Positions 1-41,055 of a stretch of DNA of 41,055 nt are shown piece after piece. The translations under genes were made by a program, and so were the position numbers. This DNA comes from Anaerolinea thermophila (GTDB taxonomy: Bacteria > Chloroflexota > Anaerolineae > Anaerolineales > Villigracilaceae). Numbering within the stretch: position 1 is the first letter of the stretch; each line of letters opens with the position of its first letter. The notes beneath the pieces are model-generated. The model searched no databases. It was not told where the DNA came from and saw only the letters and a program-made list of their open reading frames with translations. The stretch is taken from assembly GCA_020722345.1 (NCBI GenBank), contig DYKZ01000006.1, forward strand, positions 1-41,055, given 5' to 3'.

Positions 1-1
1 G

Positions 2-91
2 GAACAAGGACGACGCAAACCAAGCGGTCCTGCAGTGGCGTTATTGCGGATTGCAGAGCAAAAGCCTGATGTGTTTATGCGCTTGTCATAA
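2..91 (+). CDS. C-terminal end of a HigA/NadS-like XRE-family antitoxin (partial, cut by window start)
   Basis: Frame 2 is open from the first base to a TAA at 89-91 and reads about 29 residues beginning EQGRRKPSGPAVALLR. This is the typical tail of XRE helix-turn-helix antitoxins of the HigA/NadS type, where the third helix ends in a W-E-Q-G-x-R-x-P-S-G-P-A stretch followed by a short LLRIAE helix. These proteins bind their own promoter and neutralise an mRNA-cleaving toxin encoded just upstream. The DNA-binding helices and the toxin gene would lie before the window. The identification rests on a short segment, so the family is likely but the subtype is open. Confidence 0.65.
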   Translation, partial: EQGRRKPSGPAVALLRIAEQKPDVFMRLS

Positions 92-149
92 ACCAAGGAG
101 TCTTACAAGCGAAAAACTGCCCAACAATGCGTCCCAAGAAACAGGAATC

Positions 150-312
150 GTAACTACCTACCCATTATTGGAGTACCCATATATCTGGCGCAAATGTTTC
201 TGAAAGCAGGGATTTTTCCATATATGCCATTCCTATATCTGGCGGTTATCGCCAAAATGTGGCCTAAAACGTCACATATAGCGGTTTTCTTGAAAACAGG
301 GTAGGTAGTTAC
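150..312. repeat. small inverted-repeat element, MITE-like
   Basis: A perfect 14-bp inverted repeat, GTAACTACCTACCC at 150-163 and its complement at 299-312, bounds a 163-bp AT-rich segment with no coding capacity. Inside are degenerate direct copies of an ATATCTGGCG-like motif (about 179-190 and 233-244, weaker at 274-284). The base composition is unlike the GC-rich neighbours. No convincing target duplication flanks it, so it could be a decayed MITE or a structured regulatory segment. Confidence 0.4.
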
Positions 313-371
313 CCGGCCATTGTGTATGCCGTAAAAGCGGACAGCAGCCCAGCCGCTTTACCCCATGTTCA

Positions 372-1352
372 CTACAAGGCCGCCGGCTTCCCCGTCCGCG
401 CCGACTCGAACAGCGCCTGGATGATGCCCACCGTGGCGCGGCTGTCGGCCAGCGGAACGGCGGGAGGCGCGCCGTCAAGAATAGCGTCGGCCATGGCCTC
501 CACCTCGCCGGCGTAGGTCCCAGCGCCGTTGACCTTGATTGTCTCGGTCATCCCCTTGCGGGTCAGGTAGAGCGCTTCCTTCGGGCCGGGGCTGAACGGC
601 TGGGGGATGACCAGGGCGGCCTCGTCGCCGACGATCTCCATGAACACGTGATACGGCCGCGCCATGCTGACGTCCATCTGGAGGACAACGTCATTGGGAA
701 AACGCAACTGGGCGGCAAAAGATTCGTCCACGCCGGTGGGACCGGTCACCTGCCAGCCAAAAACTTCGAGCGGATCCGCGCCGAGGGCAAAGCGGGTGAA
801 ACTGAGCGGATAGACGCCCACGTCCCACAGTGCGCCGCCGCCCATTTCGGGCTTCAGGCGGTAGTTGCCGTCCGGCGCGCCGGGATAAGAGAATGTGCCG
901 CGCACCACCCGCACGCGTCCCAGTTTGCCGCCCTGGACGATTTCGCGCACCTTCATCGTCTGCGCGTGCGAGCGGTACATCAGCGCCTCGGCCACCACCC
1001 GGCCATTCTTCTCCGCCGCGGCGGACATGGCGTCCACTTCCTCCACCGAGAGCGCCAGCGGCTTCTCGCACAGGACGTGCTTCCCGGCTTCGACGGCTTT
1101 CACCGTCCACTCGGCGTGCAGGTGGTTGGGCAGGGGGTTGTAGATGACGTCTATATCGGGATCGGCCAGCAGGTCCGCATACGAGCCGTAGGCGCGCGGG
1201 ACCTTGTTCCTGCGGGCGTAGGCCTCGGCCTTCGACCGGTCCCGGCTGGCGACCGCCAGCAGCGTGTTCCAGTTCGATTTGCGCAGCGGTTCGAGCAGGG
1301 CTTTGTTGATGTCGGCAGTGGAGAGGAATCCCCAGCGGAGTTTGTTGGTCAT
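372..1352 (-). CDS. Gfo/Idh/MocA-family NAD(P)-dependent oxidoreductase
   Basis: This 326-residue protein has the usual length of the family. An N-terminal Rossmann fold binds NAD(P) (the first strand reads LRWGFLSTADI), and the family signature EKP lies near residue 96 in the stretch GKHVLCEKPLAL. The C-terminal alpha/beta half, with YPLSFTRFALG and an acidic core, would hold the substrate, normally a sugar, inositol or a derivative. The substrate cannot be told from sequence. A purine-rich AAAAAAGGGG stands just before the ATG as a ribosome-binding site. The gene diverges from the membrane-protein gene at 1404, and the two share a 50-bp promoter gap. Confidence 0.88.
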   Translation of the reverse strand: MTNKLRWGFLSTADINKALLEPLRKSNWNTLLAVASRDRSKAEAYARRNKVPRAYGSYADLLADPDIDVIYNPLPNHLHAEWTVKAVEAGKHVLCEKPLALSVEEVDAMSAAAEKNGRVVAEALMYRSHAQTMKVREIVQGGKLGRVRVVRGTFSYPGAPDGNYRLKPEMGGGALWDVGVYPLSFTRFALGADPLEVFGWQVTGPTGVDESFAAQLRFPNDVVLQMDVSMARPYHVFMEIVGDEAALVIPQPFSPGPKEALYLTRKGMTETIKVNGAGTYAGEVEAMADAILDGAPPAVPLADSRATVGIIQALFESARTGKPAAL

Positions 1353-1388
1353 GCCCCTTTTTTACCACAGGGAACGGCTAGCGCACAG

Positions 1389-1396
1389 AGTATAAT
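1389..1396 (+). promoter_or_regulatory. -10 element of a probably leaderless promoter, overlapping a divergent -10
   Basis: TATAAT at 1391-1396 ends seven bases before the ATG at 1404, so transcription would start at or next to the start codon. On the other strand TATACT (1394-1389) overlaps it and could serve the oxidoreductase gene, leaving it a leader of about 30 bases. No good -35 box is visible on either side. Confidence 0.5.
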
Positions 1397-1403
1397 CGCC
1401 CGC

Positions 1404-2255
1404 ATGTCCGAGTTGCCCCGCCCTCCTCTGCGCCGCTTTCTGGACCTCTTCGGCTGGACGAAGCACAGCACCGTCCTGCTGGGCGGGTTCCTGCTGACCG
1501 TCCTCCTCATTATTTACGTCTGGTGGCCGCTGGCCGAGGAAGTGCTGGCCTACGTGGACTGGGGCGGCCGCTGGTGGCGCTACATGGACTGGCTGCTGCT
1601 GGGCATCTTCCTGTTCATGACGCTGACCATCATGAGCCGCGCCGACCTGCGCGCCGACGCGCTGATCGTCTTCGTTGGCACGCTGGGCGGGCTGGTGATC
1701 GAATCGTGGGGCACGCAAACCAACCTGTGGTTCTATTACACTGCCGAGCGCCCGCCGCTGTGGATCATCCCGGCCTGGCCGATTGCCAGCCTTTCGATTG
1801 ACCGCCTCACGCGGCTGTTGAACTGGAGCGGGAAAAGATTAAACGCGAAGGGCACAAAGTTCCACGAAGGTCTCAACACATCCTTCAAAATCCTCTACTG
1901 GTGCATCTTCGCCGCCTTCCTGACCCTGATGCTGGTCTTCGTAGCCCCGACCTTTGACAAGTCCTACACGTTGATGGCGACCGCGCTGGTCGTCCTGCTC
2001 ATCGTCACGCCGACCGATCCCCGCATGGCCGTGCTGACCTTCATCGCAGGCTCCGCCCTCGGTTATTTCCTCGAACTGTGGGGCACCACGCGCCAGTGCT
2101 GGACCTATTACACCTACCAGACGCCGCCGCTGTTTGCAGTGCTGGCGCATGGGATGGCAGCAGTCTCGTTCTGGCGCGCCGGGCTGCTGGTGAAATTCAT
2201 CTGGGAGAAGATAACAAAAAGGCCGCGCCCGCAGCGCGACCTGGCAACAAAGTAG
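1404..2255 (+). CDS. polytopic membrane protein with internal duplication, function unknown
   Basis: The protein has 283 residues from the ATG at 1404, chosen because a TATAAT box lies seven bases upstream; the same frame is open further upstream but only opposite the divergent gene. It has about seven hydrophobic segments. Two halves carry the same unusual motif: ESWGTQTNLWFYYT followed by RPPLW near residues 104-122, and ELWGTTRQCWTYYT followed by TPPLF near 230-248. This points to an ancient duplication with paired aromatic and acidic residues in the membrane. I do not recognise the family. The layout recalls small membrane enzymes or carriers such as carotenoid-biosynthesis-type proteins, but that is only a resemblance. 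The stop codon lies inside a perfect palindrome (2251-2280). Confidence 0.75.
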   Translation: MSELPRPPLRRFLDLFGWTKHSTVLLGGFLLTVLLIIYVWWPLAEEVLAYVDWGGRWWRYMDWLLLGIFLFMTLTIMSRADLRADALIVFVGTLGGLVIESWGTQTNLWFYYTAERPPLWIIPAWPIASLSIDRLTRLLNWSGKRLNAKGTKFHEGLNTSFKILYWCIFAAFLTLMLVFVAPTFDKSYTLMATALVVLLIVTPTDPRMAVLTFIAGSALGYFLELWGTTRQCWTYYTYQTPPLFAVLAHGMAAVSFWRAGLLVKFIWEKITKRPRPQRDLATK

Positions 2256-2280
2256 GGCGGGATTCGAATCCCGCCCTACT
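2251..2280. repeat. 30-bp perfect palindrome between convergent genes (REP-like or bidirectional terminator)
   Basis: The arm AGTAGGGCGGGATTC is followed directly by its exact reverse complement. The TAG stop of the upstream gene (2253-2255) is part of the first arm. It separates two convergent genes, which fits a transcription terminator, but no T-run follows closely on either strand. The design (GTAGG arm carrying the stop codon) is shared with the palindrome at 10406-10427, which favours a dispersed REP-like element. Confidence 0.65.
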
Positions 2281-2309
2281 GGAATTCCTGTGGTTTTGCT
2301 TTTTCAGGC

Positions 2310-5300
2310 TTACGGCGCAGCCGGGATAAAATGCGCCAGCGCGCCGTTGGCGGCGTCGGCCACCCACAGCCCGCCCTGCCCGTCGGCGACGAGGCCGGAG
2401 GGCGCCTGGAACGAGCCGCCCGCGCAGCCATCCCAGACGTGTAGCGGCTCGCCGACCGGGGAGAACTCGATCAGGCGGCACATCTCCGGGTCGCTGACAA
2501 AGACGCTGCCTCCCGGCCCAACCGCAATGAAAGGTTTGTTCTCCAGCGATTGCCCGTACCAGCCATAGACCGGCCACTCGGCCAGCGGGGTGAAGAACAA
2601 GCCGCTTTGATCGGGCGCGAAGACCTGCACGCGCTGGTTCCAGGTATCGGTCACGTACAGGTTGCCGAAATCGTCGAAGGCGACCGCCACCGGCTCGTCG
2701 AACTGGCCGAGCAGCATGCCCGGCGCGCCCACTTCGCCCAGGTAGTTGCCGTCCGGGTCGAAGATGACGATCTTCTTGTTGCCGGTGTCGGCCACGAACA
2801 GACGCCCCTGACGGTCCACGGCCAACCCGCGCGGACCGTAAAGGCCGGTCTCCACGCCGAAGGAGGGATAGGAATTCCACATTTGCAGGAACTGGCCTTC
2901 GCTGGTGAATTTCTGGATGCGGAAGTTCCACGTGTCGGCCACGTAGACGAATTCGCCATCGGGCGAGACGGCCACCCCCCAGGGCTCGTAGAACGTCCCG
3001 CCGGGGGCGTCGCCGGTGTTGGCGTCGGCAAAACTACCCCAGACATGCAGAATTTCTCCATCCTGCCCGATGTGCTGGATGCGGTGGTTGAGCGAATCGG
3101 CGATGTAGAGCGTACCGTCGGGAGCCAGGGCGATCTGGCGCGGCGCCTGGAAGTAGCCCACCTCCTCGCCGGGCAGGCCAAGCACCAGGTCCGGGACGGC
3201 CGTGACCACGATGCCCTCGTAGGGGTCCACCGGCTCTTCGATGGCCTGGGCGGGCGCGCCGTAGGGCCATAACTGGGCGGCCAGGTCACGGCGGACGTAG
3301 ATCTTCATCCGGTCGGCCACGCCCCAGTTGGTGAGGGTGTAGGAGTCTGGGTCGCCGCGCAGTTTCCCCCATTCGGTGAAGTCGCGGTTGAACCAGATCT
3401 GCCAGACGGCGCTCTGCACGGCGCGGTCGGTGAAGATGGGTTTGATGTGCGGCCAGGCGTATTCGAGGTAGCCGAAGACGGTCATTTCGGGGAGTTCCTC
3501 GCCTCGTTCGGCGTACTCAGCCGCCAGGTCGGCGCGGCGCTCGTAGGCAATGTTGTCCCACTTCAGGCTCCAGTAATCCTGGTTCTGCCACCACATGCGC
3601 ATGCCGTCCATCTCGACGTAGTTGGCCTGCACCACCGGGGCGAGTTTGGCGTAGTTCTCGGTGCCGACGGCGATGATGAGCGCCCGGCCCACGTCCCGCG
3701 AGGGGTTGACGTCGAAGTCAATCTTGTTCGGGTAGCGGCGCATGTACCACCAGTAGGGATAGCGCACCATGTTGTCGTAGGCCACCACCAGGTCGTTGCC
3801 GCCCGTGATGCGGTAGGAGAGTTCCTCGATCTGCTCGAAGAGCGCCTTTGGGTCGGGCGTGCCGTGGGCATAGACCAGGTACTCGAAGGGGTAATCGTAG
3901 TTGACGTAGGCGGCGCGGTAGGCGGAGCGGGCAGTCGCCACCGCCAGCAGGCCGAACAGCCCCAGCCAGATGGCGCGCGTCCACAGGCGCCAGTCCCGGC
4001 GCGGGAATTTCGTCCACGGGCGCGTCTCCACCAGCCAGCCGATGGCCCAGGCCGTGGCCAGGATCATCGGCAGGGTGATGTGGCAGGTCAGCCAGGGCAT
4101 GCGCTCCCCCGCGTAGGAGAAGATTGCCAGGCTGAAGAGCGCCCAAAAGACGACCAGCGCGGCAATCGGGGCGGGTTGTTCCTCGCCTTCGTCGGCAACC
4201 GCGCTCTCGAAAGGCTTGCCGGGGGCAGAGCGCCACAGTTTCCCAAAAGCAGCAATCAGCGCCGCCGCCAGCGTCCCCAGGGCGGGCAGGAACTCGTACA
4301 TCGGCACCTGCACCAGCGCGTAGTAGAAGAGCGGCTGGCCGCCGCGGCCCTCCCCGTGCTGGCCCAGCCAGTAGGCGAACGAGCCGACGAAGCCGCTGCC
4401 CAGCATGGCCGGGTTGGTGAAGAAGGTGGTGTACAGGAGCAGGGTCGGCAGGAAGAACGCCGCCGCCATCGGCAGCCAGCGTTTTCCGAACCACCACAGT
4501 CCCAGCGCAACGCCGATTCCGCCCAGCGCCAACACCGCAATCAGGATGCGCAGGTTGCCGGCCAGGGTGTAATCCTGCGGGACGAAACCGAGCAGTTGGA
4601 TGGGGATGGCCGACAGGAGCGGCAGGATGAGCGTGCCGATGAGAAGCGTCAGGTCGAGCGCCCGCTCGGACCGGAGGCCTGCCCAGCCGAACCCCCGGAC
4701 GGCGCTCACCGCCGCAGCGACCAGCCCGGCCACCCCGAAGAGGGCCAGCACGCCAACCGTGAACAGGACGCCCGTCGAAAGCGGTTTTGGCTCGGCCAAT
4801 TCCTGCAGCAGCGCGTCCGCCTCCGCAGCCGCTTTCATCTTGAGATAGACGAGCAGGGCAGCCGCCAGCAGGGCAATCCCGGCCGCCAGCCCGCCGAGGA
4901 AGGCGGCGCGCAGATTCCGGCCGGACCACTCGCGGCGCGAGACGTGATCCACAAAGTAGAAGAACAGGAAGATGAAGATGCCCCCGGCGAACATATAGGA
5001 GGTGGCCTTGTCGGTGAAGTGGAAGGCGTTGGCCAGCACGAACAGGTACAGGCTCCAGCGCTCGCCGCGCTCCAGGTAGCGCAGCGCCGAGTAGATAAGC
5101 AGCATGGCCCACAGGACGATGAAGATCTCGTTACGGGCGTAGCGTCCGTAATAGAGCAGGTAGGGAGAGATGAGCAGCATGATCCCGGCGGCGATGGCGC
5201 CCACGCGTCCCAGGTAGCGGCGGAAGAGGAGCAGGCCGAGCGCCACGGTCGCCACCCCGTAGAGGGCGGCCGGGATGCGGGTGGTGAAGTCGTTGTCGCC

Positions 5301-5570
5301 GAAGAGGATGTAGGAGAGGGCGATCTCGTGGAACTGGAGCGGCCCGTGGCTCATCGGATCGTAGGCGTAACCGTAGCCGGTGTAGAGGCTGTAGGTGGGC
5401 ACCACGTGGTTGATCTCGTCGTGGCTCATGGCGCGCGCCCCCAGGTCGTAGAAGCGCGAGACGAGCGCGGCGACGAGGATCAGCACGACCAGCAGGGTTT
5501 CGTAATTGGCGGGAATCCACTTCTTGAGCGGCGTATCCAGCCGGGAGGGTTTTTCGAGGTTGGCAGTCAT
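2310..5570 (-). CDS. Agl23-like (TIGR03663) GT-C-type membrane protein fused to C-terminal NHL-repeat propeller
   Basis: This 1086-residue protein has two parts. Residues 1 to about 560 form a multi-spanning membrane domain of the GT-C glycosyltransferase type. It has the early acidic loop motif MSHDEINH and a following HGPLQFHE, as in the TIGR03663 family (called flippase-activity-associated Agl23 in archaea) and ArnT/PMT-like enzymes. The last roughly 300 residues hold NHL repeats, seen as recurring YIADSLNHRIQ, YVADTWNFRIQ, FVADTGNKKI and YVTDTWNQRVQ, which form a beta-propeller probably outside the cell. By family analogy it would act on lipid-linked sugars during glycoconjugate assembly, with the propeller binding carbohydrate or protein. 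A TGG-TACAAT extended -10 lies seven bases before the ATG. It stands alone between convergent and accessory DNA. Confidence 0.82.
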   Translation of the reverse strand: MTANLEKPSRLDTPLKKWIPANYETLLVVLILVAALVSRFYDLGARAMSHDEINHVVPTYSLYTGYGYAYDPMSHGPLQFHEIALSYILFGDNDFTTRIPAALYGVATVALGLLLFRRYLGRVGAIAAGIMLLISPYLLYYGRYARNEIFIVLWAMLLIYSALRYLERGERWSLYLFVLANAFHFTDKATSYMFAGGIFIFLFFYFVDHVSRREWSGRNLRAAFLGGLAAGIALLAAALLVYLKMKAAAEADALLQELAEPKPLSTGVLFTVGVLALFGVAGLVAAAVSAVRGFGWAGLRSERALDLTLLIGTLILPLLSAIPIQLLGFVPQDYTLAGNLRILIAVLALGGIGVALGLWWFGKRWLPMAAAFFLPTLLLYTTFFTNPAMLGSGFVGSFAYWLGQHGEGRGGQPLFYYALVQVPMYEFLPALGTLAAALIAAFGKLWRSAPGKPFESAVADEGEEQPAPIAALVVFWALFSLAIFSYAGERMPWLTCHITLPMILATAWAIGWLVETRPWTKFPRRDWRLWTRAIWLGLFGLLAVATARSAYRAAYVNYDYPFEYLVYAHGTPDPKALFEQIEELSYRITGGNDLVVAYDNMVRYPYWWYMRRYPNKIDFDVNPSRDVGRALIIAVGTENYAKLAPVVQANYVEMDGMRMWWQNQDYWSLKWDNIAYERRADLAAEYAERGEELPEMTVFGYLEYAWPHIKPIFTDRAVQSAVWQIWFNRDFTEWGKLRGDPDSYTLTNWGVADRMKIYVRRDLAAQLWPYGAPAQAIEEPVDPYEGIVVTAVPDLVLGLPGEEVGYFQAPRQIALAPDGTLYIADSLNHRIQHIGQDGEILHVWGSFADANTGDAPGGTFYEPWGVAVSPDGEFVYVADTWNFRIQKFTSEGQFLQMWNSYPSFGVETGLYGPRGLAVDRQGRLFVADTGNKKIVIFDPDGNYLGEVGAPGMLLGQFDEPVAVAFDDFGNLYVTDTWNQRVQVFAPDQSGLFFTPLAEWPVYGWYGQSLENKPFIAVGPGGSVFVSDPEMCRLIEFSPVGEPLHVWDGCAGGSFQAPSGLVADGQGGLWVADAANGALAHFIPAAP

Positions 5571-5577
5571 CAGGGAT

Positions 5578-5586
5578 ATTGTACCA
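5578..5586 (-). promoter_or_regulatory. extended -10 promoter element, probably leaderless
   Basis: On the minus strand TGGTACAAT reads from 5586 to 5578. The TACAAT hexamer ends seven bases before the ATG at 5570, the same spacing as at 1391-1404, which predicts a leaderless transcript for the Agl23-NHL gene. Confidence 0.5.
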
Positions 5587-5593
5587 AAAGCAG

Positions 5594-5655
5594 GCGTTAG
5601 TTGTTAGTCGCTAGTCGTTAGTCGTCAGTCGCTAGTTCGTTGGTCGTCAGTCCCT
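5594..5655. repeat. low-complexity tandem GTTAGTC/GTCAGTC repeats
   Basis: The segment is built from degenerate 7-8 base units such as GTTAGTC, GCTAGTC and GTCAGTC in direct tandem. It is non-coding and lies between the Agl23 promoter and the 180-bp repeat. Such simple arrays expand by slippage and have no assigned role here. Confidence 0.6.
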
Positions 5656-5681
5656 CCGGGAGAAGGCAAGCAAATCTTGCG

Positions 5682-5875
5682 AAGTGTTGACTCTCCTGCA
5701 AAAAAGGCTATTGCACCGCGCAGCACGCGAAGACCGCCAGGAAAATGCAAAATCACAACTCATTATTCAAGATAATCTGCGTCGTGGTTCAACATTTTCA
5801 AAGCGTCCTTAAATTTCCTTCGTTGCCTTTGTGTCTGTCGTGTTTAAAAAGGTTTTTGCAGTGGACTCAAGTGTT
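5682..5875 (+). repeat. MITE-like element, copy 1, with target duplication
   Basis: The 180-bp element spans 5689-5868. It begins GACTCTCCTGCAAAAAA and ends TTTTTGCAGTGGACTC, giving imperfect terminal inverted repeats. AAGTGTT flanks it on both sides (5682-5688 and 5869-5875) as a 7-bp target duplication. A second copy at 40664-40842 differs by four substitutions and one single-base gap. Neither encodes a transposase, so both would be moved by an enzyme encoded elsewhere. The right half holds TTCGTTGCCTTTGTGTC-type sequence. This copy sits between the DGR template region and the Agl23 gene. Confidence 0.8.
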
Positions 5876-5881
5876 GAAAAA

Positions 5882-6029
5882 AACGCCTCATTCCAGGGTT
5901 CGTGACCCAGGGAATGGGGCGGTTAAATATTCGCCCGGAGTTTCCTCCGAGCCGGGATATGACCGGCCATTTTTCGCCGCGGCCGCCGCCCGTCAGCGGA
6001 CGACACTACTGGCATGCCGCGAAAAGCGT
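5882..6029 (-). other. non-coding tail downstream of the DGR template repeat, candidate TR-RNA spacer
   Basis: No gene is supported in these 148 bases. On the minus strand the segment directly follows the template repeat. It is GC-rich and can fold into short hairpins, for example CGGAG-TTTC-CTCCG at about 5936-5949. In the Bordetella phage DGR the RNA just 3' of TR is needed to prime cDNA synthesis, so this stretch is the natural place for an equivalent part. That assignment is inference from position only. Confidence 0.3.
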
Positions 6030-6148
6030 GAGAGAGAACCAACCGAAAACCGACATTGTTGTTGTAGTTGTCGGGAATGTTCCTGTTGCGGTAGGCGCAG
6101 CGGGCGTTGTTACGATTGTTGTTCCACGAGCCGCCGCGAACCACGCGC
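6030..6148 (-). other. DGR template repeat (TR)
   Basis: These 119 bases match the VR at 6891-7009 without gaps. Read on the minus strand they would encode [20 protein letters not shown] and then a second Asn-rich part, with runs of AAC/AAT codons, the hallmark of DGR templates. All 11 differences from VR are at template adenines (plus-strand positions 6060, 6065, 6071, 6087, 6107, 6108, 6110, 6116, 6117, 6120, 6123). That is 11 of 27 adenines changed and none of the 92 other bases. During mutagenic retrohoming, TR RNA is copied with errors at A and the cDNA replaces VR. The 5' part overlaps the end of the avd reading frame. Confidence 0.93.
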
Positions 6149-6508
6149 CTCTCTATCAGTCCATCCCGTCTGAAATGCCGATTTCTGCCAGCCGCCGAGC
6201 AAACGCCCGATCTCGACCAGCATCCTGGCGGCATGTTCATACTGCCCAATATCGAGAAGTTCCAAATCCTTGCATAGGCGCAATAACTGGCGCAGTTTTG
6301 CCAACTGGATATCGGCCTCTTCGAGCCTTTCTCTGCGCTTTTCCCCGGCTGAAAGCCCGGCGGCGATGAGCGTTTCCTGCAAGTCCAGCGCCAGGCGGAC
6401 GACGCGCTCGCCAACGCCAAAACGATGGACGCGCGGGAATTTCTGCGCCTGGGGAATCAGCCACAGCAGGCAATCGTACATTTTGGAAAAGATGGGCGAT
6501 TCTTTCAT
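6110..6508 (-). CDS. avd: DGR accessory variability determinant Avd (four-helix bundle)
   Basis: The 132-residue protein starts [18 protein letters not shown] and contains the family-typical KFPRVHRF, the charged [15 protein letters not shown] helix and the conserved C-terminal [20 protein letters not shown] (residues 88-107). Avd proteins form a pentameric four-helix barrel that binds the DGR reverse transcriptase and the TR RNA and is required for adenine-mutagenic cDNA synthesis. The start is fixed by a 4-base ATGA overlap with the RT remnant (6505-6508), which implies translational coupling. Homology ends near residue 110. The last 22 or so codons read into the TR and end at a TAA inside it, so the tail is probably an unstructured extension. 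The gene looks intact. Confidence 0.88.
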
Positions 6509-6741
6509 GCCGCGTCGAAACCTCCCAAGACAGCCGCTTGCAGGCCGTGCGTATCGCCCCACGAAGCGTGCGCCTTCCAGGAACGGACGGACTCCTCGAC
6601 TACTTTCGCCGGGATTTCGCCGTTCACCCACTGCCTGTACAGATGATGAAAGCGGCGCTGGAAGGCAATGCCGCGCCGCCGTTTCAAACGGCGATGATCA
6701 GGATAAATACAGAAACCCAGGAAGGGAATGCCATTCTTCAT
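6505..6741 (-). pseudogene. 3' remnant of the DGR reverse transcriptase gene
   Basis: Seventy-eight codons remain, beginning MKNGIPFLGFCIYP and continuing DHRRLKRRRGIAFQRRFHHL, then the KAHASWGDTHGL segment. This matches the C-terminal thumb of DGR reverse transcriptases, where G-x-P-F-L-G-F follows the catalytic palm. Everything upstream, including the YxDD active site and the DGR-specific motifs, is missing; a stop codon lies in frame five codons before the ATG, and bases 6742-6882 have no RT-like coding in any frame. A full enzyme would be about 350-400 residues. The remnant still overlaps avd by ATGA, showing the original RT-avd order. A short RT-tail peptide might still be made, but it cannot polymerise. 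Confidence 0.82.
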
Positions 6742-6806
6742 CTGTATGAAGCATCAGGCAGTAAAACACCGCTCCAGGCAAAGGGTCGCGGAATATTTTT
6801 TACGCG

Positions 6807-6835
6807 CTGGGGAAGGGGCGTAGCCCCTTCCCCAG
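6807..6835. repeat. strong hairpin/cruciform downstream of VR
   Basis: CTGGGGAAGGGGC (6807-6819) and its exact complement (6823-6835) form a 13-bp stem with a 3-base loop. It begins 47 bases past the stop codon of the variable gene on the minus strand. No T-run follows on either strand, so it is a poor intrinsic terminator. DGR target sites often carry a GC-rich hairpin downstream of VR that helps target recognition, which is one reading. A REP-like dispersed palindrome is the other. Confidence 0.6.
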
Positions 6836-6882
6836 ACCCCAACCCCCAGAAATCAGAATCCAGAAATCCAGAAACCAAAACA

Positions 6883-9882
6883 TCAAATGGGAGAGAGAAC
6901 CAACCGAAAACCGACATTGTAGTTGAAGTTGACGGGAATGTTCCTGTAGCGGTAGGCGCAGCGGGCGAGGCTACGAACGTCGTCCCACGAGCCGCCGCGA
7001 ACCACGCGCAGGCCGCTGCCAGCCGGACCGCGTGGATCCACGGCTTGCGTTTTCAGCCACTGCGAATAGGCCTCCTGGCTGTATTCATCCAGACACCATT
7101 CCCAAACGTTGCCGGCCATATCCAGCGCGCCGCAGGGGCTGGCGCCGTGCGGGTAGATGCCCACAGGCGATGTACTCCCAATCTTATCCTCGGGTTCGTC
7201 ATTGTTGCACTTCGACGCGTCCCAGGCATTTCCCCACGGCCAGAGAAAACCCTTTTCGCCGCGGGCGGCCTTTTCCCACTCGGCTTCGCTGGGCAGGCGG
7301 AAAGCCTGGTTTTCCGGCAACTGCCCGGCCCGGCGCAGAGAATCCGTCAGCCAGTTGGCGTAGGCCTCGGCTTCGAACCACGAGACGCCCACCACCGGCA
7401 GGTTGGCGGCGTTCCATTTTGGGTCCTCCCACCAGAAAGGCTGGCCGCGTTTTTCTTTGGGGCGTCTGGCAAGCCACTCCCGCAATCTTTCTTGGTAATC
7501 TTCTGTAAACATCGAGAAATCTTGGGTGTCCCACAAACCGACTCGCCACTGCCAGCCGGTCTCGCTCCACCAGGGCGGCGGCTCGCCATCCAGTTCGCCG
7601 TAGCCTTTGGCCTCCACGAAGGCGCGGTACTCGGCGTTGGTGACGGGGTATTTGCCAACCTGGTAATCATAAGAAATTTCGACGATCAAATCCTGCCCGC
7701 CGGTTTTCTCGTTCTCCCAGATGTAACGTTCTTCGACGCCCTGCGCCTTGAGTACTTCCTCATCGGCGGCGTTGGTGCCCATGCGAAAGGGGCCGGCGGG
7801 AATAACTTGCGAGAGGGCAGGCATCCCGCCGGGGTGCAGGCGGGGGTCGAATAATCGTTTGGGATTGGCGGGGTCTTTGAGGGAACTCAGCGCCAGCCCC
7901 AATTCGCGACGCAGGCGCAGGGGCAGGGTCGGCGGGTTGCGTTCGATGACCGTCAACATTTTTCCCGGCAGGTTTTCACGCAAGTCGCGATAGGCGGATT
8001 GGGCGGGCAGGTCGGCTAAACTCAATCCTGCCAGAGCAACGGCCCGGTCACATTCATCCTCAGATTGGCCCAATTCGGCCAGTTTTGCCACAAAGGCCTT
8101 GGCTTGATTCTCGCCGCGCACAGCCAGATATCCGGCTGCCAATCGCACCGGCTCCACCCACCAATCATCCGTCAAATGCTCGCGCACGAAGCCCGCCTGT
8201 TTTTCCAGGTCGAATGGCGCATAATTGGTCACCAGATGCCAGCCAGCCAGGAACTCCTGAAAGGTGCGATGTGTGCGAAAGGCAAAAGCCCGGTCTTGTT
8301 CTTCCAGCAAGCCGCCACGCATCGCAACGGCATACAAGAAATTGCGAATTTCTTCTCGTCGGCTTACGGGGTCGGAAGCCGTGGTCGAAAACCCCCCCAG
8401 TAACAGGTCAATCAGGTCGTCTTCCGCTTTTCCTTCCTCGCCCACGCCAGCCAAGTGTAACTGGAAAGCAATCAAAGCGATCCGACTGCGCAATTCGGCG
8501 GCATCTGTCTCACCCAGGCCTGTTTCATGCGGATCTTTGCGATGCAGGTCACGCAACAAAGTCTCAACGGCGCTATCGTAGACTTCAGAGCGCTGGTGAG
8601 GTAGTTCATGTCCGGGGCGGTGAATGATGGTGAAAATGGTTGTGAGGAGTGGCGTTTCGGCAAGTCGGCGTACGCGCTCATCGCTGGCATCGAGGCGAGC
8701 GATGAGATCGGAACTGCGCCGCTCAGCATTGGCAGGATCATAACAACGATACAGGTTGCGGATCAATTGGTCACGCTTCGGATCATCCAGCGGCAGGACA
8801 CGGCCGTGCCGGGCAGAGGCGGTCTGCGCTTCGGCAGAGGCAGAGGGTCGGGCTGTAATGATGGCGCGCGTGCGCGGGTGGGCGTGAATGGTTAACATCT
8901 CATGCACGGCGCGGCGTACAGCCAGGCGGCATCCGGGAGCGACTTCATCCACGCCGTCGAAGAGAAACAGACAACCATTTTTTATCTTGCTGGCAAAGAA
9001 TTCATCAGGAACTTGAGGAACAGCACTTTTGCTCTTCTGCGGCTCATAATGTTTCTTGTACCAATCAGCGACGAAGTCAAGCATGGCAGCCGCAGAGCGT
9101 TCGCGGTTCTCCCGCGCGCAAAAACGGTCGAAAGCGCCAAGCGGGATAAATATGGGGAACAGAGGGCCTCCCATGGCCTTGAGCAGCGCCTTTTGACCGG
9201 GGATCTCCTGTTTGAGCAATGCCTGAGCACAATTCAGCCCAATCCACTGAAGAAGGGTGCTTTTCCCCGAACCCGGGATACCCTCGATGGTCAGCACATG
9301 CGAGCGCCGCAAGGCCTCATCCAACCCGATGGACTGCTCTCTTTCGCCCAATTCGGGAACAACCATTTCAGGCAAATGCCTGCCCCGGCGAGAATCCTTG
9401 CCGCGGGCAGCGCGCTCTTGCTCGGTCAACTCAAAATTGACCTCAATGGGCAGATAAACATCCTTGAGGGTGGCTGGTTTTCTTTCCTCATACAAGCCCA
9501 GTGAAAGGGCGCTAAATTTGGGATCCTGGTATTGGGCAACAAACCATTGCAGGTACTGGCGGATGGGGTTGGGATAGCGATGAAAACGTGAAGCCAGCCA
9601 GCCTCCAAGTTGCTTGCCGCCTTCATTGCTCGCGCTTTTGACAATTGCCCATATCAATCCAATCAAGGCTGCCAACACTAAAAATAAGATTAACCACAAA
9701 CGATACGTTGCCCACGCAGCATTCAGCCAAATCCAAAAGTCCTGGAAATCACCAGGCGGCACAGGCGGCACAGGCGTTGCCGTCGGCGGCGGGGCATCCG
9801 TCTGCGCCGAGGCAGGCGCGGCAAATGCCAGGAAAATCAAAGCGAGCAGGAAAGCGAGCAAAAGACCCGATCGAGAAGCCAT
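6883..9882 (-). CDS. membrane-anchored NACHT ATPase with C-terminal FGE-like variable domain (DGR target protein)
   Basis: The protein has 999 residues. Residues 1-26 form a signal peptide ending APASA. A short Pro/Thr-rich stretch follows, then a membrane segment at about 61-81 (RLWLILFLVLAALIGLIW). A NACHT-type STAND NTPase comes next: Walker A GIPGSGKST at 201-209 and Walker B CLFLFDGVDEV at 304-314, with helical parts to about 640 including FRTHRTFQEFLAGW. From about 685 to 999 is an FGE-sulfatase/SUMF1-like domain (PAGPFRMGTN, YPVTNAEYRAF, RLPSEAEWEKAARG, GNVWEWCLDEYS) of C-type-lectin fold. The variable repeat encodes residues 958-998. Topology predicts the NACHT and variable domains in the cytoplasm. 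By analogy with other STAND proteins, binding by the variable domain would trigger the ATPase. A GAGGAGGAG ribosome-binding site precedes the ATG. It is the first gene of the DGR. Confidence 0.9.
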   Translation of the reverse strand: MASRSGLLLAFLLALIFLAFAAPASAQTDAPPPTATPVPPVPPGDFQDFWIWLNAAWATYRLWLILFLVLAALIGLIWAIVKSASNEGGKQLGGWLASRFHRYPNPIRQYLQWFVAQYQDPKFSALSLGLYEERKPATLKDVYLPIEVNFELTEQERAARGKDSRRGRHLPEMVVPELGEREQSIGLDEALRRSHVLTIEGIPGSGKSTLLQWIGLNCAQALLKQEIPGQKALLKAMGGPLFPIFIPLGAFDRFCARENRERSAAAMLDFVADWYKKHYEPQKSKSAVPQVPDEFFASKIKNGCLFLFDGVDEVAPGCRLAVRRAVHEMLTIHAHPRTRAIITARPSASAEAQTASARHGRVLPLDDPKRDQLIRNLYRCYDPANAERRSSDLIARLDASDERVRRLAETPLLTTIFTIIHRPGHELPHQRSEVYDSAVETLLRDLHRKDPHETGLGETDAAELRSRIALIAFQLHLAGVGEEGKAEDDLIDLLLGGFSTTASDPVSRREEIRNFLYAVAMRGGLLEEQDRAFAFRTHRTFQEFLAGWHLVTNYAPFDLEKQAGFVREHLTDDWWVEPVRLAAGYLAVRGENQAKAFVAKLAELGQSEDECDRAVALAGLSLADLPAQSAYRDLRENLPGKMLTVIERNPPTLPLRLRRELGLALSSLKDPANPKRLFDPRLHPGGMPALSQVIPAGPFRMGTNAADEEVLKAQGVEERYIWENEKTGGQDLIVEISYDYQVGKYPVTNAEYRAFVEAKGYGELDGEPPPWWSETGWQWRVGLWDTQDFSMFTEDYQERLREWLARRPKEKRGQPFWWEDPKWNAANLPVVGVSWFEAEAYANWLTDSLRRAGQLPENQAFRLPSEAEWEKAARGEKGFLWPWGNAWDASKCNNDEPEDKIGSTSPVGIYPHGASPCGALDMAGNVWEWCLDEYSQEAYSQWLKTQAVDPRGPAGSGLRVVRGGSWDDVRSLARCAYRYRNIPVNFNYNVGFRLVLSPI
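6891..7009 (-). other. DGR variable repeat (VR)
   Basis: This is the diversified partner of the TR at 6030-6148, covering residues 958-998 of the NACHT-FGE protein. Relative to TR, nine residues change: N-N-N to D-D-V and N-N to S-L after GGSW, N to Y before RNIP, and D, Y and N to V, F and Y in the PxNxNxN stretch. The invariant flanks, RVVRGGSW on one side and NVGFRLVLS on the other, keep the fold. The 3' identity block (GAGAGAGAACC on the plus strand) before divergence would serve as the initiation-of-mutagenic-homology region. The stop codon lies eight bases beyond. Confidence 0.93.
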
Positions 9883-9940
9883 GTCTCCTCCTCATCCATG
9901 TTTACATTTCAGTGGCAGCAAATCCATTTTTATCGAATTT

Positions 9941-9980
9941 CTATCTGTGTCCATCTGTGTTTATCTGTGGCTATCTGCGG
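9941..9980 (+). repeat. four tandem 10-bp units (YYATCTGTGK)
   Basis: CTATCTGTGT, CCATCTGTGT, TTATCTGTGG and CTATCTGCGG follow without gaps in the 143-bp space between the NACHT-FGE gene and the antitoxin gene. The array is non-coding. A related CTCTGTG/CTCTGCGG pattern occurs inside the methyltransferase gene at about 10981-11011. Confidence 0.6.
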
Positions 9981-9981
9981 C

Positions 9982-10001
9982 CCACCTCGCATACACCGCC
10001 T
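9982..10001. repeat. 20-bp direct repeat, left copy (ghost of the methyltransferase 3' end)
   Basis: CCACCTCGCATACACCGCCT is identical to 10432-10451, which encodes AVYARW at the end of the methyltransferase. The two copies bound a 430-bp cassette holding the broken toxin-antitoxin pair. Read on the minus strand from this copy, the frame would continue AVYARW-AADSHR and stop, which may be the original end of the gene. The pattern resembles a target or attachment-site duplication. Confidence 0.6.
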
Positions 10002-10025
10002 ATGGCAGTAGTCGCCTGGCGAGAT

Positions 10026-10253
10026 TCATCCCCTTCCCGCCTGTAACCGTTCTGCCAGCCACATTTTGATAACCGATTGGCGTGTCACTCCCTTCCGGCG
10101 CGCTTCGCGGTCGAGCGCTTTGACCATCCAGGCCGGGAAATCCACATTGATCCGTTTCTGTTCTTCACCGGGACGCCGCGCGCCGGAGAAATCAAGCATG
10201 TCCACGATGTCTTCGTTCTCATCGAACTTTTTATCAAATTCAGATGCTTTCAT
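10026..10253 (-). CDS. CopG/BrnA-like antitoxin
   Basis: The 75-residue protein starts MKASEFDKKFDENEDIVDML. It has an acidic N-terminus and a C-terminal ribbon-helix-helix (KRINVDFPAWMVKALDREAR, then KGVTRQSVIKMWLAERL), the layout of BrnA-type antitoxins. The ATG at 10253 is chosen because it overlaps the toxin frame by 14 bases, the usual coupling of these pairs; an in-frame upstream extension runs through the toxin gene and is not real. It would bind DNA as a dimer, repress its operon and neutralise BrnT. Its toxin partner is truncated, so it may now be solitary. Confidence 0.8.
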   Translation of the reverse strand: MKASEFDKKFDENEDIVDMLDFSGARRPGEEQKRINVDFPAWMVKALDREARRKGVTRQSVIKMWLAERLQAGRG

Positions 10254-10401
10254 ACAATTCGATCTCCTTTTCTCGTGAGCGCCGCACCGAAACGATGCGA
10301 ATGTTCTCGTTCCGGTACGCAATGACTGCCGACCGGTATTTTCCTTCGATTTGCCCAATCACAACAAAACGAGGCTCATCTTCTGTCGTTGCGTTATACA
10401 T
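10240..10401 (-). pseudogene. 5'-truncated BrnT-like toxin
   Basis: Fifty-three codons from an ATG at 10401 read MYNATTEDEPRFVVIGQIEG, then a strand-rich KYRSAVIAYRNENIRIVSVRR and REKEIELYES. This is the C-terminal half of BrnT ribonuclease toxins, which are normally about 90 residues. The N-terminal half (F-E-W-D and K-H-G-V motifs) is absent, and a stop codon in the 10406-10427 palindrome closes the frame just upstream. The break coincides with the palindrome and the end of the methyltransferase gene. The fragment is unlikely to be an active toxin. The ORF is too short for most automatic calls. Confidence 0.72.
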
Positions 10402-10405
10402 CGCG

Positions 10406-10427
10406 GGACAAGTCTATAGACTTGTCC
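10406..10427. repeat. 22-bp perfect palindrome carrying the methyltransferase stop codon
   Basis: The arm GGACAAGTCTA is followed by its exact reverse complement. The TAG stop of the methyltransferase (10416-10414, minus strand) is at its centre. With flanking bases it reads GTAGGAC on the gene side, like GTAGGGC in the 30-bp palindrome at 2251-2280. It could also act as an operator for the toxin-antitoxin pair, which starts five bases away. Confidence 0.6.
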
Positions 10428-11391
10428 TACACCACCTCGCATACACCGCCTGCGAGAGAATCCGTCCGGCGGATTTTTCCACCGTCACCAGTTCGCCGCA
10501 CTCCAGCGCGCCGCCGAGGCCCTTCATCATCTCCTCCAGCGCCGCGTAGGCATGGACGGCGGGCAGTTTGACGGCATACATCGTCAATACCACGAAGAGC
10601 GGCGCGTCGCTCAGCGCCTCGCGGCAGGCAGCCAGCAGGTCCGGCAGGGACTTGTACACCTCCCACACCTCGCCCTTCGGCCCGCGCCCAAACTTGGGCG
10701 GGTCGAGCAAGAGGCCGTCGTACTTCACGCCCCGCCGCGCCTCACGCTGGACGAACTTGAGGGCGTCGTCCACGATCCAGCGGATGGGCTTCTCCGCCAG
10801 CCCGGAGAGGGCCGCGTTCTCGCGCGCCCAGGACACGGACTTCTTCGAGGCGTCCACGTGCGTGACCCGCGCCCCGGCCGCGGCCGCCGCCAGCGTGGCC
10901 AGCCCGGTGTAGCCGAACAGGTTGAGCACGTTGACGCTGGACTCTGTCACCACGGCGTCCCCAGAGAAACCTTTTTGTTCTTCTCTGTGCTTTTTGTGTT
11001 CTCTGCGGTGGATCAACGCGCTGATCCAATCCCAGTTGGCGGCGCACTCCGGGAAGACCCCCAGGTGCCGCCCCGGGGTGGTCATGACCGAGAATTTCAG
11101 CCTCTTCCCCTCCTCCTTCTCCCTTCCCCCCAAGCCATATTCCATTACCCATCTCTCCTCCGCCTTCTTCCTGAACACCCAATGCCCGCCGCTCTCCTCG
11201 CCGCTGGGCTGGAAGACAGCGTGGGCAGAATCCCATTTCGCGGCCGGCAGGCCCGGGGTCCAGAGCGCCTGCACCTCCGGGCGGACGAAGGTGTAGGGGC
11301 CGAAACGTTCCAGTTTCAGCCCGTTGCCGCTGTCGAGCAGTTCGTAATCTTTCCAATTTGGGGAGGCGAGCAGATGGATTTCAGGAGGCAT
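10414..11391 (-). CDS. class I SAM-dependent rRNA methyltransferase, RlmI/RlmK-like
   Basis: The 325-residue protein has the SAM-binding motif NLFGYTGLATLAAAAAGA (about residues 176-193), the acidic THVDASKKSV strand, and the catalytic-region motif LLLDPPKFGRGP, all typical of COG1092 (RlmI/RlmK) enzymes that methylate 23S rRNA bases. It lacks an N-terminal PUA domain and has a shorter leader domain instead. Two oddities stand out. About 25 hydrophilic residues (RREHKKHREEQKG and onward) before motif I are encoded by repeat-like DNA (10961-11011). The C-terminus CRTSL after AVYARW comes from inserted sequence at the cassette junction. The gene diverges from mraZ and shares its 165-bp upstream gap. 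Confidence 0.85.
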   Translation of the reverse strand: MPPEIHLLASPNWKDYELLDSGNGLKLERFGPYTFVRPEVQALWTPGLPAAKWDSAHAVFQPSGEESGGHWVFRKKAEERWVMEYGLGGREKEEGKRLKFSVMTTPGRHLGVFPECAANWDWISALIHRREHKKHREEQKGFSGDAVVTESSVNVLNLFGYTGLATLAAAAAGARVTHVDASKKSVSWARENAALSGLAEKPIRWIVDDALKFVQREARRGVKYDGLLLDPPKFGRGPKGEVWEVYKSLPDLLAACREALSDAPLFVVLTMYAVKLPAVHAYAALEEMMKGLGGALECGELVTVEKSAGRILSQAVYARWCRTSL

Positions 11392-11441
11392 TTCGGAAAT
11401 TCGCCGATGAATTTGTAATGCAAAAAAGACGAAAGTACTAC

Positions 11442-11471
11442 TTGCAATTCACACCAAATCTGTGCTAAAAT
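11442..11471 (+). promoter_or_regulatory. mraZ (dcw operon) promoter
   Basis: TTGCAA (11442-11447), an 18-base spacer and TAAAAT (11466-11471) with an upstream TG form a good sigma70-type promoter. Transcription would start near 11478, directly before the MraZ boxes. The whole division cluster to ftsZ has no other strong promoter that I can see. Confidence 0.75.
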
Positions 11472-11480
11472 ATGCGCAAT

Positions 11481-11510
11481 AGTGGTAGAAAGTGGGTCGA
11501 AGTGGGACGC
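11481..11510 (+). promoter_or_regulatory. three MraZ-binding boxes
   Basis: AGTGGTAGAA, AGTGGGTCGA and AGTGGGACGC are three direct repeats with an exact 10-bp period. MraZ proteins are known to bind such TGGG/AAGTGG repeats just before mraZ, with one repeat per helical turn contacted by the ring-shaped oligomer. Their place at the transcription start predicts autorepression of the operon by MraZ. Confidence 0.82.
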
Positions 11511-11556
11511 CGGCATAACCTCCGGCGTTCCGCCTTCATAGAGAGTAATAGAACGT

Positions 11557-11994
11557 ATGTTCCTGAATCACTACCTCCACTCCTTCGATGACAAAGGCCG
11601 CCTCACCATCCCGGCCAAGTTCCGCATCTTGCCGGAAGAAGGCGCCTATGTGGTTCAGGGCTTCGACCGCAACCTGATGGTCGTGCCGCCAGACGTTTTC
11701 AGGCTCATCTACGAGCGCGTCATGGCCATGAGCATCACCGACCCGACCGCCCGCCTGCTGCGCCGCATCATCCTCGGCAACGCCCTGCAAGTGACTCCGG
11801 ACGCCGCCGGGCGCATCCTGATCTCTCAGAACCTGCGCGAGTATGCCGGGCTGCAAAGCGAGGTCGTCTTCGTCGGGCAAGGCGACTACTTCGAGATCTG
11901 GGAGCCGGCCCTGTGGAAGGAGCAGGAAACGCTGCTCAACGACGCCGAGACCAACGCCCAGCGCTTCGCCGCACTCGACCTGAAGACCCGCTGA
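11557..11994 (+). CDS. mraZ: transcriptional regulator MraZ
   Basis: The 145-residue protein has the usual family length and two AbrB-like swapped-hairpin repeats: DDKGRLTIPAKFR at about 11-23 and DAAGRILISQNLR at about 83-95. MraZ forms ring-shaped oligomers that bind repeats upstream of the gene and modulate the division and cell-wall cluster. The boxes at 11481-11510 are the matching target. The ATG at 11557 is preceded by a weak GAGAG. It is the first gene of a plus-strand series in which genes overlap or nearly touch; rsmH begins two bases after its stop. Confidence 0.95.
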   Translation: MFLNHYLHSFDDKGRLTIPAKFRILPEEGAYVVQGFDRNLMVVPPDVFRLIYERVMAMSITDPTARLLRRIILGNALQVTPDAAGRILISQNLREYAGLQSEVVFVGQGDYFEIWEPALWKEQETLLNDAETNAQRFAALDLKTR

Positions 11995-11995
11995 C

Positions 11996-12913
11996 ATGCT
12001 CCCGGCGCACCAACCCGTACTTTACAAAGAGATTATACACGCTTTACGCCCCAAAAGCGGAGGGCGCTACGTGGACGGGACGCTCGGCGCAGGCGGTCAC
12101 GCCGCCGGGCTTCTCGCCGCCAGCGAGCCTGGAGGGCTTCTCCTCGGCCTGGACGTGGACCCGCAGGCGCTCGAACTCGCACGCCAAACCCTCGCTCCCT
12201 TCGGGGAGCGTGCCTGCATTAAACGGGCCTCCTTCGCCGCCCTCCCCGACCAACTCTCCGCCCTCGGCTGGAACACGGTGGACGGCATCCTGCTCGACCT
12301 GGGCGCCTCCTCGATGCAGTTCGACACCCCGGCGCGCGGCTTCTCCTTCTTGCAAGACGGGCCGCTCGACATGCGTTTCGACCCCTCCCGCCCCCTCACC
12401 GCCGCCGAGATCGTCAACGAGTGGCCGGAAGAGGAACTGGCGAACCTGCTCTACCGTTACGGAGAGGAACCTGCCGCCCGGCGCATCGCCCGCGCCATCG
12501 TAGCCGCCCGTCCGGTGCGCGGGACCCGCGACCTGGCCGCCGTTATCGAGAAAGCCCGCCCCCGACGCGGTCCCCACCACCCCGCCACGCAGACCTTCCA
12601 GTCCCTGCGCATCGCCGTCAACGGCGAATTGGAGGCGGTGGAGAAAACCCTGCCGCTGGCGGTGCAGGCCCTCGCCCCAGGCGGACGGCTGGCAGTCATC
12701 TCCTTCCACTCGCTGGAAGACCGGCTCGTCAAGGAATTCTTCCGCCGTGAAAGCCGCGACTGTCTCTGCCCGCCCCGCCAACCGGTTTGCACCTGCGGGC
12801 ATAAAGCCACCATCACAGAGATCACCCGGCGGCCCGTCACGCCGTCGGAGGATGAAACCAGACAGAATCCCCGCGCCCGAAGCGCTAAGTTGCGGGTTGC
12901 AGAGAAGAAATAA
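11996..12913 (+). CDS. rsmH: 16S rRNA (cytosine-1402 N4) methyltransferase RsmH
   Basis: The 305-residue protein opens with HQPVLYKEIIHALRP and the SAM motif VDGTLGAGGHAAGLL, followed by LDLGASSMQFDTPARGFSF and the C-terminal ISFHSLEDRLVKEFFR, all diagnostic of RsmH (MraW). It adds the N4 methyl group to C1402 of 16S rRNA in the ribosomal P site. As in most bacteria it is second in the dcw operon. The ATG at 11996 lies two bases after the mraZ stop. Confidence 0.96.
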   Translation: MLPAHQPVLYKEIIHALRPKSGGRYVDGTLGAGGHAAGLLAASEPGGLLLGLDVDPQALELARQTLAPFGERACIKRASFAALPDQLSALGWNTVDGILLDLGASSMQFDTPARGFSFLQDGPLDMRFDPSRPLTAAEIVNEWPEEELANLLYRYGEEPAARRIARAIVAARPVRGTRDLAAVIEKARPRRGPHHPATQTFQSLRIAVNGELEAVEKTLPLAVQALAPGGRLAVISFHSLEDRLVKEFFRRESRDCLCPPRQPVCTCGHKATITEITRRPVTPSEDETRQNPRARSAKLRVAEKK

Positions 12914-12973
12914 GCCAATGGGTGTTGGCTCAGAACGGAGGTGCAGTATCGCAGACAACCAGACAACGATTGG

Positions 12974-13438
12974 ATGACAAAGATGGACGACATCACACAA
13001 ATCGTTCAGAAAGTAAGACAGGCCCCCTGGCGGGTGCAGCGCCAGTGGATTGGCCTGATTTTGCTTGGCCTGGTGTTGGTTGCCATGGCGGCAGGCATTT
13101 ACCTAAACGTGATTGTCCGCGCCTCCATCACCGGCCGCGAGATCCAAATGCTGACCAGCCAGATCGAAGAGAACAAGCGCCTCAACGCCGACCTAGTGAC
13201 CCAACTGGCCGTCCTCACCTCCACCGAGAATATGCGGGCGCGTGCCGAGGCGCTCGGCTTCGCGCCGGTATCGCCGGACGAGATCACCTACATCGCCGTG
13301 GCCGGCTACCAGGGCAAGCCGCCCGTTGACCTTTCCAGCGGTAAGGCTAATTCCCAGCCTTCCCTGCTAAAACCCGAATACTCCGAGACTTTGTTCGACT
13401 GGTTCACCCGCACGATCTCTGCCGGAGTTACACCATGA
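12974..13438 (+). CDS. ftsL: FtsL-like division protein
   Basis: A short bitopic protein of about 154 residues with a basic cytoplasmic tail, one membrane helix (LILLGLVLVAMAAGIYLNVIV), and a coiled-coil (ITGREIQMLTSQIEENKRLN) outside. The position between rsmH and ftsI fits FtsL, which works with FtsQ/FtsB to activate FtsWI, although sequence conservation is low. The start is uncertain. GTG at 12941 sits directly against GGAG, too close to use, so the ATG at 12974 is preferred; the ATG at 12983 is also possible. The C-terminus, about 50 residues past the coiled-coil, is longer than in short FtsL proteins. It overlaps ftsI by ATGA. Confidence 0.72.
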   Translation: MTKMDDITQIVQKVRQAPWRVQRQWIGLILLGLVLVAMAAGIYLNVIVRASITGREIQMLTSQIEENKRLNADLVTQLAVLTSTENMRARAEALGFAPVSPDEITYIAVAGYQGKPPVDLSSGKANSQPSLLKPEYSETLFDWFTRTISAGVTP

Positions 13439-15165
13439 AACAACCGCTGAGTTGGCGCTACCTGGTCACCGCCGCCCTGCTCGGGCTGGTGGCCTTTGCC
13501 GTCTTGGCGCAGATTGTCCGCATCCAGACCGACCCCGAAATCCAGGACCTGATCGGCCGCAGCGACTGGCAGGTACGCTACTACTACCCGGCGCGCGGCG
13601 AGATCTACGACCGCAACGGCCGCCTGCTGGCCGGGAATGTGACCGTTTACGAAATCACGGTCTCGCTGCCGGATGTCAGCGACCCGCAGGCAATCGCCCT
13701 GGCCGCCCAGATGTACCTGGGCGGGGATTTCGCCACCACGCTCGAACTGCTGACCAACCCGCCCGCCAACGTCACCTCCATCCGCCTGGCCGATTACGTC
13801 AGCGCGGAGCAGGCTACAGTCCTGATGGACATGCAGAAGCAGTTGAACGAGGACCCGAACGGCAACCCGCTGGCCGCCCTGGGATTCCGCGCCCACCTGG
13901 GCCGCAGTTATCCCGAAGGCGAACTGGCCGCCAACCTGCTCGGTTTCGTGGCGCAGAACGAACTGGGCTACTTCGGCGTGGAAGCCCGCTACAACAACCA
14001 ATTGTCCGGCATCCCGGTGGCGCTGCTCGTCCCCGCCGACCCGCGCCGGGCAGTGGAACTGCCGCAGATCCCGCCGGGCGCCTCCATCATCCTCACCATT
14101 GACCGGCAGTTGCAGGCCGACGTCGAGGAGATCCTCTCCCAGGCCCTCCTGGAGACCGGCGCCGAATCGGGCACCATCATCGTCATGGACCCGCGCACGG
14201 GCGAGATCCTGTCCATGGCCACCACCCCGCAGTTCGACCCCAACAACTACACATCCGTTGACGACGTGTTCACCGGCGAGACCCCCTACAACCGGGCCAT
14301 CAGCCAGGCCTACGAACCCGGCTCGGTGATGAAAATCCTGACCATGGCCGCCGCCCTCGACAACGGCGCGGTCACCCCCGGCACCATCTTCCTCGACACC
14401 GGCGTCATCAACGTCGGCGGCGAATACATCTACAACTGGGACGGCGGCGCCTGGGGCTACCAGGACATGACCGGCTGCCTGGCGCACTCGCTCAACGTCT
14501 GCCTAGCCTGGGTGGCCACCGAACTTGGCACCGAGAACTTCTACGCCTACATGCAGCGCTTCGGCGTCGGACATCCCACCGGCATAGACCTGGCGGGCGA
14601 GATCACCGGCCGCCTGAAACTCCCCGGCGACGACGACTGGGCCCCCGTTGACCTGGCCACCAACGCCTTCGGGCAGGGCGTCTCCGTCACCCCCATTCAG
14701 ATGGTGATGGCCGCCTCGGCGCTGGCCAACGACGGGCAGATGGTCTACCCCCACGTCCTGGCCGCCACCCTCCAGGACGGCGACCAGCACAACATGACCA
14801 CCCAGGTTGCCAGCACCCCGGTTAGCGCCGAAACCGCCCGCACGATCAGCGAAATGCTCGCCTACGCCCTCGAGACCGAGGCCTCCCAGGCGCTCGTCCC
14901 CGGCTACCGCGTAGCCGGCAAGACCGGCACCGCCCAGATCCCCACCCCCTACGGCTACGACCCCGAACTGACCAACGCCTCCTTCGTCGGCTGGGGTCCG
15001 CTGGACGACCCGCAGTTCCTCGTTTACGTATGGCTCGAAAAGCCGCGCAGTTCCCAGTGGGGTTCGGTGGTCGCCGCCCCGGTATTCCGCCAGGTGGTGG
15101 AAAAAACCGTCGTCATCCTGGGCATCCCGCCCGACGATGTCCGCGCCCAACTCGCAGGTCACTAA
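13435..15165 (+). CDS. ftsI: septal peptidoglycan transpeptidase FtsI/PBP2-type penicillin-binding protein
   Basis: The 576-residue class B penicillin-binding protein has an N-terminal membrane anchor, a dimerisation/pedestal region starting at ARGEIYDRNGRLLA, and a transpeptidase domain. The active-site motifs are complete: SxxK at Ser297-Lys300 (EPGSVMK), SxN at Ser352-Asn354 (HSLN) and KTG at 496-498. It crosslinks septal peptidoglycan together with FtsW. No PASTA repeats are present. It overlaps ftsL by four bases and murF by one (TAATG). Confidence 0.93.
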   Translation: MKQPLSWRYLVTAALLGLVAFAVLAQIVRIQTDPEIQDLIGRSDWQVRYYYPARGEIYDRNGRLLAGNVTVYEITVSLPDVSDPQAIALAAQMYLGGDFATTLELLTNPPANVTSIRLADYVSAEQATVLMDMQKQLNEDPNGNPLAALGFRAHLGRSYPEGELAANLLGFVAQNELGYFGVEARYNNQLSGIPVALLVPADPRRAVELPQIPPGASIILTIDRQLQADVEEILSQALLETGAESGTIIVMDPRTGEILSMATTPQFDPNNYTSVDDVFTGETPYNRAISQAYEPGSVMKILTMAAALDNGAVTPGTIFLDTGVINVGGEYIYNWDGGAWGYQDMTGCLAHSLNVCLAWVATELGTENFYAYMQRFGVGHPTGIDLAGEITGRLKLPGDDDWAPVDLATNAFGQGVSVTPIQMVMAASALANDGQMVYPHVLAATLQDGDQHNMTTQVASTPVSAETARTISEMLAYALETEASQALVPGYRVAGKTGTAQIPTPYGYDPELTNASFVGWGPLDDPQFLVYVWLEKPRSSQWGSVVAAPVFRQVVEKTVVILGIPPDDVRAQLAGH

Positions 15166-16586
15166 TGCTCACCCTGGCAGACGTACTCGAAGCCCTCACC
15201 CGCCGCCGCCCGGCAGACGCCAAGACCGTCATCACCGAAGCGGCCGTGGACTCGCGCCAGGTCATCCCCGGCAGTTTGTTCGTGGCCATCCCCGGGGAAC
15301 GCGCCGACGGGCATGAGTACGTCGCCGAGGCCTTTGGACGCGGCGCCTCCTTCGCCCTCATCCAGCACGACCTCCCCGGCGGCGCTTTTCGGACCCTGGA
15401 CCTGCTCGCCGCGCCGCAGGCCTTTCCCCCCGCCGAGGCATTGACGCCGCCGCTCTGCCTGCGGGTCGAGAATACCGTCTCCGCCCTCCAGCAGATTGCC
15501 CGCTTCTGGCGGCGGCAACTGGACCTGCGCGTGGTCGGCATCACGGGCTCGGTGGGCAAATCCACCACCAAGGAAGCCATTGCCGAGGTCTTAAGCATGC
15601 GCTACCGCACCCTCAAGAACCCCGGCAACCTGAACAACGAGATCGGCCTGCCGCTCACCCTCTTGCGCCTCGGCCCCGGCTACGAGCGCGCCGTCCTGGA
15701 AATGGGATTCTACGTCCCCGGCGAGATCGCCCTGTTGTGCGACATTGCCCTGCCCCAGATCGGCGTCATCAGCAACGTGGGCACCGTCCACGCCGAGCGC
15801 GCCGGCTCGCAGGAAGCCATCTTCCGCGGCAAATCCGAACTCGTCCAGGCCCTGCCCGAAGACGGGGTGGCCATTCTCAACTACGACGACCCCTGGGTGC
15901 GCAAAATGGCCGGCCTGACGAAGGCGCGCGTCTTCTTCTACGGCCTCGATCCCGCCGCCGAACTGTGGGCCGACGAGGTGGAGAGCATGGGGCTGGACGG
16001 CATCCGCTTCCGCCTGCACTACCACCGCGAGACGCTGCACATCCGCCTGCCCATGCTCGGCCAGCACTCGGTCCACACCGCCCTGCGCGCTGCCGCCACC
16101 GGTCTGGCCGAGGGCCTGACCTGGCAGGAAATCCTGGACGGCTTGCGCATGGGGCAGACCCAGTTGCGTCTCAGCGCCGTGCGCGCCGCCAGTGGGGCGC
16201 TCCTGCTCGACGACACCTACAACGCCTCGCCCGAATCCACGCTGGCGGCGCTCAACCTGCTGGCCGAACTGGAAGGCCGGCGGGTGGCAGTGCTGGGCGA
16301 CATGCTCGAACTCGGCCCCTACGAGAAGCAGGGGCATGAGATCGTCGGCATCCGCGCCGCCCAGGTGGCCGAGACGCTGGTCACGGTGGGGCCGCGCGGG
16401 AGGTTGATCGCGGCCGCGGCGCGGCGGGCAGGCATGAGGTCCGATAAAGTAATCGAGTTCGAGTCTTCCGAAGATGCTCTTCCGCACCTGCGCAAGTCGT
16501 TGACCGATAAAGATGTTGTGCTGGTGAAAGGGTCGCATGGAGTCCACATGGAGCGCATCGTCATGGCGCTGGAGGTTGAGGAATGA
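15165..16586 (+). CDS. murF: UDP-N-acetylmuramoyl-tripeptide--D-alanyl-D-alanine ligase MurF
   Basis: The 473-residue Mur ligase starts at the ATG overlapping the ftsI stop. The N-terminal domain carries VDSRQVIPGSLFVAIPGE, the ATP loop is GITGSVGKSTTK (125-136), and NPGNLNNEIGLPLTLL and DDTYNASPESTLAAL are specific for MurF. It adds D-Ala-D-Ala, made by the Ddl encoded in the same operon, to the UDP-MurNAc-tripeptide. The neighbouring ligase gene murE, usually just before murF, is absent. It overlaps mraY by ATGA. Confidence 0.95.
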   Translation: MLTLADVLEALTRRRPADAKTVITEAAVDSRQVIPGSLFVAIPGERADGHEYVAEAFGRGASFALIQHDLPGGAFRTLDLLAAPQAFPPAEALTPPLCLRVENTVSALQQIARFWRRQLDLRVVGITGSVGKSTTKEAIAEVLSMRYRTLKNPGNLNNEIGLPLTLLRLGPGYERAVLEMGFYVPGEIALLCDIALPQIGVISNVGTVHAERAGSQEAIFRGKSELVQALPEDGVAILNYDDPWVRKMAGLTKARVFFYGLDPAAELWADEVESMGLDGIRFRLHYHRETLHIRLPMLGQHSVHTALRAAATGLAEGLTWQEILDGLRMGQTQLRLSAVRAASGALLLDDTYNASPESTLAALNLLAELEGRRVAVLGDMLELGPYEKQGHEIVGIRAAQVAETLVTVGPRGRLIAAAARRAGMRSDKVIEFESSEDALPHLRKSLTDKDVVLVKGSHGVHMERIVMALEVEE

Positions 16587-17578
16587 ACAATCCCACCCTG
16601 GCAATCGGCCTGGCTGCGCTGGCCTTCATGATGACCGTGGTGTGGGGCGGGCCGCTGTTGCGCATCCTGCGCCACTACAAGATCGGCAAACTGATCCGCG
16701 TGGAGGAGCCGGGCCGTCATTTCACCAAGATGGGCACGCCCACCATGGGCGGCGTGATGATCATCCTGCCGGTGGCACTTATTACCGTGCTGCTCAACGC
16801 CGCCAGCCTGATCGGCATGGAAATCCTCGGCCAGTCGGTGCTGGTGCCGCTGCTGGTGATGTTTATCTACGCCACGCTGGGCGCGGTGGATGACTGGGAA
16901 GGCGTCCGCGGCAAGCGGCGCGGCGAGGGGATGCGCATCCGCACCAAACTGCTGGCCCAGATTGTGCTGGCAATCGGTATTGCCTGGGTGCTGAAGTTCA
17001 TCCTCAAAGTGCCAGACCTGTACCTGCCGGGCATCCTGGGCGAGATTACCATCAGCGTCTGGGTGTACATCCCGGTAGCGGCCTTCATCATCGTCGGCGC
17101 ATCGAACGCCGTCAACTTCACCGACGGGCTGGACGGGCTGGCAGGGCTGATCTCGGCCACCATCTTCGTGGCGTATGGCGTTATCGCCATCATGCAGGGG
17201 CAGATCTTCATCGCCCGTTTCTGCTTCACGCTGGTCGGGGCCCTGTTTGGCTTCCTATGGTTCAACGTCCACCCGGCGCAGTTGTTCATGGGCGACACCG
17301 GCTCGCTCTCGCTGGGGGCCACCATCGCCGTAGTGGCGCTGATGACCGGCCAGTGGGCGCTCCTGCCCATCATCGCCGTCATCCCGGTCAGCGAGGCCGT
17401 GGCCGACATCCTGCAAATCGGCTATTTCAAGATCACCAGGGGCAAGCGTCTGTTCAAGATGGCGCCCCTGCACTTGCACTTCGAACTGCTCGGTTGGTCC
17501 GAAACCCAGATCGTCCAGCGTTTCTGGCTCATCGGCCTGATAGGCGCCATGCTGGGCGTTGGATTGGCAATGGTGTAA
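16583..17578 (+). CDS. mraY: phospho-N-acetylmuramoyl-pentapeptide transferase MraY
   Basis: The 331-residue protein has about ten membrane helices. It shows the MraY signatures KMGTPTMGGV, the catalytic Asp region YATLGAVDDWEG, NAVNFTDGLDGLAG and the C-terminal HLHFELLGWSE. It transfers phospho-MurNAc-pentapeptide from UDP to undecaprenyl phosphate to form lipid I. The first ATG overlaps the murF stop, and murD follows after two bases. Confidence 0.96.
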   Translation: MNNPTLAIGLAALAFMMTVVWGGPLLRILRHYKIGKLIRVEEPGRHFTKMGTPTMGGVMIILPVALITVLLNAASLIGMEILGQSVLVPLLVMFIYATLGAVDDWEGVRGKRRGEGMRIRTKLLAQIVLAIGIAWVLKFILKVPDLYLPGILGEITISVWVYIPVAAFIIVGASNAVNFTDGLDGLAGLISATIFVAYGVIAIMQGQIFIARFCFTLVGALFGFLWFNVHPAQLFMGDTGSLSLGATIAVVALMTGQWALLPIIAVIPVSEAVADILQIGYFKITRGKRLFKMAPLHLHFELLGWSETQIVQRFWLIGLIGAMLGVGLAMV

Positions 17579-17580
17579 GG

Positions 17581-18948
17581 ATGGCAGACTGGAACGGCAA
17601 GCGCGTACTCATCCTCGGAGCGGCCCGCCAGGGTTTGGCGGCGGCGCGCTGGCTGGCGCGCCACGACGCGGTCGTGACCCTGAACGACCGCCGCCCCGAG
17701 ACGGAGATGGGCGCGGCGCAGGAGGCGCTTGCCGGTCTGCCCGTGACCTGGGTGCTGGGCGGCCACCCGCTGGAGATCCTCGACGCAGCCGACGTGCTGT
17801 GCCTCTCCGGCGGCGTGCCGCTGGAAAACCCGCTCGTCGCCGAGGCCGTCCGGCGCGGCCTGCCGCTGACCAACGACACGCAGATCTTCATGGAAGTTGT
17901 CCCCTGCCGGACGCTCGGCATCACCGGCTCGGCAGGCAAGACGACCACCACCACGCTGGTTGGACTAATGGCCAAGGCTGACCGGGGCGCACACGCCCAC
18001 GTTGGCGGCAACATCGGCGACCCGCTGCTGAATTACGTGGACGAGATGTCCGCCGATGACTTGGCCATCCTGGAAATTTCCAGTTTCCAACTGGAGCAGA
18101 TGACCATTTCGCCTAATGTGGCTGCCATCCTGAACATCACGCCCAACCACCTCGACCGGCACGGCACGATGGAAGCCTACACGGCTGCCAAGAAGCGGCT
18201 GATTGACTTCCAGTCAGAAGACGATGTGACCATCCTCGGCCGCGACGATCCCGGGGCATGGAAACTGCGCTTCGCCGCCCGCGGCAGGGTCATTTCCTTT
18301 GGCCTCAGCCCCCTGCCTGCGGGAATGGACGGCGCGTACCTGGCAAAGGGCACCCTGCACCTGCGTCAGCATGGCGTGGACATTCGTCTGCTGCGCGCCG
18401 ACCATCTGCATCTGCGCGGCGAACACAACCTGCTCAACGTGCTGGCAGCCTTTGCCGTCGGCGACGCTGCCGGTCTGAGCCTGGAGGCCATGCTCAAAGC
18501 GGCAGAGTCCTTCCAGGGCGTGCCCCACCGGCTGGAACTGGTCTGCGAACGCGGCGGGGTGAAGTGGTACAACGACTCGATTGCCACCGCTCCCGAGCGG
18601 ACGATGGCCGCCATCCGCTCGTTTAGCGAACCGATCGTGCTGCTCCTGGGCGGGCGCGACAAGAACCTGCCCTGGGATGACCTGGCCGAACTCGTCCGCC
18701 AGCGCGTGGACCGCGTGGTGCTTTTCGGCGAGGCGGCGGAAAAGATTCGCGCTGCGCTGGAGCAGGCCGGAGGTCCGGGCGCGCTCGAACAGTACAAAGG
18801 TCTGCAAGAGGCCGTCCGCGCGGCGGCGCGCCTGGCGCGTCCGGGCGACATCGTCCTGCTTTCCCCCGGCGGGACGAGTTTCGATGAGTTCCGCGATTTC
18901 GAAGAACGTGGAGAGGCTTACCGAAAATGGGTATCGGAACTTTTGTGA
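17581..18948 (+). CDS. murD: UDP-N-acetylmuramoylalanine--D-glutamate ligase MurD
   Basis: The 455-residue Mur ligase begins MADWNGKRVLILGAARQG with the Rossmann-like UDP-binding domain. The ATP loop is GITGSAGKTTT (113-123), and ILNITPNHLDRHGTMEAY is the family motif. It adds D-Glu to UDP-MurNAc-L-Ala. The start two bases after the mraY stop is preferred over longer in-frame extensions inside mraY. The last 22 bases overlap ftsW. Confidence 0.95.
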   Translation: MADWNGKRVLILGAARQGLAAARWLARHDAVVTLNDRRPETEMGAAQEALAGLPVTWVLGGHPLEILDAADVLCLSGGVPLENPLVAEAVRRGLPLTNDTQIFMEVVPCRTLGITGSAGKTTTTTLVGLMAKADRGAHAHVGGNIGDPLLNYVDEMSADDLAILEISSFQLEQMTISPNVAAILNITPNHLDRHGTMEAYTAAKKRLIDFQSEDDVTILGRDDPGAWKLRFAARGRVISFGLSPLPAGMDGAYLAKGTLHLRQHGVDIRLLRADHLHLRGEHNLLNVLAAFAVGDAAGLSLEAMLKAAESFQGVPHRLELVCERGGVKWYNDSIATAPERTMAAIRSFSEPIVLLLGGRDKNLPWDDLAELVRQRVDRVVLFGEAAEKIRAALEQAGGPGALEQYKGLQEAVRAAARLARPGDIVLLSPGGTSFDEFRDFEERGEAYRKWVSELL

Positions 18949-20171
18949 ACCAGTCCAGAACGGGCGCGGCCCCTGCCCGGCAGGTAAAGGCGAAGGGTGG
19001 CGACCTGATCCTGATCGCAGGCGTGGTCGTGCTGTGCGTTTTCGGCCTGCTGATGCTCTTCTCCGCCAGCCCGGATTATTCCATGTTCAATTATGACGGC
19101 AAGCCGTACTTCATCTTCAACAAACAGGTGCTGTGGATGGCGCTCGGCGCGCTGGTCGTGTTTGTGATCTCGCGGCTCGATTACCACCTGGTGCAGAAAG
19201 TCGCTGTGCCGGCGATGGGCATCACCATTGTGCTTCTCATCGCCGTCCTGCTGCGCGGCGAAGAGCGCCTGAATTCGGTGCGCTCGTTCTTCGGCGGATC
19301 GGTGCAGCCCTCGGAACTGGCGAAACTGGCGACGGTCATCTACCTTGCGGTCTGGCTGCACAGCAAGCGCGATTACCTGCACGATGTACAACTGGGACTG
19401 CTGCCGCTGGCGGTCATTCTGGGGACGATCGGCGGCCTGATCTACCTCCAGCCGGACCTGAGCGCGGCGGCGACCATTTTCGTGCTGGGCGGCCTGTTGT
19501 TCTTCCTGGCAGGCGGCGACCTGAAACAGATCGTGATCTTCACCGTCGTCGCCCTGGCAGCCGGGTGGATCGTGGTGCAGTTCAGCGCCACCGGGCGCGC
19601 CCGCCTGGCCGCTTACATCACCGGGCTCAAGGACCCGCTGCAATCCAGCGACCACATCCTGTACGCGCTCGAATCAATTGTCTCGGGCGGGTTCTTCGGG
19701 GTCGGCATCGGGCAGGCAAAAGTGAAAGTGGAAGGCTTGCCGCTGGCCGCCACCGACAGCATCTTCGCCGTCATCGTGGAGGAACTGGGGCTGGTGGGCG
19801 CCATCTTTGTGGTGGCCTTGTACGCCGTCATCCTGTGGCGCGGCCTGAAGATCGCCGCCAACGCCCCCGACCTGCTCGGCAAACTGCTGGCCAGTGGTCT
19901 CTCCTTCTGGGTCATAATCGAAGCGCTCATCAACATGGCCGTAATCGTCGGCCTGCTGCCATTTGCAGGCAACGCCCTGCCCTTCATCAGCGCCGGAGGT
20001 TCGAACCTGCTCTCCACGCTGGCAGCCATCGGACTCCTGCTGGGCATTTCGCGCCAGCGGGGGCAAAAACCGCAGGAAACCATCGTTCAGGAACGGAGGT
20101 CCTACAGTGCGTCTGCTGATCTGCGCAGGCGGAACGGGCGGCGGAGTGTATCCCGCCCTCGCCGTCCATAA
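18927..20171 (+). CDS. ftsW: septal peptidoglycan polymerase FtsW (SEDS family)
   Basis: The 414-residue SEDS protein has about ten membrane helices. It shows the conserved LFSASPDYS start, SVQPSELAKLATVIYLA, YLQPDLSAAATIF, the DSIFAVIVEELGLVG region and the C-terminal LPFISAGGSNLLSTLAAIGLLLGI. It polymerises lipid II at the septum as partner of FtsI. The start at 18927 lies inside the murD end. The Arg-rich C-terminus (from about residue 393) overlaps the first 65 bases of murG. Confidence 0.94.
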   Translation: MGIGTFVNQSRTGAAPARQVKAKGGDLILIAGVVVLCVFGLLMLFSASPDYSMFNYDGKPYFIFNKQVLWMALGALVVFVISRLDYHLVQKVAVPAMGITIVLLIAVLLRGEERLNSVRSFFGGSVQPSELAKLATVIYLAVWLHSKRDYLHDVQLGLLPLAVILGTIGGLIYLQPDLSAAATIFVLGGLLFFLAGGDLKQIVIFTVVALAAGWIVVQFSATGRARLAAYITGLKDPLQSSDHILYALESIVSGGFFGVGIGQAKVKVEGLPLAATDSIFAVIVEELGLVGAIFVVALYAVILWRGLKIAANAPDLLGKLLASGLSFWVIIEALINMAVIVGLLPFAGNALPFISAGGSNLLSTLAAIGLLLGISRQRGQKPQETIVQERRSYSASADLRRRNGRRSVSRPRRP

Positions 20172-21195
20172 GGCGCTCGCTTCGCAGCACGCCGGCCTCC
20201 AGACGTTGTGGGTCGGCGGCGAAGGCGGCATGGAAGCCCGTCTGGTGGAACGGGCCGGCATCCCGTTCCGCGCCATCCCGGCCGCGGGCGTGCACGGCGT
20301 CGGCCTGCGCCAGTTGCCCGGCAACCTGGCAAAACTGGCGCGCGGCGCGGCCGCCTCGCGGCGCATCCTGCGCGAGTTCCAGCCCGACGTGCTGTTCTTC
20401 ACCGGCGGATACGTGGCCGTCCCCATGGCGCTGGCCGGAGGCAGGACGCCGATCCTGCTCTACGTCCCAGACATCGAGCCGGGGCTGGCGCTCAAGACCC
20501 TGGCGCGTTTCGCCGACCGGATCGCCGTCACAGCCGAAGAATCGGCCCGTTACTTTGCCCGCCGCGAACGGGTCGCGGTGACCGGCTACCCGGTCCGCCC
20601 CGAACTGGCCGCCTGGTCCCGCCAGGAGGCGCGCCGGGCCCTGAACCTGAGCGCCGAGGCTCCCGTCCTGCTGGTCTTCGGCGGCTCGAAGGGCGCCCGC
20701 TCGATCAACAAGGCCGTGCTGGCGCGCCTGCCCGCCCTGCTGGAACTGGCGCAGGTCGTCCACATCAGCGGCGAACTGGACTGGCCGGAGGTGGAGGCTC
20801 GGGCAAAGGAACTCAATCACCCGCGCTACCGCCCCTCCCCCTACCTGCACGAGGAGATGGGCGCCGCCCTGGCTGCTGCCGACCTGGCGCTCTCGCGCGC
20901 CGGAGCCTCCACGTTGGGCGAGTACCCGCTCTTCGGCCTGCCGTCCATTCTGGCGCCCTACCCGTACGCCTGGCGCTACCAGAAAGTCAACGCCGATTAC
21001 CTGGTCCGGAACGGCGCGGCCCTCCTGCTCGAAGACGCCCGCCTGGCGGAGGAACTCCTCCCTACGATGAGGAGCCTGCTCCAAAACCCCGCCCGGCTGG
21101 ACGCCATGCGCAGCGCCGTCAAGTCCCTGGCGCATCCGCAGGCTGCCGCCGAAATCGGCCGCTTTCTGCTGGAACTGGCAGAAAAGAGGAGATAG
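20107..21195 (+). CDS. murG: UDP-GlcNAc:lipid I N-acetylglucosaminyltransferase MurG
   Basis: A GTG start at 20107 is set by GGAGGT six bases upstream and by the family start LLICAGGTGGGVYPALA; longer in-frame ORFs run into ftsW. The 362-residue GT-B enzyme shows LVFGGSKGARSINKAV and LSRAGASTLGEYPLFGLPSILAPYP, the UDP-GlcNAc-binding region. It makes lipid II on the inner face of the membrane. It overlaps ftsW by 65 bases. Confidence 0.94.
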   Translation: MRLLICAGGTGGGVYPALAVHKALASQHAGLQTLWVGGEGGMEARLVERAGIPFRAIPAAGVHGVGLRQLPGNLAKLARGAAASRRILREFQPDVLFFTGGYVAVPMALAGGRTPILLYVPDIEPGLALKTLARFADRIAVTAEESARYFARRERVAVTGYPVRPELAAWSRQEARRALNLSAEAPVLLVFGGSKGARSINKAVLARLPALLELAQVVHISGELDWPEVEARAKELNHPRYRPSPYLHEEMGAALAAADLALSRAGASTLGEYPLFGLPSILAPYPYAWRYQKVNADYLVRNGAALLLEDARLAEELLPTMRSLLQNPARLDAMRSAVKSLAHPQAAAEIGRFLLELAEKRR

Positions 21196-21198
21196 ACC

Positions 21199-21726
21199 AT
21201 GCTCAACATTATCGTCGTCTTCTGGATGTACGTGATCCTGTTTGCCATCATCGGCGGCATGCGCGGCTGGGCTAAGGAACTGCTGGTCTCCTTCAGTGTC
21301 ATCCTGGCGCTCACCTTCTCCACACTGCTTAGCAACTATGTCGAATTCTTCAAAACAATCGTGGACGGACAACCAAAACTCCATTTCTGGATCCATACAA
21401 CCATTCTGGGTATGCTGGTCTTCTTCGGCTATCAGACTCCCAACATCCAGCGCTTTGCCTCCAAAATGACGCGCGAAAAAATCCAGGACATCCTGCTGGG
21501 CGCGTTCCTAGGCGCCATCAACGGCTACCTGATTGCCGGAAGTATTTGGTATTACCTGCACAATGGAGGGTATCCGTTCACCAAGGTTGTGCAGCCGCCT
21601 CCGGCAGACCTGATCGAAAGAGTAAACAGCATGATGAATTACATGCCCCCCGAACTGCTCGGCGTACCCGGCATCTATTTCGCCGTTGTGATCGCCTTCA
21701 TTTTCGTTATCGTCGTTTTCATCTAG
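21199..21726 (+). CDS. CvpA-like small membrane protein
   Basis: The 175-residue protein has four to five predicted membrane helices (about 5-22, 27-45, 66-82, 98-117, 157-174). The opening MYVILFAIIGGMRGWAKELL resembles the CvpA family (G-x-x-R-G-x-x-x-E in the first helices). The family role is unsettled; CvpA is linked to envelope homeostasis in some bacteria. It sits between murG and murC with gaps of three and four bases, so it is co-translated with the cell-wall enzymes and probably serves the envelope. The CvpA assignment is tentative. Confidence 0.7.
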   Translation: MLNIIVVFWMYVILFAIIGGMRGWAKELLVSFSVILALTFSTLLSNYVEFFKTIVDGQPKLHFWIHTTILGMLVFFGYQTPNIQRFASKMTREKIQDILLGAFLGAINGYLIAGSIWYYLHNGGYPFTKVVQPPPADLIERVNSMMNYMPPELLGVPGIYFAVVIAFIFVIVVFI

Positions 21727-21730
21727 GACC

Positions 21731-23107
21731 ATGACACACATCCACCTGATTGGCATCGGAGGTAGCGGCATTTCGGCCATCGCCCGTGTCCTGCTCGAAA
21801 TGGGGCACACGGTGAGCGGCTCTGACCGCGCCGAATCCCCGTTCACGCGTGACCTGGAGTCTGCGGGCGCGACTATTTACATCGGCCACCGCCCGGAGAA
21901 CATCCGCGACGCTAACCTGGTGGTGCGTTCCTCCGCCATCCGCGACGACAACCCCGAAGTGACCGCCGCCCGCGCCTTCAACATCCCGGTGCTCAAGCGC
22001 GCCGACTTCCTCGGCAATTTGATGGACGGTAAGACCGGCATCGCTGTGGCCGGGACGCACGGCAAGACCACCACCACCTCCATGCTCGCCTGGGCGCTCA
22101 CCGCTCTCGATCAGGAGCCCACCTTCATTGTCGGCGGGACGCTGGCCAACCTGGGCGTCAACGCCCATGCCGGCAAGGGCGCGGCGTTCGTCATCGAGGC
22201 CGATGAGTACGACCGCATGTTCCTGGGGCTGAAACCGGTCATCGAGATCGTCACCAGCGTGGAACACGACCACCCCGACTGCTACCCCACCCCGCAGGAT
22301 TTCTACGCCGCGTTCATGGATTTCGTGTTGCGCCTGCCGGCCCATGGAACACTAATCGCCTGCGCCGACGAACCGGGGGCGCGGCGTCTGCTGCTCGAAG
22401 CGAAAGAACTCGGCAGGAACACCCTCGCCTACAGTCTGAATCTCGGCTCGCAGGCGGATGCCTTTGCCGAGGCGGTCACCCCCAACCATCACGGCGGGTT
22501 CACCTTCACCGCCAACGTAAGCGGGGAAGCCGTGATTGTGGCCTTGAAAGTCCCCGGCAGACACAATGTTTCGAACGCGCTGGCCGTGCTGGCCGCCATC
22601 CGCCTGCTGGGGCTGGACCTGACGGCTGCCGCGCAGGCGCTGGCCGAGTTCGAGGGAACGGGACGCAGGTTCGAGGTCCGCGGCGAGGCGGGCGGGGTGA
22701 CGGTGATTGACGACTACGCCCACCATCCGACCGAGATTCGCGCCACCCTGGCCGCGGCGCGGGCGCGCTATCCGGGCCGCCGCCTGTGGGCCGTCTGGCA
22801 GCCGCACACTTACTCGCGCACGCAGACGCTGTTCGCCGAATTTGCCGGCGCCTTTTCCGACGCCGACGAGGTGCTGGTGACCGAGATCTACCCCTCCCGC
22901 GAGCCGAAACAGGATTACTCCTCGCAGAAAGTGGTGGAGGCGATGAAGCACCCTGCGGCGCATTTCAGCAATACCCTGCAACAGACGCGCGATACCTTGA
23001 TCGCCCGTCTCCGCTCCGGCGACGTTTTGCTGGTGCTTTCCGCCGGAGACGCCGACCAGGTCAGCGCCGAGGTGCTGACCCATCTGAAGGAGGCCAACCA
23101 TGGCTGA
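21731..23107 (+). CDS. murC: UDP-N-acetylmuramate--L-alanine ligase MurC
   Basis: The 458-residue Mur ligase starts IHLIGIGGSGISAIARVLL, the MurC-type Rossmann motif. The ATP loop is GTHGKTTTT (108-116), followed by EADEYDRMFL and the C-terminal VIDDYAHHPTEIRATL. It adds L-Ala to UDP-MurNAc. It overlaps the small gene at 23100 by eight bases. Confidence 0.96.
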   Translation: MTHIHLIGIGGSGISAIARVLLEMGHTVSGSDRAESPFTRDLESAGATIYIGHRPENIRDANLVVRSSAIRDDNPEVTAARAFNIPVLKRADFLGNLMDGKTGIAVAGTHGKTTTTSMLAWALTALDQEPTFIVGGTLANLGVNAHAGKGAAFVIEADEYDRMFLGLKPVIEIVTSVEHDHPDCYPTPQDFYAAFMDFVLRLPAHGTLIACADEPGARRLLLEAKELGRNTLAYSLNLGSQADAFAEAVTPNHHGGFTFTANVSGEAVIVALKVPGRHNVSNALAVLAAIRLLGLDLTAAAQALAEFEGTGRRFEVRGEAGGVTVIDDYAHHPTEIRATLAAARARYPGRRLWAVWQPHTYSRTQTLFAEFAGAFSDADEVLVTEIYPSREPKQDYSSQKVVEAMKHPAAHFSNTLQQTRDTLIARLRSGDVLLVLSAGDADQVSAEVLTHLKEANHG

Positions 23108-23285
23108 GAAGAAACGCGTTTACGAGACCGACGTGATGGCCCTGCCGCCCCTGCGGCTGGTGCTGGGCGACATCCCCGCGCCAGACCCGGAAAGCCGCCG
23201 CAAGAACAAGGGCCGGGTACTTTCGAAGCCGGAGCAGGAGACGGTCAAGAAGTTGATCGCCCACCTGAAAGAGAGCGAGAAGTAG
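23100..23285 (+). CDS. small hypothetical protein in the dcw operon
   Basis: Sixty-one codons starting MAEKKRVYETDVMALPPLRL. The ATG lies within the murC end and follows AAGGAGG by about seven bases, a strong ribosome-binding site. murB begins six bases after its stop. The product is highly charged, without membrane segment, with a Pro-rich middle (LGDIPAPDPES) and a Lys/Glu-rich helical C-terminus. I do not recognise it. The tight packing and good initiation signal argue that it is translated. Confidence 0.7.
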   Translation: MAEKKRVYETDVMALPPLRLVLGDIPAPDPESRRKNKGRVLSKPEQETVKKLIAHLKESEK

Positions 23286-23291
23286 GATTTC

Positions 23292-24209
23292 ATGGAACCT
23301 GCTGTCGTAGCGTCCCTGCGCGAACTGTTCGGTGAGCGGCTGAAGGAAAACGTCCCCCTGGCCGGATACACGTCGGCGCGCACCGGCGGCTCGGCAGATG
23401 CCCTGCTGGCTGTCCGCTCGGCGGACGAACTGGCGCAGGCCGTGCAGGCGCTCTGGGCGAGGAATATCCCTTTCACCCTGCTGGGCGGCGGCTCGAACGT
23501 ACTGGTCAGCGACCGCGGCGTGCGCGGCGTGGTGCTACTCAACCGGGCGCGGACGATACGCTTCGATACGAAGTCGGAGCATCCGACAGTTCACGCCGAG
23601 TCTGGCACAACGCTAAACGACATCGCCCAACGCGCTGCCCGGCTGGGGCTGAGCGGCTTTGAGTGGGCCGCCTCCGTCCCCGGGTCGCTGGGCGGGGCCG
23701 TCTATGGCAACGCCGGGGCCTTCGGCGGCGACTTGGCCGGGAACGTCATCTCGGTGGAGGTCCTGCAACGCCAGCATGGACGCCAATCCTGGCCGGTGGA
23801 GAAGATGGAGTACGGTTACCGGACCTCGAGCCTGAAGCGCGAGAGAGCGCCGATTGTCATCCTGGCAGCAACGCTGAAACTCTCCCGCGGCGACCCGGAA
23901 GCCATCCGCGCCAGAATGGCCGAAAATAATGAGCGCCGCCGCAGCACCCAGCCGCCGGGAGCGAGCATGGGCTCAATGTTCAAGAATCCGCCTGGCGACA
24001 AAGCCGGCCGTCTCATCGAGGCCGCCGGGCTGAAAGGCACCCGCATCGGTGGGGCCGAGATCAGTAGTCTGCACGCCAACTTCTTCCTCAACACCGACCA
24101 GACCCGCGCCGCCGACATGAAAGCCCTGCTCGACTTGGCGCAGAAGACAGTTTTCGAGAAGTTCGGCGTGATGCTGGAGCCAGAGATCGAGTTGGTTGGT
24201 GAGTGGTAA
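23292..24209 (+). CDS. murB: UDP-N-acetylenolpyruvoylglucosamine reductase MurB
   Basis: The 305-residue FAD enzyme has YTSARTGGSADALLA at the N-terminus, the FAD loop FTLLGGGSNVLVSDRGVRG, GLSGFEWAASVPGSLGGAVYGNAGAFGG, and the catalytic-serine motif ASMGSMFKNPPGDKAGRLI of type II MurB, followed by LHANFFLNT. It reduces the enolpyruvyl group to give UDP-MurNAc. It sits after murC and the 61-codon gene, and a 33-base gap separates it from ddl. Confidence 0.94.
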   Translation: MEPAVVASLRELFGERLKENVPLAGYTSARTGGSADALLAVRSADELAQAVQALWARNIPFTLLGGGSNVLVSDRGVRGVVLLNRARTIRFDTKSEHPTVHAESGTTLNDIAQRAARLGLSGFEWAASVPGSLGGAVYGNAGAFGGDLAGNVISVEVLQRQHGRQSWPVEKMEYGYRTSSLKRERAPIVILAATLKLSRGDPEAIRARMAENNERRRSTQPPGASMGSMFKNPPGDKAGRLIEAAGLKGTRIGGAEISSLHANFFLNTDQTRAADMKALLDLAQKTVFEKFGVMLEPEIELVGEW

Positions 24210-24242
24210 AGATTTAGAGAGAAGAGAGTAGAGAACAGTTCT

Positions 24243-25358
24243 ATGGGAAAGAAACGCATTGCAGTCATTTTTGGTGGACGATCCGGTGAGCACGAGGTCT
24301 CGTTGACCTCGGCTAGGTCAGTGCTGTCTATCCTCGACCGCGAAAAATACGAAGTCTTCGAGGTCGGCATCACACACGAAGGCGCCTGGCTGACCGGCGC
24401 GCAAGCGCGCGAGAAACTGGAAAAAGGCGACCCCGAAGGCCTGACGCCATGCACCATCCTGCCCGACCCATCCAAACCGGCTCTCTACGCTTTACGTGTT
24501 ACAGATTACGGGACTATTCTGGAGCACCTGACCGACATTGATGTCATTTTCCCCGTCCTGCACGGCACCTTTGGCGAAGACGGCACCATGCAGGGCCTGC
24601 TGGAACTGGCCGACCTGGCTTACGTGGGAGCGGGCGTCACCGGCTCCTCGGTCGGCATGGACAAAGGCGTCTTCAAGGACGTGATGCGCGCCAACAGCAT
24701 CCCGGTGGTCGAGTCGGTCCTCGTGCTGCGCAGCGAGATCGAGAAAGACATAGAAGGCGTCATCCGCCGCGCCGAAGCGCTGGCCCCCTACCCGCTCTTC
24801 GTCAAACCCGCCAACCTGGGCTCGTCGGTGGGCATCAGCAAATGCAACAACCGCTCCGACCTGGCCGAGGGCCTGATGGAAGCCGCCGCCTACGACCGGC
24901 GCATCCTGATCGAGCGCGGCGTGGAGGCACGCGAGATCGAAGTCTCGGTGCTGGGCAACGACGCCCCCGAAGCCTCCGTCCCTGGCGAGATTTTGCCGAG
25001 CCGCGAGTTCTACTCCTACGAATCCAAATACGTGGACGGCACCTCCGGCCTGCTCATCCCGGCCCCCCTCCCTGAAGAAACTGGCGCCGAGATTCGCCGC
25101 ATGGCCGTAACCGCCTACAAAGCCATTGACTGCGCCGGCATGGCGCGCGTTGACTTCTTCCTCGAAAAATCGAGCGGCAGGATCATGCTCAACGAAGTCA
25201 ATACCATCCCCGGCTTCACCAGCATCAGCATGTACCCGAGGCTCTGGGAAGCCAGCGGTCTCCCCTACGCCGCGCTGGTGGATCGTCTCATCGAACTGGC
25301 GCTGGAACGCAAAGCCGACCGGGACCGCACCGAACACCGTTTTCGGAGAACTGCATGA
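24243..25358 (+). CDS. ddl: D-alanine--D-alanine ligase
   Basis: The 371-residue ATP-grasp enzyme starts KKRIAVIFGGRSGEHEVSL and contains FPVLHGTFGEDGTMQGLLEL, VKPANLGSSVGISK and the metal-binding LNEVNTIPGFTSISMYP. It supplies D-Ala-D-Ala to MurF. The stop overlaps the ftsQ start by four bases (ATGA). The purine-rich gap before the ATG contains GAGAAGAGAG. Confidence 0.95.
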   Translation: MGKKRIAVIFGGRSGEHEVSLTSARSVLSILDREKYEVFEVGITHEGAWLTGAQAREKLEKGDPEGLTPCTILPDPSKPALYALRVTDYGTILEHLTDIDVIFPVLHGTFGEDGTMQGLLELADLAYVGAGVTGSSVGMDKGVFKDVMRANSIPVVESVLVLRSEIEKDIEGVIRRAEALAPYPLFVKPANLGSSVGISKCNNRSDLAEGLMEAAAYDRRILIERGVEAREIEVSVLGNDAPEASVPGEILPSREFYSYESKYVDGTSGLLIPAPLPEETGAEIRRMAVTAYKAIDCAGMARVDFFLEKSSGRIMLNEVNTIPGFTSISMYPRLWEASGLPYAALVDRLIELALERKADRDRTEHRFRRTA

Positions 25359-26344
25359 CCATCAAACCGACTTTCACCCGCTCCGATTTCGTCCGCCAGC
25401 GCCGCGCCAGCCGCAGCAGCGCTTCCCCCCGGACCTCGAAGCCTGCCTCCGCGACCCGGAGCGTCTACCGCACCGACTCGCTCTACCTGCCCGGCGCGCC
25501 GCGCCATAACCCGCCGGCAGCCCAGCGGGCGCGGCAGGCACGCGGGTCTGGCCGCGCCCGGCAGTACGACATCGCCTTCAGCCTGGGCGGCGCCAGCGTG
25601 CGCGCCCCGGCCATCAGCCTGCCGTACCTCGACTTCTCCAGCAGCCGCTGGGTTTCCGGTCTGCTGGCGCTTCTGCTGGCGGCGGCGCTCTTCCTGATGT
25701 GGAACTCGGGCGTGTTCACCGTCTCGGCGGCGGAGGTGGTGGGCAACCAGCGCATCGGCGTCAACGAGATCAACGCCGTGCTGGGCATGATTGGCGAACC
25801 GGTCTTCAAGGCCGTGCCGGCGCAGATCGAAGCCAACCTGCGCACGGCCTACCCCGACCTGGCAGACGTGAACGTGAAGGTGAAACTGCCCAACCACATC
25901 GTGGTGGAAGTGGTCGAGCGCGCGCCCGTCCTGGCCTGGTACCAGGACGGAGCCATGACCTGGATTGACGCCAACGGCGTGGCTTTCATGCCGCGCGGCG
26001 ATGTCCCCGGGCTGGCGCAGGTAATCGCAAACGGCGTCCCGCTCGAGGTCCAGAACGACCCGGACACGCCGCTCTACGAACAGCGTTTCATCCAGCCAGA
26101 GATGGTGCAGGTCATCGCCGGGATCGCTCCCTACGTCCCTAGCGGGATGCCGATGATCTACGACCCAAAGTACGGCATCGGCTGGCAGGACCCGCGCGGC
26201 TGGGTGGTGTACTTCGGCCAGAACACGCAGGACATCCCGGCAAAACTGACCGTCTATGCCGCCCTGGTGGATCAACTTATCAACCGCGGCATCCAGCCCA
26301 CACTCATCAGCATGGAATACCTGGATGCCCCCATCTACAAGTAG
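25355..26344 (+). CDS. ftsQ: cell-division protein FtsQ
   Basis: The 329-residue protein has a long, basic, Ser/Arg/Pro-rich cytoplasmic tail (about 95 residues), one membrane helix (WVSGLLALLLAAALFLMW) and an outer POTRA domain beginning VFTVSAAEVVGNQRIGVNEI, then the FtsQ/DivIB beta domain (KLPNHIVVEVVERAPVLAW). FtsQ links early and late divisome parts. The unusually long, disordered tail is the notable feature. It lies between ddl and ftsA, with six bases before ftsA. Confidence 0.9.
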   Translation: MTIKPTFTRSDFVRQRRASRSSASPRTSKPASATRSVYRTDSLYLPGAPRHNPPAAQRARQARGSGRARQYDIAFSLGGASVRAPAISLPYLDFSSSRWVSGLLALLLAAALFLMWNSGVFTVSAAEVVGNQRIGVNEINAVLGMIGEPVFKAVPAQIEANLRTAYPDLADVNVKVKLPNHIVVEVVERAPVLAWYQDGAMTWIDANGVAFMPRGDVPGLAQVIANGVPLEVQNDPDTPLYEQRFIQPEMVQVIAGIAPYVPSGMPMIYDPKYGIGWQDPRGWVVYFGQNTQDIPAKLTVYAALVDQLINRGIQPTLISMEYLDAPIYK

Positions 26345-26350
26345 CGACCT

Positions 26351-27583
26351 ATGGACGAAATTGTCGTTGGAATTGACGTTGGCACCACAAAAATCTGCAC
26401 CCTGGTAGGGCGGCTGGAGGAGGAAGCCATCCGCATCCTGGGCGTGGGCATCGAGCCGTCGGAGGGCATCAAGAAGGGCGTCATCGTGGACCTGGCAGCG
26501 GCTTCCGATTCGATCAATCGCTCGGTGCGCAAGGCCGAACAGACTTCGGGCGTGGAGATCACCGGCGCGCTGGTCAGCCTGGCCGGGGCGCACGTCTCGT
26601 CCATCAACAGCCGCGGCGTGGTGGCCGTGGCCGGCGATGCGATTGACGACATTGACGTGGAGCGCGCCATGGACGCCGCCCGCGCCGTTGCTATCCCGCA
26701 CAACCGCGAGATCATCCACATCGTCCCGCGCGGCTACATGGTGGACGGGCAGGACGGCATCAGCACGCCGATCGGCATGCACGGCTACCGGCTGGAGGTG
26801 GAGACGCATATCATCACCGCCGCCCAGGCCACCGCCGAGAACTTGCGCGAATGCGTGGGCGCGGCCGGCGTGGAGGTGCTGCATTTCATCTTGAACCCGC
26901 TGGCCTCCGGCGAGGTGGTGCTGACCGACACCGAGCGCAACATGGGCGTGGTGGTCTGCGACATCGGCGGCGGGACGACCGATCTGGCCATCTACGTGGA
27001 TGGTCACGTCTGGCATACGATGGTGCTGGCGGTGGGCGGAAACCATATCACCAACGACATCGCCACCGGTCTGCGCCTGCCGCTCGGTCAGGCCGAGGAG
27101 ATCAAGAAGAAGCATGGTTTTGCGCTCAGGTCTGGCGTAGGCGCCGAAGAATATTTCACGGTCAAGGCGTTCGGCGAGGAACAGCCTGTGGAATTCAACC
27201 GGCAGGACCTGGCCTACGTGATCGAGTCGCGGGTCGAAGAAATTTTCCAATTAACCTTGCAAGAAATCAAACGTTCCGGGTATGATGGGCTACTACCGGC
27301 AGGCATGGTTCTCACCGGCGGTACGAGCGCTTTGCCCGGCATTCGTAACCTGGCGTCGCAAGTGCTCGGCCTGCCCGTACGTACAGCCCAGCCGGAGAAC
27401 CTGGTCGGTCTCGTTGACCAGTTGAAGGACCCTGCATATTCCACCAGCGTCGGCCTGCTCCATTGGGCTGCCGCCCTTACAGAAGAAGATTTCCGCCCGG
27501 CGCGCGGCAGTTCGAGACGCGCCGGCAAGGAACGGGTCAACCTCGACCCGGTCAAGAACTGGCTGAAGCGATTGCTGCCGTAA
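26351..27583 (+). CDS. ftsA: cell-division actin-like ATPase FtsA
   Basis: The 410-residue actin-fold ATPase starts [16 protein letters not shown] (phosphate 1), has the SHS2/1C region with [12 protein letters not shown]-like sequence near 88-95, phosphate 2 as [15 protein letters not shown], and the adenosine motif [14 protein letters not shown]. It tethers FtsZ to the membrane; the C-terminus ending [12 protein letters not shown] is the expected amphipathic membrane-targeting helix. A 56-base gap leads to ftsZ. Confidence 0.95.
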
Positions 27584-27639
27584 GCCGCACATCAATCGGT
27601 ATCCTATCCATCAACTCCACTTATTGCAAGGAGGAACAA

Positions 27640-28776
27640 ATGGACGCTCGCAAAAACCAAGCAGAATCATTTGCCCGCATCAAGGTCGTCGGCGTTGGCG
27701 GCGGCGGCGTGAACGCCGTCAACCGGATGATCGAGGAAGGTATCCACGGCGTGGAATTCATCGGCGTCAACACCGACGCCCAAGCGCTGATGCTTTCCAA
27801 GGCACCCACCCGCGTGCGCATCGGCGAGAAACTGACGCGCGGCCTCGGTTCCGGCGGGAACCCGGAAATCGGGCGCAAGGCCGCCGAGGAATCGGCGGAG
27901 GATCTGTACAACGTGCTCAAGGGCGCGGACATGGTCTTCATCACCGCCGGACTGGGCGGCGGCACCGGCACCGGCGCGGCGCCTATCGTAGCGCAGGCGG
28001 CCAGGGAACTCGGCGCGCTGACCATCGGCGTGGTGACGCGGCCCTTCACCTTCGAAGGCAACAAGCGCATGCAGAATGCCGAGGAAGGCATGCAGAAGTT
28101 GAAGGAACAGTCCGACACACTGATCGTCATCCCCAACGACCGCCTGCTCCAGATTATGGACAAACGCTCCAGCCTCAACGATTCCTTCAAAATGGCCGAC
28201 GACGTGCTGCGCCAGGGCATTCAGGGCATCTCTGAACTCATCACCATACCTGGGCTGATCAACCTGGATTTCGCCGACGTGAAGACAATCATGTCGGAAG
28301 GCGGCGCGGCGCTGATGGCGGTCGGCAGGGCTTCCGGCGAGGAGCGCGCCCGTGTCGCCGCCGAGCAGGCCATCTCCAGCCAGTTGCTGGACATCACCAT
28401 TGACGGGGCGCGCGGCGTCCTGTTCAATGTGACCGGCGGCCCGTCGCTGACCCTGTTCGAGGTCAACCAGGCTGCGGCGCTGATCCGCGAGACCGCCCAC
28501 CCGGACGTGAACCTGATCTTCGGGGCGGTCATTGACCCGGATATGGGCGACGAGATCCGCATCACGGTCATCGCCACCGGTTTCGAGCGCACCGGCCTGC
28601 CGCGCCGGGTGGTGCAGCCGGTGCGTCCGTCGCTCCAGCCGCGTCCCGCCGAACACGGCCCGGAGCCGGTCAGTGTGGAGGCGCAGCGGGCCCCCTCCCA
28701 GAGCGCCGAGTTCAAGCCGAAAACCTTCAACACCGAAGACTTGGATATCCCCACCTTCCTGCGCAACCGCAAGTAA
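27640..28776 (+). CDS. ftsZ: cell-division tubulin homologue FtsZ
   Basis: The 378-residue GTPase starts at an ATG preceded by AAGGAGGAAC, so the longer upstream frame is rejected. It has [14 protein letters not shown], the GTP-binding GGGTGTG at 106-112 and the T7 loop [12 protein letters not shown] linker rich in Pro and Gln follows, then the conserved tail [12 protein letters not shown] that binds FtsA. It polymerises at mid-cell as the division ring. It is the last gene of the cluster, before the hairpin at 28852. Confidence 0.97.
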
Positions 28777-28851
28777 GCCGGCGCGGCTGCCGAAGGCGGG
28801 CGCAGGGACCCTGACGCCCTGCAAGAGCGCGTGTTCCTCCTCCAAAAAATT

Positions 28852-28890
28852 GCAGGGGCAGTCTTGCTGGCTGCTCCTGCTTTTTATTTT
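28852..28890 (+). terminator. terminator of the dcw operon, probably bidirectional
   Basis: GCAGGGGCAG and CTGCTCCTGC pair over ten bases (one G-T) around a nine-base loop, followed by TTTTTATTTT on the plus strand. On the minus strand the same stem is followed by a T-run (AAAAAA at 28844-28849), so it can also end the convergent gene at 28884. Confidence 0.8.
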
Positions 28891-29333
28891 CTGACTCGAA
28901 CCTGACGAGGATCCAGAAGCAGTTCCACCCTCGCCCCATACCTGATTCCCTCAATAAATTCTGCCAGCGCCTCCACCAGCGACGGGTTCTGGAAGTGGCG
29001 AATTTTTGTCTCTGGGTGGGGATAGTAAACCATACCCTCGTATTCCCGCCCCTTGAAGCGGATCTTGCAGGGCGAGAAGGAAAACGTTTCCGGTGGGTGC
29101 AAATCTGTCCATTCCACAAGGGAAAAAGTGTACTTCGGCCTGACCATTTCGAATTTCAAGGGGGCGATGCTGATATTCAGTGTGCCGAGATAGAATCGTT
29201 CCAGGTTGAGGCCGAGGGCTTCGAAATACGGCTTCTGCTTTTCCAGCGCGCCGTAAGGATACGCCTGCGAAGGCGCCGAGGCAACGCGGTGTCCCTCCAC
29301 GATAACGCCGCGGACAATTTGCCAACCTCTCAT
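28884..29333 (-). CDS. hypothetical protein, possibly riboflavin-kinase-like
   Basis: The 149-residue protein starts MRGWQIVRGVIVEGHRVAS; this ATG is chosen over the one at 29471 because GGAGGA lies five bases upstream. It contains FEALGLNLERFYLGTLNISI, similar to the F-x-x-x-L-G and P-G-T-L-N-I/L pattern of archaeal-type CTP-dependent riboflavin kinases (cradle-loop barrel). The rest (KFEMVRPKYTFSLVEWTDLH) is not recognised. It converges on ftsZ and shares its terminator. Function remains open. Confidence 0.65.
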   Translation of the reverse strand: MRGWQIVRGVIVEGHRVASAPSQAYPYGALEKQKPYFEALGLNLERFYLGTLNISIAPLKFEMVRPKYTFSLVEWTDLHPPETFSFSPCKIRFKGREYEGMVYYPHPETKIRHFQNPSLVEALAEFIEGIRYGARVELLLDPRQVRVRK

Positions 29334-29471
29334 TGCTCCTCCATCCAGCACACCTTGTTTATCTCTGTTCGTCCCGGGTTCAGGAAGCGTCTCCAGATTG
29401 CCCGCAGGAAAGGATCCGGCGGGTGGGCATTCGTTGTCAAGCCAGAATTGTAGCAGATCCTCCCCGGCCAT

Positions 29472-29707
29472 TACCTGGGCAATACCATCCAGGAGGGGAC
29501 GATCCGGCTGGAAGCACTGTTACGCTAGAAACAGGAGGCCGATTCCTGGCGTCAATTCTCTTCAGAACCGGCCGGCAATCAGATTGTAAGCAAACCGCAT
29601 TGGACTGGCGCTTTTCCACATTCAGGTCACTTCTCGGCGCAGTATAATGTCTTTGGGAACGATCTTGGCTTCTTAGCCGCAGGCTCCGCCCTGCCCATCA
29701 ACCAGTT
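29472..29707. other. non-coding gap with a possible promoter
   Basis: No gene is supported here; with the untranslated start of the minus-strand gene, the gap between start codons is 374 bases. TATAAT at 29643-29648 is a plausible -10 for the glycosyltransferase gene on the plus strand, 59 bases before its ATG. The sequence 16 bases upstream (TTCAGG) is a poor -35. Confidence 0.4.
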
Positions 29708-30661
29708 ATGGAACAACGCCTCATGTTACCGAAATGTTCGCTCGTTATCCGCGCCTTCAACGAGGAAATGCACATCGGGCGGCTGCTGGAGGGGGTGCGC
29801 CGCCAGAGCGTGCAGGATGTGGAAGTCATCCTGGTGGACTCGGGCTCTACCGACGCAACAGCCCCGATTGCTGCGCAGTACGGGGCGCGAGTGGTACATA
29901 TCCCCCCGGCAGACTTCACCTTCGGGCGTTCCCTGAACCTAGGGCTGGCCGCCGCGACCTGCGATCTGGTCGCCATTGCCAGCGCCCACGTCTATCCGGT
30001 CTATCCCGACTGGCTGGAGAGCCTGCTGGCCCCCTTCGCAGACCCGGCGGTGGGTCTCACCTACGGCAAGCAGCGCGGCGACGAGAACTCGAAATTCTCC
30101 GAGCACCAGATCTTCGCCCGGTGGTTCCCCGACCAGCCACAACCGCGACAGGGACATGCTTTCTGCAACAATGCCAACGCCGCCATCCGGCGTTCGCTCT
30201 GGGAACAACATCCATATGATGAGACGCTGACCGGGCTGGAGGATCTGGCCTGGGCCAAATGGGCGCAGGAACAAGGCCACGCCATTGCCTATGTGCCAGA
30301 AGCGGAGGTGGTGCACGTTCACAACGAGACGCCGCGCGGCGTGCTGAACCGTTACCGGCGCGAAGGGATGGCTTTCAAGCGCATTTACCCTGAGGCGCAT
30401 TTCAGCCTCTACGACTTTGCCCGCAACCTGCTTGCCAGCATTGGCTTCGACCTGCTACACGCCGCCCGCGCCCGCCGCTTGTGGCGCAGTTGGCCAAGCA
30501 TCTTCTGGTTCCGGGCAGCACAGTTCTGGGGTACGTACCAGGGTTACCGGCACTCCAGCCTGGTAACTCCCGACCTGCGCCAGACGTTTTACTACCATGT
30601 GGGATGGGAGAAAACTACATCAGCCAAACGGGATGTGGAGCCGATTCAGTATAAAGGATAG
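29708..30661 (+). CDS. family 2 glycosyltransferase
   Basis: The 317-residue GT-A enzyme starts CSLVIRAFNEEMHIGRLLEG and has the nucleotide-sugar strand VEVILVDSGSTDAT. The expected DxD-type metal site is atypical here (IASAHVYP). Then come GHAFCNNANAAIRRSLW and LTGLEDLAWAKWAQEQG, the acceptor/catalytic ED region. It resembles rhamnosyltransferase-type GT2 proteins that build surface polysaccharide or glycolipid. Donor and acceptor are unknown. ATG 29723 is an alternative start. It converges on leuS. Confidence 0.88.
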   Translation: MEQRLMLPKCSLVIRAFNEEMHIGRLLEGVRRQSVQDVEVILVDSGSTDATAPIAAQYGARVVHIPPADFTFGRSLNLGLAAATCDLVAIASAHVYPVYPDWLESLLAPFADPAVGLTYGKQRGDENSKFSEHQIFARWFPDQPQPRQGHAFCNNANAAIRRSLWEQHPYDETLTGLEDLAWAKWAQEQGHAIAYVPEAEVVHVHNETPRGVLNRYRREGMAFKRIYPEAHFSLYDFARNLLASIGFDLLHAARARRLWRSWPSIFWFRAAQFWGTYQGYRHSSLVTPDLRQTFYYHVGWEKTTSAKRDVEPIQYKG

Positions 30662-30714
30662 AGGGCCAACTACAGGAGCCCGTCATGTCAATTGTGATCT
30701 TGCGCTTGCCGAAC

Positions 30715-30752
30715 AAAAAAACTGCGACGCACGCTGCAGGTGCGTCGCAGTT
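30715..30752 (-). terminator. intrinsic terminator of leuS
   Basis: AACTGCGACGCAC (30720-30732) and its exact complement (30740-30752) form a 13-bp stem with a seven-base loop. On the minus strand it is followed by a run of T (A-run at 30715-30721). It begins four bases after the leuS stop codon. Confidence 0.88.
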
Positions 30753-30755
30753 CTG

Positions 30756-33215
<2,460 letters not shown>

Positions 33216-33246
33216 TTTTGCCTCGGATGATAGTCTATGGTCTAGA

Positions 33247-33550
33247 ACAAAAAATCCCTTCATCCACTCAGGGACGAAGGGGCTGGCCTCCGCGGTACCA
33301 CCCGGATTATGGAGACTAATAGTCGCCAGTCTGATGATCTATCAGACGCCATACGATTCGCCTCCATCGCTCGTTCGCGCTAACGGGCTTACCCGGCGCC
33401 GACTACTCTTTATTTTCACCGGCGCAGTCTGTCCTTGCGGACGGCAGGCGAGTTCGGCCTGGGCGCTCCCGTTCGCGCCGCGAAGGGCTTCCACCTCGCT
33501 CTCCCTTCTCGCTGACGGGATGACCTACTACTCCTGCTATGACCTTGATG
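33247..33550 (-). promoter_or_regulatory. T-box riboswitch controlling leuS
   Basis: On the minus strand the canonical T-box GGGTGGTACCGCGG lies at 33303-33290. The terminator stem CCCTTCGTCC/GGATGAAGGG plus six T follows at 33281-33249. Upstream are a stem-I-like part (GAGGTGGAAGCCC) and CCGGGTAAGCCCGTTAGCG. A CTC triplet at 33452-33450, in GAACTCGCC, is a good candidate specifier codon and means leucine, matching the gene. Uncharged tRNA would pair with specifier and T-box, favour the antiterminator and allow leuS transcription. The 5' boundary is approximate. Confidence 0.88.
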
Positions 33551-33564
33551 TCTCGTATATCACA

Positions 33565-33603
33565 AGCGGTCAGCGTTTTCAGGCAATACTGATGCTGACC
33601 GCT
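33565..33603. repeat. 10-bp inverted repeat between tRNA genes and the leuS leader
   Basis: AGCGGTCAGC (33565-33574) and its complement (33594-33603) bracket 19 bases. On the minus strand it follows tRNA-Ala(GGC) and could end that transcript, but there is no T-run. It also overlaps a possible leuS promoter (TTGCCT at 33586-33581 with a weak -10 near 33561), so it might be an operator. Confidence 0.45.
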
Positions 33604-33607
33604 TTAG

Positions 33608-33680
33608 TGGACCCAGCGAGATTCGAACTCGCGACCTTCTCAATGCCATTGAGACGCGCTCCCAACTGCGCTATGGGCCC
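33608..33680 (-). tRNA. tRNA-Ala (anticodon GGC)
   Basis: The 73-base cloverleaf has acceptor GGGCCCA/TGGGTCC, D stem GCGC/GCGC, anticodon stem TCTCA/TGAGA with loop ATGGCAT, and T stem GCGAG/CTCGC with TTCGAAT. The anticodon GGC reads GCC/GCU alanine codons. CCA is not encoded. It follows the CGC isoacceptor by 81 bases in the same direction. Confidence 0.96.
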
Positions 33681-33684
33681 ATAA

Positions 33685-33740
33685 TGATTGCTGATTGTTA
33701 ATTGAGGATCGTTGATTGTCAAGTAGAAAATCAGCAATCA
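33685..33740. repeat. 12-bp inverted repeat in the tRNA spacer
   Basis: TGATTGCTGATT (33685-33696) and its exact complement (33729-33740) lie in the AT-rich space between the two tRNA-Ala genes. The rest is made of TGATT/TTGATTG-type simple sequence. It may fold in the tRNA precursor; no other role is visible. Confidence 0.55.
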
Positions 33741-33761
33741 GAAATCGGCAATCATCAACCC

Positions 33762-33837
33762 TGGTGGACCTGAGGGGATTCGAACCCCTGACCTCCTCAG
33801 TGCGATTGAGGCGCGCTCCCAACTGCGCTACAGGCCC
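33762..33837 (-). tRNA. tRNA-Ala (anticodon CGC), CCA encoded
   Basis: The cloverleaf has acceptor GGGCCTG/CAGGTCC, D stem GCGC/GCGC, anticodon stem CCTCA/TGAGG with loop ATCGCAC, and T stem AGGGG/CCCCT. The anticodon CGC reads GCG. The last three bases, 33764-33762, encode the CCA end. It is the first gene behind the promoter at 33861-33889. Confidence 0.96.
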
Positions 33838-33860
33838 GCTCCGTTCGTAGGGCGACGGCT

Positions 33861-33889
33861 ATTCTACCTGACAGGGAGGGGAATGTCAA
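33861..33889 (-). promoter_or_regulatory. consensus sigma70 promoter for the tRNA-Ala genes
   Basis: On the minus strand TTGACA (33889-33884), a 17-base spacer and TAGAAT (33866-33861) form a near-perfect promoter. The start would fall near 33854, about 17 bases before the first tRNA. Confidence 0.88.
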
Positions 33890-33946
33890 GCAACGCGCGG
33901 ATGGATTTGGCTGTAAAATAGACGCATTCCAATTCGAGGAACCCCT

Positions 33947-34654
33947 ATGGCCGAAACCACCCCGCCTCCTGTCTACCGCATTACCGACCTGCCGGAGATT
34001 GACCGCCCGCGCGAGAGGCTGGAGAAACTTGGCGCGCAGTCCCTGGCGAACGCCGAATTGATCGCCATCCTGCTGCGCGTTGGCGTGCCGGGCGAAAACG
34101 CCGTCCAGGTGGGGCAGCGCCTGTTGCAAAGATTCGGCGGCATCTCTGGCCTGCACCGCGCCCCCTTTGATGAATTGCTCCACGAACACGGCATCGGCGA
34201 GGCAAAAGCCGCCCAGATCAAGGCCGCCATCGAACTGGGCCGCCGGCTGGCGCTCGAAGCCCCGGAGGAGCGCCCCACCATCAACAGCCCCGCCGACGCG
34301 GCCGCGCTGGTGGCCTACGAGATGTCTGCCCTGGAACAGGAGCATCTGCGCGTTATCCTGCTCGACACGCGCAACCATGTGCTGGATGTTGTCGAGGTGT
34401 ACAAGGGTTCGGTCAATTCCTCGCAGGTGCACGTGGGAGAACTTTTCAAGTCCGCCATCCGGCGCAACGCCTCGGCCATCATCGTTGCTCACAACCACCC
34501 CAGCGGTGACCCGACCCCTAGCCCAGACGACGTGGCCGTCACCCGCGCCATCGTCCAGGCCGGGAAACTGCTCAGCGTGGACGTGCTCGACCACATCGTC
34601 ATCGGCCAGGGGCGCTGGCTCTCGTTAAAGGAACGCGGCCTGGGGTTCATGTAA
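33947..34654 (+). CDS. radC: RadC family JAB/MPN-domain protein
   Basis: The 235-residue protein has an N-terminal helix-hairpin-helix region ([21 protein letters not shown]) and a C-terminal JAB metalloprotease-like domain with [14 protein letters not shown]: His182, His184 and the Asp near 195 match the JAMM metal site. RadC was once linked to DNA repair; its real role is unsettled. GAGGA lies six bases before the ATG, and TAAAAT at 33914-33919 is a likely -10. It diverges from the tRNA genes. Confidence 0.93.
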
Positions 34655-34694
34655 GGGGGCGGTCCCGGCCCGTGCTAAGGAGAAGGGAAATTTC

Positions 34695-34967
34695 TCAGGG
34701 GTAGGTTTGCGCCAGGTAGGCAAGGATGGCTTGTTTCTCCTGGCCGGTGACTTCCAGCCCCTCGCCAACCATTTTTTCGATAATGGAGGCCCATTCCGCG
34801 GCCGAACCGCTTGTCCGTTTGACGCGGTTGAGGGTGTGGCATTCGGTGCAATATTCTTGGACAAGGGCCGCCCCGTCGAGTGAACCGGTGACCGGTGCGC
34901 TGGTGGGGGAGAGGGCCGCGGCGGGAGGCGTCAGCGTGGGCGGGACGGGGGAGGCTGTTCCCTGCAA
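34695..34967 (-). CDS. cytochrome-c-like domain without a clear start, possibly 5'-truncated
   Basis: The C-terminal part contains one haem-c motif, EYCTECHTLNRV, followed by EWASIIEKMVGEGLEVTGQEKQ and a final AYLAQTYP, as in small single-haem cytochromes. Before it is a Pro/Thr/Ala linker (PTPAPAPTDTSLPS in the open frame upstream). A secreted cytochrome needs a signal peptide, but none is present. The frame is open right up to the acylphosphatase stop codon, in the same frame, with no ATG or GTG and no ribosome-binding site; TTG at 34967 is only a formal start. A deletion may have removed the signal peptide. Confidence 0.55.
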   Translation of the reverse strand: MQGTASPVPPTLTPPAAALSPTSAPVTGSLDGAALVQEYCTECHTLNRVKRTSGSAAEWASIIEKMVGEGLEVTGQEKQAILAYLAQTYP

Positions 34968-35024
34968 AACGGCGGAGGGGAGGCTGGTGTCGGTGGGCGC
35001 GGGGGCAGGCGTCGGGTCCGGCCC

Positions 35025-35336
35025 TCAACGGCTGGGGCGGACTTCGAAGCGGGTGAATTCCCCCGTCGCGGTTTCCCTCTCCATGCGGAAGTTGTCCACG
35101 CGCGAACCGGCCGGCCCGGCCCGAACGATATCAGCGAAATGTTCGAGGACGGCTGGCGATCCTTCGGCCACCACCTCGACGTGGTCGTAGCCCACGTTGC
35201 GTACCCAGCCATTCAGCCTCAGGCTGTAAGCCGTGTGCTGGACAAAGGCACGGAAGCCGACGCCTTGGACGCGCCCGGCGACCCAGATGTGAAGGCGGGC
35301 CAGCCCTGGCCGGGTTTCATTTGAGCCTGCGTTCAT
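35025..35336 (-). CDS. acylphosphatase
   Basis: The 103-residue product is slightly longer than the usual 90-95. The core IWVAGRVQGVGFRAFVQ carries the catalytic Arg of the VQGVGFR loop, and NGWVRNVGYDHVEVVAEG carries the catalytic Asn. It hydrolyses acyl phosphates such as carbamoyl phosphate. The ATG at 35336 gives a 20-base overlap with the upstream peptidase gene. A shorter start is possible. Confidence 0.92.
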   Translation of the reverse strand: MNAGSNETRPGLARLHIWVAGRVQGVGFRAFVQHTAYSLRLNGWVRNVGYDHVEVVAEGSPAVLEHFADIVRAGPAGSRVDNFRMERETATGEFTRFEVRPSR

Positions 35337-36525
35337 CTGTACTGGCCTCCCCTTTCTTCGCCTGCACCCGCCATACCGGGATGAGCAAGATGAGCGCCAG
35401 GATCGCCAGGTAGGGGGAGAGATTCTGAAGCGCCAGGCTGACGATATCCTGACCGAGGACGGTTTGCTGCCAGCGGGCGTCTAATTGCGACAGCGGCAGT
35501 CCCAGGGCCTGCCTGGCGCCCTGGTCGCAGTCCAGGCCGTCGGCGTAGGAACGGATCAGGAGTTGCAGGCCCGAGGTCCCGTAGGTGGTGTGCAGGTAGC
35601 GGACGAAGGATTCGGATTCGGCGTAGGCCAGGATCGCGCCGGAGACATCCACCGGGAAGGGGCCGCACAGGCTGGCGATGGGCAGGAGGATGTCGTTTTC
35701 ACCGGCCAGGGAGAGCACCTGGATGTACTCCTGGTTGGTGGCCTGTTCCATCTGGGAGGCGATGCCCTCCACCAGCCAGGTGGGGAGGTTGGCGTAGGAG
35801 GCGCCGGTCACGCGGTAGAGCAGGATATGGGCGATCTCGTGCGGGATCTGGCGCGCCATTTCGAGCCCCTGGTTCTCACCCGGCTCGATCGAGACCAGCG
35901 CCACGCCGAGGTCGGGGCTGGCGTGGCCGCCCACCCAGGTCTGGCCGCCCAGGCTGAGGGCGTCCTGGACGTCGGTGGCAGAGGCGTAAACGTAAACTTC
36001 AATGATCTCCCCCGCTTGCGCCCCGAGGTAACTTTCGGCTTTGCGCAGGCCGGCGCGGGCGGCGTCGAAGGCGGCCTGGCCAAAGAGGGTATCCCCGGCG
36101 TACCAGTGGAGGCGGATCTCCTCGTCTTCGAGGGTCTGCCACGGGTAGCGGTTGTCGGCGTAACGGAAACTTCCGTGTTCGCTGGTGGCCGACTGGCCGT
36201 TTACGTCGGTGACCTGGAACCAGTATTCGAGGCGGGCAAACGGGCGCACCATTCCTTGCGCGATCAGGTGGCGGTACTCGATGAAGCCGTCTGCATCGGG
36301 CTGGACGGGGATGAGGCGCGTCACCTGGTCGCCTTCGGCGAGGAAGAAGAGATAGGCTTCCTGGATGGGGGCAGCGGAGACGACCCGCGCCGAGAAGACG
36401 ATCTCCTCGCCGAAGAAGTAACTATGTGAGAGATTGTTGATCTGGATTCCCGACTGCCCCCGGGCGTGCAGGGCGGGAGCAAACAGGAGGCCGAGGCTGA
36501 TCAGGATGGCAGGCAAGCGGCGCAT
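35317..36525 (-). CDS. secreted or membrane-anchored peptidase-MA-like zinc metallohydrolase
   Basis: The 402-residue protein has a signal peptide (about 1-22) and an N-terminal beta-rich domain. A gluzincin domain follows with HEIAH at 229-233 and a third ligand in PTWLVEGIA (Glu253), the pattern of the peptidase MA superfamily. A C-terminal membrane helix (YLAILALILLIPVW) anchors it with the active site outside. The substrate is unknown. The AEC transporter stop lies one base upstream of its ATG, so the two are co-transcribed. Confidence 0.82.
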   Translation of the reverse strand: MRRLPAILISLGLLFAPALHARGQSGIQINNLSHSYFFGEEIVFSARVVSAAPIQEAYLFFLAEGDQVTRLIPVQPDADGFIEYRHLIAQGMVRPFARLEYWFQVTDVNGQSATSEHGSFRYADNRYPWQTLEDEEIRLHWYAGDTLFGQAAFDAARAGLRKAESYLGAQAGEIIEVYVYASATDVQDALSLGGQTWVGGHASPDLGVALVSIEPGENQGLEMARQIPHEIAHILLYRVTGASYANLPTWLVEGIASQMEQATNQEYIQVLSLAGENDILLPIASLCGPFPVDVSGAILAYAESESFVRYLHTTYGTSGLQLLIRSYADGLDCDQGARQALGLPLSQLDARWQQTVLGQDIVSLALQNLSPYLAILALILLIPVWRVQAKKGEASTDERRLK

Positions 36526-36526
36526 A

Positions 36527-37435
36527 CTACCTCCCCAGGAAGTATAACAGGGGCGTGAGCGTGAGCGGGCTCAGCAGGGTGCTGGTGAATACGATGGCGG
36601 TGACCAGGGAGGACTCCAATCTGTATTCGGCGGCCAGGACGGTGGTCATGACGGCAGTCGGCATGCTGGCTTCGGTGACTCCCGCCTGCCGGGCCGGGAC
36701 GGGCAGCCCGAACAGGGCCGCCAGGACCAGGGCGAGCGGCGGACCTGCGACCAGGCGGCAGAACGAGGGGATGCCCAGGGCGCGCAGGTTGCGGGTCCAC
36801 TCGGCGCGCTGGAGTTCGAGTCCCAGCAGGACCAGCATGGACGGGATGGCTGCACCGGAGGCGAGCGTGACCGTGCGCTGGAGCGGCTCGGGCAGCGTCC
36901 AGCCGGCGCGGACGAAGATCATCGCTAGAATGATGGCATAAATCGCCGGAACTTTCAAGAGGCCAACCAGGGCGTCTTTGAAAGGCAGGTGTCCCAGGGA
37001 GGCGATCATGACGCCCAGCGTATAGACCATGATGGCGCTGGTGACGAAGTAAATGCTGGCGTAGGCCAGGGCTTCCTGCCCGAAGGCAAAGGAAATGATG
37101 GGCATGCCGTAATTGCCGTTGTTGCCCACCAGGCTGGTCAGCAGGACGGCTGTGAGGACAGTACGCTCCAGGCGCAGGAGTTTGCCGATCAGGAAGGCCA
37201 GCCCCAGGGTGGCCAGCATGACGGCAGCGGCAAAACCCATCATGGCGCCAATCTCTCCAAAGGATAAGCGGCTCTGGGTGATGAGGTCGAAGACCAGGAG
37301 GGGGCTGAAGATATAAAAAATAACCCGTCCCAGCGGGCGCGGGTCGAGTTTGAAGACTTTGCCAAGCGCAAACCCTGCCCCGGCAAGGAGCAGGACCGGC
37401 AGGAGATTGTTGGCGAAGATGGTGAACAGCGGCAT
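36527..37435 (-). CDS. AEC-family transporter (auxin-efflux-carrier type)
   Basis: The 302-residue protein has about ten membrane helices. It shows LLPVLLLAGAGFALGK at the start, VGNNGNYGMPIISFAFG and the late VTEASMPTAVMTTVLAAEY, typical of the AEC family. These are secondary carriers often moving malate, malonate or similar acids. The substrate cannot be told here. It lies between the HEAT-repeat and peptidase genes. Confidence 0.88.
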   Translation of the reverse strand: MPLFTIFANNLLPVLLLAGAGFALGKVFKLDPRPLGRVIFYIFSPLLVFDLITQSRLSFGEIGAMMGFAAAVMLATLGLAFLIGKLLRLERTVLTAVLLTSLVGNNGNYGMPIISFAFGQEALAYASIYFVTSAIMVYTLGVMIASLGHLPFKDALVGLLKVPAIYAIILAMIFVRAGWTLPEPLQRTVTLASGAAIPSMLVLLGLELQRAEWTRNLRALGIPSFCRLVAGPPLALVLAALFGLPVPARQAGVTEASMPTAVMTTVLAAEYRLESSLVTAIVFTSTLLSPLTLTPLLYFLGR

Positions 37436-37452
37436 GGCTCCTGGCGGGACCC

Positions 37453-38427
37453 TTATCCGGTCTCTTCGTCCTCGTCATCTTCGTCTACCTCGAAGTTGAA
37501 CATCTCAAACTGTCCCATTTCCTCGGTAAAGAGCAGGTTGTCGAGCGCTTCTTCCAGGAATTCGGCTTCTTCGTCATCCATCTCGGAGTCGAGCAATTCT
37601 TCCAGTTTTGCGCGCACGCCCGCGCCGCCGACCTTGGAGAGCGCCCAGATGATCTCATGACGGATGTCGGCGTCTTCCTCGTCTTCCAACTGATCGAGGA
37701 GCGAGACGCGGCTGGAGGCCAGTTCCAGTTCCCCGGCGGCGCGGATGGCCTCCATGTGGATGCGTTCGTCGGCGTTGCGCAGTTGGGAAAGGATTCGTTT
37801 TTCCCAGCGTTTGTCGCCGGATTTGCCCATGGCAAATACGGCGCTGACCACCCAGTCGGCTTCCTTGCGGTGATAGGCCTCCTCGATGAGCGGCGGCACT
37901 TCTGGGCGCGAGGAGGCCCCCAGCGCTTCGAGAGCGCGGCGGCGCACGAGGGCAGACTCGGCGCGGTTGGCGGCCTCCAGCAGGGCTTCCTCCACTTGCT
38001 TGAGAAGCGAGGCAGGGATTTCCTCCAGTTCGCCTTCGTAGATGAAAAGCCCCAGGGCGGTGGCGGCCGCGGCGCGCGTCTCTTCGCTGTCGTCGCTGGA
38101 GAGGATGTGCAGGTAGGTTGGCACAAGTTTGCGGTCGTCGCATTCCCAGAGGATGCGGATGGCGCGGGTGCGGACGCCTGCCTCCGGGTCCGCGAGCAGG
38201 GCGCGGGCGAAGATGTCGAAGGACATGAGAGTGTCGGCTTCGGCCAGGTCTTCCAGGTCTTCGAGCAGACGCAGTTTGCGGCGCAGGGAAACTTTCGGCC
38301 ACGCCTCCAGCAGGAGGGTCAGGTCGGCAGGCTCCAGGTCCGAGAAGCGGTGCAGGTGGCGCGCCGGGAAGGGTTTGGTTTCATCTAGCAGCGCGTTCGT
38401 CACTTGGTCGAAAGTAGTTTCTTGCAT
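37453..38427 (-). CDS. HEAT-repeat protein
   Basis: The 324-residue soluble protein consists of six to seven alpha-helical HEAT-like repeats (for example AGVRTRAIRILWECDD, SEETRAAAATALGLFI, ALVRRRALEALGAS, DADIRHEIIWALSKVGG) and ends in a strongly acidic tail (DEDDEDEETG). Such repeats bind proteins and no enzyme motif is seen. It begins 15 bases after the site-2 protease gene, so a regulatory or scaffold link to membrane proteolysis is possible. Confidence 0.85.
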   Translation of the reverse strand: MQETTFDQVTNALLDETKPFPARHLHRFSDLEPADLTLLLEAWPKVSLRRKLRLLEDLEDLAEADTLMSFDIFARALLADPEAGVRTRAIRILWECDDRKLVPTYLHILSSDDSEETRAAAATALGLFIYEGELEEIPASLLKQVEEALLEAANRAESALVRRRALEALGASSRPEVPPLIEEAYHRKEADWVVSAVFAMGKSGDKRWEKRILSQLRNADERIHMEAIRAAGELELASSRVSLLDQLEDEEDADIRHEIIWALSKVGGAGVRAKLEELLDSEMDDEEAEFLEEALDNLLFTEEMGQFEMFNFEVDEDDEDEETG

Positions 38428-38442
38428 GTCTATCTGCCTGTG

Positions 38443-39534
38443 TCAGGGGAGATTGAAGGTGATCGGATTGATGAAATCCTTGACATAGAAGAAGATCAGC
38501 AGCACCAGCAGGAGTATAAACGCCGCGCTGTTGACGGCAGCCTGGAATTTGGCCGGGAGGGGGCGGCGGAAAAGCAGTTCGGGCAGGAGGAAGAGGATGC
38601 GCCCGCCGTCGAGAGCCGGGATGGGCAGCAGGTTTAAGGTGCCGAGTGAGACGCTCAAGGCGATGATGACGCTCAACGTGTAATAGGTGGGCGGGGTCTC
38701 GCCGCTTTCGTCCTGGCGGGTTTGCACGTCGCTGGCCACCGCCGCCTGGAACAGGTTCCAGATGGTGCGCGGACCGCCGATTTGGGCTTCTTCCGGGCTG
38801 GCCGTGCCGGCGATGAGACGCCCCGGCAGGGAGAGCAGGTTGCCCATGTCCATGCCGGTCACTTTGAAACTGTAGGGGATGGCCTCGAACCACGAGGCTT
38901 CGACGAAGGGGTTGGTCAACTGCACACCCATCGGCCCAGCGCCTTCCGGCCATTCGCTGCGCGGCGTGACGGTCAGGGTTTGCTCCACCCCATCCCGTTC
39001 CAGGGTGATTTCCATCGGTTGGCCGAGATTTTGGCGGGTGACGGCAATCAATTCATCCACACTGCCGATCTCCTCCCCGGCGGCCACGCGGATGATGTCC
39101 CCGGGCCGGATGCCGGCCTGCTCGGCAGGCGCGCCTTCTTCCACCGCGTAGACGGCTGCCGCCGAGTGGTCGGGGATGCCGACCTGGCTGAACAGGACGC
39201 TGTAAGCAATCACGGCCGTCAGCAGGTTCATGGTCACGCCCGCCAGCAGCACAACCAGCCGCTTCCAGGGGTTGGCAGCCGCCATCCCGCCCGGTATGCT
39301 GGGGTCGTCCTCGCCTTTGATGCGGTTGAACCCGCCCAGCGGCAGCCAGTTGAGGCTGAATTGGGTGCCTTTCCAGGTGAAGAGTGTAACCATGCGCGGC
39401 GGCATGCCAATTCCGAACTCTTCGACTTCGATTTTCATCAGGCGGGCTGCCACGAAGTGGCCGATCTCGTGCACCAGGATCATCCCGGTGAAGACCAGCA
39501 CAAACATGATGCCGCCAAGCAAACCAGTATTCAT
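38443..39534 (-). CDS. rseP: site-2 intramembrane zinc metalloprotease, RseP-like
   Basis: The 363-residue M50 protease has the zinc motif HEIGH at 22-26 in the first helix (MILVHEIGHFVAARLM), a PDZ domain (AGIRPGDIIRVAAGEEI) and the second metal site in TLNLLPIPALDGGRILF. The ATG at 39534 follows AGAGG; the ORF start at 39555 lacks one. It cleaves membrane-bound substrates such as anti-sigma factors. A TATAAT at 39596-39591 (minus) is a likely own promoter. The 5' untranslated part contains a 16-bp palindrome (39555-39570). Confidence 0.93.
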   Translation of the reverse strand: MNTGLLGGIMFVLVFTGMILVHEIGHFVAARLMKIEVEEFGIGMPPRMVTLFTWKGTQFSLNWLPLGGFNRIKGEDDPSIPGGMAAANPWKRLVVLLAGVTMNLLTAVIAYSVLFSQVGIPDHSAAAVYAVEEGAPAEQAGIRPGDIIRVAAGEEIGSVDELIAVTRQNLGQPMEITLERDGVEQTLTVTPRSEWPEGAGPMGVQLTNPFVEASWFEAIPYSFKVTGMDMGNLLSLPGRLIAGTASPEEAQIGGPRTIWNLFQAAVASDVQTRQDESGETPPTYYTLSVIIALSVSLGTLNLLPIPALDGGRILFLLPELLFRRPLPAKFQAAVNSAAFILLLVLLIFFYVKDFINPITFNLP

Positions 39535-39554
39535 GCTACCTCTCAAGGAGAACA

Positions 39555-39570
39555 CGCGCCCGCGGGCGCG
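39555..39570. repeat. 16-bp GC palindrome in the rseP leader
   Basis: CGCGCCCGCGGGCGCG is a perfect palindrome lying between the putative TATAAT (39591-39596) and the ribosome-binding site of the protease gene. It could shape the leader RNA or be an operator. No other evidence is available. Confidence 0.4.
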
Positions 39571-39611
39571 CCGACTTTATCAGCGGCTGGATTATATCCT
39601 TTTTAGGGACT

Positions 39612-40598
39612 TTATTCCACTTCCACGATCCGCGCCGGACCCCCAGCCTGCGCGGCGCGCACTTCCCGGACCCCCGGTATGCTCCCGATTAACTTGACAA
39701 CTGCTTCCCCCGCAGCCTGCTCGCAGATTACATGGACGTTCGACCCGGCGTCCACGGTGGCGCAGGCGGCCAGTCCCTTCGAGCGCGCCTGGCGCACGGC
39801 GGCCAGCACTTCCAGCGTGGCAGGCTGCCAGTAGAAAAGCGGCGGAGCGGAGGTCATCATCACGGCGTGCATGAGGGTTGAGTCGAGTTCGACGATTTCG
39901 GCAAAGGCGGCAAAGTCGCGCGTCAGGATGGCTTGCCGGCAAATGCCCAGCCTGCGGGGCGCGTCTGCCACCCGCGCTGCTTGCAGGGGGCTGGTGCCTG
40001 CCAGGGCGTGGCCCTCGGTGGAACCGGTCGGCTTGTGGGCGCCGGAGAGGATGGCGACCACGTCCACCAGCGGCCAGTGTTCGGGCGGGGCGATGGAGAC
40101 GGCGAACGAGTCTTCGTCGCCGGAGCCGGGCAGCCACTCGACGAATCCGCCCGGGACGGAGCGGCACGCCGACCCGGAGCCACGCCGCGCCAGCCGGGAG
40201 AGTTCTGCTTCCGTCAAGTCCAGCCCTGCCGCTTTCGTTGCCGCCAATGCCAGCGCCGCGAAGGCCGAGGCCGAGGAAGCGATCCCCGCGCCGGAGGGAA
40301 AGTTGTTGCGGCTGTCCACCGCGGCGCGCAGGTCGAAGCCCGCCATCCGGCGGACCAGATCGAGGAACGCCGAGACGCGTTCCAGCCCCTTGCCGGTCAT
40401 GGCTGAATTGTTGAGGCTCAGGCTGTCGGCGCGCAGGGCAGGGTCAAAGCGGACAGTGGTGCGCGTCTCCAGCCCGGCCAGGTCCATCGAGATGGAACCA
40501 TTGGCTGGGAGGCGCAGGGCGTCGTCGCGGTTGCCCCAGTACTTGATGAAGGCGATGTTGGGGTGAGCGAGGGCTGTTGCTCGGGAAATATCAGACAT
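39612..40598 (-). CDS. mvaD: mevalonate-pathway decarboxylase (diphosphomevalonate or phosphomevalonate decarboxylase)
   Basis: The 328-residue GHMP-fold enzyme starts ATALAHPNIAFIKYWGNRD, as in MvaD, and has the phosphate loop PSGAGIASSASAFAALAL and GSGSACRSVPGGFVEW. The C-terminal HAVMMTSAPPLFYW and DAGSNVHVI complete the family pattern. It decarboxylates an (di)phosphorylated mevalonate on the way to isopentenyl units. In Roseiflexus, another chloroflexote, a related enzyme acts on the monophosphate, so the substrate needs testing. It heads the minus-strand run through rseP; MITE copy 2 lies 60 bases upstream. Confidence 0.9.
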   Translation of the reverse strand: MSDISRATALAHPNIAFIKYWGNRDDALRLPANGSISMDLAGLETRTTVRFDPALRADSLSLNNSAMTGKGLERVSAFLDLVRRMAGFDLRAAVDSRNNFPSGAGIASSASAFAALALAATKAAGLDLTEAELSRLARRGSGSACRSVPGGFVEWLPGSGDEDSFAVSIAPPEHWPLVDVVAILSGAHKPTGSTEGHALAGTSPLQAARVADAPRRLGICRQAILTRDFAAFAEIVELDSTLMHAVMMTSAPPLFYWQPATLEVLAAVRQARSKGLAACATVDAGSNVHVICEQAAGEAVVKLIGSIPGVREVRAAQAGGPARIVEVE

Positions 40599-40657
40599 TC
40601 AACGTCAATAACCTTTTCACCATTCTCAAATCCGAGTTCAGTGATTCTCTCGCAAGT

Positions 40658-40848
40658 AATTGTGACTCTACTGCAAAAAGGCTATTGCACCGCGCAGCAC
40701 GCGAAGACCGCCAGGAAAATGCAAAATCACAACTCATTATTCAAGATAATCTGCGTCGTGGTTCAACATTTTCAAAGTGTCCTTAAATTTCCTTCGTTGC
40801 CTTTGTGTCCTTCGTGTTTAAAAAGGTTTTTGCAGTGGACTCAATTGT
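40658..40848 (+). repeat. MITE-like element, copy 2, with target duplication
   Basis: The 179-bp element (40664-40842) begins GACTCTACTGCAAAAAGG and ends TTTTTGCAGTGGACTC; the ends match as inverted repeats in 13 of the first 15 bases. AATTGT flanks it on both sides (40658-40663 and 40843-40848). It is about 97% identical to copy 1 at 5689-5868, in the same orientation. It lies upstream of mvaD and may displace or supply its promoter. Confidence 0.8.
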
Positions 40849-41055
40849 ACCTTCATAAACGCATAACTGCCGAGCAAAGTCTGCGGTTCTTGAGGCTTCT
40901 TTTTCCGGTGTATAGTATTACCGCGCAACATTTGTCTTGAACGTGCAAATCTTATCTGGCAATCGTAGCGCCAGGCTCTGCCAAGTGCCACGAAGTGGTA
41001 CAAGTACCACGAAGTGGTATGGCAATGCCGACCGCAGGCCGGCGGTACATTTGGC
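40849..41055. other. non-coding right end of the window with short palindromic direct repeats
   Basis: I see no gene here. CCACGAAGTGGTA occurs twice (40988-41000 and 41007-41019), and each copy holds the small palindrome CCAC-GAA-GTGG. TTGAGG at 40890-40895 with TAGTAT at 40913-40918 (17-base spacer) is a weak promoter candidate pointing out of the window. The ACCGC/GCGGT stem at 41031-41046 is another short hairpin. Confidence 0.4.

Follow-up and report, generated by a model that had tools for sequence, protein, structure and literature searches.

Bacterial MITEs, of which MITEAba12 is an example (PMC6382973; reviewed in PMC10969869), are short, non-coding elements bounded by terminal inverted repeats (TIRs) and flanked by target-site duplications (TSDs), and they occur as numerous near-identical copies whose ends match those of an autonomous insertion sequence (IS). 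The family described here is alike in each of these respects and differs in its interior, which appears to be a dispersed module in its own right and not what is left of an IS after deletion. Two further systems bear on the locus: the IS1182-family member IS1272, 1.93 kb long with 16-bp TIRs, is reported to take the place of inverted repeats and to leave no TSDs (PMC5678879), and in Thiohalocapsa PB-PSB1 MITE-like repeats replace parts of a DGR (PMC10907252). For the Anaerolineae host group and the TIR concerned, no description was found in the literature searched.

We analysed a 41,055-nucleotide stretch of DNA (hereafter the window), in which a sequence-only reading had placed two near-identical elements of about 180 bp with imperfect TIRs and flanking duplications, one beside a DGR and the other on the 5' side of mvaD. 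All of this holds, with coordinates exact to the base and an identity of 97% between the copies. The TIRs of the window copies are 16-nt long and imperfect, the left one reading GACTCTCCTGCAAAAAA or GACTCTACTGCAAAAA and the right one GAGTCCACTGCAAAAA (reverse complement), and the two insertions are built as follows:

5689..5868, plus strand: MITE copy 1, 180 bp
5682..5688, no strand: left target-site duplication of copy 1, AAGTGTT, 7 bp, seen in the sequence
5869..5875, no strand: right target-site duplication of copy 1, AAGTGTT
5689..5705, plus strand: left terminal inverted repeat of copy 1, GACTCTCCTGCAAAAAA
5853..5868, minus strand: right terminal inverted repeat of copy 1, TTTTTGCAGTGGACTC
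40664..40842, plus strand: MITE copy 2, 179 bp
40658..40663, no strand: left target-site duplication of copy 2, AATTGT, 6 bp
40843..40848, no strand: right target-site duplication of copy 2, AATTGT
40664..40679, plus strand: left terminal inverted repeat of copy 2, GACTCTACTGCAAAAA
40827..40842, minus strand: right terminal inverted repeat of copy 2, TTTTTGCAGTGGACTC

Copy 1 is separated by 55 bp from an FGE-type reading frame that contains the DGR template repeat, and copy 2 lies 66 bp upstream of the start codon of mvaD (ORF 39612-40598, minus strand), whose expression it could influence by position alone. The DGR adjoining copy 1 (window 5923-9882, minus strand) is genuine. Between its two 119-nt repeats there are 11 mismatches, and as every one of these is an adenine in the 6030-6148 copy, that copy is the template:

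6030-6148, minus strand: DGR template repeat, with all 11 mismatches at adenines of this copy
6110-6631, minus strand: bAvd gene, between the template and variable repeats
6891-7009, minus strand: DGR variable repeat, at the end of a 999-aa NACHT-FGE protein

The interval from the template to the next gene (5570-6030), in which copy 1 sits, contains no reverse-transcriptase ORF; since the TSD of copy 1 is intact, its insertion did not itself delete a gene. The arrangement is thus like that in Thiohalocapsa PB-PSB1 in that a MITE-like repeat adjoins a DGR that lacks a reverse transcriptase in the usual place, and unlike it in host and TIR, and in that a single copy with a clean TSD has here removed nothing visible.

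The genome that carries the window is assembled as 3.07 Mb in 398 contigs, and family size was estimated from searches and retrieved stretches. BLAST returned at least 42 significant matches, at least 40 of them full-length (~179 bp), a count of full copies that is a lower bound, with 40 of 141 candidate places scored. The TIR pattern occurs at 179 sites against 3 for a reversed-pattern control, which at two TIRs per element would suggest roughly 90 insertions; numerous sites fall within ~50 bp of contig ends, so that the family evidently breaks the assembly. The 179-bp consensus of 40 aligned copies starts with GACTCTACTGCAAAAAGGC and ends with AAAAAGGTTTTTGCAGTGGACTC, and its right end, read inwards on its own strand, is GAGTCCACTGCAAAAA, in agreement with the left end at 14 of 16 positions. 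Element length ranges from 178 to 180 bp, too short to hold any transposase gene. Individual copies depart from the consensus by 1-5.5% (mean 3.0%; mean pairwise divergence 4.8%), little enough to mark the family as young. A copy count and consensus, proposed earlier as a check, have therefore yielded dozens of copies and a clear consensus. Could these copies be assembly or binning artefacts of a single repeat? The fragmentation into 398 contigs, with numerous contig ends inside the element, might invite that reading, but about 40 complete copies stand in differing flanks, most with a TSD of their own, and both window copies lie inside one 41-kb contig; we attach practically no probability to it. 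A second family, considered because right-end fragments outnumber left-end ones at contig starts, was also rejected, as the imbalance is at least partly explained otherwise: four contigs (L013, L014, L029 and L039) span the element completely and terminate at its right end.

Where both flanks are visible, 31 of 36 copies carry a perfect TSD, of 6 bp in 23 and 7 bp in 8, and the remaining 5 lack one. The duplications take the form A(A/T)NN(A/T)T, with an initial A in 22 and a final T in 21 of the 23 six-base cases. One copy (L008) can be compared in silico with a related, unoccupied repeat of the same genome (L015): after removal of the element and one TSD the two are 94% identical over 100 bp with an unbroken junction, a pair that reads as a near-empty site. 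The repeat in question is palindromic (CCACAGATTTCACGGATTAGCACAGATT...) and dispersed in this genome (L015 around 2595-2694 and the flanks of L008, L030 and L035), and the MITE has inserted into it at least three times. At a contig end (L110, G000:C91:26500-27889), right halves of the MITE are arrayed in tandem with a 112-bp period, consistent with MITE-in-MITE events in which the element repeatedly entered the same internal target. Elsewhere (L070, G000:C287:20400-21400) a family copy is itself split by a different MITE-like element with ends GTAACTATTCAGG...CTGAATAGTTAC, which we take to resemble those of the IS66 family, and with an 8-bp duplication, GAATAATG. Insertions prefer non-coding DNA, and reading frames at insertion sites have a median of 149 aa compared with 269 aa at random nearby positions, as expected if selection removes insertions into genes.

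These features also bear on the idea that the elements are structured RNA genes or REP-like regulatory palindromes spread by duplication and not by transposition. The TIRs and interior are partly self-complementary, and the interior module is also found alone in intergenic DNA of relatives, both of which fit that idea; MITEs, too, can form hairpins. The TSDs and nested insertions, however, contradict spread by duplication, and the predicted RNA folding is not significant (z only -1.6); no Rfam match falls at the copies. We consider an RNA or REP-like origin highly improbable. Copies without TSDs, or a conserved RNA structure without TIRs, had been named in advance as signs against transposition, and neither is what we find: TSDs are usual, and the fold is unremarkable. 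The window elements are a bona fide, recently active MITE family, and the earlier proposal of recent transposition is now backed by at least 40 copies, their TSDs and a divergence of about 3%.

The family is not confined to one genome. BLAST with the consensus detected matches, mostly partial, in 20 of the 41 genomes searched (own included), and a full-length relative of 75% identity in another genus (G016). Within the same genus, different MITE subfamilies share the TIR and have 6-bp TSDs such as ATTTAT and AATAAT, and other genomes and genera contain diverged MITEs that combine this TIR with 6-bp TSDs. Across the order, the exact TIR was recovered in 62 of 301 genomes, with a control near zero. 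Phage and plasmid collections yielded no match, and viral contigs with the TIR were discarded as carrying single matches only, with no paired element with good ends. Lone TIRs in one genome (G022) were likewise set aside, the long reading frames beside them being ordinary genes; adjoining a lone TIR of that genome is a 4-kb stretch (L080, G022:C22:47300-51300) with no ORF of 150 aa or more.

The order-wide TIR survey located a candidate autonomous partner. Among the TIR pairs listed, one element (L227, in G054) is 1807 bp long, with perfect 16-nt TIRs, the TSD AATAAT and a single ORF for a 572-aa transposase. A protein search added a second complete element (L249, in G158) of 1810 bp with the TSD ATCTGT, one of 1783 bp in G186 whose flanks, AACAAA and AACAAT, differ by one mismatch, and contig-end copies bearing the same TIR in several genomes. 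The L227 transposase matches the IS1182 model NF033551 over most of its length (E 3.9e-31), with a score of 108.5 bits that is below the curated cut-off of 270, and exceeds the cut-off of PF13751 (DDE_Tnp_1_6; 29.2 bits against 25.1). Its sequence has no match among solved structures. In an alignment with relatives, D157 is conserved in 22 of 22 sequences, and D350 and E484 in 21 of 22, a pattern consistent with a DDE triad to which catalytic roles may be assigned from the alignment. The partner therefore resembles the IS1182 family in its model match and DDE_Tnp_1_6 domain, and IS1272 in its size (~1.8 kb) and 16-bp TIRs, and it differs from IS1272 in its regular 6-bp TSDs; given the reported lack of TSDs in IS1272, the behaviour of the partner group is not shared by the IS1182 family as a whole.

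Chloroflexota account for most of the 66 related loci revealed by a scan of GTDB genome contigs, and the more distant loci belong to Bacteroidetes, Cloacimonadota and archaeal MAGs. Several of the 66, located without use of the TIR, terminate in sequences such as GACTCCACTGCAAAAA or GAGTCCACTCTAAAAA, and the same protein-found loci (for example L293, L294, L308, L313, L314 and L317) are flanked by perfect 6-bp TSDs, mostly A....T; in all, perfect 6-bp TSDs flank at least nine IS elements (L227/L291, L293, L294, L298, L299, L308, L313, L314 and L317). This independent agreement in ends and TSDs ties the MITE to the IS1182-like group. IS and MITE have only their ~16-18-nt termini in common, so the MITE need not descend from that IS. 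In the MITE's own assembly, protein, alignment and IS1182-model searches returned no such transposase, and the partner is thus known only from relatives; perhaps this genome has lost it, or perhaps unassembled repeats conceal it. Within the genus, other IS1182-type transposases are present, and a fragment in G006 (L277) with a TIR-like end beside it is the sole trace seen of the partner subgroup. The sequence-only reading had asked for full insertion sequences with matching termini in the same genome; these exist as IS1182-like elements with the same type of TSD, in relatives and not in the own assembly.

From these comparisons we consider it very likely that the ~180-base MITEs have been moved in trans by an IS1182-like transposase, at A/T-rich targets and through a 6-bp, sometimes 7-bp, cut. 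The MITEs have no gene and bear only the ends that the transposase recognises, GAsTCyACTGCAAAAA; these TIRs would be bound in trans by a DDE transposase of the IS1182-like group with the same ends, which would excise or copy the element and insert it at an A/T-rich target by a staggered cut of 6 bp (sometimes 7 bp), and repair of the gaps would give the A(A/T)NN(A/T)T duplications. Mobilisation in trans is on this evidence probable, and such a transposase, now absent from the assembly, would formerly have been present in the host lineage.

That absence, in a family of young copies, is what speaks for mobilisation by another transposase resident in this genome, one able to accept the same ends, and the genome does possess other transposases, such as a DDE plus AAA element (L124). 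Yet the combination of exact TIRs with 6-bp A....T TSDs was found only with the IS1182-like group, and in several independent genomes; L124 has no such TIR within its contig, and a PF01609 transposase is absent from the own genome. We therefore judge a different mobiliser improbable and retain the IS1182-like group as the favoured source. L124 itself (G000:C141), in which adjacent genes for a ~203-aa protein, a DDE transposase and an AAA ATPase fill a 3.3-kb contig, is possibly a multi-gene transposon of this genome without the MITE TIR. Other candidates were tried and rejected: PF01609 (IS4/IS5-type) transposases, of which the own genome has none and those of relatives lack the TIR; matches to the ISNCY model NF033594, also lacking the TIR; IS982, considered for the variable duplications, whose ends begin with AC (PMC7335449); and odd TIR sites of the own genome, which are other small elements or contig ends.

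The MITE interior resembles a dispersed motif, ACCACRAAGGNCACRAAGG, after which its inverted partner comes at 16 of 30 loci. The module is inverted, with the repeat ACRAAGGNC at a 9-bp period, and occurs in intergenic DNA of many Anaerolineae genomes (L357-L386, L042, L044, L046, L062 and L067). Of 15 genomes, 11 contain a strict version of the module pattern, among them genomes that yielded no exact TIR, and the control gave zero matches. A related core lies inside a MITE (L062, in G012) with unrelated ends and a 9-bp duplication, AAAAATTAG, so that at least two end types frame the module, IS1182-like with a 6-bp TSD and GGYTCTYCCGT with a 9-bp TSD. A literature text search for four printed versions of the motif found none. 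We hold with moderate confidence that the MITE interior is an independent module; alternatively, bare module copies are old MITEs whose ends have been lost. A further step, offered tentatively and with somewhat less than even conviction, is that a dispersed ACRAAGGNC array existing independently is framed by at least two unrelated types of transposon end, IS ends having captured, perhaps repeatedly, a host repeat that aids amplification; such aid would come, for example, from a binding site for a host protein. This shared interior is the only unusual point of the family, and the sole part that might surprise a specialist.

Overall, the family is a clear and well-supported case of a known kind of element, now with a probable mobiliser. 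It documents a recently active MITE family whose TIR can be traced across an order of uncultured Chloroflexota and which accounts for many contig breaks in a draft genome, and it provides a credible autonomous partner in an IS1182-like group that makes regular 6-bp duplications. If the module is truly independent, the family would constitute a natural experiment on the origin of MITE interiors.
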